Position numbers and translations under genes: made by a program
DNA from: Pontibacter diazotrophicus
Lineage (GTDB): Bacteria > Bacteroidota > Bacteroidia > Cytophagales > Hymenobacteraceae
NCBI RefSeq assembly: GCF_003367245.1
Contig: NZ_QRGR01000034.1
Span: 1-64,000 of the forward strand
Direction of reading: 5' to 3'
DNA length: 64,000 nucleotides
The notes under the pieces: model-generated
Told to the model about the DNA's origin: nothing
Seen by the model: only the letters and a program-made list of their open reading frames with translations
The model's database searches: none
Shown here: in pieces, positions 1-64,000 of the stretch
Numbering within the stretch: the stretch's first letter is position 1
Layout: every line of letters starts with the position of its first letter

Positions 1-53
1 ATCTTTTCTATACATTGCCATTGGGTGTCGGTTAAATCACTTAGGTAAGTCAT
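1..53 (-). CDS. IS5-family transposase, N-terminus only (runs off left edge)
   Basis: Read on the minus strand from an ATG at 53-51, the sequence encodes MTYLSDLTDTQWQCIEK and then leaves the window. The DLTDxQWxxIE pattern is the conserved N-terminal start of IS5-family transposases. Only about 17 residues are visible, so the subgroup and intactness are unknown. The gene points away from the MFS transporter to its right, so the end of the insertion sequence should lie between about 54 and 109. The terminal repeat cannot be recognised from one end alone. Confidence 0.7.
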   Translation of the reverse strand, partial: MTYLSDLTDTQWQCIEK

Positions 54-156
54 AAGTCTGCAAACTTTTCTTACCCAACAACCGGCACCTACTTTTCTAT
101 TCAACTAAATCAAAACAGCCTCTAAGAAAAACATCCTGTTCAATGCCTCTGTCATT

Positions 157-1347
157 GTGGCGGCACTCGGGTACTTTGTAGACATCTACGACCTGGTGCT
201 TTTCAGCATTGTCCGTATTCCAAGCCTGAGGGATTTAGGCGTCACAAGCCAGGAGGCGCTGTTGGAGGATGGGGTGATGCTGCTGAATATGCAGATGCTG
301 GGCATGCTGATTGGTGGTGTGGCCTGGGGCGTTTTAGGTGATAAGCGGGGGCGGTTATCGGTGCTGTTCGGGTCTATTTTCCTCTACTCGGTAGCAAATA
401 TCCTCAATGGCTTTGTGACCTCCATTCCTATGTATGCTGTGCTCCGGTTTGTGGCGGGCCTGGGGTTGGCAGGAGAACTAGGAGCCGGTATTACGCTCGT
501 GAGCGAGGTGCTGCCAAAAGAGAAGCGCGGCTACGGCACCATGATTGTGGCTACCATTGGCATATCCGGCGCTATATTGGCTGGTTTTGTGGGAGAATAT
601 TTTGGCTGGCGCACCGCTTATTTTATTGGCGGCGGCTTAGGTATGCTGCTTCTTTTCCTGCGCATTGGCGTGTATGAGTCCGGCATGTTCGAGAATGTGA
701 AGAGCACTGCCCATGTTACACGTGGAAACTTCCTCAGCCTTTTCTCTAATGCCAAACGTTTCTGGAAGTATCTGAAGTGCATCCTGGTCGGCGTGCCTAT
801 CTGGTATGTGGTAGGAATTCTCATCACTTTCTCACCTGAGTTTGGTATAGTACTGGGCATAGAGCAAACGGTTTCGGCAGCCCGGGCGGTTTCTTCCTGC
901 TACCTCGGCCTTGTAGTCGGAGACTTTCTGAGCGGCTATCTGAGCCAGCGTTTCAAGAGCAGGCGTATCATCGTGCTTGTCTTTTTAGTTCTTACGGCTG
1001 GTCTTGTAACACTTTACCTGCTCAGTAGCGGCTTATCGTTAAATCACTTTTATGTATTGTGTGTAGGGCTGGGCGTTGCCAGCGGCTACTGGGCGGTATT
1101 TGTGACCATTGCTGCAGAGCAGTTTGGCACGAACATCAGGGCCACCGTTACCACTACAGTGCCTAATTTTGTACGTGGTGCTGTGGTGCCTCTTTCCCTG
1201 TCCTTCGAAGCACTTAAAGATAGTTGGGGACTCATACCAACAGCAATGGTGCTGGGGGCAATAACCCTTGCTATTGCAGTGGTTTCTATTCTGACACTGG
1301 AGGAAACATACGCCAAAGATTTGGATTATTTGGAACCAGTAACGTAG
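157..1347 (+). CDS. MFS transporter, probably 5'-truncated
   Basis: This is a major facilitator superfamily inner-membrane carrier of unknown substrate with about 12 hydrophobic segments. The loop 2-3 signature GVLGDKRGR (residues 59-67 from the GTG) matches MFS motif A. The open frame extends upstream of the GTG at 157 to position 109, just after an in-frame TAA at 106. It reads I-K-T-A-S-K-K-N-I-L-F-N-A-S-V, which looks like genuine MFS N-terminus, but the first codon is ATC and no ATG is present. The IS5 transposase ends only about 50 bases away, so I infer that insertion removed the native start. Translation from GTG 157 would lose part of the first membrane helix. The gene may therefore be inactive or expressed from an odd start. 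Confidence 0.82.
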   Translation: MAALGYFVDIYDLVLFSIVRIPSLRDLGVTSQEALLEDGVMLLNMQMLGMLIGGVAWGVLGDKRGRLSVLFGSIFLYSVANILNGFVTSIPMYAVLRFVAGLGLAGELGAGITLVSEVLPKEKRGYGTMIVATIGISGAILAGFVGEYFGWRTAYFIGGGLGMLLLFLRIGVYESGMFENVKSTAHVTRGNFLSLFSNAKRFWKYLKCILVGVPIWYVVGILITFSPEFGIVLGIEQTVSAARAVSSCYLGLVVGDFLSGYLSQRFKSRRIIVLVFLVLTAGLVTLYLLSSGLSLNHFYVLCVGLGVASGYWAVFVTIAAEQFGTNIRATVTTTVPNFVRGAVVPLSLSFEALKDSWGLIPTAMVLGAITLAIAVVSILTLEETYAKDLDYLEPVT

Positions 1348-1504
1348 CTATAGCAATGCTTTTTTGAGCGTGTGAGTTGATAATTTATCTGATAACCAAT
1401 GGTTTATTGTTGTTGCTATGGATAAACAGGATTAAGAAGCAACCAAACATCTATAGCATAAGTAATATATTGGATATAAGGAATCTGATATATGATAATG
1501 GCCT

Positions 1505-1678
1505 ATGCGTAAGATTTCTGCCTCCGAAAAATCTGATTTAGCCTTGATAGCAGCTTTGTACTTCCTGCTGATCCTGTACCTGGCTTATAATACATATGTT
1601 GAGAAAGGAGTGGCAGAGCCACAGAATATAACAGAAACTGTAGTAGAAGGAGAAAGCCTTGGTATAATGCAGCACTGA
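1505..1678 (+). CDS. Small single-pass membrane protein (57 aa), hypothetical
   Basis: An ATG-started frame of 57 codons encodes MRKISASEKSDLALIAALYF and continues with a strongly hydrophobic stretch (about residues 11-31), then an acidic tail rich in E, T and V ending in MQH. The layout is a short cytoplasmic N-terminus, one membrane helix and a charged tail. No family is recognised. It lies between the MFS gene and the DUF4286 gene on the same strand, about 100 bases upstream of the latter. Support is protein-like composition only, so it may not be expressed. Confidence 0.45.
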   Translation: MRKISASEKSDLALIAALYFLLILYLAYNTYVEKGVAEPQNITETVVEGESLGIMQH

Positions 1679-1782
1679 ACAATGTTGTTGATTACACTTT
1701 CTTGCCGCCTAATCTAAAGCGCAGGACAATAAATTGCGCCAGAATAGCCACCTGCATCGGGGTAAATTGCGTAATTTTGTAT

Positions 1783-2112
1783 ATGATCTTGTATAACATA
1801 ACAATAAACATAGAAAACGGCGTAGCCGAGGAGTGGCTGCAATGGATGAAAGAGGTGCATATACCTGAAGTGATGAGCAAAGGATACTTCCTGAACAACC
1901 AGGTTGCCCGGCTAATAAACGAAATAGACAATGGCGGTACCACATACGCCGTGCAGTACTACTGCCGCAGCATGCAAGACCTGGAGGAATATCAGCGAGA
2001 GCATGCCCCGGCCCTCGAGAGCAAACACATAGAACGCTATGAAGGCAAATTTGTGGTATTTAGCTCCATGCTGGAGGTAGTAGGCACGGATGTAGAGCGT
2101 GCTCAGCAATAA
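1783..2112 (+). CDS. DUF4286 family protein
   Basis: The product is a 109-residue cytosolic protein beginning MILYNITINIENG with the EEWLQWMKEVHIPEVM block, the usual start of DUF4286 proteins in Bacteroidota. The family is an uncharacterised ferredoxin-like alpha/beta fold and its role is unknown. The frame is open upstream to 1702, but the family alignment and the ATG at 1783 favour this start. A strong hairpin terminator follows at 2135-2172. Confidence 0.85.
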   Translation: MILYNITINIENGVAEEWLQWMKEVHIPEVMSKGYFLNNQVARLINEIDNGGTTYAVQYYCRSMQDLEEYQREHAPALESKHIERYEGKFVVFSSMLEVVGTDVERAQQ

Positions 2113-2134
2113 CAACAACAAGTTTGACCATAAG

Positions 2135-2172
2135 AAAAGCCGTGGTACAGCTTATGCTGTGCCACGGCTTTT
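2135..2172. terminator. Bidirectional intrinsic terminator
   Basis: A 17-bp stem with one G-T wobble (left arm 2135-2151, right arm 2156-2172) has a 4-base loop. It is flanked by A-rich and T-rich runs and lies between convergent genes, DUF4286 (+) and the acetyltransferase (-). Confidence 0.8.
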
Positions 2173-2195
2173 TATTTCTTCCGTAGGTATGGGGA

Positions 2196-2669
2196 TTAGC
2201 CCTCAAAGTTTTTGATCTGCTCTTCCGTCAGGGTGCAGTTGATCCATTCGGCATCCAGATCGGCGCCTATGTTCTTATAGAAAGCGATGGCGGGCTCGTT
2301 CCATTCCAGCACCTGCCATCTGAAGCGTCTGGCACCTAATTCTTTTGCTTCCTGTGCTACCGCTTTAAATAATTTTCTGCCTATACCCGCACGACGCAGC
2401 CTCTCCGTCACCACCAGGTCCTCTAAGTAAATGGTTCTTCCTTTCCAGGTAGAATAAGCGATATAATACAAGGCAATACCTACGATGCCTTCTGCCGACT
2501 CAGCCACGAAAATTTTGTAAATCGGGTTCTCGCCAAACCCATCCCGCTCCATGTCTTCCAGCGTATTGGTCACCTCCAGTGGTGCGCGTTCAAATTCGGC
2601 CAGCTCCATAATCAGGGCATGCACCTGTGGCAAATCGTCGATGTTGCCTTTTCTTATTTCTACTTCCAT
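2196..2669 (-). CDS. GNAT N-acetyltransferase, SSAT/thialysine type
   Basis: This is a 157-residue GNAT-fold acetyltransferase that transfers acetyl from acetyl-CoA to a small amine. The acetyl-CoA loop RRAGIG is at residues 92-97, preceded by IYLEDLVVTERL. The C-terminal RWQVLEWNEPAIAFYKNIGA block is typical of spermidine/diamine and thialysine acetyltransferases, so a polyamine-like substrate is likely but not proven. The ATG at 2669 fits the family N-terminus (MEVEIRKGNIDDLP). An upstream in-frame ATG at 2732 would add a 21-residue tail with no family support. The gene lies about 100 bases downstream of the thioesterase on the same strand. Confidence 0.85.
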   Translation of the reverse strand: MEVEIRKGNIDDLPQVHALIMELAEFERAPLEVTNTLEDMERDGFGENPIYKIFVAESAEGIVGIALYYIAYSTWKGRTIYLEDLVVTERLRRAGIGRKLFKAVAQEAKELGARRFRWQVLEWNEPAIAFYKNIGADLDAEWINCTLTEEQIKNFEG

Positions 2670-2776
2670 TTTAATTGTTCGTGGTTGTTTGTTGATTGTC
2701 AGTAGTAGTGATGTGGTCAAACCTTTGGTCAATTTTCCACCCTTTCAACTTTCTAACGCTCTAAATTTTTAACGTT

Positions 2777-3517
2777 CTAACTCCACGCCGACTTTGCCTG
2801 CACCAGTTCTTTGCCTGTTTCCTGGCTGCTGAGTTTGTGCAGGTATACGCCATCTTCGTCGGCTGGTGCTACGGCTGAAATAACGGTGTCTCCTAAAACA
2901 CTTTCTGCCCGGAATATGATGTCTATTTCCCGTAGTTGTTTTTGCTCCAGTAGTTCGGTTGGCAGCGTATCCAGGGCCCATTGCAAGTACCTGGTGTTTG
3001 TTACGTGGCGGTTCAGGTCAATATCGTGCCAGCGAACAGGAATCTGCTCTTCATACGTAGCCTCCTGTAGTTGCGGCAGCTTTCCTTTTGCAAAGGGCAA
3101 GGGCTCCTCAGTCGGTACTACCTCCAGCGCAGTGATAAACTCAGGCAAAGACACCAGCTGGCGCTTCACCATGTCCATCACCAGCCACACACTTGTTGCC
3201 TGCCCCAGCAGTTCCTGGTCTGCACTGTAAATACGGAAATCGCGGTGCATAAAAATACGCTCGCGCCCGGAGGCCCATGTCGCCACGGTTATTTTCTCGC
3301 TGTGCTTTGGGTACCGGAACATCTCTATGCGCATGCGCTGCAATACCCAGGTCATGTCGTGCCTCAGCAGGTCGTACATGGAGATGCCGAGGGTAACGGT
3401 ATTATCCCAGGCTGCTTCGTGCATGTAGCTGATCAGGGCCGGCAGCGTGGCCTGCCCCCGGTAGTCTATCTCATGTGAGCGGATGGCAAATTCGCTGGAG
3501 CCTCCTTTTGCTTTCAT
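2777..3517 (-). CDS. Acyl-ACP thioesterase family protein
   Basis: This 246-residue cytosolic enzyme belongs to the acyl-[acyl-carrier-protein] thioesterase family with a double hotdog fold. It is expected to release fatty acids from ACP. The N-terminal hotdog carries RSHEIDYRGQATLPAL and MHEAAWDNT. The second carries WHDIDLNRHVTNTRYLQWALD, matching the family Asn-x-His catalytic region (D-x-N-x-HV-x-N). The length is near that of bacterial members. The start MKAKGGSSEF follows a terminator of the preceding minus-strand gene, so it probably has its own promoter in 3518-3580. Confidence 0.88.
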   Translation of the reverse strand: MKAKGGSSEFAIRSHEIDYRGQATLPALISYMHEAAWDNTVTLGISMYDLLRHDMTWVLQRMRIEMFRYPKHSEKITVATWASGRERIFMHRDFRIYSADQELLGQATSVWLVMDMVKRQLVSLPEFITALEVVPTEEPLPFAKGKLPQLQEATYEEQIPVRWHDIDLNRHVTNTRYLQWALDTLPTELLEQKQLREIDIIFRAESVLGDTVISAVAPADEDGVYLHKLSSQETGKELVQAKSAWS

Positions 3518-3580
3518 AGATTATGGTTAGTGGCCTGTAAAGGTAAGGAAGAATAGCCGTCGCTGCCACTTCTGCCCTTC

Positions 3581-4072
3581 CTAAAAAGAGGCAGCACACC
3601 TGTTGCCGGGTGTGCTGCTGAAAATAATACCGTTACTGCTTGCTACAAAACACTTAGGCCATAAATCTATCACTAATATGCCAATGGTGCCAACTATCAG
3701 AAATATCACAGTAAATATTCCCAGAAACCTGAAAAACGATTTCAAGTTTACCAAAGAGGCTGTTATTAACTCCTGATTAGAACTGTTAAGGGCTACTTCC
3801 ATTTTGTTTGAAAACCGGAACAGGTACAGTGCCGGGAAAAAGAAGATCAACTTATACAGCAGCTTAACCATTTCCAATGTAGTATCTTTCTCGCCAAAGC
3901 CGTTCCAGATGCTCTGGTATCCTGCAATCAATAGTACAAGTCCTAGCATCACAAAAGCCACAACAGCCAGAAGTCTGGTCCATTTGGTAACGTTAAGAAG
4001 AAGAGACTGCGCCGCAGCATCAATTAAAAGCTCCTGCTGCGGCAGGTCGTGAATTTTATTAGTGATTTACAT
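3581..4072 (-). pseudogene. DUF5362-like membrane protein with stop at codon 2
   Basis: This is a decayed paralogue of the adjacent gene at 4150-4620. An ATG at 4072-4070 is followed immediately by an in-frame TAA, after which an open frame of about 160 codons runs to 3581 (I-T-N-K-I-H-D-L-P-Q-Q-E-L-L-I-D). It has the paralogue's layout: a TKWTRLLAV helix start, two hydrophobic segments, then ALYLFRFSNKMEVALNS and a last helix. The first in-frame conventional start after the stop is a GTG at 3961, inside the first helix. At the other end the frame runs through the terminator hairpin and stops in its T-tract, suggesting a late frameshift. A one-base error in the sequence could mimic the first defect. 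Confidence 0.6.
3583..3618 (-). terminator. Intrinsic terminator overlapping a coding frame
   Basis: A perfect 10-bp stem (arms 3591-3600 and 3609-3618, 8-base loop) is followed on the minus strand by a T-run at 3587-3583. It ends the DUF5362 pair. The last codons of the upstream reading frame lie inside it. Confidence 0.75.
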
Positions 4073-4149
4073 GAAATGAAGACTTGAGTGTACATATAGG
4101 TGAGGGTAGTCCTATTGACCTTCGATAAAGCTTATCAGAATCAATCCTT

Positions 4150-4620
4150 TTACATCATCGAGCCAATGCCTATACCCAGAAAAACTACCAGGATACTCAG
4201 AACATAAAAAGCCAGCACGATGATGGTTAGCACCCCCATAAATTTGAGCAGAGACTTCAGGTTTTTGAATGCTTCATCTATTTCTGTCTCACTCTGCAGG
4301 TCCAGGGCCCGTTGCACTTTACTGGAAAAGCGGTACAGGTATAACACAGGGAAGAAGTATAGCAGGGCGAACAGGAGATAAAAAATTGAAAAGAAGCTAC
4401 TACCTAAGGCACTCATTACTCCAGTTGTATTATTCATCCCCTGCATCATGCCGCTCATAAAGGCTCCTATACCGAGGGCCATCAGCACCATGAAGCCTAT
4501 CATTACAAAGCCTATAATGGCCAGAAATTTCCCCCACCTGGCTGCCGTGCGCAGGAATTCTGCAGAGGGAGGTGTGATACGCAAGCCCAGGGGCATGTTG
4601 TTTTCGTAGAATGTATCCAT
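4150..4620 (-). CDS. DUF5362 family membrane protein
   Basis: This is a 156-residue inner-membrane protein with about four hydrophobic segments. The first two flank a Met/Gly-rich loop (GAFMSGMMQGMNNTTG). Between the second half's helices lies a conserved amphipathic block, LYRFSSKVQRALDLQSETEIDEAFKNLKSLLKFMGVL. This block is the hallmark of the DUF5362 family common in Bacteroidota, whose function is unknown. The gene precedes a damaged paralogue on the same strand, so the pair arose by duplication. The ATG at 4620 is the only suitable start. Confidence 0.8.
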   Translation of the reverse strand: MDTFYENNMPLGLRITPPSAEFLRTAARWGKFLAIIGFVMIGFMVLMALGIGAFMSGMMQGMNNTTGVMSALGSSFFSIFYLLFALLYFFPVLYLYRFSSKVQRALDLQSETEIDEAFKNLKSLLKFMGVLTIIVLAFYVLSILVVFLGIGIGSMM

Positions 4621-4700
4621 AGCTATTTGTTAGTTTAAGTTTAAAATATACTTTTCTGTCTATATATCCTAACACCTTCATTCCTCCCCAGAAAAGAATA

Positions 4701-4740
4701 AAAAAAGCCGCGCTCCTGAAACAGGAAGCGCGGCTTTTTT
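4701..4740. terminator. Terminator of the prolyl oligopeptidase gene
   Basis: A GC-rich 12-bp stem with one bulged A (4707-4718 against 4722-4734) is flanked by six A and six T, so it can work on both strands. It lies just after the stop of the minus-strand peptidase gene at 4762. Confidence 0.85.
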
Positions 4741-4761
4741 ATTAAGATAGCTTGTACTTAT

Positions 4762-6966
4762 TTACTGGTTTTGGTTCTGATATGGATTAATGCCCATGTT
4801 CTCATAAATGAAAGCATAGGTGTCGGCATACTCCTGAATAACCAGCGAAGTTGGCTTGCCGGCACCATGGCCTGCACGTACATCCACCCGTATCAGGTAA
4901 GGGTTGCCAGGAGCACCTTTGTCCTGTAGTTCAGAAATGAATTTAAATGAGTGCGCTGGTACTACACGGTCGTCATGGTCAGCGGTTTTCACCAGTGTAG
5001 CCGGGTATTTTACACCTTCCTTTATGTTGTGCAGTGGTGAGAAGCCATACAGGTTCCTGAACTGGGCGGCATCGTCTGAAGAGCCATACTCCGGTACCCA
5101 CGCCCACCCAATCGTAAACTTATGGAAGCGCAGCATATCCATCACACCTACGGCAGGTATGGCCACTTTAGCTAATTCAGGACGCTGCGTCATAAAGGCT
5201 CCCACCAGCAAACCGCCGTTAGAGCCACCAGCCACAGCCAGTCTTTCAGAGGAGGTATAGCCCTGGGCAATCAGGTACTCTGCAGCACCTATAAAATCGT
5301 CGAACACGTTTTGTTTATTTGGCGTCATACCCGCTTTGTGCCAGTCATCACCGTATTCGCCGCCACCGCGCAGGTTTGGCATGGCGTAAACACCGCCGTT
5401 CTCCAGCCACAGCATGTTAGCAATGCTAAAGCCCGGTGTCATAGAGATGTTAAAGCCACCATAGGCATACAGGTAGGTTGGGTTCTGGCCGTTCAGTTCC
5501 AGCCCCTTTTTGTGCACAATAAACATAGGTACCTTAGTGCCATCTTTGGAAGAATAAAACACCTGCTTTGTTTCATAGGCATCGGTGTTTACGTTTACTT
5601 CCGTCTTGCGGAAGAGCGATACCTTGTTAGCTAATACATCGTAGCGGTAGATGGTCGGCGGAGAGGTGAAGGAGGTGAAGGTGAAGAATACTTCCGTGTC
5701 CTCTTTTTCGCCGTTAAAGCCTCCAACAGAGCCAATACCCGGCAGTTCCACATCGTTCACCTTTTTGCCGGTGTTGTCATATACCACCACCTGGCTGGTC
5801 GCGTCTTTCATGTAGGTTGTGATAATACGACCTCCCACCATCGACACACCCGTAATCACGTTCTCGTTTTCAGGTACCACCGTTTTCCAGTGCTGCTCCT
5901 GTGGCTTTTTCGGGTCGATGAGCACGAGGCGGTAGCGGGGTGCGTTCTTGCTCGTCATCACCAATAGGTTATCGCCTATGTTATCCACCACATTATACTC
6001 CGACTCAAAGTTATCCACAATAGGCTGGATGCTTGATTTCGGATCCTTCAGGTCTTTGTAGTACAGCGCATTGGCACCGCTGGCTCCCTCTGATACATTC
6101 AAAACCAGGAAGCGCTCGTCGTCGGTGGTCTGGCCGTAGAAGTTGCGAAGCGCATGCTGCTTGTCTTCATACACTAGCTGGTCCTGGCTCTGTGGCGTGC
6201 CTACTTTATGGTAGTATACTTTATGGTACTCGTTCTTATTCGCCAGTTTGTTGCCTTCGGTGGGGGCATCGTAGCGGCTGTAGAAGAAACCGTCTTTATA
6301 CCAGCTCGGGCCGGAGAACTTCACCCACTCCAGCTGGTCGTCCAGCTTTTTGCCGGTGGCGGCCTCCATTACGTGGTACGTGTTCCAGTCGGAGCCGCCG
6401 CTGGAGGTGCCGTAGGCTATATAGCGGCCATCTTCAGAAAAAGCAAACGCCGTAAGCGCCACTGTTCCGTCCTCGGAAAGCTTGTTTGGGTCGAAGAATA
6501 CTTTAGGCTCCGCCTCCAGCGTTTCCTGCACATACAGCACGCTTTGGTTCTGCAGGCCGTCGTTCTTATAAAAATAGTACTTGCCGTTTTCTTTGAAAGG
6601 AGCGCCATACTTCGGGTAATTCCAGATCTCTGTCAGGCGCGACTTTATCTTGTCACGGAAATCAATGTCGCCCAGGTATTCCTGCGTTACCTCATTCTGC
6701 TCCTCTATCCACTCATCCACCTCCTCGTTGTGCGTTTCCAGCCAGCGGTACGGGTCTGCCACCGGGGTGCCGAAGTAATCGTCGGTGTGTTCAACTTTCT
6801 TGGTGTCAGGATAATCTAATGCTGTCCCGGCCGAAGCGGTGGTAGCAGCGGCCGTTGTCGTGTTTTCTGTCGTCATGCCAGTAGCGGTTGTATCGGTTTG
6901 TGTTGACTTACATGCCGACACGGCCGTGAAGCCGCCGGCAAGCAACAATACTGTTGTTTTCTTCAT
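4762..6966 (-). CDS. Prolyl oligopeptidase (S9A) lipoprotein
   Basis: This is a 734-residue serine peptidase of family S9A that cleaves short peptides after proline. The lipoprotein signal MKKTTVLLLAGG ends in a VSAC lipobox, so it is probably anchored in the envelope. A Thr-rich linker follows, then the N-terminal YPDTKKVEHTDDYFG block and beta-propeller. The catalytic domain has Ser582 in GGSNGGLL, Asp near 665 in DHDDRVVP and His700 in GHGAGKP. ATG 6966 is chosen because it begins the signal peptide; the frame is open to 7035 with no family support. It is divergent from the oxygenase gene. Confidence 0.95.
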   Translation of the reverse strand: MKKTTVLLLAGGFTAVSACKSTQTDTTATGMTTENTTTAAATTASAGTALDYPDTKKVEHTDDYFGTPVADPYRWLETHNEEVDEWIEEQNEVTQEYLGDIDFRDKIKSRLTEIWNYPKYGAPFKENGKYYFYKNDGLQNQSVLYVQETLEAEPKVFFDPNKLSEDGTVALTAFAFSEDGRYIAYGTSSGGSDWNTYHVMEAATGKKLDDQLEWVKFSGPSWYKDGFFYSRYDAPTEGNKLANKNEYHKVYYHKVGTPQSQDQLVYEDKQHALRNFYGQTTDDERFLVLNVSEGASGANALYYKDLKDPKSSIQPIVDNFESEYNVVDNIGDNLLVMTSKNAPRYRLVLIDPKKPQEQHWKTVVPENENVITGVSMVGGRIITTYMKDATSQVVVYDNTGKKVNDVELPGIGSVGGFNGEKEDTEVFFTFTSFTSPPTIYRYDVLANKVSLFRKTEVNVNTDAYETKQVFYSSKDGTKVPMFIVHKKGLELNGQNPTYLYAYGGFNISMTPGFSIANMLWLENGGVYAMPNLRGGGEYGDDWHKAGMTPNKQNVFDDFIGAAEYLIAQGYTSSERLAVAGGSNGGLLVGAFMTQRPELAKVAIPAVGVMDMLRFHKFTIGWAWVPEYGSSDDAAQFRNLYGFSPLHNIKEGVKYPATLVKTADHDDRVVPAHSFKFISELQDKGAPGNPYLIRVDVRAGHGAGKPTSLVIQEYADTYAFIYENMGINPYQNQNQ

Positions 6967-7240
6967 AAGGGCTACGCCTGTTAATTTGTTTAAGGTATAG
7001 TGAAATAGAATCGGCAATATACGCATTTTAGTCAAAGCCTCTGTTGCAGCTTACCCTGCAAGTTTTGTTCCGAACTCTGCTTCGTTCCTGCAAATCAGTG
7101 GTTTAGTGGCAAAATTTTTCTGCTGTTATGTTAGTACAAACCATGGTTTCAGTGGTTACTTTTGCCAGCCTTTTTGCTCAGAAAGTAGCCAAAACACAGG
7201 GTAGTAAGTATAATACATACATAACAAGCAGCGAAGTGAT

Positions 7241-7894
7241 ATGATTGAAGAGCTGGAAAACGAAAAACTGCTTCAGAAGTTTGAGCAGATAGCAGATAGG
7301 TTATCAGAAAAAGGCTATGCCATTGTCGATAACTTTCTGGAGGCGCAGGAGGTGCGGAACCTGCTGGATGTGCTGTCGCACCACCAGGAACAGGGCACAT
7401 TTAAAAAAGCAGGCATCGGAGCTTCAAGCCAGTTGCAGGTGGATAAAGAAGTACGCGGCGACTATATCCGCTGGATTGAGCCGCAGAATGCCTTGCCTCC
7501 GACACAGGTATTCCTGGACCGTATGGATGAGGTGATGCACTATATTAACCGCACCTGCTATCTTGGCCTGAAGGACTATGAATTTCACTTTACGGTATAC
7601 CCTCCGGGCTCTGTATACAAGCGCCACATCGACCAGTTTAAGACAAACGACCACCGTAAGCTGTCTTTTATCTGCTACCTGAACGAAGATTGGCTGCCGG
7701 AGCATGGAGGTAACCTGCGCCTGTACCTGCCAAAGGAGAATGGGGAAGAAGAAGTAGACATCCTGCCGATTGCTGGCCGCCTGGCCTGTTTCCGCGCCGA
7801 CCTAATTCCGCATGAGGTATTGGTCGCCACCCGCCACCGCTACAGCCTTACCGGCTGGATGCTGGACCAACTGAAAGAGCTGACTTTTTTATAG
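7241..7894 (+). CDS. 2OG-Fe(II) oxygenase (prolyl 4-hydroxylase-like)
   Basis: This is a 217-residue non-haem iron dioxygenase using 2-oxoglutarate and O2. The iron triad is visible as H129-x-D131 (RHIDQF) and H191 (PHEV), with Arg200 as the likely 2-oxoglutarate ligand (RHRYSLTGWM). The jelly-roll strands YPPGSVYKRH, LSFICYLNEDW and GGNLRLYLP match the P4Hc-type family. The substrate could be a protein prolyl residue or a small molecule and cannot be told from sequence. It shares a 274-bp divergent promoter region with the S9A peptidase. Confidence 0.88.
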   Translation: MIEELENEKLLQKFEQIADRLSEKGYAIVDNFLEAQEVRNLLDVLSHHQEQGTFKKAGIGASSQLQVDKEVRGDYIRWIEPQNALPPTQVFLDRMDEVMHYINRTCYLGLKDYEFHFTVYPPGSVYKRHIDQFKTNDHRKLSFICYLNEDWLPEHGGNLRLYLPKENGEEEVDILPIAGRLACFRADLIPHEVLVATRHRYSLTGWMLDQLKELTFL

Positions 7895-7905
7895 GAAAGG
7901 TGAAC

Positions 7906-7983
7906 GACCTCGCAGCGTGCGCAGCTCCTGCGAGCGTCTGGAGTTGGCAAGACACTCGCAGGAACTGCGCATACTGCGAGGTC
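7906..7983. repeat. Large imperfect palindrome, REP-like, between convergent genes
   Basis: Two 34-base arms (7906-7939 and 7950-7983) pair with only four mismatches around a 10-base loop. Three of the four would be G-U pairs in a minus-strand transcript, so the hairpin is stronger in RNA from the nucleotidyltransferase side. It lies immediately after both convergent genes and may act as a 3' stabiliser, a terminator or a mobile REP-type element. A plus-strand open frame across it (7900-8295) is not considered a gene. Confidence 0.75.
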
Positions 7984-7989
7984 CTAGAG

Positions 7990-8991
7990 CTATTGCCCGA
8001 AGTTAATTTCCGTACTATCCCCGATATTCAGGCTATGGCTGAAGCCTTTAAAGGAAGCGTCGCTGCCGATAATGGAATCCTGCATCACGGCAAAGCGCAG
8101 TTCAGAAAAAGAACCGATGATGGAGTTGCTCAGGATGCAGTTCTCGATGGTGGCGTTGTCGCCAATGGCCACATTGGGCCCGATGATGGAATTATAGATG
8201 GCGCAGTCGCTGCCGATGCTGACAGGCGGAATAATAATGCAGCCCGGAAAGTGCTCGTTGAGGTTCTGATCGCGGTGCTTCTGGCGGTTCAGTAAAGTGG
8301 CGTTTGCCTCCAGCAGTGTTTCCTTGCGGCCACAGTCAAACCAGTGGTCTACACTCCATGTCACCATTTTCTCCCCCTTCTTCACCATGTGCATCAGTGC
8401 ATCTGTAAGCTGGTATTCTTCCTGTGTGCGGATGTCTTCAGTGATGATGTACTCCAGCGAATCTACCAGCTTTTGCGGCTGCACAATCTTGTAAAGCCCT
8501 ACCAGGGCAAAGTTGGATTTCGGAATTTTAGGTTTCTCTACCAGTTTCGTGATAAACTCATCCGTGCCCACCTCTGTTACACCAAAAAGGGATGGTTTGG
8601 CCACTTTCTTCACCCCTAAAACGGAATAAGGCGCTTTGATAATGGCCTCCAGATCTACGTCTACAATAGCATCGCCCAACATAATCAGCACACTTTCTTC
8701 CTGCGCATAGGTGTGGCGGGCAACCCAGAGGGCATGGCCCAGGCCTTCCCGCGGCTCCTGCACCACAAACTCAACATTTACCTGCGGATACTTGCGGCGC
8801 ACATAGTGCTCTACTTTCTCTCCTAAATAGCCGATCACGAAAACAAAGTCCCGGATACCCGCCTCCAGCAGTTTCTCAATAATATGGCCCAGGATAGTAT
8901 TATCCGCCACAGGTACCAGCGATTTGGGCTGGGTGTGCGTGTGTGGTCTGAGCCTTGTGCCTACGCCTGCTACCGGAATAATTGCTTTCAT
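7990..8991 (-). CDS. NDP-sugar nucleotidyltransferase with beta-helix C-terminus
   Basis: This 333-residue sugar-phosphate nucleotidyltransferase forms NDP-sugars from NTP and a sugar 1-phosphate. The N-terminal Rossmann-like domain begins MKAIIPVAGVGTRLRPHTHT and holds QPKSLVPVADNTILGH and IMLGDAIVDVDL. The region after about residue 240 has left-handed beta-helix hexapeptides (IIPPVSIGSDCAIYNSIIGP, then NVAIGDNATIENCIL). This matches glucose-1-phosphate nucleotidyltransferases such as the dTDP-glucose type, but the base and sugar specificity are not fixed. No other envelope-sugar genes are adjacent. Confidence 0.88.
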   Translation of the reverse strand: MKAIIPVAGVGTRLRPHTHTQPKSLVPVADNTILGHIIEKLLEAGIRDFVFVIGYLGEKVEHYVRRKYPQVNVEFVVQEPREGLGHALWVARHTYAQEESVLIMLGDAIVDVDLEAIIKAPYSVLGVKKVAKPSLFGVTEVGTDEFITKLVEKPKIPKSNFALVGLYKIVQPQKLVDSLEYIITEDIRTQEEYQLTDALMHMVKKGEKMVTWSVDHWFDCGRKETLLEANATLLNRQKHRDQNLNEHFPGCIIIPPVSIGSDCAIYNSIIGPNVAIGDNATIENCILSNSIIGSFSELRFAVMQDSIIGSDASFKGFSHSLNIGDSTEINFGQ

Positions 8992-9329
8992 ATATGTTAC
9001 GTTTCCTGCAATATATTAAAATATACCTATCATTTCAACGGCAGCAGCTACATCAGGTTCAGGGAATTTTCAGGAATAAGGAAGGCCGCAGGAGTATTTT
9101 GAAGCAGGCGCAGGCAGAAGCAGTGCCGCCTTTACCTGCTTACAGTGCCTTTCCTATTTGCTGTTCGCTACCGCAGCCAAAGCTAAAACGGGAATTTTAC
9201 CCGTTAAGCTCCTATATGTTATTTTGTTTATGTTTTACTGTCTTGCTTAACACAGCTTTCGTAAATTCGTACTCATATCGCCAACTACGGCTACACATAA
9301 CGTATATGAAAGCTTATTAACACCCACTT
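8992..9329. other. Divergent intergenic region
   Basis: These 338 bases separate the nucleotidyltransferase (-) and lemA (+) and should hold both promoters. An imperfect hairpin at about 9181-9210 (ACGGG against CCCGT) is the only structure I noticed. No protein-like reading frame was found. Confidence 0.4.
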
Positions 9330-9908
9330 ATGAGAAAATTGTTTTTTTACCTGATCGGATTTGTAATACTGGCCTCTCAATCTTCCTGCGGTTATAACAC
9401 CTTGGTGCAGAAGGATGAGACTGTAGAGGCACAATGGGCAAACGTGCAGAATGCTTACCAGCGCCGCGCCGACCTTGTGCCTAACCTCGTGAACACAGTG
9501 AAAGGCGCCGCTGACTTCGAAAGAGGTACCCTGACAGATGTGATTGAAGCCCGTGCGAAGGCGACCAGTGTGAATATCAGTCCTGATAACCTGACGCCAG
9601 AAAACATTGAGCGCTTTCAGCAGGCACAAGGAGAACTGAGCGGAGCCCTCAGCAGGCTGTTGGTATCCGTAGAACGTTACCCGGAACTGCGGGCCAACCA
9701 GAACTTCCTGGAACTGCAGGCGCAATTAGAAGGCACAGAGAACCGAATTGCAGTGGAGCGGCGCAAATTCAACGAGACCGTGCAGGATTATAACACAACC
9801 GTCCGCTCATTCCCGACCAATCTGATGGCCGGCATGTTTGGCTTTGAAAGAAAAGGGCATTTCCAGGCAGACCCCGGTGCCCAGCAAGCCCCTACTGTAC
9901 AGTTTTAA
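9330..9908 (+). CDS. lemA: LemA family lipoprotein
   Basis: This 192-residue LemA protein is a helical-bundle envelope protein of poorly known function. The N-terminal signal MRKLFFYLIGFVILASQSSC ends in a lipobox-like Cys20. It is followed by NTLVQKDETVEAQWANVQNAYQRRADLVPNLVNTVKG, the diagnostic LemA block, and later by ENRIAVERRKFNETVQDYN and SFPTNLMAGMFGF. It heads a cluster with two TPM-domain genes, a conserved arrangement in Bacteroidota. The three genes probably form an operon, although a 79-base gap follows lemA. Confidence 0.93.
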   Translation: MRKLFFYLIGFVILASQSSCGYNTLVQKDETVEAQWANVQNAYQRRADLVPNLVNTVKGAADFERGTLTDVIEARAKATSVNISPDNLTPENIERFQQAQGELSGALSRLLVSVERYPELRANQNFLELQAQLEGTENRIAVERRKFNETVQDYNTTVRSFPTNLMAGMFGFERKGHFQADPGAQQAPTVQF

Positions 9909-9987
9909 ATTGTTGCTTATTAGTTGTTGCTTGTTAGATGTATGTGAACAATCAACAACTAACAAGCAGCTATTAACAATCAAATTT

Positions 9988-10425
9988 ATGCCAAGAGACA
10001 CGATAACCCCAGCGGACGAGAAAAAGATAATAGCTGCTATACAGGAGGCCGAGAGCAATACATCCGGGGAGATACGGGTACATGTGGAGAGCAACTGCGA
10101 AGGCGATGTGTTAGACCGTGCCACAGAAGTGTTTGCCGACTTACACATGCACCTCACCAAGCAGCGAAACGGCGTGCTGTTTTATGTAGCCCTCGAAGAT
10201 CATCAGTTTGCCGTGTTAGGCGATGCAGGCATTAATGCTATTGTGCCGGACCATTTCTGGGAAGACATCACGGCAGAGGTTATCAGAAACTTCAAACAGA
10301 AGAAATATGCGGAGGGCCTGGCAAAGGGAATTCTGATGGCTGGGCAGCAACTTAAAGCGCACTTCCCTTACGACACCAAGGGCGACATCAACGAACTGAG
10401 CGATGATATCTCGTTTGGAGACTAA
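9988..10425 (+). CDS. TPM domain protein (no membrane anchor)
   Basis: This 145-residue soluble protein consists mainly of a TPM domain, a fold linked in plants to photosystem II repair and phosphatase activity. Landmarks are TPADEKKIIAAIQEAE, SGEIRVHVESN, AVLGDAGINAIVPDHFW and YAEGLAKGILMAGQQL. ATG 9988 is the family-consistent start; the upstream open frame overlaps lemA. It lies between lemA and a membrane-bound TPM protein, with 8 bases to the next gene, indicating joint translation. Confidence 0.88.
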   Translation: MPRDTITPADEKKIIAAIQEAESNTSGEIRVHVESNCEGDVLDRATEVFADLHMHLTKQRNGVLFYVALEDHQFAVLGDAGINAIVPDHFWEDITAEVIRNFKQKKYAEGLAKGILMAGQQLKAHFPYDTKGDINELSDDISFGD

Positions 10426-10433
10426 CCATACTT

Positions 10434-11213
10434 ATGAAGCACATTCTATTCCTCTATTTCTCTTTCCTGAGCCTCACCGCTCTAGCACAAAACAATGACT
10501 TCCCTGCAAGACCTAGTCCGCCGCGCCTCGTTAATGACATGGCTGATATGCTCAGTGCCGAAGAAGAGCAGGCGCTGGAGCAGAAGCTGCTGAACTACAG
10601 CGATACGACCTCCACCCAGATTACTGTTGTTACCCTTACCTCTATCGGGGGGTATGATGCAAACCAGTATGCTGCCGAGTTAGGCGAGCGCTGGGGAGTG
10701 GGCACCGGCGACAACGACAATGGCCTGGTGATATTAGTAGCCAAAGAGGAGCGCAAGGTAGCGATACAAACAGGCTATGGAATGGAAGAGTATGTGCCCG
10801 ATGCCATTGCCAAGCGCATTACGGAGCGCACACTAAAGCCGAACTTTCAGCAGGGAGCCTACTACAAAGGCCTCGACGAAGCCACAAGCCTCATCATCGG
10901 TCTTGCCAGCGGTGCTTTTCAGGGAGACCCCACGGCTAACCGTGGAGGGGAGGAGGAAGGTGGCCCGTCTATCATGTTCATTATTATCATTGTTATCCTG
11001 GTTGTGTTTATTATCTCGCGGAGAGGAGGCGGACGTGGCGGTCGCGGAGGCAGAAAGTACTCCCGTACCTTTGGAGGGCCAGTTATTGTGCCCGGCGGCT
11101 TCGGCACCTTCCGTTCCGGCGGCGGCATGTTTGGCGGCGGAGGAGGTGGCGGAGGCTTTGGTGGCTTCGGCGGTGGATCCTTTGGCGGCGGCGGTGCCAG
11201 TAGTAGCTGGTAG
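10434..11213 (+). CDS. YgcG-like TPM domain membrane protein with Gly-rich tail
   Basis: This 259-residue protein has a Sec signal peptide (cleavage after TALAQ) and a periplasmic TPM domain (LVNDMADMLSAEEEQALEQK, then IQTGYGMEEYVPDAIA). One membrane helix follows at about residues 183-201 (IMFIIIIVILVVFIIS), then a cytoplasmic tail dominated by Gly, Arg and Phe ending GGGASSSW. This is the standard layout of YgcG/TPM proteins paired with LemA. The low-complexity Gly tail produces long false frames on the other strand. A strong terminator follows. Confidence 0.93.
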   Translation: MKHILFLYFSFLSLTALAQNNDFPARPSPPRLVNDMADMLSAEEEQALEQKLLNYSDTTSTQITVVTLTSIGGYDANQYAAELGERWGVGTGDNDNGLVILVAKEERKVAIQTGYGMEEYVPDAIAKRITERTLKPNFQQGAYYKGLDEATSLIIGLASGAFQGDPTANRGGEEEGGPSIMFIIIIVILVVFIISRRGGGRGGRGGRKYSRTFGGPVIVPGGFGTFRSGGGMFGGGGGGGGFGGFGGGSFGGGGASSSW

Positions 11214-11247
11214 CCTGAAGCAGAGGAACATAAACAGGTTGAAGATT

Positions 11248-11292
11248 CGCAAAAGAGGTGAAAGTAGTTTTTCTGCTTTCACCTCTTTTGCG
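11248..11292 (+). terminator. Terminator of the lemA-TPM cluster
   Basis: A perfect 17-bp stem (11248-11264 against 11276-11292) with an 11-base loop begins 34 bases after the last stop codon. The right arm itself contains the T-run. Confidence 0.8.
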
Positions 11293-11514
11293 TTAGACCC
11301 TCTGTCGTTTCTGCTGCCGCTGCGTTTATAACAATGGCTCGGGTGTTTAGGTGTTCTTGTTCTTTCTTATCTTAGTATATAAATACTTGAATTTAAATTA
11401 ATTGACTTCTTTTTAAAGAACTAATTGATAGGGTTTCTAAATATTTTTTTCCTTTTTTGCCGTTGTAGGAACTTAGTGGCCTTGGGGTTTCTTTAGGAGC
11501 AGAAGATTATATGT

Positions 11515-14139
11515 ATGAAATTATTCAGGGATAGCACCAAAACAAAGGTGATAGTAGGCTTTGGGTTGGCTTTGAGCATTGTGCTTGCTGCCATTTACCT
11601 TACCTATACCAGCTTCACAAAATTACTTAACTCCGTGGATGTGCTCTCCAGGCCTAACAACAAGCTAGCCGAGATGCAGTATACCCTGGCCACTATCTCC
11701 ACAGCGGAGAGTTCTATCAGGGCTTATACGTTAACAACCAAAGAAGAGCACTTCAAGGCTTACCTCAGCCACCTCGATACAATTCAGAGCCAGATTGACT
11801 CCCTGCAGTTTCTGATGCGGCATAACCCGCAGGAGCTGGCGCAGGTAGATTCTATTGCCTCGCTGCTACAGGCAAAGCAAGAAAGCCTGGAGCGTTATGT
11901 AGCCCTGAAAAAAGAACAGCAAAGCCACGACTACTCAGTTAAGGCAATGCGCCAGATAGCTTCTACTGTAGAAGAGCAACCATTGGCCACTACCATCAAG
12001 CAACATACCACCACTACTATCTCTGACAGAATCTCCAGCATACCGGAAGACACCCTTTCCATGCAGCAAGAGGAAGAGGAGCCTAAAGAGGAGAAGCGTG
12101 GCTTCCTGAATAAGATATTTTCTAAGAAAGAAAAAGAAGAGCCAAAGCCAACGCCGCCGCCAAAGGTAATTGTGCCGCAGCTAAATGTTACCCAGGAAAT
12201 AAAGATTGACACCAACGCCACGGCCACACCGGTAGCGCCCCTGGCCAAAGTGCGCCGTATCTTGCACAACGTACAGCGGGAGTCGGATCAGAAAAAAGAA
12301 TTGCTGCTGGCAAAAGAGCTGGCGCTGCTGCAACAAGACAAGTATATCATGGACCAGGTGCGCAACATGATGTACAAGATGGAGTACAACGAACAGCAGC
12401 GAATGCTGCAGAATTCGTTACAGGCCAGAACAGTAGCCACAGAAACCTCTATGGTCCTGTTGCTGATAGGGGTTTTTGGTCTGATTGCCGGTATTGCTTT
12501 CATCATATTCATTCTCCGTGACCTCACGCGCAGCAATAACTATAAAACGAAGCTGATAAAAGCACAGAAAGAAGCGGTGCAACTTGCCCGAGCCAAAGAG
12601 GCTTTTGTGGCCAACATGAGCCATGAGATGCGCACGCCGCTGAATGTGATTCTGGGCTTTTCGCAGCAACTGCGCCACACGCCACTGCTGCCGCAGCAGG
12701 AGGAGCACCTGCAGGCTGTGAATGGAGCCGGTGAGCACCTGCTGCACATCGTTAACGATGTGCTGGACCTGTCAAAAATAGAAGCAGGGAAACTGCACAT
12801 CAACCGGACAGCCTTCAGCCTGAAGCAGCTGCTAAAAGAGGTAGAGCAGGCATTTGCATTAAAAGCTTCTACTAAAAGAGTCCATTTTATTTTTCGTACC
12901 GATGAAACCATACCTGATACACTTCAGGGCGATGCATTGCACCTGAAGCAGGTGCTGTTTAACCTTGTGGATAACGCCATCAAATTTACCCACCAGGGGC
13001 AGGTACTCGTAAGCGTCAGGCTCAAGAGCATACGCCGTACCCGTGTGGTATTAAGTATAGCGGTGGCTGATACAGGAATAGGTATTCAGGAGGAGCGGAT
13101 ACAGCATGTGTTCGGAGAATTTAACCAGGCCGACAATTCTATCCTTCGCAAGTATGGTGGTACCGGACTGGGCCTTTCCATCAGCAAAAAACTGGTGGAG
13201 ATGCTGGGCGGCACGCTCTCTGTGCATAGTACAAGCGGCAAAGGCACGACTTTTACTTTTGTGCTGCCACTACAGGTGAGCAACGCTGTTTTACCGGTGG
13301 CTCCTGCCAGTGTTGCAGCGCAGCCAACTACTTTCCAGGGGTTCAGCGCCCTCGTAATTGACGACGACGCCTATAGCCGCAAATTGTGTGAGCTTATACT
13401 CAGCAGATGGGGCATGCAGGTGCACCTGGCAAACGATGGGCATGAGGCAATGGCGCAGGTGCAACAGCATAAGTTTGATGTGGTGCTGACGGATATACAA
13501 CTGCCAGGCATGAGCGGTAAAACAGTAGCACGTAATATTCGCAGGCATGATAAAGAAGTGCCTATTTTAGCCCTTACCGCAAATATCCTGAGCAACGATG
13601 ATGACTTCTTTAAGAACTCTGCTATAACAGACCATCTTCTGAAGCCATTTACAGAGCAGGATCTGCATCAGAAGCTGATAAAAGCACTGCCAGTGCTGCC
13701 CGTAGCCCCAGTGCCAGCAGTGCCAGCAGTGCTAACGGAGGTAAGCCTGCCGGAGCAGCCTACCACACAGTTGTATGACCTGAGTGAAATGCGCCTTTTT
13801 ACCGGACCTGACAATGAAACCCTGGTCGCTGTGTTGGAGGTATTGCTGGCAGATCAGCGGCAGAACCTGGAGGAGTTGGAGAGCGCCGCCGCAGAAGAGC
13901 AGTGGGAAAAGGCAGCTAATGTGGCGCACAAAATGCTGACGGCTTTTAAACACTTGAAAGCACATACCGTAACACCAGACCTGCTAAAGCTGGAGCAGGT
14001 ATTACATACCGGCAGGCAAGGCAGCGATGGCTTACAGGAAACGGTGGAGAAGGTAAAGCAAAACACAGCTCAGGTGTTAGCGGCACTGCAGCAGGAGGTA
14101 GAGCGCCTTGAGGCTAATGCACTGCAGCCTGTGCAGTAG
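11515..14139 (+). CDS. Hybrid sensor histidine kinase (HisKA-HATPase-REC-HPt)
   Basis: This is an 874-residue membrane sensor. A membrane helix at about 12-30 is followed by a helical sensor region and a second helix at about 308-332. The kinase core has phospho-acceptor His370 in ANMSHEMRTPLN, N-box FNLVDNAIKFT, and G-boxes VADTGIGI and GGTGLGLSI. The receiver has Asp660 in LTDIQLPG. The C-terminal HPt domain has His805 in VAHKMLTAFKHL. A full phosphorelay can therefore run within one chain. The sensor region contains an acidic and Lys/Pro-rich stretch (about residues 186-222), odd for a periplasmic domain. The gene ends 12 bases from the convergent regulator gene, its likely partner. Confidence 0.95.
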   Translation: MKLFRDSTKTKVIVGFGLALSIVLAAIYLTYTSFTKLLNSVDVLSRPNNKLAEMQYTLATISTAESSIRAYTLTTKEEHFKAYLSHLDTIQSQIDSLQFLMRHNPQELAQVDSIASLLQAKQESLERYVALKKEQQSHDYSVKAMRQIASTVEEQPLATTIKQHTTTTISDRISSIPEDTLSMQQEEEEPKEEKRGFLNKIFSKKEKEEPKPTPPPKVIVPQLNVTQEIKIDTNATATPVAPLAKVRRILHNVQRESDQKKELLLAKELALLQQDKYIMDQVRNMMYKMEYNEQQRMLQNSLQARTVATETSMVLLLIGVFGLIAGIAFIIFILRDLTRSNNYKTKLIKAQKEAVQLARAKEAFVANMSHEMRTPLNVILGFSQQLRHTPLLPQQEEHLQAVNGAGEHLLHIVNDVLDLSKIEAGKLHINRTAFSLKQLLKEVEQAFALKASTKRVHFIFRTDETIPDTLQGDALHLKQVLFNLVDNAIKFTHQGQVLVSVRLKSIRRTRVVLSIAVADTGIGIQEERIQHVFGEFNQADNSILRKYGGTGLGLSISKKLVEMLGGTLSVHSTSGKGTTFTFVLPLQVSNAVLPVAPASVAAQPTTFQGFSALVIDDDAYSRKLCELILSRWGMQVHLANDGHEAMAQVQQHKFDVVLTDIQLPGMSGKTVARNIRRHDKEVPILALTANILSNDDDFFKNSAITDHLLKPFTEQDLHQKLIKALPVLPVAPVPAVPAVLTEVSLPEQPTTQLYDLSEMRLFTGPDNETLVAVLEVLLADQRQNLEELESAAAEEQWEKAANVAHKMLTAFKHLKAHTVTPDLLKLEQVLHTGRQGSDGLQETVEKVKQNTAQVLAALQQEVERLEANALQPVQ

Positions 14140-14150
14140 GTCAGGTCTAA

Positions 14151-15539
14151 CTAAGCATCAATATTATATAGCTTCAACTTGTTATAAAGGGTCTTCCGGT
14201 CGATGTTCAGCAAGCGAGCAGCTTTGGACTTGTTATACTTTACCCGCTCCAGCATCTGCAGGATCATCTCCTTTTCGTTGCGTTCATTTATGCTTTTCAG
14301 GTCTGTATCAGCGGAAGTTACAGGAGCAGGTGTAGCTGTATCCTCATTGCCTGAGGAAAGCGCCTCCGCTGCAGGAGCGTAGTTTACAATTTCAGTAGGT
14401 AATTCCTGCAAGGTTATCATCTGCCCTTTCGCCAGCAACACACCCCGCTTCACCACATTTTTCAGCTCGCGCAGGTTGCCGGGCCAGTTGTATGCTTCAA
14501 AAGCTGCTGCTGTTGCTGTATCAAGGCCGGCCACGCTTTTCTCCATCTCCTGGTTTGCCTGCTGCATAAAGTAGTTTGCAAACAGGAGCACGTCCCCATC
14601 CCGGTCGCGCAGTGGGGGCACATTAATCTTAAACTCGTTCAGGCGGTGGTAGAGGTCCTCGCGGAACTGCCCGTTCGCTATGGCCTGCTGCAAGTCCTCA
14701 TTTGTCGCCGCCAGCACCCGCACATCTACATCCAGATCTGTGGTGCTGCCAATTTTACGTACTTTCCGCTCCTGCAGGGCACGTAGCAGCTTTACCTGTA
14801 TCTCGTAAGGCAGATTGCCGATCTCATCAAGGAAGATGGTGCCGCCCTCGGCTGCTTCAAACTGGCCCTGCGTGTCTTTCATGGCTCCTGTAAAGGCGCC
14901 CTTCACGTACCCGAACAGCTCACTGCCCGCCAGTTCTTTAGACAGCGCACCGCAATCTATGGCTACAAAAGGCATGCTCTGCCGCTTGCTGCGCGCATGA
15001 ATCATGCGCGCCACATACTCCTTGCCGGTACCGCTCTCCCCTTCTATGATAACAGAGAGAACAGTAGGAGCAACCAGGGAAATAAATTCTTCGATTTGTG
15101 CTGCCTCAGGGCTTTTGCCCTGTACAAACTGTGTGCTGCCAGCCACTGTAGCAGGCGCCGTTTCATCGCTGGCTTCCGCTTTTTTATGCAAGGCGTTCTG
15201 TATAACCAGCAGCGTTTCGTCAGGGTTTATCGGCTTTGTGATGTACTCAAAAGCGCCCATTTTGATGGCCCTGACAGCCGTGCGGATGTCAGCATAATGG
15301 GTCATCAGGATAACGGGAACATTCTCGGCAAGTATCTTTATCTGGGGCAGCAGCTCCAGTCCGTCTTTGTCAGGAAGCCTGAAATCTGTCAGTACTAAGT
15401 TAAAAGATGTTGACCGAAGCAAACGTAGTCCATCGTTGGCCGTGAAAGCAGTTTCCACCTCATACTGCTGCCTTTTCAGAAAGGCCTTCAGCATCAGGCA
15501 AAAAGCCGGGTCATCATCAATTATTAATATTTTTGGCAT
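14151..15539 (-). CDS. NtrC-family sigma-54 activator (REC-AAA-Fis HTH)
   Basis: This 462-residue response regulator activates sigma-54 promoters. The receiver has acidic IIDDDPAF and phospho-Asp52 (LTDFRLPD). The AAA+ domain carries Walker A GESGTGKE, the sigma-54 contact loop GAFTGA and Walker [14 protein letters not shown], with [15 protein letters not shown] later. The C-terminal Fis-type helix-turn-helix is [22 protein letters not shown] 15539 matches the receiver start ([10 protein letters not shown]). Frame upstream to 15590 is unsupported. It is convergent with the hybrid kinase and is the probable output of that relay. Confidence 0.95.
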
Positions 15540-15730
15540 AGATGTGAACAAAAATATTACAGCTGTTTTAAAAGCGCTGCAATATGGCATATAAGTAACG
15601 ACAAAGATATGCTGATTGTTCTATCCTTGTATTTACTTGTTGTTATCTGGTGTTATAACCACTGTTTTCTACTAAGGCTGATACTTATCGGATGCTAATA
15701 TAGTTGTAAAAATGTTGTCTAAGGTCATAA

Positions 15731-15763
15731 AAAAAGAAAGCCCCTGCACTGGCAGAGGCTTTC
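15731..15763 (-). terminator. Intrinsic terminator (minus strand)
   Basis: A 12-bp stem with one mismatch (15736-15747 against 15752-15763) is followed on the minus strand by a run of seven T. It lies about 100 bases after the stop of the 119-residue secreted protein gene. Confidence 0.75.
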
Positions 15764-15864
15764 ACTTAGAAAAAGCTGAACTTTAAGGTTTTTCACATTT
15801 CCTCCAAAGTCTGATAGCTTCTTTGGGTAAGATTAATTTGGTTGTTTGTGTTGTTTGCTTTAGT

Positions 15865-16224
15865 TTATTCCTGGCCACCAGCTACTGCTTTGCCTTCTTC
15901 GTCGAAGCGGGCAATGGCACGCTTCTGCTCAGCGTTTGTGAATAAAATTTCATAAGTGGACTTTGCCGCGGCATCCTGTGCCACTGGCGCAACTTTATAT
16001 ACCTCACTCACCTGCCACTCTTTCAGAGCATCACTTTTCAAGGCTTGCTTTACGCCATCAGGTAGTTCTTCTGCTGTGATTACCTGCTTGCCTGTTTCCT
16101 GCTGCGTTTGCTCTGTTTCCTGTGGCTGCTGTGTAGATGGAGTTTCAGTAGACTGGGCGTTGGCTTCTAAAGAAAATACTCCGATTGCTGCAAATGCAAT
16201 TGCTAATACGGTTGCTTTTTTCAT
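15865..16224 (-). CDS. Small secreted protein, PepSY-like, hypothetical
   Basis: This is a 119-residue exported protein. The signal peptide MKKATVLAIAFAAIGVFSLE is followed by ANAQ, with likely cleavage after ANA. A Gln/Thr/Glu-rich linker (about residues 25-48) leads to a small domain, ITAEELPDGVKQALKSD, WQVSEVYKV and YEILFTNAEQKRAIARFDEEG. This resembles the PepSY-like fold of small periplasmic proteins in Bacteroidota. The function is unknown. It is a single-gene unit with its own terminator and palindromes about 150 bases upstream. Confidence 0.75.
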   Translation of the reverse strand: MKKATVLAIAFAAIGVFSLEANAQSTETPSTQQPQETEQTQQETGKQVITAEELPDGVKQALKSDALKEWQVSEVYKVAPVAQDAAAKSTYEILFTNAEQKRAIARFDEEGKAVAGGQE

Positions 16225-16541
16225 CTTTCTGTTTTAGTATAAGTGTGCTACTATTCTGACTTCCCTTATGTGATAATTGTGCCAGGAAAACACAAGATGT
16301 TGTAACATGTTGTTTTCCTGGGAGATGCCGGATCTCTGTCTGTCTTCGGAAGATTGTAAAGCAGGGGCAGAACTGTAGAAACATTCTACATTCTATAGAA
16401 CTACACCACACAGTGTGCGGCAAAGCCGCTACACATGCACACATCAGAAAACAATCTTCCCCTTCTTTACTTATAGTAGCTAAGCAGCAGTGGCAGCCAT
16501 GCTTTTGACTTGGGTTGCTGAAAATTTTTTACCTTTATACC
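16225..16541. other. Divergent intergenic region upstream of polA
   Basis: These 317 bases lie between the small secreted protein (-) and polA (+) and must contain promoters for both. They hold two adjacent palindromes at 16374-16400 and a short GC hairpin near 16413-16433. No credible small gene was seen. Confidence 0.4.
16374..16400. promoter_or_regulatory. Tandem palindromes, candidate operator
   Basis: TGTAGAA-ACA-TTCTACA (16374-16390) is directly followed by the 10-bp palindrome TTCTATAGAA (16391-16400). The sites lie about 150 bases upstream of both divergent genes. Arms of seven with a 3-base spacer are typical of dimeric repressor sites, but no regulator can be assigned. Confidence 0.35.
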
Positions 16542-19388
16542 ATGAGTGAACCACGTAAAAAACTGTTTCTGTTAGATGCCATGGCGCTGATATACCGGGC
16601 GCATTTTGCCTTCAGCAAAAACCCGCGCATCAACTCCAAAGGCATGAATACCGGCGCTGCCCTAGGCTTTACAAACACACTGGTAGAGGTGCTGCAAAAA
16701 GAGCAGCCAACCCACATCGGTGTCGCCTTCGACTCCGCGGCCAAGACTTTCCGCCACGACAGCTTTGCTGATTACAAAGCCAACCGGCAGGCAATGCCGG
16801 AGGATATCTCCATTGCCATTCCGTACTGCAAAAAGATAGTAGAGGCCTTTAACATTCCGGTGCTGATCCTGGATGGGTATGAGGCCGACGATATTATCGG
16901 CACCATGTCCTGCAAAGCTGAAAAAGAAGGCTTTGATGTGTACATGATGACGCCTGACAAGGATTATTGCCAGCTCGTGACAGAGCACGTTTTCCTGTAC
17001 AAGCCTGCCTTCCTGGGCAATGCGGTAGACGTACTGGATGTGCAGAAGGTGCTGGACAAATGGGAGATTGAACGTGTAGAGCAGGTAATTGATATACTGG
17101 GGCTGCAGGGCGACGCTGTGGATAACATACCAGGTATACCGGGCATTGGCGAGAAAACGGCCAAATCGCTGATACAGCGCTTCGGCTCCGTAGAAAACCT
17201 GATTGCTAATGCCGACCAGCTGAAGGGGAAGCAGAAAGAGAACGTGGTGAACTTTGCGGAGCAGGGGATGCTATCAAAAGAGCTGGCCACCATTCATTGC
17301 AATGTTCCATTGGAGTTTGAACCGGATGCGCTGCTTTACGACGGCCCGAACGAGGAGCAGATAACGGAACTGTTCGCAGAGCTGGAGTTTCGCCAGCTGG
17401 CACAGCGCGTATTAGGGCAGAGCCTGGCGTCGGCTGTAACGGCACCCGCTGCCAAGCCAGCGCGCAAAGGAAAAGGTTCTGACCAGCACCAGACCTCCCT
17501 GTTTGGTGCTGCAGCTGCAACAGAAGAAACGGCCGTGGCAGCGGAAGAACAGGTACCGGCTACCCTGCAAAGTATCAACACCACACTGCACGACTATCAC
17601 CTCATCAATACACCGGCGCTGCGTCAGAGCCTGGTAAAGTACCTGCTGAAGCAGGATGAAATCTCTTTTGACACGGAGACTACAAGCGTAGACGCCATCA
17701 CAGCGCGGCTCGTAGGCATGTCGTTCTGCTACCGCCCGGGTGAGGCTTATTATGTGCCCGTGCCAGCCAACGACCAGGAGGAGGCGAAGCGCATTGTGGC
17801 GGAGTTTAAGCCAGTGCTGGAGAACCCGAACATTGCCATGATTGGTCAGAACATCAAGTATGATATCCTGGTGATGAAGAATTATGATGTGGAAGTGCAG
17901 GGGCCAATCTTCGACACGATGCTGGCGCACTACCTGCTGGAGCCTGAAATGCGCCACAACATGGACGTGCTGGCAGAGACCTACCTCCACTATACGCCGG
18001 TGCCTATCACAGACCTGATTGGCCCGAAAGGAAAGAACCAGAAAACAATGGCCGACCTGGAGCCGGAGGAGATAAAAGACTATGCCTGCGAAGATGCTGA
18101 CGTAACGCTGCAGCTAAAGCATTATTTTGAACCTTTGCTGCAGGAGCAGGGTCTGATGAAGCTGTTTCGGGATGTAGAGACGCCGCTAGTGCAGGTAATT
18201 GCCGATATCGAGAAAGAAGGTATCAGTATAGACTCTGACGCGCTGGCTGATATATCCCTACAGCTGGAATCCGATATTACAGGTATAGAGAAGCGTATTT
18301 TTGAAATAGCCGGAGAGCAGTTCAATATCGGCTCTCCGAAGCAGTTGGGCGAGATTCTTTTCGATAAGCTGGAGTTGCACGGGAAAAGCAAGATCAAGAA
18401 AACAAAGACAGGCCAGTATGCCACCGGTGAGGAGATCTTGTCGAAGATGGCCGGAGAGCACGAGATTGTGCGCCTGATACTGGACCACCGGGAACTGTCG
18501 AAGCTTAAATCTACTTACGTGGATGCGCTGCCGCAACTGGTGTGTGAGCTGGATGGCAGAGTGCACACATCCTTCAACCAGGCTGTAACCGCCACCGGCC
18601 GCCTCAGTTCTACTAATCCGAACCTGCAGAACATCCCGATCCGGACGGAGCGTGGCCGCGAGATACGTAAAGCCTTTGTGCCCCGCAACAACAAGCACCT
18701 GATCATCTCTGCCGACTATTCCCAAATTGAGCTCCGCATTATGGCTGACTTCAGCGGTGACCCTACCATGAAAGAAGCCTTTAAGAACGGAATTGATGTA
18801 CATGCCTCCACGGCCAGCAAGGTGTTCCACGTGCCACTGGAGCAGGTGGATGGCGAGATGCGCCGCAAAGCTAAAATGGTGAACTTTGGTATTATCTACG
18901 GCATCTCTGCTTTCGGCCTGGCTGAGCGCCTGGTTATTCCGCGCCGCGAAGCAGCAGATATCATCGAGGCCTATTTCCAGGAGTTTCCGGCGATAAAGGA
19001 ATACATGGACAGCACCATCGAAAAAGCCCGCGAGCTGGAATATGCCGAAACATTGCTGGGCCGCCGCCGCTACCTCCGCGACATCAACTCGCGCAACCAG
19101 ACGGTGCGTGCCTTTGCCGAACGCAACGCCATCAACGCTCCTATTCAGGGAACAGCCGCTGACATTATCAAAATCGCAATGATTAATATACAGGATTACC
19201 TGAAGCAGGAGAAGCTGCAGACGCGCATGATCCTGCAGGTGCATGACGAACTCCTGTTCGACGCCCCGAAGGAAGAAGTGGACATTGTGACACCGAAGAT
19301 TGTGGAGCTGATGACGAACGCCCTGCCGCTAGGCGTGCCGATGGAAGTTGGCCTGGGCGTAGGTGAAAACTGGCTGGAGGCGCATTAA
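16542..19388 (+). CDS. polA: DNA polymerase I
   Basis: This 948-residue repair polymerase has three domains. The 5'-nuclease (1 to about 290) includes DAMALIYRAHFAF, DGYEADDIIGT and DKDYCQLV. The 3'-5' proofreading domain has D377 and E379 (FDTETTSVD), IGQNIKYDILVM and YACEDADVTL, so its catalytic acids appear present. The polymerase domain has motif A with D725 (DYSQIELR), motif B RRKAKMVNFGIIYG and motif C with D902 (VHDELLF). ATG 16542 (MSEPRKKLFLLDAMAL) is preferred over the in-frame upstream ATG at 16515. The gene is monocistronic and followed by a repeat element and a terminator. Confidence 0.98.
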   Translation: MSEPRKKLFLLDAMALIYRAHFAFSKNPRINSKGMNTGAALGFTNTLVEVLQKEQPTHIGVAFDSAAKTFRHDSFADYKANRQAMPEDISIAIPYCKKIVEAFNIPVLILDGYEADDIIGTMSCKAEKEGFDVYMMTPDKDYCQLVTEHVFLYKPAFLGNAVDVLDVQKVLDKWEIERVEQVIDILGLQGDAVDNIPGIPGIGEKTAKSLIQRFGSVENLIANADQLKGKQKENVVNFAEQGMLSKELATIHCNVPLEFEPDALLYDGPNEEQITELFAELEFRQLAQRVLGQSLASAVTAPAAKPARKGKGSDQHQTSLFGAAAATEETAVAAEEQVPATLQSINTTLHDYHLINTPALRQSLVKYLLKQDEISFDTETTSVDAITARLVGMSFCYRPGEAYYVPVPANDQEEAKRIVAEFKPVLENPNIAMIGQNIKYDILVMKNYDVEVQGPIFDTMLAHYLLEPEMRHNMDVLAETYLHYTPVPITDLIGPKGKNQKTMADLEPEEIKDYACEDADVTLQLKHYFEPLLQEQGLMKLFRDVETPLVQVIADIEKEGISIDSDALADISLQLESDITGIEKRIFEIAGEQFNIGSPKQLGEILFDKLELHGKSKIKKTKTGQYATGEEILSKMAGEHEIVRLILDHRELSKLKSTYVDALPQLVCELDGRVHTSFNQAVTATGRLSSTNPNLQNIPIRTERGREIRKAFVPRNNKHLIISADYSQIELRIMADFSGDPTMKEAFKNGIDVHASTASKVFHVPLEQVDGEMRRKAKMVNFGIIYGISAFGLAERLVIPRREAADIIEAYFQEFPAIKEYMDSTIEKARELEYAETLLGRRRYLRDINSRNQTVRAFAERNAINAPIQGTAADIIKIAMINIQDYLKQEKLQTRMILQVHDELLFDAPKEEVDIVTPKIVELMTNALPLGVPMEVGLGVGENWLEAH

Positions 19389-19535
19389 TTGTCTGAATCA
19401 GGATTTTTAGAATTCTTAGGATGAGCAGGATGTGTGAATTATATTTTAAAAGATTAAGATGAGCTAAGTTGCTTCAAAGTACAGGTAAAGTCGTCCTGTA
19501 AGTTTATTTAATCCTGTAAATCCTGATTCAGACAA
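19389..19535. repeat. 147-bp element with perfect 18-bp inverted ends (MITE/REP-like)
   Basis: TTGTCTGAATCAGGATTT at 19389-19406 is exactly inverted at 19518-19535. The 111-base interior carries related AGGAT and ATCCTG segments. The left arm begins one base after the polA stop. Similar CTGAATCAGGATTT repeats are common between genes in Bacteroidota (recollection, not searched). It may be a non-autonomous element or a transcribed hairpin leading into the terminator. Confidence 0.7.
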
Positions 19536-19564
19536 AAAAAGCACCTCAAGATGAGGTGCTTTTT
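19536..19564. terminator. Bidirectional terminator between polA and the GDSL lipoprotein gene
   Basis: The 8-bp stem GCACCTCA/TGAGGTGC (19541-19548 against 19552-19559), loop AGA, is extended by flanking A and T runs. It separates convergent genes. Confidence 0.85.
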
Positions 19565-19593
19565 CAATTTACTTTAAACTTTAAAAAAAATCT

Positions 19594-20922
19594 TTACGGG
19601 AAAAGAACCGCTCTGTATTGTGATACATCCACAGTAGGGATGTTGGCGTTGTATTCAGCATTGATAGTTTTGATCATCTCATTTGCCAGGATAGCATAAC
19701 CACGAGGAGTTGGGTGTATGCCATCCAAAGAAAATAAGTTGCCTGAAACAAACACTGGTGCATAAGTTACCTGGTCAAACACAAAGCCTCCTTTTATAGA
19801 GTCAAAAAAGGCATTCGCATCAAATAAAGCTAAAGAATTATCAGAGGCAGCCTTTCTTATTATCTCATTATATGCAGTTGTATGCTCTGCAATCATTTGG
19901 AGTTCTGACTCATCCAGAAAGAATCTATCAGGTAAAGGCCTCGCAGAACCATATCCTCTTCCCGAAATTGAATCCAGTGCAGTTAAAAGCACAAGCTCAG
20001 TTGGTTTTATCTGGCGTAGTCCTGCAGGAGCAGAAGGATCTCTTACTATCAAAGGATTAGCTCCCAACTGAAAACTGAAGCCTAATGCACCAGAGCCATA
20101 TGCGGCATTCAGCTGATCTACCTGCTCTTGTCTCTCCAGTGCAAGTGCATTATAAGGTACAGTCGTGAAAAATGGAACTGCTGTAACATCAGCAATAGTC
20201 ATTAAAACACCTTCTGCTCCACCGGTAGTTAATCCATCTATTATGGTATTGTATATGCTCCCAAATACATTCCTGTCTGTCAGGTTGTCAAAAGGGCTTG
20301 TCGGTTCGCCACCGGCTGTGGCATAGCCAAGCACATCGTTATTACCCAGCCACACAGAAAAGAAAGTAGGCTGAGATTCTATCACTTCCTGCACATAAGT
20401 CTTCGAGCCCACCTCACCTGGCTCCAGAAGGCGCTCAAAGTAAGGGTTGATTGCCCCATATTGAGGGGATGCGCTCGCTAGAACAGAAATGCCAGGTATG
20501 CCAAGGTTCTGAACAGGATCAGTGTATTTAGTAAGAGCTGGTCCCCCTGGAAGCGTAGTTCCCTCCCGAAAAGCCTGACCAGGTACCGGAACCATAACAG
20601 GCCTTCCGTTTTCAAATCTGTCAATTCTCAGGTAACCACTGCCACTCGCCTCATCTGTACCGAAAAGTGGCTGCACAAACTCTCCGCCACCAGCTTGTTC
20701 AAACTGCATGGCGAGCAGCGCTGGATAGGAGGCTAATTGCGCTTCCCGATACAAGCCTCTATCCTGATAGCCTGCAGTAAGGGAATTACCAACGGCTACG
20801 TACTTTGTTAAGTCCAGCTCACCTGCTGATGCACTTGGCGCATCAATCTCAGGATCGCAGCTGGTAAGCAGTATACCGGCAAAAAGCGCCAGCATACCAG
20901 ATTTATATATATGTCTTTTCAT
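19594..20922 (-). CDS. SGNH/GDSL hydrolase lipoprotein
   Basis: This 442-residue predicted lipase/esterase has the lipoprotein signal MKRHIYKSGMLALFAGILLTSC with Cys22. The SGNH blocks are visible in order: VAVGNSLTAGYQ (nucleophile Ser in block I), FSVWLGNNDVLG (block III Asn) and DGIHPTPRGYAILANEM (block V with catalytic Asp and His). The substrate is unknown. It lies 14 bases downstream of the OMPP1 porin on the same strand, an arrangement that suggests joint uptake and hydrolysis of a lipidic or hydrophobic ester. Confidence 0.88.
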   Translation of the reverse strand: MKRHIYKSGMLALFAGILLTSCDPEIDAPSASAGELDLTKYVAVGNSLTAGYQDRGLYREAQLASYPALLAMQFEQAGGGEFVQPLFGTDEASGSGYLRIDRFENGRPVMVPVPGQAFREGTTLPGGPALTKYTDPVQNLGIPGISVLASASPQYGAINPYFERLLEPGEVGSKTYVQEVIESQPTFFSVWLGNNDVLGYATAGGEPTSPFDNLTDRNVFGSIYNTIIDGLTTGGAEGVLMTIADVTAVPFFTTVPYNALALERQEQVDQLNAAYGSGALGFSFQLGANPLIVRDPSAPAGLRQIKPTELVLLTALDSISGRGYGSARPLPDRFFLDESELQMIAEHTTAYNEIIRKAASDNSLALFDANAFFDSIKGGFVFDQVTYAPVFVSGNLFSLDGIHPTPRGYAILANEMIKTINAEYNANIPTVDVSQYRAVLFP

Positions 20923-20936
20923 GTTTTTAAAGAGAA

Positions 20937-22169
20937 TTAAAATTTGAAATTCAAGCCGATACCCGGAATGTAGGCAACAGACTTATAGGTACCAGCGATA
21001 CCACCAGCCAAGGCACCGGTGTCCGTTCTTTCTTCTTTATTGATGTAGAGGAAGGAGGCATCGATGCTGAAGTTCTCAGACACTGCGTACCCAAGACCAA
21101 CAGAAAGGCCGCGGGCATCAGCATCCGGTGTTTCCGGCGTAAGGTAGCCTTCCATTACTGGAGAGTTGTCGTAGTAGGCGCCACCACGCAGTGCCAGTAC
21201 ATCAGATACCTTATACTCGGCACCGATGCGGTAAATATAGGCGTCTTCGTAGTTACGGGCGCTTTCAGAAAAGTCGGCACCGTTCACCTCTGCGGTATAG
21301 TCGAAGCGAAGGCTTTCGTATGCGCTCCAGCCTACGCGGCTCGCATCCACTGCAATGGTTAAGGCTTCAGTTGGCATAAAGCCTACTCCTAAAGTAAGAG
21401 TTGAAGGTAATGGAAGCCGTGCATCAAACTGAGTGCCTGCCGGGAAACGGGAACTAACGGCCGAGGCAACAGTGAAGGTAGCATCGCCGCCTTCTACTTC
21501 CATATCAACCTTTGAACGGTAGTTTAGTCCCACTGAGAACTTCTCTGATGGCTGAAAGAAGATACCCGCGTTAAAGCCAATACCACTTGCATTGCCATCC
21601 AGCTCTGCTCTACCGTACTCACCCTGCTGGTTTTGCACCGGAATGCTACGCTGCAGGTTTACACCACCAACTGCATATATGAAACCTACACCCACACCTA
21701 TCTGGTCTGTGATCTGATAGCTAAGCGTTGGCTGAATGAAAATAGCCGTCAATGAAAGCTCATTCAAGCCAAACCGGCCGCTCCACTCATCGCCCCAATT
21801 AACTGAGCTTCCGAAAGGGGTGTAAATTCCCAGGCCTGCCTTCAGCTTATCGTTAATCCCATACACCCCATAAAGCTGGAAGGGAGTTCCAAGAGGATTG
21901 TCTGTCATGGCTTCCACGCCACTTGGTTCAGGAGCTCGGTAGGCAATTTTAGAAATGAGGCCACTGGCACCAACTGTCACCCCGTTCTCACGCAGGTAGC
22001 TCATGGCGCCCGGGTTAAAGAAGATGCTGGATGTTCCGGTTTGGATACCTGTGCCTGTGTGGCCCATACCGATTTGCCGCTGGCTGGCCAGGTTCACCTG
22101 GTAGCCCCCGGCCATGGCTGAGGCCGAGAGTAATGTGCCGCCTAATAAGGCTAAAAGTTTATTTTTCAT
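20937..22169 (-). CDS. OMPP1/FadL/TodX outer-membrane transporter
   Basis: This is a 410-residue outer-membrane beta-barrel for hydrophobic compounds. The signal peptide MKNKLLALLGGTLLSASAMA is followed by the mature N-terminus GGYQVNLASQRQIGMGHTGTG and FFNPGAMSYL, the FadL hatch pattern. Repeated amphipathic strands follow, ending in YKSVAYIPGIGLNFKF with a terminal Phe. ATG 22169 fits the signal peptide better than the GTG two codons upstream. It is first in a two-gene unit with the GDSL lipoprotein. Confidence 0.92.
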   Translation of the reverse strand: MKNKLLALLGGTLLSASAMAGGYQVNLASQRQIGMGHTGTGIQTGTSSIFFNPGAMSYLRENGVTVGASGLISKIAYRAPEPSGVEAMTDNPLGTPFQLYGVYGINDKLKAGLGIYTPFGSSVNWGDEWSGRFGLNELSLTAIFIQPTLSYQITDQIGVGVGFIYAVGGVNLQRSIPVQNQQGEYGRAELDGNASGIGFNAGIFFQPSEKFSVGLNYRSKVDMEVEGGDATFTVASAVSSRFPAGTQFDARLPLPSTLTLGVGFMPTEALTIAVDASRVGWSAYESLRFDYTAEVNGADFSESARNYEDAYIYRIGAEYKVSDVLALRGGAYYDNSPVMEGYLTPETPDADARGLSVGLGYAVSENFSIDASFLYINKEERTDTGALAGGIAGTYKSVAYIPGIGLNFKF

Positions 22170-22529
22170 GAACACAAAATGGTTTATGTAGGGTGATGAT
22201 TCGTCTAAACAAATATATTGTTAATGCCGCTACTGGCAATGCTTTTTCAAATATTTTTGATTTTGAGTCGAAAAATAGGGAAGCTCTTCTGAATCTGTGC
22301 AATAGTAAGCTGCTATGCAGTGCGCGAAAGTAAACATTCTGCTAAAGGTTCATATGCAGAAATTGCCCCTTCTTTTGTTAACCACGTGGTTTACAGTGCC
22401 TGCTTAAAGTCTGGTTCGCTGTTCTGATGCTTTGCCTGCTACAGGTAAAGTATAATTTTATCCTGCCATTTCGTCTATCTAATTCAGCTGTGTTACGTTT
22501 AGAAATCTTCGGAATCAGAAAAGAGGTTT
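22170..22529. other. Divergent intergenic region
   Basis: These 360 bases lie between the OMPP1 gene (-) and the flavoprotein gene (+). They should carry both promoters. I see no gene, strong hairpin or repeat in them. Confidence 0.35.
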
Positions 22530-23432
22530 ATGTACGATGTGATTATTATAGGAGGCGGCCCGGCCGGACTGAATGCAGCGATGCTGCTGGGGCGCTCCAG
22601 GCGAAAAGTTATTGTGTTTGATGGCGGTAAGCCCCGAAACCGTTGGGCCAGGAGAATGAACGGCTTCCTGACCAGCGATGGCGCTAAACCAGGTGAGTTT
22701 ATACAAAAAGGCAGGGAGGAACTTGTTAAATATGGCGTTGAACTGAAGGACCTGGAAGTAGCGTCTGCCACCTATAGCAAAGGGCAGTTTGTAGTAAACG
22801 ATGCAGATGGCACCGTATATCACTCGCGCAAACTGCTGCTGGCTACTGGCTTAAAAGATATTCTGCCGGAGGTGGAGGGGTTGGAGGCCTTTTATGGAAA
22901 AACAGTGCACCACTGCCCTTACTGTGATGGCTGGGAAAGCCAGGATAAAGCCATTGCCGTGTATGGCAAAGACCGCAGTGGCATTGGGCAAGCACTCGCC
23001 ATGAAGAACTGGAGTGCTGATGTAACGCTCTTCACAGACGGCACGGACGAACTGCAACGCAATGACCTTGAGCTGCTGGAGGCAAACGAAGTAAAGGTGG
23101 AGAAAGAGAAGATTCTACGTTTGGAGGGAGAGGACGGTAACCTGCAGCATATCGTGCTGCAAGGCGGAGAGAAGCGTGCGCAACAGGCGATGTTTTTCTC
23201 GGAGGGAACAAAGCAGCAGTCTGACCTGGGAGAAATGCTGGGCTGCGAGTTTACCAGCGCCGGGGTCATTATAACCCGCCGCCTGCAGCAGTCAAATATA
23301 CCAGGCTTGTATGTGGCCGGAGATGCTGCCCGCGACGTGCAAATGGTAGTAGTGGCGGCCGCAGAAGGAGCTAAAGCGGGTGTTGCCATTAACATGGAGC
23401 TACAGCAGGAAGATAGGAAGAAAGTAAATTAA
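22530..23432 (+). CDS. Thioredoxin-reductase-like NAD(P)/FAD oxidoreductase
   Basis: This is a 300-residue flavoprotein. The FAD site is GGGPAGLNAA (residues 8-17) and the C-terminal FAD motif is GLYVAGDAARDVQMV. A CPYC pair at residues 129-132 (HHCPYCDGWE) is placed like the redox disulfide of thioredoxin reductase. The second dinucleotide loop is degenerate (YGKDRSGIGQA instead of GGGxSAxE), so NADPH binding may differ from true TrxB. It is convergent with the cyanophycinase-like gene. No thioredoxin gene is next to it, so the physiological partner is unknown. Confidence 0.88.
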   Translation: MYDVIIIGGGPAGLNAAMLLGRSRRKVIVFDGGKPRNRWARRMNGFLTSDGAKPGEFIQKGREELVKYGVELKDLEVASATYSKGQFVVNDADGTVYHSRKLLLATGLKDILPEVEGLEAFYGKTVHHCPYCDGWESQDKAIAVYGKDRSGIGQALAMKNWSADVTLFTDGTDELQRNDLELLEANEVKVEKEKILRLEGEDGNLQHIVLQGGEKRAQQAMFFSEGTKQQSDLGEMLGCEFTSAGVIITRRLQQSNIPGLYVAGDAARDVQMVVVAAAEGAKAGVAINMELQQEDRKKVN

Positions 23433-23458
23433 AGCCGCTGCACCCGTGGCAGAAAGCG

Positions 23459-24304
23459 CTATTTCTCTGGCATAGCCCCCGAAGTAGCGCTTTCGTTTTG
23501 CGGTACCGGCTGAAACAGGTGTTCCCGCAGGCAATAACGGTAGCCGTGCACCAGCAGGTGCATTTTCAGGTTCTCTACAGCTATAGGCGCATTCTCCTCT
23601 ACGTCGCGGGTATTAGAAAAACGGATTTGGCTTGCATCTATAATGGTCACCACACCTGAGCCAAACACCTCCACCTGGTCTCCTTCTTTTATAATGATGC
23701 CTGTTTCTTCGCTCAACCCAATGCCCACATACTCCGGATCATGGGCTACAGCATGGGCCAGTCGGCCAAAACGGCCCCGCTCAGCAAAATGCGAGTCGAT
23801 GTAGACGTTATGGATAAAAGAGCAGCCCCTGGTGGTTTTCATCTCACCCTTAATAAGTGAATAGTGCCCATAGCCGTTGTAAATCATTCGGTCAGACATG
23901 ATAGCTGCACCAGCGCTTGTGCCTGAGATGATAATATCTTCGGTGCGGTAGCGGTGGCGCATGATGTTGAGCAGTTCTGTTCCGTTCAGGAAATTAGCAA
24001 GCCGCACCTGGTCGCCTCCGGTAAAGAAGATAACGCTTGCCTTGCCAATGCGCTGCAGGTTGTCGGCTGTGTCGGCGGGGTGGTCTTCGTCTATGTGCAT
24101 AAAGCGCACACTGTGGCAGCCCAGTTCTTCAAATGCCTCTTTATAAGCGTTTCCGGATTCTATAGCATCCAAAGCCTGGGGAGTAGCCGTGGCTATCACT
24201 TCTATGTGTGAAGTTAATTCACATATATTGGACCGGATCAGGTTTATCAACCCTTCGTCATCTCCTCCTCCCAGAGCAATTAGCTTTCCTTTCACTAGTT
24301 CCAT
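23459..24304 (-). CDS. Cyanophycinase-like peptidase (S51)
   Basis: This 281-residue cytosolic enzyme belongs to the S51 dipeptidase/cyanophycinase family, which hydrolyses cyanophycin or related isoaspartyl peptides. The start LIALGGGDD, FFTGGDQVRL, nucleophile Ser130 in ISGTSAGAA, and GLGLSEETGIIIKEG-like C-terminal block (here GIGLSEETGIIIKEGDQVEV) fit CphB. No cyanophycin synthetase lies in the window, so the substrate could be imported or a different isopeptide. Confidence 0.85.
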   Translation of the reverse strand: MELVKGKLIALGGGDDEGLINLIRSNICELTSHIEVIATATPQALDAIESGNAYKEAFEELGCHSVRFMHIDEDHPADTADNLQRIGKASVIFFTGGDQVRLANFLNGTELLNIMRHRYRTEDIIISGTSAGAAIMSDRMIYNGYGHYSLIKGEMKTTRGCSFIHNVYIDSHFAERGRFGRLAHAVAHDPEYVGIGLSEETGIIIKEGDQVEVFGSGVVTIIDASQIRFSNTRDVEENAPIAVENLKMHLLVHGYRYCLREHLFQPVPQNESATSGAMPEK

Positions 24305-24398
24305 AATTCGTCTACAGTTAACAGAGGTATCTTATACTAGGTATAGTGCTGCCTGGTTGAGGAGAAATCAGCATGTTTGGCTAATGTTATAGTGCTTT

Positions 24399-24414
24399 GC
24401 ATGTTATAACATGC
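24399..24414. promoter_or_regulatory. 16-bp perfect palindrome
   Basis: GCATGTTATAACATGC is a perfect palindrome at the 3' end of the sterol-desaturase-like gene, about 95 bases upstream of no plus-strand gene but downstream of the cyanophycinase start. It could be an operator for a minus-strand promoter elsewhere or merely a short hairpin. Role unknown. Confidence 0.3.
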
Positions 24415-25280
24415 TATGGGAGCAATAGTGCTGGGGAATGCCATGTCTCCCGCTCCGGCACAGTACCATCCGGCAACTGCCACGGCCGCTGCCGTTTAAA
24501 CGGCATCAGGAAGAGGTGCTTCGGCGACTGTTCCTTCGGGTCGCGGTAGGCTGGTACACCGATAGTAATCTCATCCTGTGGCACGTTCAGGCGCAGCGAT
24601 TGGTGCAGGCGGTCCCACCACGAGAAGATGACGGAGAAGTTGCTGTTTGTCTCCCTCGCCACAATAGAGTGATGGATGCCGTGCATACGTGGCGTCACCA
24701 TTACCTTACAAAGTTGCCGCTCTACCGTATAAGGCAGCCGCATGTTGGAGTGATGAAAGGCGGTGCAGCCTTCAAAAATAACCTCATAAAAAAGCACCAG
24801 TGGTGCAGGCACCCCAAGCAGCGCTATGGCAGCACCCCGGTACGGCACAGAGGCAATGTTTTCCCCTATATGAAAACGCCAGGCAGTGGATAGGTCCAGG
24901 TCCAGGTCGATGTGGTGCACATTGTGGAAGCGCCAGAGGGTGTCTGACTTATGCAGCAGTACGTGCCAGAGGTAGTTTGTGTAATCGAGCAGCAGAAACC
25001 CGGCTGTGTAACGCGCCCACTCCGGAAGCCCCAGCCATCTCAACAATCCGAACCTCTTTTGATTAGCCTGGCGTGCTGCGGCATACATGCCGGGTACCAG
25101 CAACAGCCGCAAAGCAGGCAGCGCTGCTGCTGCCACACTGCTGTTTTCCAGGAGCCGCTCTGGCTTTGGGCGCGTGCGCTTGCGCAACTGTCGCTTTGCC
25201 TCGAGTAAAAACAATGTTGCAGCGGCTAGCCCTAACAACGGCATGCCTATTTTATCAAACTTCGGAAACATAATTTTCAT
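24414..25280 (-). CDS. Sterol desaturase/fatty acid hydroxylase family membrane protein
   Basis: This 288-residue membrane enzyme of the di-iron fatty acid hydroxylase superfamily has four visible histidine clusters: HVLLHKSDTLWRFHNVHH, then FHHSNMRL and HGIHHS. These are the iron ligands. Hydrophobic segments occur near residues 13-27, 50-67 and 90-105 and after the first cluster. Such proteins oxidise lipid or carotenoid chains. The actual substrate is unknown. It begins after an N-terminal basic stretch RQLRKRTRPKPER. Confidence 0.85.
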   Translation of the reverse strand: MKIMFPKFDKIGMPLLGLAAATLFLLEAKRQLRKRTRPKPERLLENSSVAAAALPALRLLLVPGMYAAARQANQKRFGLLRWLGLPEWARYTAGFLLLDYTNYLWHVLLHKSDTLWRFHNVHHIDLDLDLSTAWRFHIGENIASVPYRGAAIALLGVPAPLVLFYEVIFEGCTAFHHSNMRLPYTVERQLCKVMVTPRMHGIHHSIVARETNSNFSVIFSWWDRLHQSLRLNVPQDEITIGVPAYRDPKEQSPKHLFLMPFKRQRPWQLPDGTVPERETWHSPALLLP

Positions 25281-25396
25281 TCCCCTTAGCTACAGCTAAT
25301 GCTGCTCTTAAGTTACAGCGAACCCGCCTATGAGAGGTTAATTTGCTGGAAAAAATGAAGTGCCGCAGGAGCCGCCGGGGCGCAAAGCATGAATTT

Positions 25397-25432
25397 GTCC
25401 GGTAGCGAACAATCAGGTGTTCGGCACCGGAC
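25397..25432. repeat. Strong imperfect hairpin
   Basis: Fifteen-base arms (GTCCGGTAGCGAACA at 25397 and TGTTCGGCACCGGAC ending 25432) pair with two mismatches around a 6-base loop. The position between divergent transcripts suggests a repeat-type palindrome rather than a terminator. Confidence 0.6.
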
Positions 25433-25498
25433 ACTTTATGCTATGTAATCTGGCGTGTTTTGGGGTGTAACTTATTGTAAATCAAAACATTAAATGTA

Positions 25499-25514
25499 TT
25501 GGCACGTTTAATGT
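25499..25514 (+). promoter_or_regulatory. Possible sigma-54-like promoter for the peptide array
   Basis: TTGGCACG followed four bases later by ATGT resembles the sigma-54 -24/-12 pattern. The -24 half is perfect, but the -12 half lacks the usual GC. It lies about 117 bases upstream of the first peptide gene. An NtrC-type activator is encoded in the same window. The match is weak and may be chance. Confidence 0.25.
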
Positions 25515-25630
25515 AATTGGACAATTAGAAATAAAAAAAATTATAGCGCATGCAAGCAACCTTTTGTCCTAAGGACCTATCTATTAGAGCAGAAAGATAA
25601 ATAAAACGATAACTTATAAAATGTACGACC

Positions 25631-25813
25631 ATGAAAATTGTAATCCTTCTTTTCGCTTTCTCATTCGGGTTTAGTGCCAATGTTAAAAAGTCAGCAGACG
25701 ACTTAAAAGCAATCTCTATAAGAAATGAGATAAAGCAAAATCAGAATGAGCTAAAAAGATTCCAGCACCATCCTAACATGCTGCCGGAGGTAGAGATTAT
25801 TGCTGAGAACTGA
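25631..25813 (+). CDS. Small secreted peptide 1 (60 aa), tandem family
   Basis: The product is a 60-residue peptide beginning MKIVILLFAFSFGFSANVKK, with a basic start, a hydrophobic core and a likely Sec cleavage near FSA-N. The mature part is charged and helical (SADDLKAISIRNEIKQNQNE) and ends QHHPNMLPEVEIIAEN. The C-terminal HHxNxLPxVEIxAE pattern recurs in peptide 2, and the MKI(V/I)xLLFA leader recurs in all three. LPEVEIIAE resembles the segment found before TonB-dependent receptor plugs in Bacteroidota (family knowledge), a hint only. It is first of three tandem genes. No known family is recognised. Confidence 0.72.
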   Translation: MKIVILLFAFSFGFSANVKKSADDLKAISIRNEIKQNQNELKRFQHHPNMLPEVEIIAEN

Positions 25814-25865
25814 TCTCTGCCACCACACAATTCGAAACAATTAAAACGCTATAAAAAATACTACT

Positions 25866-26030
25866 ATGAAAATTATCATTCTTCTTTTCGCCATTGTACT
25901 CGCATTCGGAGCAACAGTTAAAAAGTCAGCTTCCGACATTAAAGAGATAAGCACAAGACAAGTGCTGAATGAGTACAAGCATCATGGCAACCTCTTGCCA
26001 GTTGTGGAGATTACTGCCGAGCGCAGTTAG
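25866..26030 (+). CDS. Small secreted peptide 2 (54 aa), paralogue of peptide 1
   Basis: The product is a 54-residue peptide with leader MKIIILLFAIVLAFGATVKK, closely matching peptide 1, then SASDIKEISTRQVLNEYKHH and GNLLPVVEITAERS. Shared positions with peptide 1 include VKKSAxDxKxIS, HHxNxLPxVEIxAE and the leader. The divergent positions change the residue while keeping charge pattern, which argues for a real, selected protein. It starts 52 bases after peptide 1 and is preceded by AAAAAATACTACT, a leader like that before peptide 3. Confidence 0.72.
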   Translation: MKIIILLFAIVLAFGATVKKSASDIKEISTRQVLNEYKHHGNLLPVVEITAERS

Positions 26031-26091
26031 TTAACGAACCTATAACCTGAAAAAAAGAGTACCGCTTACCGCCATTAGTCAAAATACAACT

Positions 26092-26253
26092 ATGAAAATC
26101 ATTGTTCTTTTATTCGCTTTGCTTGCTAGTGTCTGTTTTGCCTGCAAAACCACCTTTGACCAGCGAGAACTCTTAGCGCAACGCCAGCAGTTGCTGGCTA
26201 GTGCTGCTGTACAGGAATCCCCAACGCAACCTCAGACTATAGCCACTATATAG
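26092..26253 (+). CDS. Small secreted peptide 3 (53 aa), shares leader with 1 and 2
   Basis: The product is a 53-residue peptide with the same leader type, MKIIVLLFALLASVCFACKT. The mature region is different: TFDQRELLAQRQQLLASAAV, then QESPTQPQTIATI. The Cys at residue 18 could be a non-canonical lipidation site or the first mature residue. The HH-LP-VEI motif is absent. It lies 61 bases after peptide 2, preceded by CAAAATACAACT. Homologous leader with a divergent mature part suggests a family in which the exported portion varies. Confidence 0.65.
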   Translation: MKIIVLLFALLASVCFACKTTFDQRELLAQRQQLLASAAVQESPTQPQTIATI

Positions 26254-26697
26254 CCTGGGGTTGCACAAGCAGCCCATCCCCTTTTATCGGGGAATAACCT
26301 GATGTTACAAAGGGTTTTATTCCAGCAATAAAACCTTGCAGTTTAAGCATTTTTTATTCCCTTATAGCAAATAATAGCGCTAATGCGCCTGAAATTCCCA
26401 TGTTGCATTACAGCCTTGTGATACCTTTTATAACAGGAACGTCTTCTCTAATTTTACATTGGCTTAAGGAGAAAGGTGCGCTTATGACCTTTATTACCAA
26501 TCCTTTAGAGCGGGAGAAAAGAGAAAGAATATAGGGAAGCCAGCAGGCGTAGGAAAGCTTGGTTTAGTTTTCCCGCTGCTAAAACATGTGTTGCAAACAC
26601 AAGGTGTACGGGAAAAATGTTACTGTAGTGCACCCACAAAGTTCAGCGTTTAGACACAAACGGTAGCAGGTGTGCTTAAAGCAACAGACGTTAGCTG
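26254..26697. other. Region downstream of the peptide array
   Basis: These 444 bases have no convincing gene. There is a short CCCC/GGGG hairpin near 26278-26297 that could end the peptide transcript, followed by a TTTTATT-rich stretch. The first part of the palindrome at 26694-26712 begins at its right end. Confidence 0.4.
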
Positions 26698-26895
26698 ATG
26701 CTCAGCATCAGCCGAACCAGTCAGGAAAAGACAGGAACGGGCATAGCTCGTTTGAATAAAGATAAACAGAAGGAAGAAGAGCAATATCCCTTTATTGATT
26801 ACCAACTTGAGATTGTTTGGTGGCAGGTGAATACCTGGTTAAATCCGAGAGAGCTGTGGCTACCCCAACTGCAGCAACAAATGAAAACAACTTAA
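26698..26895 (+). CDS. Doubtful 65-aa hypothetical protein
   Basis: An open frame of 65 codons encodes a Lys/Glu/Gln-rich N-terminal half and a Trp-rich C-terminal half (QLEIVWWQVNTWLNPRELWL). It has no signal peptide and no recognised family. Its ATG lies inside an 8-bp-arm hairpin (26694-26712), which would hinder initiation. A terminator follows at 26953. The composition is not strongly protein-like, and this may be chance. Confidence 0.28.
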   Translation: MLSISRTSQEKTGTGIARLNKDKQKEEEQYPFIDYQLEIVWWQVNTWLNPRELWLPQLQQQMKTT

Positions 26896-26952
26896 ACAGC
26901 AATAAGAACCAATATGGTGCTTGCTGCCAGACAAAGCTCGACTTCTGAATAA

Positions 26953-26978
26953 AAGCCCGGACCCCACCGGGCTTTTTC
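26953..26978. terminator. Intrinsic terminator
   Basis: The perfect 8-bp stem AAGCCCGG/CCGGGCTT (26953-26960 against 26967-26974) is flanked by A and T runs. It can end plus-strand transcription from the peptide region and minus-strand transcription of the 27060-27611 gene. Confidence 0.8.
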
Positions 26979-27011
26979 TTTTTGCCTACAGGTTCTGCTT
27001 ATAACTTAAAT

Positions 27012-27049
27012 TACCAGCGCTTTTTCGTTTTACCGGCGCTTTTTCGTTC
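27012..27049. repeat. 19-bp tandem duplication
   Basis: TACCAGCGCTTTTTCGTTT (27012-27030) is followed directly by TACCGGCGCTTTTTCGTTC (27031-27049), two differences in 19 bases. It lies just downstream of the minus-strand gene and may be replication slippage. Confidence 0.6.
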
Positions 27050-27059
27050 GCAGGCAAGG

Positions 27060-27611
27060 CTAATTGTCCTTCTTTTTGAAGATGTCGAAGATGCCGGGCT
27101 TCTCTTCCTGCTTCTTTTTATTGTTCTTATTGCCAAAAGGCCAGAGGCGCTTCTTTTCTTTTTTATCTTTTATGAGCACATAGCGCACTGAAATACCGGA
27201 AGAAAGCTGAATCCAGTCGTCGTGGTTGATGTGGAAAGCGGGCTTTACGTCAGCGGAGAGCAGGAAAGGCAGACCATTCACCTTATACTCTACACCAAGA
27301 ATTGCATCGCCTCCTGTAAATACGCCCCTGTCTTTCAGGTTACCGATGTGCGCGCCCGCGCCCAGGTAATAGTTAAAGCGCTTGCCCAGTAGCGGGAAGT
27401 GCCACTCATACAGCCCTGTTGCACTGTAGTCGCGGGCTCCTACGGTTGCAATGGCTTCCAGCGTGCCCCTCTCGTGTAGCTTTTGTTGCAGGGTTACGCC
27501 AAAGCGGTCGCTTTCAATGCGGACACCGGCTGCCGTTCTGTACTTTTGCGCCTCACTTGCTATACTTATCCCGCAGAGCAGGCATACTAGCAACAATAAT
27601 CTTTTAAACAT
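27060..27611 (-). CDS. Secreted/outer-membrane-like hypothetical protein
   Basis: This 183-residue protein has the signal peptide MFKRLLLLVCLLCGISIASE with a likely cut before AQKYRTAAG. The body alternates short amphipathic strands (VRIESDRFGVTLQQKL, GLYEWHFPLLGKRFNYYLGA, FLLSADVKPAFHIN), as in small beta-barrel or porin-like proteins. The tail is Lys-rich (KDKKEKKRLWPFGNKNNKKK). No named family is recognised. ATG 27611 was chosen because it starts the signal peptide. Confidence 0.72.
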   Translation of the reverse strand: MFKRLLLLVCLLCGISIASEAQKYRTAAGVRIESDRFGVTLQQKLHERGTLEAIATVGARDYSATGLYEWHFPLLGKRFNYYLGAGAHIGNLKDRGVFTGGDAILGVEYKVNGLPFLLSADVKPAFHINHDDWIQLSSGISVRYVLIKDKKEKKRLWPFGNKNNKKKQEEKPGIFDIFKKKDN

Positions 27612-27787
27612 AAACCAAGGGTGAGCATTTGTTAGCAGTGGCAGCAAATATCTTACCTGAAAATCAGTTTCAGTATCATTTTGCTAAGCTTCTGCAACTG
27701 CTGTCGCTTTGTAAAAACTTGCTGTTTGTTTTGTGTCTGAAATTCAGTAGCTTACTATACAGTTAATGTGCCTTAGCAGAAAAAACC

Positions 27788-29737
27788 ATGGAAAGAAAAT
27801 TAACCTGGGCCCCTGCTGCGTTTGCAGTGGTGGCCCTGTTCGCTGGCTGCCAGAAAAGCACCACCACCGAAAATCAGACAATGGAGCCGGTGGCGAAGAC
27901 CTACACCATTGAGCAGTTCATGAACACTACCTCCATCGGGGGCAGTGATTTTTCTCCTGACAACGCAAAGATACTCTATTCCAGCAACGAAACAGGTGTT
28001 TACAATGCTTTTGAAGTGCCTGTAGCAGGAGGTGAGCCACGCCAGCTTACCAACTCAACGGACAATTCGGTGTTTGTGGTATCGTACTTCCCAAAAGATG
28101 AGCGTATTTTATACTCCAGCGACAAAGGAGGCGATGAAATCACGCATTTGTACGTCCGCTACCCTGATGGCTCCTCTAAAGACCTGACACCGGAGGCAAA
28201 AGCCAAGGCTGAGTTTGCAGGCTGGAGCCACGACCAGAACAGTTTTTTCTTTGTCTCCAATAAGCGCGACCCGAAGTACTTCGACCTGTATGAAATGGAC
28301 CTGCAAAGCCTCAGCCCAGAACTGGTGATGCAAAATGAGCAGGGTTTTGATGTTGCTGCAATATCAAGAAATAAAAAGTATGTGGCGCTTACAAAGAGCA
28401 TCAACACCAACAGCAGCGACATGTACCTCTATAACACGGAAACGAAGCAGCTGGACAAGTTAACAGATCATCCCGCAGACATTCAATACAGCCCTCAGGC
28501 CTTTACGCCGGACAATAGCAAACTGTACTTCCTGACAAATGAGGAAGGAGAGTTTATGGCACTGAAAAGCTATGACCTGGCCAGCGGAAACACAGCAGAT
28601 GTGGAGAAAGCCGATTGGGACATTATGTACTCTTACTTCTCCCGCGATGGCAAGTACCGTGTGACCGGCATCAACAACGATGCCCGCACAGAGGTGAAAG
28701 TGTATGATACAGCCAGCAACCAGCTGGTGCAACTGCCGGAAGTGCCCGCCGGTGATATAACTGGCGTAGACATTTCGGATAATAGTGAGCTGATGGCGTT
28801 TTACGTGAACAGCCCGACTTCGCCCAGTAACCTCTATGTATATGACTTCGGCAAAGACAAAGCAACACAGCTTACCAACACCATGAACCCGGAGATTGAT
28901 CAGAACGACCTGGTGAATGCGGAGGTAATCCGATACAAATCCTACGATGGGCTGGAAATTCCGGCCCTGCTGCTGAAACCGAAGGATGCAGGGCCTGATA
29001 ACAAGGTGCCGGCGCTGCTCTGGATACATGGGGGCCCCGGTGGCCAGACGCGCCTCAATTACAACGCACTGATGCAGTACCTCGTGAACCACGGCTACGC
29101 CATACTGGCCGTGAACAACCGTGGCAGCTCCGGCTACGGCAAATCGTTTTATGCCGCTGACGATCTGAAACATGGCGATGTAGATTTGAAAGACTGTATT
29201 GAGGCAAAAAATTATCTGGCCGGCACAGATTATGTGGCCGCAGACAAAATCGGAATTATGGGAGGTAGCTACGGGGGCTATATGGTGCTGGCAGGGCTGG
29301 CCTTTACTCCGGATGAGTTTGCCGTAGGTGTTGATCTGTTCGGGGTAGCCAACTGGCTGCGCACGCTGCAAAGTATACCACCTTACTGGGAAGCCATGCG
29401 CGAATCGCTCTACAAAGAATTAGGAGACCCGGCCACTGACTCTGCTGCGCTCTATAACAAATCACCGCTGTTCTTTGCACACCAGATTGAGAAACCGCTC
29501 ATCGTGCTGCAGGGTGCTAACGACCCACGCGTGCTGAAAATAGAGTCGGATGAGATAGTGGCATTAGTAAAAGCCAACAATGTGCCTGTAGAGTATGTGG
29601 TGTTTGATGATGAAGGCCATGGCTTTGTGAAAAAGGAAAATCAGATTGAGGGCTACAGCGCCATCCTGAGTTTTCTGGATACTTACCTGAAAGGAAATAC
29701 CAAAGCTGCAGGTAGTAATGCCAGCAGCAGTAAATAA
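27788..29737 (+). CDS. S9 family peptidase lipoprotein (DPP/acylaminoacyl type)
   Basis: This is a 649-residue serine peptidase. The lipoprotein signal MERKLTWAPAAFAVVALFAGC has Cys21. An N-terminal beta-propeller with TolB/WD-like repeats (FSPDNAKILYSSNETG, FAGWSHDQNSFFFVSN) precedes the alpha/beta-hydrolase domain with WIHGGPGGQ, Ser494 in GGSYGGYM, Asp in GANDPRV and His in DEGHGF. It probably removes dipeptides or acylated residues from peptides in the periplasm. It is the second S9 peptidase lipoprotein in this window. Confidence 0.93.
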   Translation: MERKLTWAPAAFAVVALFAGCQKSTTTENQTMEPVAKTYTIEQFMNTTSIGGSDFSPDNAKILYSSNETGVYNAFEVPVAGGEPRQLTNSTDNSVFVVSYFPKDERILYSSDKGGDEITHLYVRYPDGSSKDLTPEAKAKAEFAGWSHDQNSFFFVSNKRDPKYFDLYEMDLQSLSPELVMQNEQGFDVAAISRNKKYVALTKSINTNSSDMYLYNTETKQLDKLTDHPADIQYSPQAFTPDNSKLYFLTNEEGEFMALKSYDLASGNTADVEKADWDIMYSYFSRDGKYRVTGINNDARTEVKVYDTASNQLVQLPEVPAGDITGVDISDNSELMAFYVNSPTSPSNLYVYDFGKDKATQLTNTMNPEIDQNDLVNAEVIRYKSYDGLEIPALLLKPKDAGPDNKVPALLWIHGGPGGQTRLNYNALMQYLVNHGYAILAVNNRGSSGYGKSFYAADDLKHGDVDLKDCIEAKNYLAGTDYVAADKIGIMGGSYGGYMVLAGLAFTPDEFAVGVDLFGVANWLRTLQSIPPYWEAMRESLYKELGDPATDSAALYNKSPLFFAHQIEKPLIVLQGANDPRVLKIESDEIVALVKANNVPVEYVVFDDEGHGFVKKENQIEGYSAILSFLDTYLKGNTKAAGSNASSSK

Positions 29738-29772
29738 AAACGTAGGGCAGCCTTAAAGGGTGCCTACGTTTC
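29738..29772 (+). terminator. Probable terminator of the S9 peptidase gene
   Basis: The AAACGTAGG/CCTACGTTT stem, with small internal bulges, begins at the stop codon. The T-run is short. Confidence 0.5.
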
Positions 29773-29811
29773 CTGTACTTGAACTAAGTTTATTCTATCT
29801 GAATTACCGCC

Positions 29812-30243
29812 ATGCAAAACATAGACGAACTCACACAGGCGCTGTACCAGAGCATTAGCTTTAAGAAGGGCGCGCGACCAGACCTGCAGCGGCTTAGAGC
29901 GCTGTTTTATGAGGGAGGCAGGCTAGCGAATTGTAATGGAGATCTGCCACAGGAATTCTCGGTACAGCAATTTATAGATGTTGTGGAAGGGCAAATGGAG
30001 ACCGGGAATTTAATTTTCTTTCAGGAGCGGGAGATAGCTTCGAGAACAGAAATATTCGGTAAAATTGCGCATCGCTTTAGCACGTACGAGGCTTTCCTGG
30101 AGGAGAATCAAGCGAAGCCTGTTGCTACAGGCATCAATAGCATACAGTTTATACAGGTGGAAGGCCGCTGGTACGTTTACTCCATGGTCTGGAATGATCA
30201 GGCAGAGGGCAGGATGATACCAGCAAAGTATTTTGAGTCTTAG
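29812..30243 (+). CDS. Hypothetical protein, NTF2/SnoaL-like
   Basis: This 143-residue cytosolic protein has DELTQALYQSISFKKGARPD, LRALFYEGGRLANCNG, FSVQQFIDVVEGQ and the C-terminal IQFIQVEGRWYVYSMVWNDQ. The helix-then-sheet order and the final hydrophobic strand resemble nuclear-transport-factor-2-like proteins. The ligand is unknown. It is convergent with arfB; the two stop codons overlap by 4 bases. Confidence 0.7.
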   Translation: MQNIDELTQALYQSISFKKGARPDLQRLRALFYEGGRLANCNGDLPQEFSVQQFIDVVEGQMETGNLIFFQEREIASRTEIFGKIAHRFSTYEAFLEENQAKPVATGINSIQFIQVEGRWYVYSMVWNDQAEGRMIPAKYFES

Positions 30244-30653
30244 TAATCGCCCCGGAAGCCGCGGTTCGACTTTTTCTCAGCCTGCCGTTTCTTGCCTTCA
30301 AGGCGCCTTCTGACACTAGCCCGGGAAGGCTTTGTGGCTTTGCGCTTCTTCTGCTTGGTGAGGGCCTGCCGCAGCAGTTCATAAAAGCGGTTGATGCAGG
30401 TTTCTTTGTTCCTTAGTTGGGTACGCTCCGTCTGGCAGGTTAACTGCAGGTATCCTTCGTTGTTAATGCGGTTGGCCAGCTTTTCCTGCACCATTGCTTT
30501 TTCCTCCTCCGTCAGTAGCTCAGAGTGCTGCACATCGAACCGCAGTTCTATTTTAGTGGCTACTTTATTTACATTCTGCCCCCCGGCACCCCCACTTCTG
30601 GAGGCCTGAAACTGCAGTTCTCTTTCAAAATCTCTTGTTTGTAAGTCAGTCAT
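30240..30653 (-). CDS. arfB: Peptidyl-tRNA hydrolase ArfB (ribosome rescue)
   Basis: This 137-residue release-factor-like protein rescues stalled ribosomes by hydrolysing peptidyl-tRNA. The catalytic GGQ is in SGGAGGQNVNKVATK, and the C-terminal basic tail (KQKKRKATKPSRASVRRRLE) enters the empty mRNA channel. ATG 30653 (MTDLQTRDFERELQF) fits the family. Sixteen further upstream codons are open but unlikely. Confidence 0.92.
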   Translation of the reverse strand: MTDLQTRDFERELQFQASRSGGAGGQNVNKVATKIELRFDVQHSELLTEEEKAMVQEKLANRINNEGYLQLTCQTERTQLRNKETCINRFYELLRQALTKQKKRKATKPSRASVRRRLEGKKRQAEKKSNRGFRGDY

Positions 30654-30923
30654 ATTACATAAGGATACTGAAAAAAGCCTTGTTCTGATGCGTCTTGACA
30701 AAGACTTTCTGTTTATAAGAAAATATCGCCGTCATACAATAAGAACATACCACTACATTAGGCTGGCCAGAAATCTTTGATAAAGTTAGGCAAAGCAAGA
30801 TAGTTGGATTGGCTATTCTCTATGTGCCCGGTTTTTGTTTTCATATCATCTTTAGGAAGATAGCCGTACTATGAGGTAAGTATTGCATCATGTTCTATTC
30901 ACGCACCACTATAACCTCAAACT

Positions 30924-31307
30924 ATGAACAACAAACCTATTGGCCACAAAGTATGGGCCATCGCAGAGGGCTATATCCCATCCTACGGCAACGGGCCTGA
31001 ACCGGAATTCACAAGTCACGAAACCGCCTGCATCCTGAACACATCTGATCAGGATGCTCATGTTAAAATATGGATCTACTTCAGCGATCGCGATCCGGTG
31101 GGACCTTACGAAGAAACAGTGCCATCCAAACGCACCAAACATATCCGCTTTAACGACCTCAAAGACCCGGAGCCGGTGCCAACAGGCACAGACTATGCCA
31201 GCGTGATAGAGTCGGATATACCGGTGGTGGTACAGCATACCCGCCTTGATTCGCGGCAGGCAGAGAATGCATTGCTCAGCACCATGGCCTTTCCTGTCAA
31301 CGCCTGA
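30924..31307 (+). CDS. Sensory rhodopsin transducer family protein (ASRT-like)
   Basis: This 127-residue soluble beta-sandwich protein belongs to the Anabaena sensory rhodopsin transducer family. It begins GHKVWAIAEGYIPSYGNGPE, followed by FTSHETACILNTSD, VKIWIYFSDRDPVGPYEETV, RTKHIRFNDL and VVQHTRLDSRQAENALL. Homologues occur in many bacteria without rhodopsin and are suggested to bind carbohydrates. Its position just before a GH13 enzyme (11 bases) supports a sugar-related role rather than light sensing. No rhodopsin gene is in the window. Confidence 0.88.
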   Translation: MNNKPIGHKVWAIAEGYIPSYGNGPEPEFTSHETACILNTSDQDAHVKIWIYFSDRDPVGPYEETVPSKRTKHIRFNDLKDPEPVPTGTDYASVIESDIPVVVQHTRLDSRQAENALLSTMAFPVNA

Positions 31308-31318
31308 TTCGCCATAGC

Positions 31319-32977
31319 ATGAGGGAAAAAGATCTTTGGTATAAATCGGGTGTATGGTATGCCCTCGATGTAGAAACATTCCAGGACTCGGACGGAGACG
31401 GCATCGGAGACTTTCAGGGCCTGATCAGCCGCCTGGACTACCTGGCAACGCTGGGCATCACGTGTATCTGGCTTTTGCCATTCTACCCAAGCCCGGGCAG
31501 AGACAATGGCTATGACGTGATGGATTATTACAACGTAGATAAGCGGCTGGGTACTTTAGGTGATTTTACTGCCTTTGTCCGTGAAGCAAAGGAGCGCGGC
31601 ATGCGGGTGGTCGTGGACCTGGTGGTAAATCATACATCTGAACAACACCCCTGGTTTCAGGAGGCCAGGAGGGACAAAACTTCCAAATATTACAACTACT
31701 ACATCTGGCGAAAGGAAAAGCCTGAGGAGTCGCATGCGGAGCCTATGTTTGGCGGTGAAGAAGACGACATCTGGTCTTATGATGAGGTAGCGGAAGAGTA
31801 TTACCTGCACCGGTTTTACAGCCATCAGCCTGACCTGAAAATTGTAAATCCGGAGGTCCATAAAGAGATTTTTAATATCATGGGCTTTTGGCTGGCGCTG
31901 GGAGTGGCAGGTTTTAGAGTAGACGCCGCACACATACTGGTGCAAACCGATAGTGAGGAAGACACAGAGCATTTTTATGAGCTGCTTGATGATATGCGTG
32001 CTTTTATAAACACGCACAGCGAGAACGCTGTCTTACTTGCCGAGGCCACAGGACCTCCCGAGATGATTGGTGATTTCTTCCAAGATGACCACCGGATGCA
32101 CATGGCTTTCAACTTCCTGATGAACCAGCACCTCTTTCATGCGATGGCCTTGCAGGAAGCCGCTCCGCTCAGGAAAGGATTTGAACTGTTGCCTCCCAAA
32201 CCCGAAACCTGCACCTGGCTAAATTTTCTGAGGCACCACGATGAGCTAACGCTGGTAGACCTGGAGAAAAACGAGATACAGGAGGTCTTCAATGCCTTTG
32301 CACCTGAAAAAGACATGCAGATTTTCGGCCACGGCATACGCCGCAGGCTGGCCTCCATGTTGGAAAATGACAGGCAGCGCATTGAACTCTGCTATAGTCT
32401 GCTGTTCAGCCTGCCCGGTACACCGCTCATACAGTATGGTGCTGAAATAGGCATGGGCGATGATTTATCGTTACCCGGCCGCACGAGTGTGCGTACGGCA
32501 ATGCAGTGGTCCTCCACCTCAGTAAACGGGGGCTTTTCCACCGCTCCCCCCGAAAAACACGTACGCCCTGTTATCAGTGAGGGTACCTATGGCTACAGGC
32601 AAGTATCGGTCATGAAACAACAGCGTGATACCTTCTCGCTTCTCAACTGGATGGAGCGCATCATCAGAATCCGAAGACAATGCCATGAAATTGGAAAAGG
32701 AGAGTGGCGCACCATAGATACAGGCAACAAAGCAGTTTTTGCGCATAGTTGCACGCTTCCCTCTGTTTCCACTCTCGTAGCTTTCCATAACCTGGGCAAG
32801 GAGGCCGTTTCGCTTGATTTACCCGGCATTTTCAGCAAAGCATCTGACACAGTAGAGCTCTTAAGTGATCAGGCTTACAGCTACCCCGGTTTAAATGATA
32901 ATGTGCTGGAATTGGGAACTTACGGCTATCGGTGGTTCAGGTTGATACCAGGTATACAGGAAGCTGAAGAGCAGTAG
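31319..32977 (+). CDS. GH13 alpha-amylase family enzyme (trehalose-synthase-like)
   Basis: This 552-residue cytosolic glycoside hydrolase family 13 enzyme starts LWYKSGVWYALDVETFQDSD and has DGDGIGDFQGL. The conserved regions are DLVVNHTS, GFRVDAAHI (nucleophile Asp), LLAEATG (acid/base Glu) and FLRHHDEL (third acidic region). It acts on alpha-glucans or trehalose/maltose. The exact reaction is not fixed. It lies between the rhodopsin-transducer homologue and an LLM oxidoreductase. Confidence 0.9.
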   Translation: MREKDLWYKSGVWYALDVETFQDSDGDGIGDFQGLISRLDYLATLGITCIWLLPFYPSPGRDNGYDVMDYYNVDKRLGTLGDFTAFVREAKERGMRVVVDLVVNHTSEQHPWFQEARRDKTSKYYNYYIWRKEKPEESHAEPMFGGEEDDIWSYDEVAEEYYLHRFYSHQPDLKIVNPEVHKEIFNIMGFWLALGVAGFRVDAAHILVQTDSEEDTEHFYELLDDMRAFINTHSENAVLLAEATGPPEMIGDFFQDDHRMHMAFNFLMNQHLFHAMALQEAAPLRKGFELLPPKPETCTWLNFLRHHDELTLVDLEKNEIQEVFNAFAPEKDMQIFGHGIRRRLASMLENDRQRIELCYSLLFSLPGTPLIQYGAEIGMGDDLSLPGRTSVRTAMQWSSTSVNGGFSTAPPEKHVRPVISEGTYGYRQVSVMKQQRDTFSLLNWMERIIRIRRQCHEIGKGEWRTIDTGNKAVFAHSCTLPSVSTLVAFHNLGKEAVSLDLPGIFSKASDTVELLSDQAYSYPGLNDNVLELGTYGYRWFRLIPGIQEAEEQ

Positions 32978-33079
32978 CGCGCCTCAGTAGAAAAAAGATA
33001 AAACCAGAGGCTATGGCTACAGGTATAGAATCCTGAAAAGCCACAGTACAAGAGAGCAACAAACAATAAAACAAACTCC

Positions 33080-34042
33080 ATGATAAAAATAGGATACCAG
33101 GCGTCGCACGAGCAGTTTAAGCCAAGCGCTTTATTAAAGTACGCCCAAAGGGCTGAACAGGCAGGTTTTCAGAGCTGCAACTCCTCCGACCACTTCCACC
33201 CCTGGAGCCATGAGCAGGGTGAAAGCGGCTTTGCATGGTCGTGGCTGGGTGCTGCGCTGCAAGCGACGAATCTTACCTTCAGCGTAGTAAACGCCCCTGG
33301 CCAACGTTACCATCCGGCCATTATCGCGCAGGCAGCAGCCACGCTGGCCGAGATGTTTCCTAACCGGTTCGATATTGCGCTGGGTACAGGGCAGAACCTG
33401 AACGAGCATATCACAGGTACTGTGTGGCCTGTAAAACAAGACCGCAACACGCGCCTGAGAGAATGTGTAGATATTATCCGGGCCCTCTGGGCTGGTGAGA
33501 CGGTCACGCACCATGGCCTTGTTACAGTAGAGGATGCAACACTTTTCACACGACCTGCGACGCCACCAAGTATTTTAGGAGCAGCCATAACACCGGAGAC
33601 TGCTGAATGGGTAGGAGGCTGGGCTGATGCTCTTCTGACCACCGCCCGTCCGCCGGAAGAGTTGAAAAAAATGGTGGATGCATTTCATAGGGGTGGCGGA
33701 GAAGGCAAACCGATGAACCTGAAAGTAGAAGTTTCGTTTGCTGATTCGGAAGAGGAGGCTGTGCAGGGGGCTTATGAACAGTGGCGTTCTAACATTTTTA
33801 CCAGCAGCGTATTAACAGAGCTGCGTACGGCCAAACAGCTGCAGGAGGCAGCACAGGTGGTTAAGAAAGACATCATGAAAGAGCATGTGCTTATTTCAAC
33901 AGAGCCGGGGCAGTACCAGGAGTGGTTGCAGCAATACATTGATCTTGGCTTTACACAACTTATCCTGCACAACGTAAACCTACAGCAGGAGCATTTTATA
34001 GATTTATTTGGGGAGAAGGTGCTACCTCAACTGGCACGTTAG
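33080..34042 (+). CDS. LLM-class flavin-dependent oxidoreductase (TIGR03885-like)
   Basis: This 320-residue luciferase-like TIM-barrel flavoprotein has MIKIGYQASHEQFKPSALLK, CNSSDHFHPWSHEQGESGF, VVNAPGQRYHPAIIAQAAATL, FDIALGTGQNLNEHITG and ILGAAITPETAEWVGGWADA. This fits the FMN-using subgroup that tends to accompany rhodopsin-transducer and GH13 genes (family knowledge). The substrate is unknown. It follows the GH13 gene by about 100 bases on the same strand. Confidence 0.85.
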   Translation: MIKIGYQASHEQFKPSALLKYAQRAEQAGFQSCNSSDHFHPWSHEQGESGFAWSWLGAALQATNLTFSVVNAPGQRYHPAIIAQAAATLAEMFPNRFDIALGTGQNLNEHITGTVWPVKQDRNTRLRECVDIIRALWAGETVTHHGLVTVEDATLFTRPATPPSILGAAITPETAEWVGGWADALLTTARPPEELKKMVDAFHRGGGEGKPMNLKVEVSFADSEEEAVQGAYEQWRSNIFTSSVLTELRTAKQLQEAAQVVKKDIMKEHVLISTEPGQYQEWLQQYIDLGFTQLILHNVNLQQEHFIDLFGEKVLPQLAR

Positions 34043-34076
34043 CCAGGGTATAGGTAGCGGGTAAAAAAAGAAAGAT

Positions 34077-35156
34077 ATGAAATGGTCACTTAATCTTGGG
34101 CGGATTGCCGGAATTAAAATACTGGTGCACTGGACTTTTGCGCTGCTGCTGGGCTGGGTGGCATTCACTGAGTCTCAACGCGGCAGCGACCTTCCTACTA
34201 CGCTGCTGGCTATGGGGTTTATAATTACCGTGTTTTTCTGCGTGGTGCTGCACGAACTGGGCCATGCGCTGACGGCGCAGCGCTACGGCATCAGCACAAA
34301 GATGATTACGCTGCTGCCTATTGGTGGTGTGGCCAGCCTGGAGCGGATGCCGCAGGACCCAAAGAAGGAACTGATGATTGCCGTAGCCGGACCAGCTGTG
34401 AACGTGGTGATTGCGTTCATTCTTTGGCTGGTGCTGCCTTCCATAGGTGATTCCTTTTCAGAAGAGTTCTTTTTGCGCATCACACCCGCTAACTTCTTTT
34501 ACCTGCTGCTTTTCGTGAATGTGGTGCTGGTGGTGTTTAATGCCATTCCTGCCTTCCCGATGGATGGTGGACGGGTGCTCCGGGCGCTGCTGGCTTTTAA
34601 GTTAGGGCGGGTACGCGCTACACAGATTGCAGCCAATCTGGGGCAGTTTTTAGCCATCATTTTTGTCTTCATCGGCTTCATGTATAATCCTTTCCTGATT
34701 CTGATTGGGGCTTTTGTGTTTTTCGGGGCTTACTCAGAAAATATACTTGTGCAGCACCTCGATTACCTGCGTGGCCACAGCGTGCGCGAAGGCATGATGA
34801 CGAACTTTGTGACTCTGGCTCCAACCGAGACGGTACGGGAAGCTTTAAACAAGCTACTGATGGGCTCTGAGCATGAGTTTGTGATAGAGGAAGAAGGAAA
34901 AGTAGTAGGCACGCTCACCCGCTCTCAGTTGATACAGGCCGTAAAGGAAGAGCAAATGCAGTTACCGGTTGTGGAGATAATGTCAGCGGATGTGAAAACA
35001 TTCAATGTGCAGGACAAACTCTCGGATGCCTATACAGAACTTCAGAAAACCCGTGTGCCCCTTTATCCTGTGCTGGAAAATGGCCGCCTCGCCGGTGTCA
35101 TCAATACTGATAACATCAACGAGTTCATCATGATAAAATCAGCCCTAACGCATTGA
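34077..35156 (+). CDS. Site-2 protease family (M50) with CBS pair
   Basis: This is a 359-residue intramembrane zinc protease. Zinc ligands are in HELGHAL (about residue 62) and in NAIPAFPMDGGRVL (the conserved Asp of the second motif). Four to six membrane segments precede a cytoplasmic tandem CBS domain (from about 245 to the end, TNFVTLAPTETVREALNKL and KTFNVQDKLSDAYTEL). The CBS pair probably senses adenine nucleotides. The substrate is unknown. It is the last conserved gene before the accessory patch at 35.2-38.2 kb. Confidence 0.92.
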   Translation: MKWSLNLGRIAGIKILVHWTFALLLGWVAFTESQRGSDLPTTLLAMGFIITVFFCVVLHELGHALTAQRYGISTKMITLLPIGGVASLERMPQDPKKELMIAVAGPAVNVVIAFILWLVLPSIGDSFSEEFFLRITPANFFYLLLFVNVVLVVFNAIPAFPMDGGRVLRALLAFKLGRVRATQIAANLGQFLAIIFVFIGFMYNPFLILIGAFVFFGAYSENILVQHLDYLRGHSVREGMMTNFVTLAPTETVREALNKLLMGSEHEFVIEEEGKVVGTLTRSQLIQAVKEEQMQLPVVEIMSADVKTFNVQDKLSDAYTELQKTRVPLYPVLENGRLAGVINTDNINEFIMIKSALTH

Positions 35157-35203
35157 GTTAGTTGCTGATTTTAAAATGATAACTGCTGGCGTTGTTTCTC
35201 AGG

Positions 35204-35395
35204 TTAGCGGTTCGGGCTTTTTCCTTGTTTGTTCGCTTCTACGGTTTCAAGTTTCATTCGCAGCAAAGGATAATCTTTCCCCTGGTCGTCTTGGGCTGTT
35301 CGTTCATACGTTTCAAATCCAAGCTTCTGATAGAATTCAACTGCCTTTGTATTTTGCTCGTTTACATCAACTTCCATGGCAACACAGTCTGCCAT
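35204..35395 (-). pseudogene. C-terminal fragment of a GNAT acetyltransferase
   Basis: The 63-codon frame encodes CVAMEVDVNEQNTKAVEFYQ followed by KLGFETYERTAQDDQGKDYP and LLRMKLE. This is the last strand-helix-strand of a GNAT fold (N-x-x-A-x-x-F-Y-x-K-L-G-F). The N-terminal two thirds, including the acetyl-CoA loop, are missing: an in-frame TAA lies one codon before its ATG. The upstream sequence codes for something else. It is a truncated remnant in an accessory patch. Confidence 0.75.
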
Positions 35396-35550
35396 TTGTT
35401 AAAATCAGCTTCGGTAAATACAGTTTCAGAATTAAAACAAGCGATGAACTGCTTCGGGTTAGTTTCAACATATTCTTTGATTGATGAACCTAAAGGCTCT
35501 GCAAACGCACCATCAGCCCACCATAGATTTCTTGTATCTTGAAGCGATAA
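35362..35550 (-). pseudogene. Coding fragment, unknown protein
   Basis: Minus-strand frame LSLQDTRNLWWADGAFAEPL, GSSIKEYVETNPKQFIACFN and SETVFTEADFNKWQTVLPWK has protein-like composition but no start codon. It continues the frame of the split lipoprotein immediately after that gene's TAG at 35553-35551 and ends where the GNAT remnant begins. It may be an extension cut off by a nonsense change or a piece of a different gene. No family is recognised. Confidence 0.5.
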
Positions 35551-35704
35551 CTACTCTTTAATGAGTTGTAAAAATCCTGTCCCACCCTCCATGTAAATCT
35601 CTTTTCTATTATGGAATATCTCTGTATACTCAATGGTAGGAAAACATCCTGAATCATCAATTAGATAGGACACAACAAGAGTATCATAATAGTCTTGTGA
35701 CAAC

Positions 35705-35713
35705 TTAATATAA
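35705..35713. repeat. Target site duplication, left copy
   Basis: TTAATATAA directly left of the element; identical to 36219-36227. Confidence 0.9.
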
Positions 35714-36218
35714 CGTGAACTCGGGAATTAAGCGAGTGTTCTAGCAGGGTTGAACCTTTTGTTTTTGTGGTCCAGGAAGGTGTAGGCTGTCAGGCCTGAG
35801 AGGATGTGGACCAGTGCGTTGAGGGGATTTCGGTGGCGGGTGTGGTCAATGTCGCAGACGGTCATTTTTCAGCTCCCCTAGCACCAGCCGCTCATAGTAG
35901 TACTCAAAGCACTTAAAGCCCGAGAGGTGGTAAAGCGTGAGAATGGTGAGCACCTCGCTCTCAGAGAGGGCAGGCCTCCTGCCAGCAGGGTGCTTCTCTG
36001 AGAGCCCCTTTGGCAGCGGATGGGAGGCGAAATACTCCTGCACTTCCTTGCAGAAATCGTCTATGAAGCAGAACACTTCAACCACTTTGGCAGTATCTAT
36101 GATAAAGTGCATAAGGCTAAGGATTTAGGTGAAACATCGGACAATATTTCTACCTAATCCTTGGCCTTTTTTGTTGCGCAAATGACTGATTTAAAATGAT
36201 TTAATTCCCGAGTTCACG
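35714..36218 (-). mobile_element. Internally deleted IS982-family element (MITE-like), 505 bp
   Basis: Perfect 18-bp terminal inverted repeats, CGTGAACTCGGGAATTAA at 35714-35731 and its complement at 36201-36218, are flanked by 9-bp direct repeats. Inside are only the two ends of an IS982-type transposase. The first is an 88-codon N-terminus (36112-35846, with FCFIDDFCKEVQEYF and LSESEVLTILTLYHLSGFK). The second is a frameshifted C-terminus (about 35860-35728, with VCDIDHTRHRNPLNALV and HILSGLTAYTFLDHKN) whose stop lies in the left repeat. About two thirds of the usual transposase is missing. It cannot move on its own but should be mobilisable by an intact relative. Confidence 0.92.
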
Positions 36219-36227
36219 TTAATATAA
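36219..36227. repeat. Target site duplication, right copy
   Basis: TTAATATAA directly right of the element; identical to 35705-35713. Confidence 0.9.
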
Positions 36228-36523
36228 AAGGTGGTGGTACCACTTTGTTCTTTATTTGGATAAACCTCAAATATAGTCCCTCCTTTTTGTGGGCTGTGTT
36301 TCCTTTGTATATAGGTTGTGTATGGTGGGGTGTCAGTTTTTACTTCTACAGAATCTGGGTGGAAGTCACCTCCGCTATCGCTCACTAAATTTACACCATT
36401 GCCATCAGTAGAATAAAAAGATACAGGAGGCATAGGTGCAGGGTCATATCTACGACATGGGTCAAGCAAGCTACAGCCCATTAAAAAGAGCAGGGGTAAA
36501 TAAAGGAAGTGTTTTGTTTTCAT

Positions 36524-36631
36524 ATAAGGGTAGTGTTTGTATCGGTTTTATTCTTTAAAGTCTGTAACTCCTAATCAGCCTACGGTGTGGTGCAGCCGAA
36601 GCCCGTAGCGTAGCAAAGGTTAAGGCTTAAG
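36524..36631 (-). repeat. Structured spacer, cassette-like (attC-like candidate)
   Basis: On the minus strand, after the stop of the 36632-37246 gene, the spacer contains CCTTAACC, a GCTACGG/CCGTAGGC hairpin around a CTTCGGCTG core, and ends near GAGTTAC. It pairs end to end imperfectly, TAAC against GTTA. The spacer at 37247-37322 has the same core and layout. The canonical integron site GTTRRRY is not met. Confidence 0.35.
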
Positions 36632-37246
36632 TTACTTTTTCACCAGTGCTACAATCAAAGCTGCAAGTGCCAAGCCGAAGGCTACATAAACAAGTATACC
36701 GTACCTTTCGCTGTCATCATTATCTACTTTAGTTGACTGCTTCTTATTTTTGAAATTCTGAAGAATTATATACTCGTTGTGCCAATCCCGAAGAAACGCA
36801 GGAAGTGCCTCAGTCTGACTTTTCTTTAAATCTTCTTCAAAGTTAGTTGGAGGAGGAAGAGGCACATCTGGTACAATTAGGCTCCTGCTTGCCCCGCAAC
36901 CTGGATAGCTATAGTCTATCAATCCTTCTTCTTTCACTCTGGCATATACTACCCACAATCCTTCTATATGAGGACTGCCTGAGCAGGAATCGTGTGTTTT
37001 GCCATGGATAGTATCCCCTGGTTCAATGTTTCCCTTAAAAGCTTCTAAGACTTTGAAAGAATACTTCTCTTCATAATTATCCAACTTCTTGTAAGAGATT
37101 CTGTCGCCGATAAATATCAAATCACTGTTATCAATATCAATATTTACTCTCCTGACGCTCCATTTGCGGGTGACGCAATTACAAGCGTTGGAACTATAGC
37201 CGAAGAATAAGAGAAGTAGCAAGACTAAAAGACTTATTCTATTCAT
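36632..37246 (-). CDS. Secreted Cys-rich hypothetical protein with C-terminal helix
   Basis: This is a 204-residue exported protein. The signal peptide MNRISLLVLLLLLFFGYSSN is followed by ACNCVTRKW. A mature start C-N-C followed by SDLIFIGDRISYKK, YSFKVLEAFKGNIEPGDTI and a later GCGASRSLIV is reminiscent of the NTR/TIMP-like fold, where the N-terminal CxC is exposed. The C-terminus has one membrane helix (YGILVYVAFGLALAALIVAL) before KK, so the protein is likely membrane-anchored facing outward. It lies in an array of minus-strand hypothetical genes with structured spacers. Confidence 0.72.
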   Translation of the reverse strand: MNRISLLVLLLLLFFGYSSNACNCVTRKWSVRRVNIDIDNSDLIFIGDRISYKKLDNYEEKYSFKVLEAFKGNIEPGDTIHGKTHDSCSGSPHIEGLWVVYARVKEEGLIDYSYPGCGASRSLIVPDVPLPPPTNFEEDLKKSQTEALPAFLRDWHNEYIILQNFKNKKQSTKVDNDDSERYGILVYVAFGLALAALIVALVKK

Positions 37247-37322
37247 GCTTATAATTTATGCCAACGGTACTCGTACATGAGGTGAGCGAGGCTTTCAGCC
37301 GAAGCTTTGCTCATGTGCTGGG
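37247..37322 (-). repeat. Structured spacer, cassette-like (attC-like candidate)
   Basis: On the minus strand the stop codon TAA of the next gene is inside CACTAACCC. Then GCACATGAG pairs with CTCATGTAC around an inner AGCTTCGGCTG/AAAGCCTCGCT structure. The spacer ends CCGTTGGC, about 20 bases before the next ATG. The CTAAC and GTTGG ends are near-complementary, like R'' and R' of integron sites, but the exact consensus fails. Confidence 0.4.
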
Positions 37323-37823
37323 TTAGTGGAAGGAATTCTTCTCTTTTACTGGTGCCCATTCCTCTTCATTGATTTGACTCACATCAACCTTTTCTGTCCA
37401 TCTGATATTGGCTGTTATGTTTCTTGTCTGTACAGTGTCATAGTTCTCATTACCACCTGCTATTCCAGTGTAATGAACCTGCTGCACTATTCTTTTATTA
37501 GAATCTTCCCGATGAACAAACAGTATTTTGTTGTCCGTTGCCACTTTGTCTTCGCTATAGAAAGGTATAGCTGAAAGTAGCCATACAAAGCCAATAGCTA
37601 TCAAAACTATTAGCCCAAGTGCTTTGTCTATCTGACCTGGAACATCTTGAGCTGATATTGTGATGCATGCAACAAGAAGACAAAGGGTGAAGAATGAAAG
37701 GTTTAAGTACCAGTCATAGAGTTCTTCAGTTCTTAATTCAAGGTTTGAATAAGTCAGCACCTTGAACAGAATGAATAGCACCAAAGCAATGAAGGAAGTC
37801 CAATAGAGTCTGTTTCTATTCAT
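37323..37823 (-). CDS. Membrane protein, hypothetical
   Basis: This 166-residue protein begins MNRNRLYWTSFIALVLFILF. Three hydrophobic segments (about residues 9-23, 42-57 and 68-88) are followed by a charged extra-membrane domain (FVHREDSNKRIVQQVHYTGI, NITANIRWTEKVDVSQINEE). No family is recognised. An ATG five codons upstream (37838) is also possible. The stop codon lies within the structured spacer that follows, as expected for a cassette-type gene. Codon use is AT-richer than in the flanking conserved genes. Confidence 0.65.
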   Translation of the reverse strand: MNRNRLYWTSFIALVLFILFKVLTYSNLELRTEELYDWYLNLSFFTLCLLVACITISAQDVPGQIDKALGLIVLIAIGFVWLLSAIPFYSEDKVATDNKILFVHREDSNKRIVQQVHYTGIAGGNENYDTVQTRNITANIRWTEKVDVSQINEEEWAPVKEKNSFH

Positions 37824-37838
37824 GCTTTTTCTTAACAC

Positions 37839-37969
37839 TAACTAACAGCTAAACGGAGTTATTCGGCTTATCTGCACTATGTATGAAAGTAGTTTTGCCT
37901 TTTCTCCTATCGTTTTGTAATCCTTGCTTAAGTTAGAAACCATATCTACAGCCAGGCTTGTCCTTTTGG
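37839..37969. other. AT-rich spacer at the edge of the accessory patch
   Basis: This spacer contains CTAACTAACAGC next to the gene start and CTTAACC at its far side on the minus strand. It could be a third, longer structured spacer, but the pairing is poor. No gene is seen. Confidence 0.25.
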
Positions 37970-38149
37970 TTAAGAACATTGGTTATGGCTCCTAAGTAAG
38001 CTAATAATATGTACTTCTCCTATATAGGAAGCTGTAAAAACAAAAAGGCCGGTATTACCCGTTTCTTCTGCTAAAACTCTTCTGTCATAGAGTCTTACCG
38101 TAGTATTATCTACTAAGCTCCTATTCCCTTCCCTTCTTTCACAGCCCCT
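37970..38149 (-). pseudogene. Possible coding remnant
   Basis: Minus-strand frame ending DNTTVRLYDRRVLAEETGNT, GLFVFTASYIGEVHIISLLR and SHNQCS has ordinary codon use and protein-like composition. Upstream of about 38150 the frame becomes implausible and overlaps the blaI promoter and gene. There is no start codon in the credible part. It may be the 3' end of a lost gene. Confidence 0.3.
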
Positions 38150-38182
38150 CTCCCTCCGGAATACAGGACCTTTACTTATAAG

Positions 38183-38198
38183 TACGAAATGAATCGTA
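38183..38198. promoter_or_regulatory. BlaI-type operator, distal copy
   Basis: TACGAAATGAATCGTA has 5-bp inverted arms with a 6-base spacer. It lies 76 bases upstream of the blaI start, with an almost identical copy exactly 30 bases downstream. Confidence 0.6.
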
Positions 38199-38212
38199 TA
38201 TAAATTTCCTTT

Positions 38213-38228
38213 TACGAAAACATTCGTA
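38213..38228. promoter_or_regulatory. BlaI-type operator, proximal copy
   Basis: TACGAAAACATTCGTA has perfect 6-bp arms and a 4-base spacer, followed at 38227 by TATACTTG, which resembles a Bacteroidota -7 element. The site would sit between -33 and -7, where a BlaI dimer would block transcription. Autorepression of the pair is inferred. Confidence 0.65.
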
Positions 38229-38273
38229 TATACTTGTAATGCAACATATGCAGAACCTAACCATCTATGAGCT

Positions 38274-38663
38274 ATGACATTAGAAAAAACACCTAAACCC
38301 ACGGAGTCGGAGCTGGAGATACTGCAGGTGCTCTGGCAGCACGGTGCCAGCACGGTGCGCCTGGTGCACGAGGAGCTGAGCAAAACCAAGGAAGTGGGCT
38401 ATACTACTACTCTGAAACTGATGCAGATTATGGCAGAGAAAGGTATGCTGGAGGCTGATAAAACAAGCCGTTCCCACATCTACCGTCCCTTACTGGAAGA
38501 AGAGAAGACCCAGCAGCAGTTGCTGGACCGGTTTATGGATGCGGCTTTCAGGGGTTCGGCAAGCAAGCTGGTGATGCAGGCACTCGGTAACAGCAACACA
38601 TCCAAAGAAGAACTCAATGAAATCAGAAATCTGTTAGATAAACTGGAAGGAGGCAACAAATGA
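38274..38663 (+). CDS. blaI: BlaI/MecI/CopY family repressor
   Basis: This 129-residue winged-helix repressor begins PTESELEILQVLWQHGASTV, with recognition region KEVGYTTTLKLMQIMAEKGML and a C-terminal dimerisation helix set (QQQLLDRFMDAAFRGSASKL). It is released from DNA by proteolysis triggered by its membrane partner. The stop overlaps the ATG of the M56 gene by 4 bases (ATGA), showing translational coupling. Two operator palindromes lie upstream. Confidence 0.93.
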   Translation: MTLEKTPKPTESELEILQVLWQHGASTVRLVHEELSKTKEVGYTTTLKLMQIMAEKGMLEADKTSRSHIYRPLLEEEKTQQQLLDRFMDAAFRGSASKLVMQALGNSNTSKEELNEIRNLLDKLEGGNK

Positions 38664-40738
38664 ATCAGATAACAAGCTTATTCCCGGAATCACTGGTAAA
38701 CGCCCTCGGCTGGACGCTGCTGCACTCGCTGTGGCAAGGCGCTTTTATAGCCCTGCTCCTGAGCCTGCTGTTGGTACTGTTGCACAAGCAGAGTGCTAAA
38801 GTACGGTATGCAGTGGCAGGTGGGGCCATGCTGGCGCAGCTGTTACTGGCGGCAGGTACATTCCTCTATTACCACAGCCAACCAACACAGGCTGCTTTAT
38901 CCACGATAGCCTCTCCCAAAGATACAGTTTCATCTACTTATGTAGCTGAACTAGCTGTGGCTCCTGTTCAAGCGTCCTTCTGGTCCGAACCATTTGCGGT
39001 GGCACAGCTATACTTCGAGCAGCACATGCCCCTGCTGGTAACACTCTGGCTTTTAGGTATGATGGTAATGGCGATTCGTTTTATAGGAGGAGTGGCTTAT
39101 ACCCAGCGCCTGTGCCACTACAGAACCACCCCTTTAGCAGCCAACTGGAAGCAGAAAGTAGATGCTTTGCGCGAGACAATGGGTGTGGATAAAGCCGTTC
39201 GCTTAGTGGAATCTGCGCTGGTGCAGGTGCCAATGGTTGTTGGTTTTGCCAAGCCTGTTATACTTTTGCCGGTAGGTGCTGTCACCGGTTTGTCACAGGC
39301 GCAGGTGGAGGCTATACTAGCCCACGAACTGGCGCACATCCTGCGCAGAGATTACCTCGTGAACCTGCTACAGTCGGTGGTGGATATGCTGTTCTTCTAT
39401 CATCCGGCGGTGTGGTGGATGTCGGGGGTGGTGCGTGCAGAGCGCGAGAACTGCTGCGACGACATGGCTGTGGCTGCTTGCGGTGATACGCTGACATATG
39501 CCCGCGCATTGGCAGCAATCGAGACCATGCGCTTACCGGCAGCACCTGCTATGGCTGTTGCTTTATCAGGCAAGCGAGGTACGCTCATGAGCCGCATTAA
39601 GCGCCTGGTGGGGCAGCAGTCGCTGAAGCCGACTTTTACCGAGGGCTTTGCCGCAGGCCTTGTGCTGGTGGTGGGGCTGCTGGTACTTTCCTTTGGAGCT
39701 ATTGCCGGACTGAAGCCTCAGGCGGACCAGGACACAACGCGGCTTCAGAGTAATACAGCCTACGAAGAAGCTACAGATACAATGGAGGAGGAGAACACCA
39801 TCACCAACGATGACGCAGGTGCTTTTACCTATACGATGCAGGACTCAACCGGAAGAGCACGTGACATTGTCATCATCAAAAACAAAAAAGGGAAAGTAAA
39901 GCAATTATACGTAGACGGCAAGCGCATCCCGAACAGGTATATAGATGACTACAAGAATCTGGTAGACCAGCGGCTGCAGGCAGTAGAGAATGCGCCAAGG
40001 GCAAACCACGAAGAAGTGGCGCTGCAAATGGAGCAGGCGCGTGCCGCTGTGGCAGAAGCGCGCCAAAACAGCCAGGGCAGTTACACTTTTCAATACAGCT
40101 ACTCCGATGGCGATAGCTTGTTAGTGCCCCCACCGCCTGCCCCACCAGTTCCACCAGCACCTCCTGCTCCTGGCGTACCGCCTTTACCGCCTGTTCCGCC
40201 TTTACCGCCTGTACCTCCCGTGCCACCTGTAAACGAAGACAGTGAAGCATTGAAGGAATATGAGCAAGAGTTGAAAGTTTATGAAGCAGAAATAAAAGCT
40301 TATGAGGAAGAGATGAAAGGCTATGAGCAGGAAATGAAAGGGTATGTCGAAGAACTCCGTGCAAACGGGCAGTTAAACGGACAGCATCATCAGGAGCTAG
40401 CTGAAAGGCAAATACAGGAAGCGAAGCGCCAAACAGCACACATGCTGGAAATGACTAAACACCAGGCGGAAATGGCGAAGCAGCATCAGAAGATAGCGCA
40501 GAAGCACCAGGTAATGGCTCTGCAGCATCAGGAAAATCTGGAGAAGGTAAAGGACGAGCTGGTTAAAGACGGCATCATCAAAAAAGGAGAGGATAACCTG
40601 AACATCCAACTCAACAACAGGGAATTTTACATCAACGGCAAAAAGCAGCCGCAGGAGGTTTACGAGAAGTACAAAGAGCTAATGAATGTAGATGTAAGTG
40701 ACTCTTCAAACTTCAACTTCCAGTACAACAGCAACTAG
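38660..40738 (+). CDS. M56 family metallopeptidase (BlaR1-like)
   Basis: This is a 692-residue membrane protease. Hydrophobic segments near the N-terminus (SLWQGAFIALLLSLLLVLL, then YAVAGGAMLAQLLLAAG) and about 125-145 precede the zinc motif HELAH at residues 222-226 and ERENCCDDMAV. A last helix (FAAGLVLVVGLLVLSFGAIA) follows at about 330-350. The outer region is not a beta-lactam-binding sensor. It contains a Pro-rich stretch (about 490-525, PPAPPVPPAPPAPG-type repeats), then a long Glu/Lys/Gln coiled coil and IKKGEDNLNIQLNNREFYIN. Substrate or signal is unknown; the partner repressor is BlaI-like. Confidence 0.92.
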   Translation: MNQITSLFPESLVNALGWTLLHSLWQGAFIALLLSLLLVLLHKQSAKVRYAVAGGAMLAQLLLAAGTFLYYHSQPTQAALSTIASPKDTVSSTYVAELAVAPVQASFWSEPFAVAQLYFEQHMPLLVTLWLLGMMVMAIRFIGGVAYTQRLCHYRTTPLAANWKQKVDALRETMGVDKAVRLVESALVQVPMVVGFAKPVILLPVGAVTGLSQAQVEAILAHELAHILRRDYLVNLLQSVVDMLFFYHPAVWWMSGVVRAERENCCDDMAVAACGDTLTYARALAAIETMRLPAAPAMAVALSGKRGTLMSRIKRLVGQQSLKPTFTEGFAAGLVLVVGLLVLSFGAIAGLKPQADQDTTRLQSNTAYEEATDTMEEENTITNDDAGAFTYTMQDSTGRARDIVIIKNKKGKVKQLYVDGKRIPNRYIDDYKNLVDQRLQAVENAPRANHEEVALQMEQARAAVAEARQNSQGSYTFQYSYSDGDSLLVPPPPAPPVPPAPPAPGVPPLPPVPPLPPVPPVPPVNEDSEALKEYEQELKVYEAEIKAYEEEMKGYEQEMKGYVEELRANGQLNGQHHQELAERQIQEAKRQTAHMLEMTKHQAEMAKQHQKIAQKHQVMALQHQENLEKVKDELVKDGIIKKGEDNLNIQLNNREFYINGKKQPQEVYEKYKELMNVDVSDSSNFNFQYNSN

Positions 40739-40761
40739 TTTATAGCCTGCTAGCGTACATT

Positions 40762-40797
40762 ATGCCCGTCAGCTTTTTTTGCTGGCGGGCATTCTTT
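40762..40797 (+). terminator. Terminator of the blaI-M56 operon
   Basis: A 12-bp stem ATGCCCGTCAGC against GCTGGCGGGCAT (one G-T) with a T7 loop is followed by TCTTTT. It starts 24 bases after the M56 stop codon. Confidence 0.8.
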
Positions 40798-40944
40798 TAT
40801 TTTGGCCTTTCAGGGCGGGTAGTATCGCTATCTTAAAACTTCATATCCCTATGGGAGGTATTTTCCGTAAGTATGAGTCGTTGAACTTTTTCAAAACAAA
40901 AAAGCCCCCTTTTGTTTTATCAAACATGAACTGTACCTGTTTCC

Positions 40945-42783
40945 ATGGATAAATTTTACAGATTATCTGCTGCACCCCGCACAAAGCCGATGCTGCTGTT
41001 CTTCGTGCTGTTACTCTCCTCTTTCTGCACTTTCGCCTCCGATAACCAACATATGATTCCGCTTACGCTGGAGGGACGTATAAAGGCAGCAGAAATAGTG
41101 GTGGAGGGCGAAGTCGTATCAAAGCAATCGTTCTGGGATGCGCGCCACAAAAACATCTACACTTCCAACATTATTCGGGTGTATAAAGTCTTTAAAGGAG
41201 AGGTAAGAAGCGAGCAAGTAGAACTGATTACGGAGGGCGGGACTATAGGATTGAAAATACATGCCGTGTCTACGGCCCTGCAGCTACGCCCCGGGCAGCA
41301 GGGAGTGTTCTTCTTAAAGCGGCAGCAGCAATTGCCGCAATCTCCCGGCAGTCAGCACATCAGTACAATGGCCTATGGCAGCCAGCAGGGCTTTGTAAAA
41401 TATGACATTGCGAACAATAAAGCCTTCGGAGCCTTCGACAGCTATAGCAGCGTGCGGGAACTGTACCAGAACATAACCGCGCAGACAGGGCAAAGCTACC
41501 GTCGCCTCTCAGAAAATGAGGCGCTGGATACTAAACCTGCCGTAGAGCAGCGGCAACAGCAAACACAGAGCACAAAGCGCGCACCCATTATCACCGGTTT
41601 CGAGCCTACTACTATCAGTGCTGGAACGGGAACTACCATCACTATCACTGGTTCAGGCTTCGGGGCTACACGTGGCGATGGTGCCGTAGAATTCAGGGAC
41701 GCAGACTTTGGGGGCACCAGATACGTACGGCCATTGCCCTCAGCGTACATCTCGTGGTCTGATAATCAGATTGTCTTAGATGTTCCCTCTGCCTCTCTGG
41801 ACGGAGGCACTCCCGGTTCCGGCCCTATCCAGGTTGTGACAGACGACGGCGACACCTTTACCAGCGAGACAGAACTCTTCATAGAGTTTGCTTACTCTAA
41901 CGTGTCATTCGACGAGAAAACATTCAGGCCCAGGCTTGTTAACAGAGACGGGGAAGGAGGGTACAGCATATTATTTGCGCCCAGCATGCAGAACAGGCAG
42001 GCAGCACAGGAAGGCTTCCGGCGCGCCATGGCCACCTGGTCTTGCGTGTCGGGGGTTAATTGGAAAATCGGGGCGTCCACCACAATAGAAGACGCCGAAG
42101 ACGATGGGGAAACTGTTGTTCGGTTTGCCCCAAATAATGTTGTCGGTGACAGTGTGCTGGCAAGAACTATCAGTTATTATGAAGGTTGTATTGGAGGAGC
42201 AAACCAGGATACGGTGTGGTACTTAACAGAGTTCGACATGGAAATTAACAGCGACATCACCTGGCAGTATGGCCCTGGTGCGCCTGTTGGCCGGCAATTC
42301 GATTTTGAGACGGTGATGCTGCATGAGTTAGGCCATGCCCATCAGCTGAGCCACGTTATTATGCCGAGTGCTATTATGCACTATGCTATTGAGTTTCGAA
42401 GAGTTATCCGTGACCTGAGCACCGCCGATATTGTAGGAGCTAACCTGATTGTAGAGAATAGTATTGGAGAGAATATCTGTGAACCGCCCATGGAGCTAAA
42501 CGAGGATGCGGGATGTAACATTCGTGCGCTAACCGTTTTCCCTAACCCAATAAACGAGAGCAACAACACTGTTTCACTTGTGTACATTGTAAGGATGGGT
42601 ACTGCAACGCTTCAGGCACAGCTGTACGACATGTCCGGCAGGTTAGTCCGTGAATTTGACGTCACCTTTAGTGATACCAACCTGCCTGTAGAGTTGGATG
42701 TATCCGATCTGGCCGCAGGTATATACATTCTGAGATGGCAGGAGCGTGACAGGGGCGGACAGGTAAAGCTTCTGAAACGATAA
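40945..42783 (+). CDS. T9SS-secreted matrixin-like metalloprotease with IPT/TIG domain
   Basis: This is a 612-residue exported protein. A signal peptide (PMLLFFVLLLSSFCTFA) is followed by an N-terminal domain, then an IPT/TIG domain at about 212-305 (PIITGFEPTTISAGTG, ITGSGFGATRGD). The zinc protease domain has HELGHAHQLSH at residues 460-470, the HExxHxxxxxH metzincin pattern. The C-terminus (LTVFPNPINESNN, then LYDMSGRLVREF and GIYILRWQ, ending KLLKR) is a type A sorting domain for type IX secretion. It is predicted to be surface-attached or released. A terminator hairpin follows. Confidence 0.92.
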   Translation: MDKFYRLSAAPRTKPMLLFFVLLLSSFCTFASDNQHMIPLTLEGRIKAAEIVVEGEVVSKQSFWDARHKNIYTSNIIRVYKVFKGEVRSEQVELITEGGTIGLKIHAVSTALQLRPGQQGVFFLKRQQQLPQSPGSQHISTMAYGSQQGFVKYDIANNKAFGAFDSYSSVRELYQNITAQTGQSYRRLSENEALDTKPAVEQRQQQTQSTKRAPIITGFEPTTISAGTGTTITITGSGFGATRGDGAVEFRDADFGGTRYVRPLPSAYISWSDNQIVLDVPSASLDGGTPGSGPIQVVTDDGDTFTSETELFIEFAYSNVSFDEKTFRPRLVNRDGEGGYSILFAPSMQNRQAAQEGFRRAMATWSCVSGVNWKIGASTTIEDAEDDGETVVRFAPNNVVGDSVLARTISYYEGCIGGANQDTVWYLTEFDMEINSDITWQYGPGAPVGRQFDFETVMLHELGHAHQLSHVIMPSAIMHYAIEFRRVIRDLSTADIVGANLIVENSIGENICEPPMELNEDAGCNIRALTVFPNPINESNNTVSLVYIVRMGTATLQAQLYDMSGRLVREFDVTFSDTNLPVELDVSDLAAGIYILRWQERDRGGQVKLLKR

Positions 42784-42798
42784 CATCAACTCTCCATT

Positions 42799-42842
42799 AC
42801 AGCAAGAGGCGGAGCTGCACCAGTGGCTCCGCCTCTTGCTGT
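42799..42842 (+). terminator. Terminator-like hairpin
   Basis: A perfect 17-bp GC-rich stem (42799-42815 against 42826-42842) with a 10-base loop lies 15 bases after the protease stop. No T-run follows, so termination efficiency is uncertain. Confidence 0.6.
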
Positions 42843-43394
42843 ATCAGCACTACAACATTAGCGGTCGAAAGGGTTTCTTCTCTATTCAGAACAAGGCCAC
42901 AAGAAGGAATAAAAGCCACTGTAACACACACTTCTACTTCATACAAACACAAAAGCAGGCGAAAAACACCCGGGGAAGATGGATTTTCGACTGCTTGTGA
43001 ACAGAATCTGCAAATCAGGACTTAGGCTGCACATGGAAACAGCTTGCCTCCCGTTGCTAGGGAATGGGTTTTGGAACAGTTTGTTTTCTTTAGCTTGAAA
43101 AGGGGGTAGCGTTATGATTCAAAATTCCCCCTCTTTTCTTCATAACACAAGGTATTGTAATGCTTGTTTGCAACATGGGATTGAGGCATGATAAACTGTC
43201 TTAATTGAATTAATATTCAATTATAGCTCTCATTTCTGTAAAGGGTATGCAAATTTTATAGGTTATGTAACATGATGTTTTTTGAATCTTATTGTTGTGC
43301 CATCGAATTTTAGTTGCTCTCAAGTCACACATATGCCGCTTTGCATAGCATTGTTATCTGTATAAAGCTATATTTGGGGAAAGATTACTCTTTT
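42843..43394. other. Long intergenic region
   Basis: These 552 bases lie between the secreted protease and the DUF3667 gene. An imperfect hairpin (GAAAAGGGGG against CCCCCTCTTTTC, 43097-43138) is followed by an AT-rich stretch, likely carrying the downstream promoter. No coding frame is credible. Confidence 0.4.
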
Positions 43395-44327
43395 ATGCAA
43401 AGAGATGTGAGAAAAAACAGACGCAAGTTTACCCAGTGCCCTAACTGCGGCTATTCCTTTGAGGAAGTAAACAACTACTGCCCTAACTGCGGACAGGAAA
43501 ACCATGACCTTAACGTGCCGGTAAAGCACCTGATTGTGGAGTTTCTGGAGGGTACTATCCACTACGACACAAAGACTTGGCGCACCATCAAATACCTGCT
43601 CTTTCGGCCGGGCCTGCTCACTGAGAAATTCAACATTGGCCAGCGTGCAGCCTATGTTCCGCCCTTTCGGCTGTATGTGTTTGTCAGCATCGTTTTCTTT
43701 TTTGTGCTAGCGCTAAGCACTAATGCGCCCGGAGTGGGTACAGACCAAAAAGAGGTACAGGTCACAGTACCGGGAGTGCATATAGAAGACCCTTTAACAG
43801 ACTCAGTGCTTTACACAAGTGAACCAGCCGTTGTAACATCGGAGGCACAGGCAATAGCAGTTTCTGACTCTGCCTTGCAGGCCATCGAAGATCCCACCTT
43901 CAAAACGGCCATGACTAGATTGGTCTCCTTCTCGAAGGGTGGCGAACAGGCAAAGCAGAAATTGCTAAAAAACACTTCTTTTATGATGTTTATCCTGATG
44001 CCCTTTTTCGCTTACCTGCTCTATCTTTTTTACTACAAGCAAAGGCGCAATTATGTAGAGCACCTGATGTTTTCCATTCACCTGCACACTTTCTTTTTTG
44101 TCATCATAATAATAGCGACGAGCTTGGCACTTGTTTTCTCTGGCCTTGATCTGGAGGGGTGGGTTGTAGTGCTTATGTTGGTGTACCTGTTCTTCGCCTT
44201 AAAGCAGGTGTACAAGCAATCGTACGGGCAAACATTGCTGAAGCTTATTCCATTAAGCTTCTTATATTGCCTTACGCTTGCCATCTTCCTGTTAGGCACA
44301 CTGGCTGTTAGTGTTATGATGAGCTAA
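43395..44327 (+). CDS. DUF3667 zinc-ribbon membrane protein
   Basis: This is a 310-residue protein. The N-terminal zinc ribbon CPNCGYSFEEVNNYCPNCGQ is followed by VEFLEGTIHYDTKTWRTIKY and FRPGLLTEKFNIGQRAAYVP, which define DUF3667. Four to five membrane helices follow (FRLYVFVSIVFFFVLALS, MMFILMPFFAYLLYLFYYK and others). The function is unknown. ATG 43395 fits the family. The upstream ATG at 43314 adds an unrelated tail. It ends 22 bases before dgt. Confidence 0.85.
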   Translation: MQRDVRKNRRKFTQCPNCGYSFEEVNNYCPNCGQENHDLNVPVKHLIVEFLEGTIHYDTKTWRTIKYLLFRPGLLTEKFNIGQRAAYVPPFRLYVFVSIVFFFVLALSTNAPGVGTDQKEVQVTVPGVHIEDPLTDSVLYTSEPAVVTSEAQAIAVSDSALQAIEDPTFKTAMTRLVSFSKGGEQAKQKLLKNTSFMMFILMPFFAYLLYLFYYKQRRNYVEHLMFSIHLHTFFFVIIIIATSLALVFSGLDLEGWVVVLMLVYLFFALKQVYKQSYGQTLLKLIPLSFLYCLTLAIFLLGTLAVSVMMS

Positions 44328-44348
44328 AATTTATTTCTCTTTACCCTT

Positions 44349-45719
44349 ATGCAGCATACTACTACCTGGGACAAACTAATCTCGAAGAAACGCTTTGAAA
44401 CAACGGACCCGAAGTATAGCACCGACGAATCTGTGCGGGGTGAGTTTCAGCGCGACTACGACCGGATTGTGTTTTCCTCTGCCTTTAGAAGGCTGCAGAA
44501 CAAGACACAGGTAATGCCCATGCCTGAGAGCGATTTCGTGCACACGCGCCTGACGCATAGCCTGGAAGCTTCGGTGGTGGGCCGCTCGCTGGGCCGCATT
44601 GTGGGTAAGAGCATATTAGAGCGCTACCCGGACCTGGCACAGGAGAAGCATATACAGGAAGCTGATTTTGGTGATGTAGTGGCTGCCGCATGCCTGGCGC
44701 ACGACATTGGCAATCCTCCTTTCGGGCACTCTGGCGAGGATGCTATCTCAGCTTTTTTTGAAAGCGAAACGGCACAGCCATACCTGGAAACTTTAACAGA
44801 AGCGGAGAAAGCAGACTTGCAGCGGTTTGAAGGTAACGCCGCTGGCTTCCGGGTCCTCACCTATACCTATCCGGCTCACTGCAGCCTGCCGGGTGGCCTT
44901 AGCCTGACCTATACCACACTGGCCACCTTCACAAAATACCCGAAGGAGTCGCTGCCTCTTATCAGGAACACCAAAAACACCAGCGAAAAGAAGTATGGTT
45001 TCTTTCAGACGGAGAAGACGTGGTTTAATACGATAGCTCAGGAACTGGGCCTTCTGAAAAAAGGAGTGGACGGAGAGGTGTTCTATCACCGCCACCCGCT
45101 GGCCTTTTTAGTAGAGGCGGCCGACGATATCTGCTACCGCATCATCGACTTTGAGGATGGCCTGAAACTGGGCCTGGTGCCGCAGGAACAAGGGCTGGAC
45201 CTGCTGCGCCAGATATTGGACGATAACCCGAACCGCAAATCCAGTCTTAATTTTTACGATTGGCGAGAGGAAATCGGCTACCTGCGTGCGCGCATTATTG
45301 GAAAGCTGATAGAGGAAGCGACAGCCGTCTTTTTGCAGCACGAACAGGAAATGTTACAGGGCACGTACGACACTCCGCTCATTAACGAGCTCAGCTGTAA
45401 GCCGGTATTAGACAAGATAAAAGACCTGTCCGTCAGGCTGATTTACCAGAACCGCCCGGTGCTGGAGATCGAGGCTGCCGGCTTTGAAGTACTCGGTGGT
45501 TTGCTGGATGCCTGCGTGAAAGCCGTTTTCAGGCCGGAGTCGAAGCACCACCGCAAGCTGGCGGCACTCATTCCGTCCCATTACCTCGAGCTGCTCGATA
45601 CAGCCACAGACTACCAGCGCATCATCCACATCACCGATTTCGTGGCCAGCCTCACAGACCAGGCAGCATTGGGCCTGTACCGCAAAATAAAAGGCATCGA
45701 GCTCCCACGGATGTATTGA
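44349..45719 (+). CDS. dgt: dGTP triphosphohydrolase
   Basis: This 456-residue HD-superfamily enzyme hydrolyses dGTP to deoxyguanosine and triphosphate. Landmarks are FSSAFRRLQNKTQVMP, FVHTRLTHSLEASVVGRSLG, the HD pair in AACLAHDIGNPPFGHSGEDA, RFEGNAAGFRVL and LVEAADDICYRIIDFEDG. The length is as usual for the dGTPase type 1 group. It is followed after 6 bases by a membrane glycosyltransferase-like gene. Confidence 0.95.
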   Translation: MQHTTTWDKLISKKRFETTDPKYSTDESVRGEFQRDYDRIVFSSAFRRLQNKTQVMPMPESDFVHTRLTHSLEASVVGRSLGRIVGKSILERYPDLAQEKHIQEADFGDVVAAACLAHDIGNPPFGHSGEDAISAFFESETAQPYLETLTEAEKADLQRFEGNAAGFRVLTYTYPAHCSLPGGLSLTYTTLATFTKYPKESLPLIRNTKNTSEKKYGFFQTEKTWFNTIAQELGLLKKGVDGEVFYHRHPLAFLVEAADDICYRIIDFEDGLKLGLVPQEQGLDLLRQILDDNPNRKSSLNFYDWREEIGYLRARIIGKLIEEATAVFLQHEQEMLQGTYDTPLINELSCKPVLDKIKDLSVRLIYQNRPVLEIEAAGFEVLGGLLDACVKAVFRPESKHHRKLAALIPSHYLELLDTATDYQRIIHITDFVASLTDQAALGLYRKIKGIELPRMY

Positions 45720-45725
45720 TTTAGC

Positions 45726-46940
45726 GTGACGTTGCTGATAAGACCGAGTTATCGTTTTGCGGATACTGCGTTGCTGTTGCTGTACATAGCTGTTTGTGCG
45801 GTTATTCTGTTTCGGGTAAATGTGGAGGCAACTGGTTACCTGACCCCGGACTCAGAAAGTTATCTAGAGCTAGCCCAGAACCTGAAGAATGGCAAAGGCT
45901 TCTACCTATATGAGGCGTCCACTGCTGAGGAAACATTTTTTTCTGTATGGCCTGTTGGCTATCCTGTGCTTATTTATTTTGTTTCGGCAGTAACCTCGCT
46001 TGATGTTTTCTGGGCCTCAAAAGTGCTGAACCTGTTGCTGGTAGGACTTGGCTTTCTGCTGCTGCGCCAAATTAACAGGAAATACTCCTATATACTTGCT
46101 TCTGTTTACTGCTCTTATACGCTGCTGGAGGTTTACAGCTTTACGTGGTCTGAGGCGCCATTTCTCCTGGGGCTACTGTACCTGTGTTACCTGGTTAACA
46201 AGGTCATACTAGGGGATGATACAACTAAAAATATACTTCTCTTATTCCTGACTTGTGTCTTCCTGTTCCTGATGCGGTATATCGGAGCCTTTTCATTCAG
46301 TGTTCCCGCCCTTTTAGCCTGCTTTTGCTACTATAAGCAGAGGCGCAGAACTGCTATAAAGCTGCTTGTCGTGTTTTTCCTGCTCATGGCTGTAACGGGC
46401 CTGTACCTGTTTATGAATTACTCCCTCAGTGGCTATGCAACTGGTTTCGATCGCCTAGAGGCAGAGACGGAGTCAGTTAGGGCTTTTGCAGGTATGATGG
46501 CAGAAGGATTACTGAATGAGCTACTCATCATCCGGAAGTTCCGGATGGGGAACCAGCCCGACTACTTGCTCTACTTAACAATACTTTTACAGTTGGCGGT
46601 CACAGCGATTATCATAGCAAAGCTTAAAAGACACTACCTGTTGGAGCAGTTAAAGAACGATTCCTTTTCTCTTGCATGCTTTATTGTTGCACTGCTATAT
46701 CTTGCCGCTATTGTATTTTTAAGAAGCTTCTCCCACTTCGACGACTTAGACTACCGTTTACTTGCGCCTTTCAGCTTTTTGTTCTGGATTGGTATGTTAC
46801 ATTTACTGGTTTCCTTGCCTGATAACATTAGAAGTACGGTTCAGGCTAAGAACATAGCTTTTGTTTTCTTTATGATTTCCCTACTGCTGAACCTCCCCAA
46901 ACAGTACATACTCGAAAAAGTGGTACAGCTGTTATCATAA
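45726..46940 (+). CDS. Multi-pass membrane protein, GT39/ArnT-like
   Basis: This 404-residue protein has about ten hydrophobic segments. An early loop YLTPDSESYLELAQNLKNGK contains the DSxxYxxLAxNL pattern of polyprenyl-phosphate-sugar-dependent glycosyltransferases (catalytic Asp in the first extramembrane loop). LDVFWASKVLNLLLVGLGF follows. Donor and acceptor are unknown. The start is GTG at 45726 (M-T-L-L-I-R-P-S). Coupled to dgt by a 6-base gap, though functionally unrelated. Confidence 0.75.
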   Translation: MTLLIRPSYRFADTALLLLYIAVCAVILFRVNVEATGYLTPDSESYLELAQNLKNGKGFYLYEASTAEETFFSVWPVGYPVLIYFVSAVTSLDVFWASKVLNLLLVGLGFLLLRQINRKYSYILASVYCSYTLLEVYSFTWSEAPFLLGLLYLCYLVNKVILGDDTTKNILLLFLTCVFLFLMRYIGAFSFSVPALLACFCYYKQRRRTAIKLLVVFFLLMAVTGLYLFMNYSLSGYATGFDRLEAETESVRAFAGMMAEGLLNELLIIRKFRMGNQPDYLLYLTILLQLAVTAIIIAKLKRHYLLEQLKNDSFSLACFIVALLYLAAIVFLRSFSHFDDLDYRLLAPFSFLFWIGMLHLLVSLPDNIRSTVQAKNIAFVFFMISLLLNLPKQYILEKVVQLLS

Positions 46941-47132
46941 AAGTCTCACCTCATTCGTCTATAAAAAAGCCTGCTTCATCTGCATACATACCATTTTGGC
47001 CGAGTCTTGGTCAGGATGGCACGCTTAAACTGGTTTCTCCCCTTAATTAGAATTAATTTTATACCCTTTATAACAGCAGGTTTGCCTTCGGCAAGCTTGT
47101 TGCAGGCATTCTAAACACAACATAACTAACAT

Positions 47133-48470
47133 ATGAAACACAAGTTCATTGCCTGCCTTTTATGGTGCGCCACCGGCTTTGCTGCGTTGGCTCAAACCAA
47201 AGGCAACAAGATTGAGTTTACGGAGTACGACCTTCCGAATGGCCTGCACGTGATCCTGCACCAGGACAAGTCTACGCCTAACGTAGCAGTGTCGGTGCTA
47301 TACCATGTAGGTTCTAAAAACGAAGTGCCTGGCCGTTCTGGTTTCGCACACTTTTTTGAGCACCTGATGTTTGAAGGAACGGAGAACATTGGCCGTGGCG
47401 AGTACAGTTCCTTAGTGCAAAAAGCAGGCGGTGCCCTGAATGCCAATACCTCCTTCGACCGCACGTATTACTATGAGCTGCTGCCGTCAAACCAGGTAGC
47501 CCTTGGCCTTTGGCTGGAAGCGGAGCGTATGAAGCATGCCAAAGTAGACGAGGTGGGTGTGGAGACGCAGCGCAAAGTAGTGCAGGAAGAGAAGCGCGAG
47601 CGCATCGACAACCAGCCTTACGGGTCTATGGGCGAGAATGTGTTTTCGCTGGCCTTTCAGGAGCACCCTTACAAATCCATGCCAATCGGTTCTTTCGAAG
47701 ACCTGAATGCCGCAAGCATTGAGGAGTTCCGCGACTTCTATAAGACGTTCTATGTGCCGAACAACGCAACGCTTTCCATCGCTGGCGACATCGACATAGC
47801 AGAAACCAGGAAGCTGATTGAGCAGTATTTTGGTGATATTCCGAAAGGCACCAGGGAAATACCACGCCCTAATATAGTAGAGCCGAAACAGACGGAAGAG
47901 CGCCGCAAAACGGTCTACGACAACATTCAGCTTCCTGCTGTTATCCAGGCCTACCATGTGCCGGAGCAGGGCACCGATGATTTTTATGCACTGTCTATGC
48001 TAACGACGCTGCTGTCTGGCGGTGAGAGTGCCCGTTTGCCAAAAGCGCTGGTAGACAAGCAGCAGAAAGCAGTTGCCGCTGCCTCTATTCCTTTCCCAAC
48101 AGAAGATCCGGGCTTGTTCCTGACGTTCGCCATCGCCAACATGGGCGTGGAGGTAGATGACCTGGAGCAGGCCATGAATGCTGAGATCGAGCGCGTGAAA
48201 ACAGAGCCACTGACAGACCGTGAGTTCCAGAAGCTGCGCAACCAGGTGGAAAGCAGCTTTGTGCAGCAGAACAGCACAGTAGCCGGCCGTGCCGAGAGCT
48301 TGGCCAACTACGCTGTATACTTTGGCGATGCTAACCTGATTAACACGGAACTGCAGCGCTACCTGAACGTGAAGAAGGAAGATATTCAGCGTGTGGCGAA
48401 GGAGTACCTCACCCAGAACAACCGTGTCGTGCTGCATTACCTTCCTAAATCAGCTCAACAGAACAACTAA
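47133..48470 (+). CDS. M16 zinc protease, catalytically active partner
   Basis: This 445-residue exported insulinase-family protease has the signal peptide MKHKFIACLLWCATGFAALA. The inverted zinc motif HFFEH is at residues 73-77, with the distal Glu in the VVQEEKRERIDNQPYG region near 150. The C-terminal inactive half contains FYVPNNATLSIAGDI. It is the active member of a pair with the next gene (15 bases away), the standard two-subunit arrangement. Confidence 0.93.
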   Translation: MKHKFIACLLWCATGFAALAQTKGNKIEFTEYDLPNGLHVILHQDKSTPNVAVSVLYHVGSKNEVPGRSGFAHFFEHLMFEGTENIGRGEYSSLVQKAGGALNANTSFDRTYYYELLPSNQVALGLWLEAERMKHAKVDEVGVETQRKVVQEEKRERIDNQPYGSMGENVFSLAFQEHPYKSMPIGSFEDLNAASIEEFRDFYKTFYVPNNATLSIAGDIDIAETRKLIEQYFGDIPKGTREIPRPNIVEPKQTEERRKTVYDNIQLPAVIQAYHVPEQGTDDFYALSMLTTLLSGGESARLPKALVDKQQKAVAAASIPFPTEDPGLFLTFAIANMGVEVDDLEQAMNAEIERVKTEPLTDREFQKLRNQVESSFVQQNSTVAGRAESLANYAVYFGDANLINTELQRYLNVKKEDIQRVAKEYLTQNNRVVLHYLPKSAQQNN

Positions 48471-48485
48471 GACTTCATTCCGATC

Positions 48486-50570
48486 ATGATAAAAAAATTC
48501 TATAGTACCGTATTTCTGGCGCTGGCACTGGTGTATGTAGCACCGGCACAGACCACACAAACGCCGCCGCCTCCGGGACCTGCGCCCAAAATAGAACTGG
48601 GCAAGTATGAGCACTTCACTCTGAAGAATGGCTTAAAGGTATACGTGGTGGAGAATCACAAACAGCCCGTGGTGTCGATGTCTTTGGTATTAGACCGGGA
48701 CCCGATTCTGGAAGGCGGCAAAGCCGGTTACGTACAGGCGGCTGGCCAAATGATGCGCACAGGCACTACCACCCGTAGCAAAGACCAATTTGATGAGCAG
48801 GTAGACTTCATAGGGGCTGAACTGGGCTTCTCCTCTACCGGTTTCAACGCCTCTGCACTTAAAAAGCACCTGCCAACGCTGCTCGAGCTTACCACTGATG
48901 CCCTGCTGAACCCAAAGTTCACACAGGAGGAGCTGGACAAGGTAAAGAAGCAGATGAAGGCTAACCTGGCGCAGTCGAAAGACAACCCGGATGCCATTGC
49001 CAGCCGCACACGAAATATGGTCATGTATGGCAAGGACCATCCGTACGGGGAGCTGATGACGGAGGAAACTGTGGATAATATCACGCTGCAGGATATCCAG
49101 GATTATTACAATACTCACTACAAGCCGAATATTGGTTACCTGGCCGTGGTAGGCGACGTGACGCCAAAGGAGATGAAAAAGCTCCTGAAGAAGCCGTTCC
49201 AGAAATGGCAGAAAGGCGATGTGCAGCAGGTAGAGTACCCACTGCCTCAGCGCCCAGAGCAGACGCAGGTCGTGGTGGTAGATCGCCCAAGCTCCGTACA
49301 AAGCTCCTTGGTACTCACAAACCCAGCTGACCTGAAGCCAGGTGCGGAGGATGCGGTTGCTGCTTCTCTGATGAACAACATACTGGGTGGCGGCATGGAT
49401 TCCCGTTTGTTCCAGAACCTGCGTGAAACGCATGGCTATACCTACGGCGCCTACTCGTCTGTTAATAGCGATGAGATTCTTGGGCGTTTTAACGCCAATG
49501 CCAACGTGCGGAATGCTGTTACAGACAGTGCCGTAACAGAGTTTATGAACGAGTTGAACAAAATCCGCAGCCAGCGCGTGAGCGACGAGGAACTGCGCGA
49601 TGCCAAAGCTTATATTATGGGCAGCTTTGGCCGTGGCCTTGAAAACCCTGCCACCGTAGCAGTTTATGCTATCAACACTGCGCGTTATGGCTTGCCGGAA
49701 GATTACTATGCCAACTACCTGAAGAAAGTGGAGGCTGTAACAGCAGAAGATGTGCAGCGTGTAGCGCAGAAATACATCAACCCGGACAAGATGTACATTA
49801 TAGCGGTTGGTAACGCCTCTGAGGTAGCTGAAAAGCTGCAGCCGTTCGATAAAGATGATAACACCATCGCCTACTACAGCACGACTGGTGAAAAAGTTGA
49901 CCGTGCGGCAATGGGTGTGCCAGCTGGTTTAACAGCCGATCAGGTGCTGGCAGATTACATTAAAGCCATTGGTGGGCAGGCAAATATCGACAAGCTGAAG
50001 GATATCACTATCACCAGCAACGCCTCGGTACAGGGTATGGCACTTACCTTGGTGCAGCAGCAGAAGGGAAATGATAAGTTTGCTACGCAGATCACGATGA
50101 ACAACAACCCGCTGCAGCGTGTGGTTATCAATGGAGAAAAAGGTAAAATGGAAGCCCCGATGCAGGGTGTGAACAAGGAGTTTACTAAAGAAGAGCTCAC
50201 CACACAAAAGCTGGAGGTAAGCCAGTTTCCGGTGCTGCAGTACGCGAAGTTAGGTATCAAAACCAAGTTAACGGGCATGGAGAAAGTAGACGGCAAAGAT
50301 GCGTATGCGGTAGAAGTAACGCTGCCAAACGACCAGAAGGCCACACACTACTTCGACAAGAACACAGGCCTGCGCCTAAAGGAAGTAAACAACCTGCAGA
50401 CGCCGCAAGGTGTACTGACGCAGACCAAGAGCTACAGCGACTACAAAGAAGTAAACGGTGTGAAGTTCCCTTATGTAATTGAAACAGTGGTAGGCCCTCA
50501 AGCCATCAAAGCCGAGGTGCAAAACATTGAGGTAAACAAGAACCTGAGCGACGATACATTTAAGATGTAG
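48486..50570 (+). CDS. M16 family inactive partner fused to a LolA-like domain
   Basis: This is a 694-residue exported protein. After a signal peptide (cut near VAPAQ) come two M16 domains. The HxxEH zinc site is absent: KAGYVQAAGQMMRTGTTTRS replaces it. The C-terminal half retains the R/Y pair region (LFQNLRETHGYTYGAYS), typical of the substrate-binding subunit. Residues from about 480 form an extra domain (LADYIKAIGGQANIDKLKDI, AKLGIKTKLTGMEKVDGKDA, YKEVNGVKFPYVIE), resembling the LolA-like/outer-membrane lipoprotein-sorting fold. The combination may deliver lipidated or hydrophobic peptides to the protease (inference). Confidence 0.9.
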   Translation: MIKKFYSTVFLALALVYVAPAQTTQTPPPPGPAPKIELGKYEHFTLKNGLKVYVVENHKQPVVSMSLVLDRDPILEGGKAGYVQAAGQMMRTGTTTRSKDQFDEQVDFIGAELGFSSTGFNASALKKHLPTLLELTTDALLNPKFTQEELDKVKKQMKANLAQSKDNPDAIASRTRNMVMYGKDHPYGELMTEETVDNITLQDIQDYYNTHYKPNIGYLAVVGDVTPKEMKKLLKKPFQKWQKGDVQQVEYPLPQRPEQTQVVVVDRPSSVQSSLVLTNPADLKPGAEDAVAASLMNNILGGGMDSRLFQNLRETHGYTYGAYSSVNSDEILGRFNANANVRNAVTDSAVTEFMNELNKIRSQRVSDEELRDAKAYIMGSFGRGLENPATVAVYAINTARYGLPEDYYANYLKKVEAVTAEDVQRVAQKYINPDKMYIIAVGNASEVAEKLQPFDKDDNTIAYYSTTGEKVDRAAMGVPAGLTADQVLADYIKAIGGQANIDKLKDITITSNASVQGMALTLVQQQKGNDKFATQITMNNNPLQRVVINGEKGKMEAPMQGVNKEFTKEELTTQKLEVSQFPVLQYAKLGIKTKLTGMEKVDGKDAYAVEVTLPNDQKATHYFDKNTGLRLKEVNNLQTPQGVLTQTKSYSDYKEVNGVKFPYVIETVVGPQAIKAEVQNIEVNKNLSDDTFKM

Positions 50571-50596
50571 TTTTTAGACATTATCTTTTTAGTTGG

Positions 50597-50632
50597 AAAG
50601 AGGCTATCCACACAAGGCTAGCCTCTTTTTTT
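50597..50632 (+). terminator. Terminator of the M16 pair
   Basis: The 10-bp stem AAAGAGGCTA/TAGCCTCTTT (50597-50606 against 50619-50628) is followed by T residues. Confidence 0.85.
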
Positions 50633-50748
50633 GTGAATTGGTTTAAGACCGCTATAGCTGTTCCGGACGTCTGTGTCTGAAACTAAACATCCTCGTCCGC
50701 GTGTGAAAAGGATTGCATACAGGAACAAGGGTGTTTCCAGCAGATAGT

Positions 50749-50770
50749 ATTCGGACCGGGATGTCCGAAT
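50749..50770. repeat. Intergenic palindrome
   Basis: ATTCGGAC-6-GTCCGAAT is a perfect 8-bp inverted repeat in the spacer between the M16 pair and the minus-strand thioredoxin-like gene. Other TCCGGA/GTCCG words are scattered over 50660-50790, suggesting a decayed repeat. Confidence 0.45.
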
Positions 50771-50850
50771 GAGCAGTGAATTGTTATTCCGGCAATCCTG
50801 GAATCCTGATGCTGACAGGTTAGTTCTAGCGCAGGGGACCACAACAGCTA

Positions 50851-52767
50851 CTATTCGCTACAGGCCATCTCTATCATCAGAAGCAATTCTCTTAGCGCCT
50901 GGTCTTCAGGAGAAAGAATGTGGCCTGCTTTTTTGAACCGCAAATTGCCTGCTGCATCAATCACAAGCTTGGTAGGTAAGCCATTTATTTTATAAAGCTC
51001 TTTTGCAACGGTATCATCCTCGTCCATCAGCATCTGGAAAGGCATTTTATACTTCTTTTTGTAGTCTCGCACGGCCTTCTTTTTGTCTTTTTCGGTTTCA
51101 CCGGTGTTCACAAACAGAAAGACCACATCATCATCTCCTTTGTGCCGCTGTATGGCATCTCCCATAGTTCTTAAGGAGCCTAAGCATGGAGCGCACCAGG
51201 TTGCCCAGAAACCCACCACTACTGTTTTTCCTTTCAGTGAAGACAGTTTGACAATTTTCCCGTCTAGGTCCTTCAACTCAAAATCCAGGGCAGGTTCGGA
51301 AAGTATCTCTTTTTGCAGGCGCTCCCGTGTCCTGACATTGGCAGATGCTTCTGTGCTGGCTAACCAAAAGGATTCAAATCCGTCTTCACTTTTTTTGTCG
51401 TGCACATACAGCTGCCTGTAAAAATCCTTATAGGTGTCGCTTTCTATTCCTTCGGCAATCTTTGCCTTTACTAAAGTACGGGCAGTAGTATAGTCTTCCG
51501 TTTTTAGTAGCACCTCCACATATGGCTCCACTATCATATGATGCATACTCTTCTGGGTTAGCTCATAAGCTTCTGCCAGGTAAGGCAGTGCCGTAGCGGG
51601 CTCTTCCATATTCAGGTATAACTGTCCATAGCTTGCGGCACATAAACCCAGCGTGTTTTCCCGATGCACAAGCCATTCTTTTTCTGAAAGAACAGCAGGC
51701 TTCTCCTGCGTAGGCTTTGCAAGTTCTGCTACAGCATTCTGGTATGCGAAGTGAACGAACTCCTGTGTCACCTCCAGGTGCTCGTTACGCTGGATTAGAG
51801 CGTTGGAGAAGCTTCTGTATACGTCGCCGTTTTTTGATTTTGGGAATGTGGCGATCATGGCTTCGAAGCCAGCAATATCGCCTGCCCTGGCATATTCCTC
51901 TGCTAACGCAACATACTCTTCCTGCCAGTCATGCTCGGGGAAATCATTTGTAAGCGCAAGCAGCAGTTCCGCCTTTTTTGCTAGATCAGGTTCGTTTCGG
52001 TAGCTTTCTGTTCTTTCTTCTCTAACCACCTGCCCCTGGGGCCAGTGTTTACGCAGCAGAAAATCATAGGCATCCGCTTTATCCGCTTTCCCGTAACTGC
52101 GGTACGTGTCGTGCAGCACCAGCATCTCTTCCTCCGTCAGGTTTGGTTGTCGTGCCAGCCAGTCCAGGGCTGCTAAAACTACTGCTGATTCTTTCCCGCG
52201 CGCCTCAAGCAGTGCTTTGATATAGGGTAACATGTAGGGCCGCTTCAGCGCAGGTTCTTTCTCAAATTCCTGTTCAAAAAGTATAAGTGCCAGGTCAGCA
52301 TCATATTTAATTTTCAGGTGATACTGTGCTTCCTGCAGCATGGCTGCCGTTACCAGTGTTGCCCCCTGCACAAGATGGTTCCTTTTGTTGTGCAGCAGTA
52401 TAGGGTAACCCTTGCCTTTGTTTCTGTCGACTTTATAATTACTGTCTTCCCTGTAGCTGTTCTGAAACTTAAGGTATACACCCTGTGCTGCTTTAGAAGG
52501 CTTTAGTGTTCCCCTCCAACCGCCAGGCTGGTGTTTCTTAAGTAGAACATCATACGCATGCGTCTTACCCTCCGCATACTCGTAAGCAACGGCCGTTATT
52601 TCCTGTTCGCCTTCCAGTTCTGTGCCAGCAGGTTGATAGGTGAATAGAATCATTTCGCCTTGCCTGGGCTGGTCACGGTCCAGAATTAGGTTGCCTGCAG
52701 CTTCCTGGCTCCAGGCAGCTGTAGCATGCAAAAGTATCGCAATAAGAAGTATAGGCTTCTTTATCAT
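50851..52767 (-). CDS. TlpA-like thioredoxin-domain protein with long N-terminal region
   Basis: This is a 638-residue exported protein. The signal peptide is MIKKPILLIAILLHATAAWS. The N-terminal two thirds are a beta domain (LILDRDQPRQGEMILFTYQP) followed by a helical, TPR-like region (residues about 200-480). The C-terminal thioredoxin fold has the redox pair C525-x-x-C528 in GFWATWCAPC and cis-Pro in NGLPTKLVID. It is a likely periplasmic thiol-disulfide reductase. The substrate is unknown. This fusion is common in Bacteroidota. Confidence 0.88.
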   Translation of the reverse strand: MIKKPILLIAILLHATAAWSQEAAGNLILDRDQPRQGEMILFTYQPAGTELEGEQEITAVAYEYAEGKTHAYDVLLKKHQPGGWRGTLKPSKAAQGVYLKFQNSYREDSNYKVDRNKGKGYPILLHNKRNHLVQGATLVTAAMLQEAQYHLKIKYDADLALILFEQEFEKEPALKRPYMLPYIKALLEARGKESAVVLAALDWLARQPNLTEEEMLVLHDTYRSYGKADKADAYDFLLRKHWPQGQVVREERTESYRNEPDLAKKAELLLALTNDFPEHDWQEEYVALAEEYARAGDIAGFEAMIATFPKSKNGDVYRSFSNALIQRNEHLEVTQEFVHFAYQNAVAELAKPTQEKPAVLSEKEWLVHRENTLGLCAASYGQLYLNMEEPATALPYLAEAYELTQKSMHHMIVEPYVEVLLKTEDYTTARTLVKAKIAEGIESDTYKDFYRQLYVHDKKSEDGFESFWLASTEASANVRTRERLQKEILSEPALDFELKDLDGKIVKLSSLKGKTVVVGFWATWCAPCLGSLRTMGDAIQRHKGDDDVVFLFVNTGETEKDKKKAVRDYKKKYKMPFQMLMDEDDTVAKELYKINGLPTKLVIDAAGNLRFKKAGHILSPEDQALRELLLMIEMACSE

Positions 52768-52975
52768 AGCATCATATTAAGGTGTAGTGCTATGGCAGGA
52801 CTTAACCTGCAAGTACGTGTAACAACAGGTAAAAGCAGTTTGTAAATGAATAGTACGATTTCCTGAAAATTGCGTCTATAAAATAAGCTTATACTATACC
52901 TGCCAAATCAGGTATTGAGTAAAAGCATTTGATTGGTCTGCTGAACCGAGATTTGCACACAGCCAGAAGTAGCCT

Positions 52976-53884
52976 TCAAAACAGCTCCCCCTGTACCGGT
53001 TGCACATACTTCTTCGGAGGCTTCAAGTCAAAGCCACATACTTTGTTCAGTTGCTGGATGAGGTAAGTGGCCAGTTCCGGAGCCAGCACGTTATCCGGTT
53101 CATGAACAAAGAAGTAGAGCTGGCGCAGTCCATGGTCGAACCACTGCTGCAGGCGCTCCACCCAGGCATCAATGCGGGTATAATCTGTTGGGTGCAGCCC
53201 ATTGCCCACAAACCGGACCATGGCTGAAGGCGTGGTAAGGCGCATGTGCAGCACATCGCGGCGTCCGGCCACATCGGTGAGCACGGTGCCTGCCTTGTGC
53301 TTCTCCAGCACCTCAAACAGCTCCCGCGATGCCCCACTGTCTGCAAACCAGGCGGGGTGGCGCAATTCTACCGTGATCGGTATGCTTTCCGGAATAAACT
53401 GGAGGAATATCTCCAGGTCGGGCAGCTGGCGCGGACTAAAGCTGGGAGAGAGCTGCAGAAAAGCATTACCCAGTTTGTCTTCCAGGCCTGCAATGGCTCC
53501 GCAGAAGGCAGCTGTTATATCTTGGGTGCTACGCAAAGCGGCTTCGTGGCTGATGAGCTGCGGAAATTTAGGGCAAAAGGTAAACCCCTGCGGTACTGTC
53601 TGCCGCCAGCGGTCGATGGTATCGGGGCTTGGGATATGGTAGTGTGTGCTGTTAAGCTCAATGGTGCTGAACTGCTTTCCGTACCATAGCAAAGAATCTT
53701 TCTCCCGCATGCTGCTGGGATAGATGTCGCCTACCCATGCTTTGTTCACCCACACCGGCAGCCCAATGTATACGCTGGGCTTAATATACGAGCCGGACTG
53801 CTGAAGTAAAGGCAGTGTGTCGGGGTGGTTGGGGGGCAGTGTAAAGTCTACACTGCTAATGTCTTGTAGCTTTCCAAAGTCCAT
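52976..53884 (-). CDS. DUF72 family TIM-barrel protein
   Basis: This 302-residue protein has VYIGLPVWVNKAWVGDIYPS, FSTIELNSTHYHIPSPDTID, FTFCPKFPQLISH, LGNAFLQLSPSFSPRQL, ITVELRHPAWF and LYFFVHEPDNVLAPELATYL. These are the DUF72 signatures (YecE-like, a xylose-isomerase-like barrel). The biochemical activity is unknown. It is divergent from rlpA. Confidence 0.9.
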   Translation of the reverse strand: MDFGKLQDISSVDFTLPPNHPDTLPLLQQSGSYIKPSVYIGLPVWVNKAWVGDIYPSSMREKDSLLWYGKQFSTIELNSTHYHIPSPDTIDRWRQTVPQGFTFCPKFPQLISHEAALRSTQDITAAFCGAIAGLEDKLGNAFLQLSPSFSPRQLPDLEIFLQFIPESIPITVELRHPAWFADSGASRELFEVLEKHKAGTVLTDVAGRRDVLHMRLTTPSAMVRFVGNGLHPTDYTRIDAWVERLQQWFDHGLRQLYFFVHEPDNVLAPELATYLIQQLNKVCGFDLKPPKKYVQPVQGELF

Positions 53885-54231
53885 CCTTTCAGTTTTGTTT
53901 TCCTATACGTTTTCGGTTAGATGAAGGCGGAAAGAAGCAGCCCATGGCAGCCCCTTCTGCTCCCGAAAAAGGTAAAAGTTAGCTTTTATTTCCCCCGGTT
54001 CAATTTTTATTTCAAATTTTTTTCATTATTTTTTATAGTTTATATTCTATGCTTCTAACACATGAAAAGATGGTCATACGTGCCAAAATCGCACTTTTTT
54101 CTAAATCATGACTTACAGCGTCGGTAGCCATTGAAGCCGTATCCCTCTACATCCAAGGGCTATAAACGCCGTATAAGGCTCAATTTGAGAAATTTTGTCT
54201 ACCTTTACAGCTTCACCAACTAGTAAGCTAT
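53885..54231. other. AT-rich divergent intergenic region
   Basis: These 347 bases lie between DUF72 (-) and rlpA (+), with T- and A-rich runs near 54000-54050. Both promoters must lie here. No operator or small gene was recognised. Confidence 0.35.
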
Positions 54232-54870
54232 ATGATTAATAATAGAAAGTGCTACATTTTATCAGTAATCATTTTTCTATTCATCGGTATCAGTCAGCCC
54301 CTACTTGCACAAACCACCGACACCCAAAAGGGCCAGGCTTCGTGGTACGGAAGCCAATACCACGGTAAAAAAACCAGCAGCGGTGAGCTCTACAACAAGA
54401 ACAAAATGACCGCCGCGCATAAAACACTTCCCTTCGGCACGAAGGTGAAAGTGACTAACCTCGAAAACAATGAGTCCGTGATTGTCCGCATCAACGACAG
54501 AGGACCATTTGTGGGAGACCGCATTATTGATGTATCAGAGGTGGCAGCCAGGGAACTTGAATTCCACAAGGCTGGCATCGGAAACGTAAAAGTGGAAGTG
54601 CTGGAGCTGCCAGAAGATTATAACCCTAAGAACGCAGGCGTTTTCACCATCCAAACAGGTACGTATACCAGCATCAGGAACGCAGAACAGCTCAGCCAGA
54701 AACTAAAAGCCTTTGACAGACACCTGGATATAGAGCTGACAAATGAGCAGTTCAGAGGCAAGAAAATACACCGCATTAAAGCGGGTCGTTTCGAGAGCCG
54801 CCAGCAAGCAGAAGCCTTCAACGAACTGTTAAAAGAAGAGGGGCTTTCAGGTCTTGTGAAAGAAGCATAA
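54232..54870 (+). CDS. rlpA: RlpA-type septal ring lytic transglycosylase
   Basis: This is a 212-residue exported protein. A signal peptide (FLFIGISQPLLAQ) precedes a double-psi beta-barrel domain with GQASWYGSQYHGKKTSSGEL, AAHKTLPFGTKVKVTNL and VRINDRGPFVGDRIIDVS, the DPBB catalytic region (Asp in NDRGPF). A C-terminal SPOR domain (FTIQTGTYTSIRNAEQLSQK to the end) binds denuded peptidoglycan at the septum. A very strong hairpin follows. Confidence 0.93.
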   Translation: MINNRKCYILSVIIFLFIGISQPLLAQTTDTQKGQASWYGSQYHGKKTSSGELYNKNKMTAAHKTLPFGTKVKVTNLENNESVIVRINDRGPFVGDRIIDVSEVAARELEFHKAGIGNVKVEVLELPEDYNPKNAGVFTIQTGTYTSIRNAEQLSQKLKAFDRHLDIELTNEQFRGKKIHRIKAGRFESRQQAEAFNELLKEEGLSGLVKEA

Positions 54871-54888
54871 GCAACATATCATTTTCTC

Positions 54889-54939
54889 TTAAGAAGCAGA
54901 AAGCGCAGGATTCACTATCCTGCGCTTTCTGCTTCTTAA
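54889..54939 (+). terminator. Terminator-like 23-bp perfect hairpin after rlpA
   Basis: Perfect 23-bp arms (54889-54911 against 54917-54939) surround a 5-base loop. A T-run follows only loosely (GTTTTG). The length is unusual for a terminator, so it may also be an RNA stability element. Confidence 0.75.
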
Positions 54940-55107
54940 CGTTTTGCGTAGCCTGTTGGCATGCCAATTCTGAGGGGGGCACCACATTCATCCATGAAAT
55001 GATGCTTTTTAACAGATAATCGGCGGGGTAACTTTGAAAAGCAAGCACATTTATTTATACTTAGCTACCGAAACGAATGCTTAAACCTGTAACTAACCTA
55101 ACATACC

Positions 55108-56754
55108 TTGAAAAGAAGAAATTTCCTTGAACTATCGGCACTGGGTTTCGGAGGCTTAATGCTGCCTTCTATCCCTGTGTTCGGCGACATCGTTTCGCCG
55201 GAGCGCATGCTGGAGCAGGTAGACCCTGCGCTGAAAAAGCGCCTGGCCGATGTGGCGCTGAATACAGCGAAATCAAGAGGTGCCAATTACGCTGATGTGC
55301 GCATTGGCCGCTATCTGCAGCAGTATATTTTTACCCGTGAAAAGCAGGTGCAGAACATTGTGAATGCAGAATCCTTTGGCGTAGGAGTGCGTGTGCTGGC
55401 AGACGGCACATGGGGCTTTGCCGCCACGTCCGATGTGTCGGATAAAGGCGTGGCGAAAGCCGCTGAGCAGGCCGTGGCCATTGCCAGGGCAAATGCAAAG
55501 CTGCAGAAAGAGCCGGTGCAACTGGCCCCGGTACAGGGCTATGGGGAGGTGAGCTGGCAAACCCCTATTGAGAAAAACGCTTTTGAAGTGCCTGTAGGCG
55601 AAAAGGCCGACTTATTATTAGCCGCTAATGCTGCAGCAATGGACAATGGCGCCAGTTTTGTAAACTCCGCCCTGTTCCAGGTGAACGAGCAGAAGTACTT
55701 TGCTTCTACCGAAGGTTCTTATATTGACCAGGACATCCACCGCATCTGGCCGAACTTTACTGTAACGGCTGTAGATAAGGCTTCAGGTAAGTTTAAAACC
55801 CGTGAGGCGCTGAGCGCACCAATGGGTATGGGCTATGAGTACATGAATCCAAAGGCATCGGAGAAAATTAACGGACCGGCGGGCACTGGCCTAGTAGGTT
55901 ACCGCTATGCCTACGACATGCTGGAGGATGCCACACTGGCTGCCAAACAGGCAAAAGAAAAGCTGACAGCCAAATCGGTGATGGCAGGCAAGTATGACCT
56001 CGTACTTGACCCGAACCACCTCGGCCTCACTATTCACGAATCTGTAGGCCACCCGCTGGAGCTGGACCGCGTATTGGGCTATGAGGCAAACTATGCCGGT
56101 ACCTCTTTTGCCACGCTCGATAAGTGGAAGACCAAGAACTTTAAGTATGGCTCTGATAAAGTAAACATCTTTGCAGATAAAATTCAGCCGGGCTCATTGG
56201 GGTATGTGGGCTGGGATGACGAAGGCGTGAAGACGAAGAAGTGGGATTTGATTAAGGATGGTACGCTCGTGAATTACCAGGCCATCCGTGACCAGGCGCA
56301 CATCATTAACGAAGACGAATCGCATGGTTGCTGCTACGCCGATAGCTGGAGCTCTGTGCAGTTCCAGCGCATGCCAAACGTATCGCTGGCACCGGGCAGG
56401 GAGAAAAAGAACGTAGATCAGCTGATTGCAGGCGTAGACAAAGGCATTTACATCGCCGGCCGTGGCTCCTACTCTATCGACCAGCAGCGTTACAATTTCC
56501 AGTTTGGTGGCACCACCTTCCACGAAATTAAGAACGGTAAAATTGTGGGTCCGCTGGAGGACGTGGCGTACCAGAGCAACACCCAGGAATTCTGGAACTC
56601 CTGCGCCGACATGTGTGATGAAAGTGACTACCGCATGTTCGGCTCCTTCTTTGACGGAAAGGGTCAGCCTAGCCAAATCAGCGCAGTGTCACACGGCTCC
56701 GCACACACCCGCTTTAATGGTGTGAACGTGATCAATACGGCGCGTAAGATTTAG
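55108..56754 (+). CDS. tldD: TldD-like metallopeptidase, HExxxH subunit
   Basis: This is a 548-residue modulator-of-gyrase family protease. The zinc site HESVGH is at residues 310-315 in LGLTIHESVGHPLELDR. The C-terminus has GRGSYSIDQQRYNFQFGGT. A Tat-like N-terminus (KRRNFLELSALGFGGLM) suggests export, unlike cytosolic E. coli TldD. The start is TTG at 55108, because no ATG precedes the twin-arginine-like segment. The partner gene follows after 32 bases. Confidence 0.9.
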   Translation: MKRRNFLELSALGFGGLMLPSIPVFGDIVSPERMLEQVDPALKKRLADVALNTAKSRGANYADVRIGRYLQQYIFTREKQVQNIVNAESFGVGVRVLADGTWGFAATSDVSDKGVAKAAEQAVAIARANAKLQKEPVQLAPVQGYGEVSWQTPIEKNAFEVPVGEKADLLLAANAAAMDNGASFVNSALFQVNEQKYFASTEGSYIDQDIHRIWPNFTVTAVDKASGKFKTREALSAPMGMGYEYMNPKASEKINGPAGTGLVGYRYAYDMLEDATLAAKQAKEKLTAKSVMAGKYDLVLDPNHLGLTIHESVGHPLELDRVLGYEANYAGTSFATLDKWKTKNFKYGSDKVNIFADKIQPGSLGYVGWDDEGVKTKKWDLIKDGTLVNYQAIRDQAHIINEDESHGCCYADSWSSVQFQRMPNVSLAPGREKKNVDQLIAGVDKGIYIAGRGSYSIDQQRYNFQFGGTTFHEIKNGKIVGPLEDVAYQSNTQEFWNSCADMCDESDYRMFGSFFDGKGQPSQISAVSHGSAHTRFNGVNVINTARKI

Positions 56755-56786
56755 TCTTTTCACCTTCAAAATTAGCATCAATCAAA

Positions 56787-58103
56787 ATGGCGATATTAAC
56801 ACAAGCAGAAGCACAGGCGATACTAAAAAAGGCGCTGGGTTTCTCAAAGGCTGATGAGTGTGAGATAACACTTAACGGCAACACAGGCGGTAATATCCGC
56901 TATGCCAGAAATGAGGTATCTACGAGCGGCGCAGAAGAAAATGTGTCTATGTCGGTAGAGTCCCGTTTCGGCAAGCGCTCGGGTGTAGCAACTATCAATG
57001 AGTTTGACGATCAATCTTTGGAGAAGGTCATCAGACGCTCAGAAGAAACAGCGCGCCTGGCTCCTGAAAGCCCGGAGTATATAGCCTTTTTAGGCCCACA
57101 GAAGTATACCATCACCAAAGAGTTTTTCGACAGCACCAACAATGTGGATCCGGCTTACCGTGCCGATGCCGCTGCCAAAAGCATTGCCGCTGCTTCTGCC
57201 AAAAACTTAACAGCAGCCGGTTTTCTGGAGCATTACAGCAATTTCACCGCTAAGATGAACTCGAAAGGCCTGTTTGCCTACCATCCTTCTACGGTGGTGG
57301 ATTTCTCAGTAACCATGCGCACCGAAGATGGCACCGGTTCCGGTTATGTTACGCAGGACTATAGCGATATTAGCAAACTGGATACAGGAAAGGCCTCTCA
57401 GATCGCCGCCGAAAAGGCTGCTAACTCCCGAAACGCCAGAGCGCTGGAGCCAGGTAAGTATACTGTTATTTTAGAGCCTGCCGCTTCCATTGACCTGCTC
57501 CGCAATATGTTCAGCAACATGGACCAGCGTGCTGCCGAGGAAGGCCGAAGCTTCCTGAGCAAATCAGGGGGGCAGACAAAGAAAGGCGAGAAACTGGTAG
57601 ATGAGCGCATTACTGTATATTCAGACCCGTCTAACCCGGAAGTGCCTGCTGCTCCGTTTGCAGGCGATGGCCGTCCACAGCAGAAAGTAACCTGGATAGA
57701 AAACGGTGTGGTGAAGAACCTTTATAACACCCGCTACTGGGCTTCCAATAAAGGCGCAGCTTCTATTCCGCCTCCGGGTAACACCATCATGGAAGGAGGT
57801 AACCAGTCGCTGGAGGATATGATCAAGAGCACGAGCCGCGGCATTCTGGTAACACGCCTGTGGTACATCCGCGCCGTAGACCCGCAGACGCTGCTCTACA
57901 CCGGCCTTACCCGCGACGGTACGTTCTACATCGAGAACGGCAAAATCATGTACCCGGTCAAAAACTTCCGATTCAACGAGAGCCCTGTTATCATGCTGAA
58001 CAACCTGGAGGCGCTCGGCAAACCACAGCGCATCAACGGCAGCCTGATTCCGCCGATGAAGATCCGTGACTTTACGTTCACCAGTCTTTCTGATGCGGTA
58101 TAA
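56787..58103 (+). CDS. TldE/PmbA-like partner subunit
   Basis: This 438-residue modulator-of-gyrase family protein has QAILKKALGFSKADECEITL, TSGAEENVSMSVESRFGKRS and the C-terminal NFRFNESPVIMLNNLEALG. The HExxxH zinc site is absent, which marks the TldE/PmbA side of the heterodimer. It lacks a signal peptide, whereas its TldD partner starts with a Tat-like segment, so how the two meet is unclear. Confidence 0.9.
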   Translation: MAILTQAEAQAILKKALGFSKADECEITLNGNTGGNIRYARNEVSTSGAEENVSMSVESRFGKRSGVATINEFDDQSLEKVIRRSEETARLAPESPEYIAFLGPQKYTITKEFFDSTNNVDPAYRADAAAKSIAAASAKNLTAAGFLEHYSNFTAKMNSKGLFAYHPSTVVDFSVTMRTEDGTGSGYVTQDYSDISKLDTGKASQIAAEKAANSRNARALEPGKYTVILEPAASIDLLRNMFSNMDQRAAEEGRSFLSKSGGQTKKGEKLVDERITVYSDPSNPEVPAAPFAGDGRPQQKVTWIENGVVKNLYNTRYWASNKGAASIPPPGNTIMEGGNQSLEDMIKSTSRGILVTRLWYIRAVDPQTLLYTGLTRDGTFYIENGKIMYPVKNFRFNESPVIMLNNLEALGKPQRINGSLIPPMKIRDFTFTSLSDAV

Positions 58104-58118
58104 GAACTGCTAATCATT

Positions 58119-58159
58119 CGAATGCCGCATGCAGGATGTCTGTATGCGGCATTCGTTTT
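58119..58159 (+). terminator. Terminator of the tldD pair
   Basis: A 16-bp stem with one mismatch (58119-58134 against 58140-58155) is followed by TTTT. Confidence 0.85.
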
Positions 58160-58205
58160 ACATATTAAACTCTAGACTCAGAACTCAAAATTCATAACTC
58201 TACAA

Positions 58206-58823
58206 GTGCAACCCTTCACCTTCGTGCGCTTACAATACCGCTCCGGCAACTGGGATACCGACCCGCGTATGCCGAGCAACCTGCTGCACTCGCTTATCCA
58301 GTATACGACGGTGCAGGTAGAGGAGCAGGAGAAGGTGGTGTCGCTGGAAAGTGCGGAGTTGTTCAACTACCCGTTCAGCTACCTGAGTGGGCATAAGCTG
58401 GTGCAGTTTAACCAGAAGGAGCGGCAGAACTTTGAGACCTATGTGCGCAACGGCGGTTTCGTGTTTGTAGATGACTGCAACCACGACATCGATGGCCTTT
58501 TTGCCCGTTCTTTTGAAGAGCAGATGCGGCAGATATTCGGGCAGAACGCACTCAAGAAAATCCCGAACAACCACAAACTCTACCGCAGCTTCTTCACCTT
58601 CGACGAAGGTCCGCCCACGACATCATTTGAGCTCAACGGCTGGGGCGACGACCTCGTACACGACTACCTGAAGGCTGTTGAAGTGGACGGAAGAATAGCA
58701 GTGCTCTACAGCAACAAAGACTACGGCTGTGAATGGGACTACGACTTCCGGAACAAGCGCTGGCTGGCAGAGGATAACACCAAGTTCGGCGTCAACATCA
58801 TCATGTATGCTTTAACTAGTTGA
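58206..58823 (+). CDS. DUF4159 domain protein
   Basis: This 205-residue protein matches DUF4159: FTFVRLQYRSGNWDTDPRMP, NLLHSLIQYTTVQVEEQEKV, LSGHKLVQFNQKERQNFETY, VRNGGFVFVDDCNHDIDGLF and DYGCEWDYDFRNKRWLAEDN. The fold resembles a glutamine-amidotransferase-like domain. The start is GTG at 58206. The gene opens the cluster linked to the MoxR-DUF58-BatA system in Bacteroidota. Confidence 0.88.
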   Translation: MQPFTFVRLQYRSGNWDTDPRMPSNLLHSLIQYTTVQVEEQEKVVSLESAELFNYPFSYLSGHKLVQFNQKERQNFETYVRNGGFVFVDDCNHDIDGLFARSFEEQMRQIFGQNALKKIPNNHKLYRSFFTFDEGPPTTSFELNGWGDDLVHDYLKAVEVDGRIAVLYSNKDYGCEWDYDFRNKRWLAEDNTKFGVNIIMYALTS

Positions 58824-58934
58824 TATTATTAGATTTGAAAATGAGGCTAAAATAAATAGGCTTTTGCCAAGTGCACCTTTGACGATTTTTTGTTTGAGCG
58901 TTCAGCGAGTTCAGAATCGTCTTGATTCTTTTGC

Positions 58935-58962
58935 TTACTTTTCTCATCAAGGAGAAAAGTAA
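58935..58962. repeat. Intergenic hairpin repeat
   Basis: TTACTTTTCT (58935-58944) is inverted at 58953-58962 around TCAAG. The surrounding block, CTTGATTCTTTTG through GGAGAAAAGTAAGG, resembles a dispersed intergenic repeat of Bacteroidota genomes (recollection, not searched). Confidence 0.5.
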
Positions 58963-59059
58963 GGCCCCGCCGGCGAGGCGAAAAGCTAAGTCGAAGCTTA
59001 AAGCTAAAACTAAGTTTTAAGCCTCGCTAAGAAAACAAATCGTCATTCATCAAATACAA

Positions 59060-60055
59060 ATGACAGAACAAGACATACAATACCTGCTGGGCAAGCTACC
59101 ACGCCTGAAGCAGGAGATACAGAAAGTAATTGTGGGCCAGGAGGAGGTGTTGGACGAAGTGCTGATTACCTTGCTGGCCGGCGGGCACTGCCTGCTGGAG
59201 GGCGTGCCCGGCCTGGCCAAAACACTGCTCGTGCGGACCTTAGCCAATGCTATGGATCTTGGCTTCCGCCGCATACAGTTCACCCCGGACCTGATGCCGA
59301 CCGATATCTTAGGCACCGAAGTGCTGGAGGAGGACCATGCGACCGGCAAGCGCTTTTTTAAATTCAACGAAGGGCCAATTTTCTCTAATATCGTGCTGGC
59401 CGACGAAATAAACCGGACGCCGCCCAAAACGCAGGCCGCCCTGTTGGAGGCGATGCAGGAGTATGAAGTAACCTATGCGGGTAAAACATATGAATTGCCG
59501 CGCCCTTTTTTCCTGCTGGCTACCCAGAACCCGATAGAGCAGGCAGGCACCTACCCGCTGCCCGAAGCACAGTTAGACCGTTTCCTGCTCTACATCAAAA
59601 TCAAATACCCGACGGAGCAGGAAGAGCTGAACATTCTGTCCAACACCACAGGCACCAGGCAGGTGCAGGTGCAATCCAGCATATCCGGCGAGGAGGTACT
59701 GCAGCTACGGCAGTTAGTGCGCGAAGTAAGTATCAGCGAAGAGCTGCTGCAATACGTAAACCATATCGTGCGTGCCACCCGCCCCGATACCACCACGGCG
59801 GATTTTGTGAAAACATATTGCCGCTGGGGAGCCGGGCCGAGAGCCGGGCAGGCACTTATCCTGACAGCCAAGGCGCGTGCGCTGTTGCACAATCGCTTTG
59901 CCGTTACGGCTGCCGATATACAAACCATGGCATACCCTGTGCTCCGCCACCGTGTGCTGGTGAATTTTACGGCAGAAGCAGAACGCATTACGCCTGACCG
60001 GGTGGTAGAGGAGTTGCTGCAGCATATAAAATTGCCGAAAGCCGTATTGCTATAG
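59060..60055 (+). CDS. MoxR family AAA+ ATPase
   Basis: This 331-residue ATPase has Walker A GVPGLAKT (residues 48-55), Walker B NIVLADEINRTPPKTQ, sensor 1 in LLATQNPIEQAGTYPLPEAQ and Arg finger region DRFLLYIKI. MoxR proteins act as chaperones for the vWA/DUF58 proteins encoded with them. It is followed by a hypothetical gene, then DUF58. Confidence 0.93.
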   Translation: MTEQDIQYLLGKLPRLKQEIQKVIVGQEEVLDEVLITLLAGGHCLLEGVPGLAKTLLVRTLANAMDLGFRRIQFTPDLMPTDILGTEVLEEDHATGKRFFKFNEGPIFSNIVLADEINRTPPKTQAALLEAMQEYEVTYAGKTYELPRPFFLLATQNPIEQAGTYPLPEAQLDRFLLYIKIKYPTEQEELNILSNTTGTRQVQVQSSISGEEVLQLRQLVREVSISEELLQYVNHIVRATRPDTTTADFVKTYCRWGAGPRAGQALILTAKARALLHNRFAVTAADIQTMAYPVLRHRVLVNFTAEAERITPDRVVEELLQHIKLPKAVLL

Positions 60056-60080
60056 CATAAACAACGTTAAGTTTGAGCAT

Positions 60081-60635
60081 ATGCAGGAAGAAGTAGATAT
60101 AGTTAGGATACCAGAAGACCAGTTAAGAATTCTGAGGAACGTGCTGGGAGAAAGGATTTACTTTTTTTATTCAGATAAGCTACAGGTGGAGCCTGTAGGG
60201 GGCAGCTACGTGTTCTGGTCAAATGGTTTTGCACTGGCGCTTTCTACCATTACCCAGGCACCCGGCAAACTCAGAACCTACATCAACATAAGTGCTGATT
60301 ACAGGACATGCCCAAGAGAGGCGAGTACCTATTATGAATTTGAGATTAATGTGAGCAATGCGCCTTTGTGGCAGGAGGGCTCCCTGCAGTTCGGCAAGCT
60401 CTCCAGTTTAAAGATATTCTCTGACCCTATTCTAATGATAGAGATTTACCAGAACTGCAACAAGGCAGGGGAGAGAGGGCGGCTGCATGATTGCGCCATG
60501 GTCTTCTACTCGCAAAGCAGTAAATACATGCTGCAGGCAAGGCAGGAACTAGTAGGTGGCGTGAACATTATGCTGAACGACGCCCTGATAGAAACCCGGA
60601 TTAAGGAATTGAAACTGCGCCATACGCTTGTCTAA
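60081..60635 (+). CDS. Hypothetical protein inserted between MoxR and DUF58
   Basis: This 184-residue soluble protein has no recognised family. It has DIVRIPEDQLRILRNVLGER, a mixed alpha/beta middle (YVFWSNGFALALSTITQAPG, YYEFEINVSNAPLWQEGSLQ) and a helical end (RIKELKLRHTLV). It ends with an 8-base overlap into the DUF58 gene, which starts at TTG 60628, indicating translational coupling. Its position suggests an accessory to the MoxR/DUF58 complex. Confidence 0.72.
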   Translation: MQEEVDIVRIPEDQLRILRNVLGERIYFFYSDKLQVEPVGGSYVFWSNGFALALSTITQAPGKLRTYINISADYRTCPREASTYYEFEINVSNAPLWQEGSLQFGKLSSLKIFSDPILMIEIYQNCNKAGERGRLHDCAMVFYSQSSKYMLQARQELVGGVNIMLNDALIETRIKELKLRHTLV

Positions 60636-61521
60636 AGAAAAATTCATAGACCCCAGGGTACTCGCGACCATCAAAGATTTGCCGCTGCTGGCCAGAACAG
60701 TAGTAGAAGGCTTTCTGGCTGGTCAGAACCAAAGCCTGCGGCGCGGGGCCGGGCTAGAGTTCAGCCAGTACCGCAGTTACCAGCCCGGAGACGATCTGCG
60801 ACAGCTGGACTGGAAAATGTTTGCCCGCTCCGACCGCTACTATATCCGGGAGGCGGAGGTAGACACGAATATCACGGTACGGTTTGTGATAGATGGCAGC
60901 GCCTCGATGGCACATGAAGATGCAAACGGCCTGCGCAAGATGGATTATGCCCGTTTCCTTGTAGCCTCGCTGGCATACCTGGCCTCCCTGCAGGGCGATG
61001 CCGTGGGTTTGTATGTGCTGCACGAGGAGCAGCTGATTAACCTCACGCCCCGCTCCGATAACATGCACCTGCAGCGCTTCTGGCATCAGTTAAGCGAGGT
61101 GGATCCGCAAGGCAAATTTCCGGACACGCAGGCAGCCAGCAACCTGCTCTCCGACAGGCGCCAGAAAGAGCTCACCGTGTTTCTGACAGACCTGTACGAG
61201 CAGGAAGACGAAATAACGAACCTGCTTTATAAGTTAGGAGCTCAGCGGCACGAGCTATTGCTGTTTCACCTGATGGCCCGGAATGAGCTGGATTTCAGCT
61301 ATAGCGGCACCCTCACCTTTGAGGACCTCGAGACAGGACGCACGCTCCAGGTAAGCACCGCCGAACAACGCAAAAGCTACCTCGAAAGGCTACAGGAGTG
61401 GCTGCAGCAAACCGAACGCGATATGCGCAGCCGCCAGATTGCCTACGACCGGTTTACAACAGATGAGCCGCTGGACAAAGCCCTCCGCACCTTCCTGCAG
61501 AAACGCTTGCTGTACGGGTAA
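60628..61521 (+). CDS. DUF58 domain protein (vWA-like)
   Basis: This 297-residue protein has FLAGQNQSLRRGAGLEFSQY, RSYQPGDDLRQLDWKMFARS and a metal-binding vWA-like motif in VIDGSASM (DxSxS). It is the typical MoxR-associated partner. The start is TTG (60628), overlapping the previous stop; no ATG is available near the family N-terminus (DPRVLATIKDLPLLARTVVE). Confidence 0.9.
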   Translation: MSKEKFIDPRVLATIKDLPLLARTVVEGFLAGQNQSLRRGAGLEFSQYRSYQPGDDLRQLDWKMFARSDRYYIREAEVDTNITVRFVIDGSASMAHEDANGLRKMDYARFLVASLAYLASLQGDAVGLYVLHEEQLINLTPRSDNMHLQRFWHQLSEVDPQGKFPDTQAASNLLSDRRQKELTVFLTDLYEQEDEITNLLYKLGAQRHELLLFHLMARNELDFSYSGTLTFEDLETGRTLQVSTAEQRKSYLERLQEWLQQTERDMRSRQIAYDRFTTDEPLDKALRTFLQKRLLYG

Positions 61522-61663
61522 GGGTTAATTGTTAAATTGCTAAATTGTTGTTTTTCGTCATTCCCATACATTCTCTATCTTATGCCGAGGCACTGATGTA
61601 TAGCCAGCGCATTCAGCATCCGGATAAAATTGATTCAGTCATTCAAAATTCAGTTATTCAAAA

Positions 61664-63169
61664 TTGATATTTCTCGCTCCATACTGGCTCTTTGCTGCAT
61701 CCGCCATCCTTATTCCCATAGCCATCCATCTATGGAACAAGCGGCAGGGGAAAACGGTGAAGATGGGCAGCCTGCGCTGGCTGGAAGCATCGGCAAGTAA
61801 CCGCTGGAGTAGCATAAAGCTGAATAATGTGTGGCTGTTGTTGCTGCGCTGCCTTATCCTGCTGCTGTTAGCCGTTGCGTTGGCGCAGCCGGTAATAGTG
61901 CGACCGCCGCAAGCCCCGGAAAGCCGGAAAGCCCTGTATGTGGGACAGGAGTTGCTATACGAGTCTTCTATACGGCAGCAGCTTCAGCGTATCATTGACT
62001 CGCTGCTGCAGCGCGGCTACAGTTTGCATTCCTATACACCAGATTTTGCCGCTATCTCACAGGAGCAATGGCAACAGTTGAGCAGCAGCACTGCAGATTC
62101 AAGCATTCAGAACAGCTCCAACTACTGGGCCCTGCTACCGGCTTTGGCGGAGCGGCACCCACAGCCGCAGGACAGCGTCTGGCTCTTTACTTCTGACCAA
62201 CAGCAGTATTTTGCAGGCACGCGTCCTGATGGTATACCGGAAAATATCCGTTGGATTCCGGTTGCCTCCGAAGCCACTGCTACCTGGCTACAGGCAGCAG
62301 TGCAGACATCTCCTGATAGCCTGCTGCTGTTTGTAGGCAATGGCACCCGCGAAGGCATCACCTACAGCCGTTATCATACTCCTGCCACTGCGCAAACCAT
62401 TACGGTAAATAACCAGCAGCTACAACTACAAAGGCAGGCCGATACACTGCAGGCAATACTTCCGGACAAAAGCATCAGCCGTGTACATGTACAGACGGAG
62501 CCGCTGCAGATAGCCATTCTTGCCAACGAAGCGCAGCAGCCAGAAGTGCGTTACCTGCAAGCAGCCATCAGCGCCATCAGCAGTTATACTGAATGGCCCA
62601 CCCATATCACCACAGAACAGGACACCACGGCAGACTGGATATTCTGGCTACGGAGCGATGAGGTGCCGCCGCAACTGCAGCAACAGATAGCTGAACAGGG
62701 GCTAAAACTGTGGGTGCAGCCTGTCACTGAGCCCAGCGCCATCAAAGCAAGTATGGCTACAACCGGAGAAGAGGTGGCGGTGCACCAGCTTAGCAGAATC
62801 ATAGGAAATAATGCACAGCAGGCTATCTGGGCAACCCAAAGTGGGGAGGCACTGCTGACGGTGCAGCCAGTTGGCAAGGGCCACTTATACCGTTTCCGGA
62901 GCGGCTTTAGCCCGGACTGGAGTGGTTTAGGCCAGAGTGCACAGCTGCCGGAGTTGCTCCTGCCCCTGCTGTTTCCGCAGCAGGAAACAGGCATGCATGA
63001 CGTGCGGGCGCTGGACGAGCAGCAGCTGATGCCAGCACAGAAAGTAGCAGTCTTTGCGCCGGAAGCCCCGGAGGCGCAGCGTATATCCCTGCTGCCGTGG
63101 CTCGTGTTAGCGGCTTTTATATTATTTTTGATAGAAAGGATAATCGCCGGAAGGCGCGCAACAGTATAG
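61664..63169 (+). CDS. BatA N-terminal domain membrane protein
   Basis: This 501-residue protein starts IFLAPYWLFAASAILIPIAI with HLWNKRQGKTVKMGSLRWL, the N-terminal membrane segment typical of BatA-domain proteins. A second helix (VWLLLLRCLILLLLAVALAQ) follows. The long extramembrane middle is Gln-rich. A C-terminal helix (LLPWLVLAAFILFLIERIIA) ends the protein. The start is TTG at 61664. The vWA metal site is not obvious here. Confidence 0.82.
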   Translation: MIFLAPYWLFAASAILIPIAIHLWNKRQGKTVKMGSLRWLEASASNRWSSIKLNNVWLLLLRCLILLLLAVALAQPVIVRPPQAPESRKALYVGQELLYESSIRQQLQRIIDSLLQRGYSLHSYTPDFAAISQEQWQQLSSSTADSSIQNSSNYWALLPALAERHPQPQDSVWLFTSDQQQYFAGTRPDGIPENIRWIPVASEATATWLQAAVQTSPDSLLLFVGNGTREGITYSRYHTPATAQTITVNNQQLQLQRQADTLQAILPDKSISRVHVQTEPLQIAILANEAQQPEVRYLQAAISAISSYTEWPTHITTEQDTTADWIFWLRSDEVPPQLQQQIAEQGLKLWVQPVTEPSAIKASMATTGEEVAVHQLSRIIGNNAQQAIWATQSGEALLTVQPVGKGHLYRFRSGFSPDWSGLGQSAQLPELLLPLLFPQQETGMHDVRALDEQQLMPAQKVAVFAPEAPEAQRISLLPWLVLAAFILFLIERIIAGRRATV

Positions 63170-63171
63170 GT

Positions 63172-64000
63172 ATGGCTTTAGACAGCAGCATTCGGATTCT
63201 CCACCGTATTCGCCGGCAGTATGTGCAGGCGAAGGCGCTGCTGTATGCCCTGCAGGCATTGGCAGTTGTGGCTGTGGGCGTCGCTGTACTCTATAAGTGG
63301 CAGTTTGAAGTACCTGTGTTTGCTGCTACAGCTATTGCCATCATGTTGGCGGCAGTAGTTTATTTCGGGATGCGCTGGAGCAGTATCCGGGAAACAGATT
63401 TGCAGCAGGTGGCGCGGCACCTTAACCGGCAGTACCCGCAACTGGAAGACAGTACAGGACTGCTCCTCCGCGATTCAGGCAGTCTTAACCTACTAGAAAG
63501 GCTGCAGCAGCAGAGAATAGTCGCTACTCTCCAGGAGCTTCATCCGGAGAAAGAGAAGGCCTTTAGCCTGCGCAGTACCGCAACCTATGTGGCACTGGGC
63601 CTGGCCCTGGTGTTATCAGCAGGTATTTTATATCTACCAGCAGCTCCGCTTGCATCAACGGATGCACCAAAGGAGATACAGGTAGAATTTCCGGATGCAC
63701 CTCCCGTTGCAACTGACACGGCTACTGTCATAGAGAAAATAGATATCACTATCACGCCTCCGGCCTATACTGGTAAAAGCACGTACCAAGCTGAAAGTCC
63801 GAATATACGTGTGGAAGAAGGAGCAGCTGTCAGCTGGCGCATCCGCACAAACAAACCTGCCAAGACTTTGCAGCTTGTGCTGAATGAAGACGTGGCGGCG
63901 GATTTCACAGCAGAGGGAGAAGCGTATACTTTGTCGCGCCGCTTTTCGGAGCCTGCCGTGTACCACCTCAACCTCAACGGGCAGAAGTCTGCTTTCTATA
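63172..64000 (+). CDS. DUF4175-like membrane protein, 5' part (runs off right edge)
   Basis: The visible 276 codons begin MALDSSIRILHRIRRQYVQA and show two helices at about 23-40 and 49-66, a cytosolic helical stretch (DLQQVARHLNRQYPQLEDST), a further helix near 145-165, and an outer beta domain (DITITPPAYTGKSTYQAESP). This order matches DUF4175 proteins that follow BatA-like genes in Bacteroidota. It starts two bases after the preceding stop. The 3' end is outside the window. Confidence 0.75.
   Translation, partial: MALDSSIRILHRIRRQYVQAKALLYALQALAVVAVGVAVLYKWQFEVPVFAATAIAIMLAAVVYFGMRWSSIRETDLQQVARHLNRQYPQLEDSTGLLLRDSGSLNLLERLQQQRIVATLQELHPEKEKAFSLRSTATYVALGLALVLSAGILYLPAAPLASTDAPKEIQVEFPDAPPVATDTATVIEKIDITITPPAYTGKSTYQAESPNIRVEEGAAVSWRIRTNKPAKTLQLVLNEDVAADFTAEGEAYTLSRRFSEPAVYHLNLNGQKSAFY

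Follow-up and report, generated by a model that had tools for sequence, protein, structure and literature searches.

To our knowledge, it is an open question how a cell with dozens of outer-membrane receptors shares TonB among them, and Tuckman and Osburne (1992) are reportedly the source for a synthetic TonB-box pentapeptide inhibitor. The excerpted text of PMC7782687 reports that deletion of the TonB box DEVVVTG of Bt1763, or its replacement by alanines throughout, caused a levan growth defect like that following loss of the SusD protein, and that in NMR the N-terminal domain of Bt1763 is flexible at its TonB-box end; the assignment, in Bacteroidota, of the stretch before the plug as the TonB box is supported for this protein. 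In excerpts of PMC5413942, a BtuB box peptide binds TonB with a KD of 9.4 μM, and the pentapeptide ETVIV was used at 200 μg/ml in E. coli to prevent TonB activity.

A tail resembling such a box ends two of three tandem genes in Pontibacter diazotrophicus (genome of 6.4 Mb), at 25631–26253 of the window, i.e. the whole 64,000-nucleotide stretch that was analysed (NZ_QRGR01000034.1, positions 1 to 64,000). All three ORFs start with ATG on the plus strand and were found where a preliminary description of this DNA had placed them. Gene 1 (type A, copy 1; 25631–25813) encodes 60 aa made up of a leader, a middle part and the tail MLPEVEIIAEN, which resembles a TonB box (NMLPEVEIIAEN at 25775–25810, plus strand); gene 2 (type A, copy 2; 25866–26030) encodes 54 aa with a leader, a predicted helix and the tail LLPVVEITAERS (NLLPVVEITAERS at 25989–26027, plus strand); and gene 3 (type C; 26092–26253) encodes 53 aa with a leader as in genes 1 and 2, lacks the TonB-box-like tail and is under weaker constraint. 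The gaps are 52 nt between genes 1 and 2 and 61 nt between genes 2 and 3. The three leaders, MKIVILLFA, MKIIILLFA and MKIIVLLFA, respectively, follow the pattern MKI[IV][IV]LLFA; peptides 1 and 2 additionally share VKKSAxDxKxIS and HHxNxLPxVEIxAE and have a lysine-rich middle part, and peptide 3 has only the leader in common with them, in agreement with the earlier account of the shared parts. The TACNACT-type sequence noted there before each ATG fits two of the three genes, namely gene 2 (TACTACT) and gene 3 (TACAACT), because gene 1 has TACGACC. The stretch CGCCATTAGTCAAAATACAACT-ATG before gene 3 (26068–26098) recurs unlinked at L004 1501–1532 in the own genome, between longer ORFs that by eye are alanine-dehydrogenase-like and DUF1573-like, and DNA matches to query positions 438–468, which cover the stretch before gene 3, were found in 24 of 25 same-genus genomes, the own genome included.

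The peptides form a real family that is conserved throughout this genus of environmental bacteria. A type A profile built from 21 peptides matched 50 of 50 Pontibacter genomes, and these matches together with pooled dN/dS values below 1 ruled out spurious ORFs. Among 154 other genomes of the family Hymenobacteraceae, eight weak matches were obtained. Seven belong to genus g19 and cover mostly the leader; the eighth, in genus g18, covers the tail, sits in a transposase-like ORF and was rejected as a member, as was L022, where the match falls at the start of another exported-looking ORF. An order-wide sample of 390 genomes, with matches taken up to E 0.1, yielded weak matches in 52 genomes outside the genus, with a best E of 4.3e-4 and none at full length, and the named public relatives carrying the peptide were Pontibacter at 35 of 35 loci. 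In the family-wide and order-wide samples, no full-length relative was found outside Pontibacter. Three small ORFs of g19 (L124 2001–2174, L125 1953–2117 on the minus strand and L126 2001–2198) have a similar leader followed by another tail, and are perhaps a sister family.

For synteny, 55 stretches from 49 relatives were fetched, and a stretch was counted as syntenic when two or more of its flanking genes were shared with the window. By this measure 49 of the 55 are syntenic, exactly one per relative, and the remaining six (L075, L079, L098, L103, L108 and L115) are extra copies elsewhere, which were left out of the dN/dS, upstream-pattern and species counts. The same locus is thus conserved in all 49 relatives, which bears out the small-peptide family proposed in the preliminary description. 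The S51 peptidase, the oxidoreductase and a 195-aa protein are each kept as flanks in 48 of the 49; the count is 47 both for the FadL-type porin and for a gene that by eye is release-factor-like. Next to the locus, the S9-peptidase gene (27788–29737) has a match in only 11 of the 49 syntenic stretches, and in L096, from the closest relative, the match is a 94-residue piece only, at 51% identity. Since the family is present in 50/50 genomes and at one conserved locus in each of the 49 relatives, it is vertical rather than mobile; a phage or plasmid origin was rejected, since peptide 2 matched nothing in the phage and plasmid collections and synteny is kept at the locus. Across 50 entries (the 49 relatives plus the window), 33 hold two type A genes plus the third gene, eight one type A plus the third gene, six one type A gene and three two type A genes, as counted on ORFs starting with ATGAAA or ATGAAG, a filter that misses at least one type A gene each in G200 (L097) and G207 (L118). 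In G187 the two type A genes lie 6.2 kb apart. Among the 36 two-copy entries, the nearest relative from another species is a copy at the same position in 35 of 36 cases for the first copy and in all 36 for the second; the copies hence group by position across species, and the type A duplication is old. No structured RNA was found at 25000–27000 at the Rfam gathering score.

Two further paralogues, designated type B, are encoded on other contigs of the own genome (L002, 67 aa; L003, 62 aa), and their tail reads PVMxVLLDTVEITxxAP. A five-row type B profile gave matches in 47 of the 50 Pontibacter genomes: in 45 the match covers 59 or more of the 65 positions, in two (G007 and G204) it covers the leader only, and G187, G201 and G202 have none. 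The LLDTVEI-type motif occurs twice in each of L180 1501–1773 (90 aa) and L182 1414–1695 (minus strand, 93 aa), and a second locus in G004, G008 and G189 (L115, L075 and L079, respectively) holds type A and type B genes in tandem.

Selection along the genes was read from equal-length pairs with pS of 0.03–0.6 (85, 78 and 54 non-independent pairs for copy 1, copy 2 and the third gene), which gave pooled whole-gene dN/dS of 0.23, 0.17 and 0.37, respectively. Purifying selection on genes 1 and 2 confirms that they are coding. The tail is the most constrained part of each, with dN/dS of 0.11 in gene 1 and 0.06 in gene 2, and in gene 3 the leader gave 0.20 and the rest 0.46. The earlier statement that the leader is conserved while the mature part varies therefore holds for gene 3 and fails for genes 1 and 2. 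An AlphaFold model of gene 2 with 22 relatives predicted a single helix at residues 2–39 with an unstructured tail (mean pLDDT 77.9, pTM 0.34), so that the type A peptide may be a helix with a loose tail, which would be comparable to the flexible TonB-box end of Bt1763.

The claim that the peptides are exported fared less simply. A small-x-small pattern at residues 12–24, resembling a signal-peptidase site, was seen in 83 of the 89 type A peptides, in all 28 type B peptides surveyed (of 29) and in 28 of the 40 type C peptides, and the median net charge of the first eight residues after it was +2, 0 and +1, respectively; in type A, two lysines directly follow the leader, which is unusual in secreted proteins. 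From these counts and charges, export is predicted as good for type B, likely though not certain for type A and uncertain for type C, the signal-peptidase-like pattern speaking for the claim and the positive charges that follow it in type A against it.

The conserved tails, YPNLLPEVEIVAxR in type A and LLDTVEITA in type B, resemble the TonB boxes of receptors of the same genome position by position. This genome gave 67 plug (PF07715) and 16 TonB C-terminal domain matches; the residues before the plug were read for 66 of the 67 (the one on contig C46 was not fetched), three of which gave no box by pattern, leaving a matrix of 63 boxes. Common receptor boxes read ALEEVVVVGYG, and RLSEVEITAER, QLQEVEVTAEK and LLSEVLIVAET are found in other receptors. 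As background, 6186 segments of 40 residues each were taken from long ORFs. Their 99th percentile was exceeded by 79 of the 89 type A peptides and 11 of the 29 type B peptides, and by none of the 40 third-gene peptides or the three leader-like ones of g19; these counts are not independent, because the peptides are related by descent. Of the type A peptides, 51 exceeded even the 99.9th percentile and ten stayed below the 99th; the match is favoured by the way the sets were drawn, since receptor boxes were picked by a pattern allowing only E, K, T or A at the E site and type A is partly defined by its tail. For one of the 11 passing type B peptides (L178), the best-scoring stretch is not the LDTVEI motif. 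When the matrix was built from the 28 non-SusC boxes alone, 82 type A, 14 type B, no third-gene and no g19 peptides passed the line, and in leave-one-out scoring 61 of the 63 receptor boxes themselves lay above the same 99th-percentile line. Column-permuted matrices reached the observed mean in 0 of 400 cases for type A, 1 of 400 for type B and 227 of 400 for type C. The link that had been drawn between the LPEVEI-type segment and the stretch before the receptor plug can thus be sharpened to the TonB box.

Exact words were also compared for the five own-genome peptides. The 7-mer VEITAER is identical in gene 2 and the own-genome receptor L205, and a length of 7 was reached in 2 of 1000 shuffles; for peptides 1 and 3 and the two own type B peptides, 116, 925, 338 and 936 of 1000 shuffles, respectively, equalled them. 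In type A the box core ends a median of five residues short of the C-terminus, in type B a median of 11. At the position where receptors mostly have E (58/63), V stands in 32 of 89 type A peptides, and one position earlier P stands in 88 of 89 versus 1 of 63 receptor boxes. The box is short, resemblance alone is not binding and the type B scores are modest. Half of the 16 TonB C-terminal domain matches, eight in number, fall in a 3.5-kb stretch (G000:C10:122108–125607; L280–L282, L284 and L286), several of them in one open frame, and this repeat cluster is ∼2.5 kb from the plug match L141.

Upstream of gene 1, several conserved elements were found. The best kept, on which the preliminary description was silent, is a putative promoter, GCAACC-N17-ATCTATT (25556–25585, plus strand), present in 45 of 50 entries with a 30-bp span in all 45, which ends 45 nt before the first ATG in the window and 36–56 nt before the ATG across entries. 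ECF-sigma promoters consist of an AAC-type −35 and a matching −10 at a fixed spacing and are read by a cognate sigma factor, and we take GCAACC-N17-ATCTATT to resemble one, so that the locus may be under ECF-type control. Searching the own genome with up to one mismatch gave 15 matches versus nine for the reversed control, which therefore points to no clear regulon; two matches are exact, the second lying ∼225 nt before an ABC-transporter-ATPase-like ORF (by eye; L289). Further upstream, TTGGCAC-N5-ATGTA (25499–25515, plus strand) follows the strict pattern in 26 of 50 entries and TTGGCA[CT]-N5-xTGTA across entries. Sigma-54 promoters have GG at −24 and GC at −12; TGGCAC is present in this element, but GT replaces GC at −12, and the sigma-54-like site suggested earlier was hence discarded. 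The hairpin suggested in the same region does correspond to inverted repeats at 25396–25433, which can alternatively be interpreted as a tandem pair of 16-bp dyads, TGTCCGGTAGCGAACA and TGTTCGGCACCGGACA, with centres 22 bp apart and no strand assigned; these take the forms TGTCCG-N4-CGAACA and TGTTCG-N4-CGGACA, TGTYCG-N4-CGRRCA across entries, with the strict pattern in 11 of 50, and may be two operators lying between divergent genes. Another conserved upstream region is shared by most unlinked type B genes. By eye, it comprises a palindrome resembling AGTACTttgcattacatAGTACT and a −7 box of the TAnnTTTG kind; it reads like TTGGTATAA...AACAGTACTTTGCATTACATAGTACTGTATAGTATATTTG (before most type B genes in L159–L188; ∼1390–1516 of L002 in the own genome) and is lacking from the tandem copies in L160, L162 and L167. 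The palindrome resembles PadR operators and is possibly of the PadR type.

Our preferred explanation, at a probability of roughly 40%, is that genes 1 and 2 and the type B genes encode free-standing TonB-box peptides that occupy TonB and so tune outer-membrane transport. The tail resembles the docking tag by which nutrient receptors are coupled to TonB, their energy-transfer protein, and therefore the peptides may be natural competitors for the docking site. Exported, or anchored by the leader, they would present the box in the periplasm, where the tail would pair as a β strand with the TonB C-terminal domain as a receptor TonB box does; peptide tails would thus compete with receptors for TonB, and this competition would tune or idle energised outer-membrane transport. 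Somewhat more doubtful is the further proposal that Pontibacter encodes a built-in, regulated competitor that throttles or allots its own TonB among some 60 outer-membrane receptors, which would draw on there being two diverged families of TonB-box peptides, one with a conserved ECF-like promoter and one with a different conserved promoter. No gene for TonB, ExbB/D or a receptor is among the ten neighbours used for synteny. The peptides possibly arose by truncation of a receptor gene after the box, because at least one receptor (L200) has its box soon after the start.

The same tail could serve an exported family in which the likeness to TonB boxes is incidental, its strand-forming end docking on another partner in the envelope (a protease, a chaperone or an assembly factor). 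We regard this as rather unlikely, even with a motif so short that a look-alike, KYPNLLVDVELTAPR, occurs in a transposase-like ORF of another genus (L127), with modest type B matrix scores and with the LPEVEI proline that 88 of 89 type A peptides have versus 1 of 63 receptor boxes; permuted columns never reached the type A mean (0/400), the third gene, whose leader is the same, stays at background level, and two diverged subfamilies have retained such a tail. Were the products instead single-pass inner-membrane proteins with a cytoplasmic C-terminus, the tail would never meet TonB. The positive charge after the hydrophobic stretch (median +2 in type A and +1 in type C over the first eight residues) and the missing simple signal-peptidase pattern in 6 of 89 type A and 12 of 40 type C peptides would suit this topology, which the small-x-small pattern at residues 12–24 of 83/89 type A and 28/28 type B peptides nevertheless makes improbable.

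Secretion for signalling or antagonism, with the TonB box pulling the peptide into neighbour cells via a receptor as in colicins and pyocins, would agree with the small size and the leader of the peptides and with the TonB boxes that bacteriocins such as pyocin S2 carry, according to an excerpt of PMC11658791. Such peptides would hardly be expected in every one of 50 genomes, with one conserved locus shared by all 49 relatives, nor with the tail rather than a variable region as the conserved part, and a Pfam scan of seven neighbours (a FadL-type porin, an oxidoreductase, an S51 peptidase, a fatty-acid hydroxylase, an S9 peptidase and two without a family) detected no immunity, export or modification gene; the antagonistic role once suggested for them is accordingly quite improbable, peptide 2 also having no phage or plasmid match. 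Least probable by far is that they are RiPP precursors, in which a leader precedes the core of a peptide that is made on the ribosome and then modified: the L002 peptide weakly matches an MNIO-type chryseobasin precursor model (E 0.039, 14.6 bits versus a cut-off of 50) and the genome has one MNIO-family gene, but this gene is on contig C88 and the five peptides are on C26, C14 and C21, no modification enzyme is among the neighbours scanned and the presumed core is not variable.

Searches of Pfam, NCBIfam, PADLOC, PHROGs and PDB gave nothing that reached the curated cut-off or E 0.001, the best sub-threshold ones being DUF6520 (3 of 23 members, E 0.032) and phrog_5525 (E 0.032), and the family was rightly said to be undescribed. 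Among the matches listed from the open-licence literature, no natural free TonB-box peptide was found, and we know of no system in which a TonB box is carried by an encoded, conserved peptide that is neither a receptor nor a toxin; for this reason the family is rated new as a kind, a rating that depends on the tentative TonB-box mechanism being right. If it is, a natural peptide that mimics the docking tag would regulate TonB sharing directly and would be a model for TonB inhibitors; mechanism aside, what stands is an undescribed family of small proteins, conserved across the genus, for whose testing a few synthetic peptides are enough.

With TonB-dependent receptors, SusC-type and others, the peptides share the tail motif L-x-[ET]-V-x-[VI]-x-A, as compared with the 63 own-genome boxes, and a signal-peptide-like start; they differ in being ∼50–70 aa long without plug or barrel, in agreement with the lack of any Pfam receptor-domain match above cut-off in the ORFs of 60, 54 and 53 aa, and in having the box at the C-terminus. 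Chryseobasin ChrA (NF050124) is likewise a small peptide and scores weakly over residues 1–47 of the L002 peptide, but far below the cut-off, and the Pontibacter peptides have no linked modifying enzyme. Colicins and pyocins carry a TonB box in a non-receptor polypeptide, as excerpted in PMC11658791, but are toxins with immunity proteins, neither of which was found for the Pontibacter peptides, in which no toxin domain of a colicin-like bacteriocin matched above cut-off. In excerpts of PMC9586334, the phage superinfection-exclusion protein Llp is likewise a small polypeptide of the envelope, and it acts from the periplasmic side to disable a TonB-dependent receptor; it differs in being a phage-encoded lipoprotein and in binding the receptor plug, by the same excerpts without TonB-box contact. 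The inhibitor ETVIV is, in excerpts of PMC5413942, a free box outside a receptor that competes for TonB; it is synthetic and added to the medium, whereas the Pontibacter peptides are encoded and conserved.
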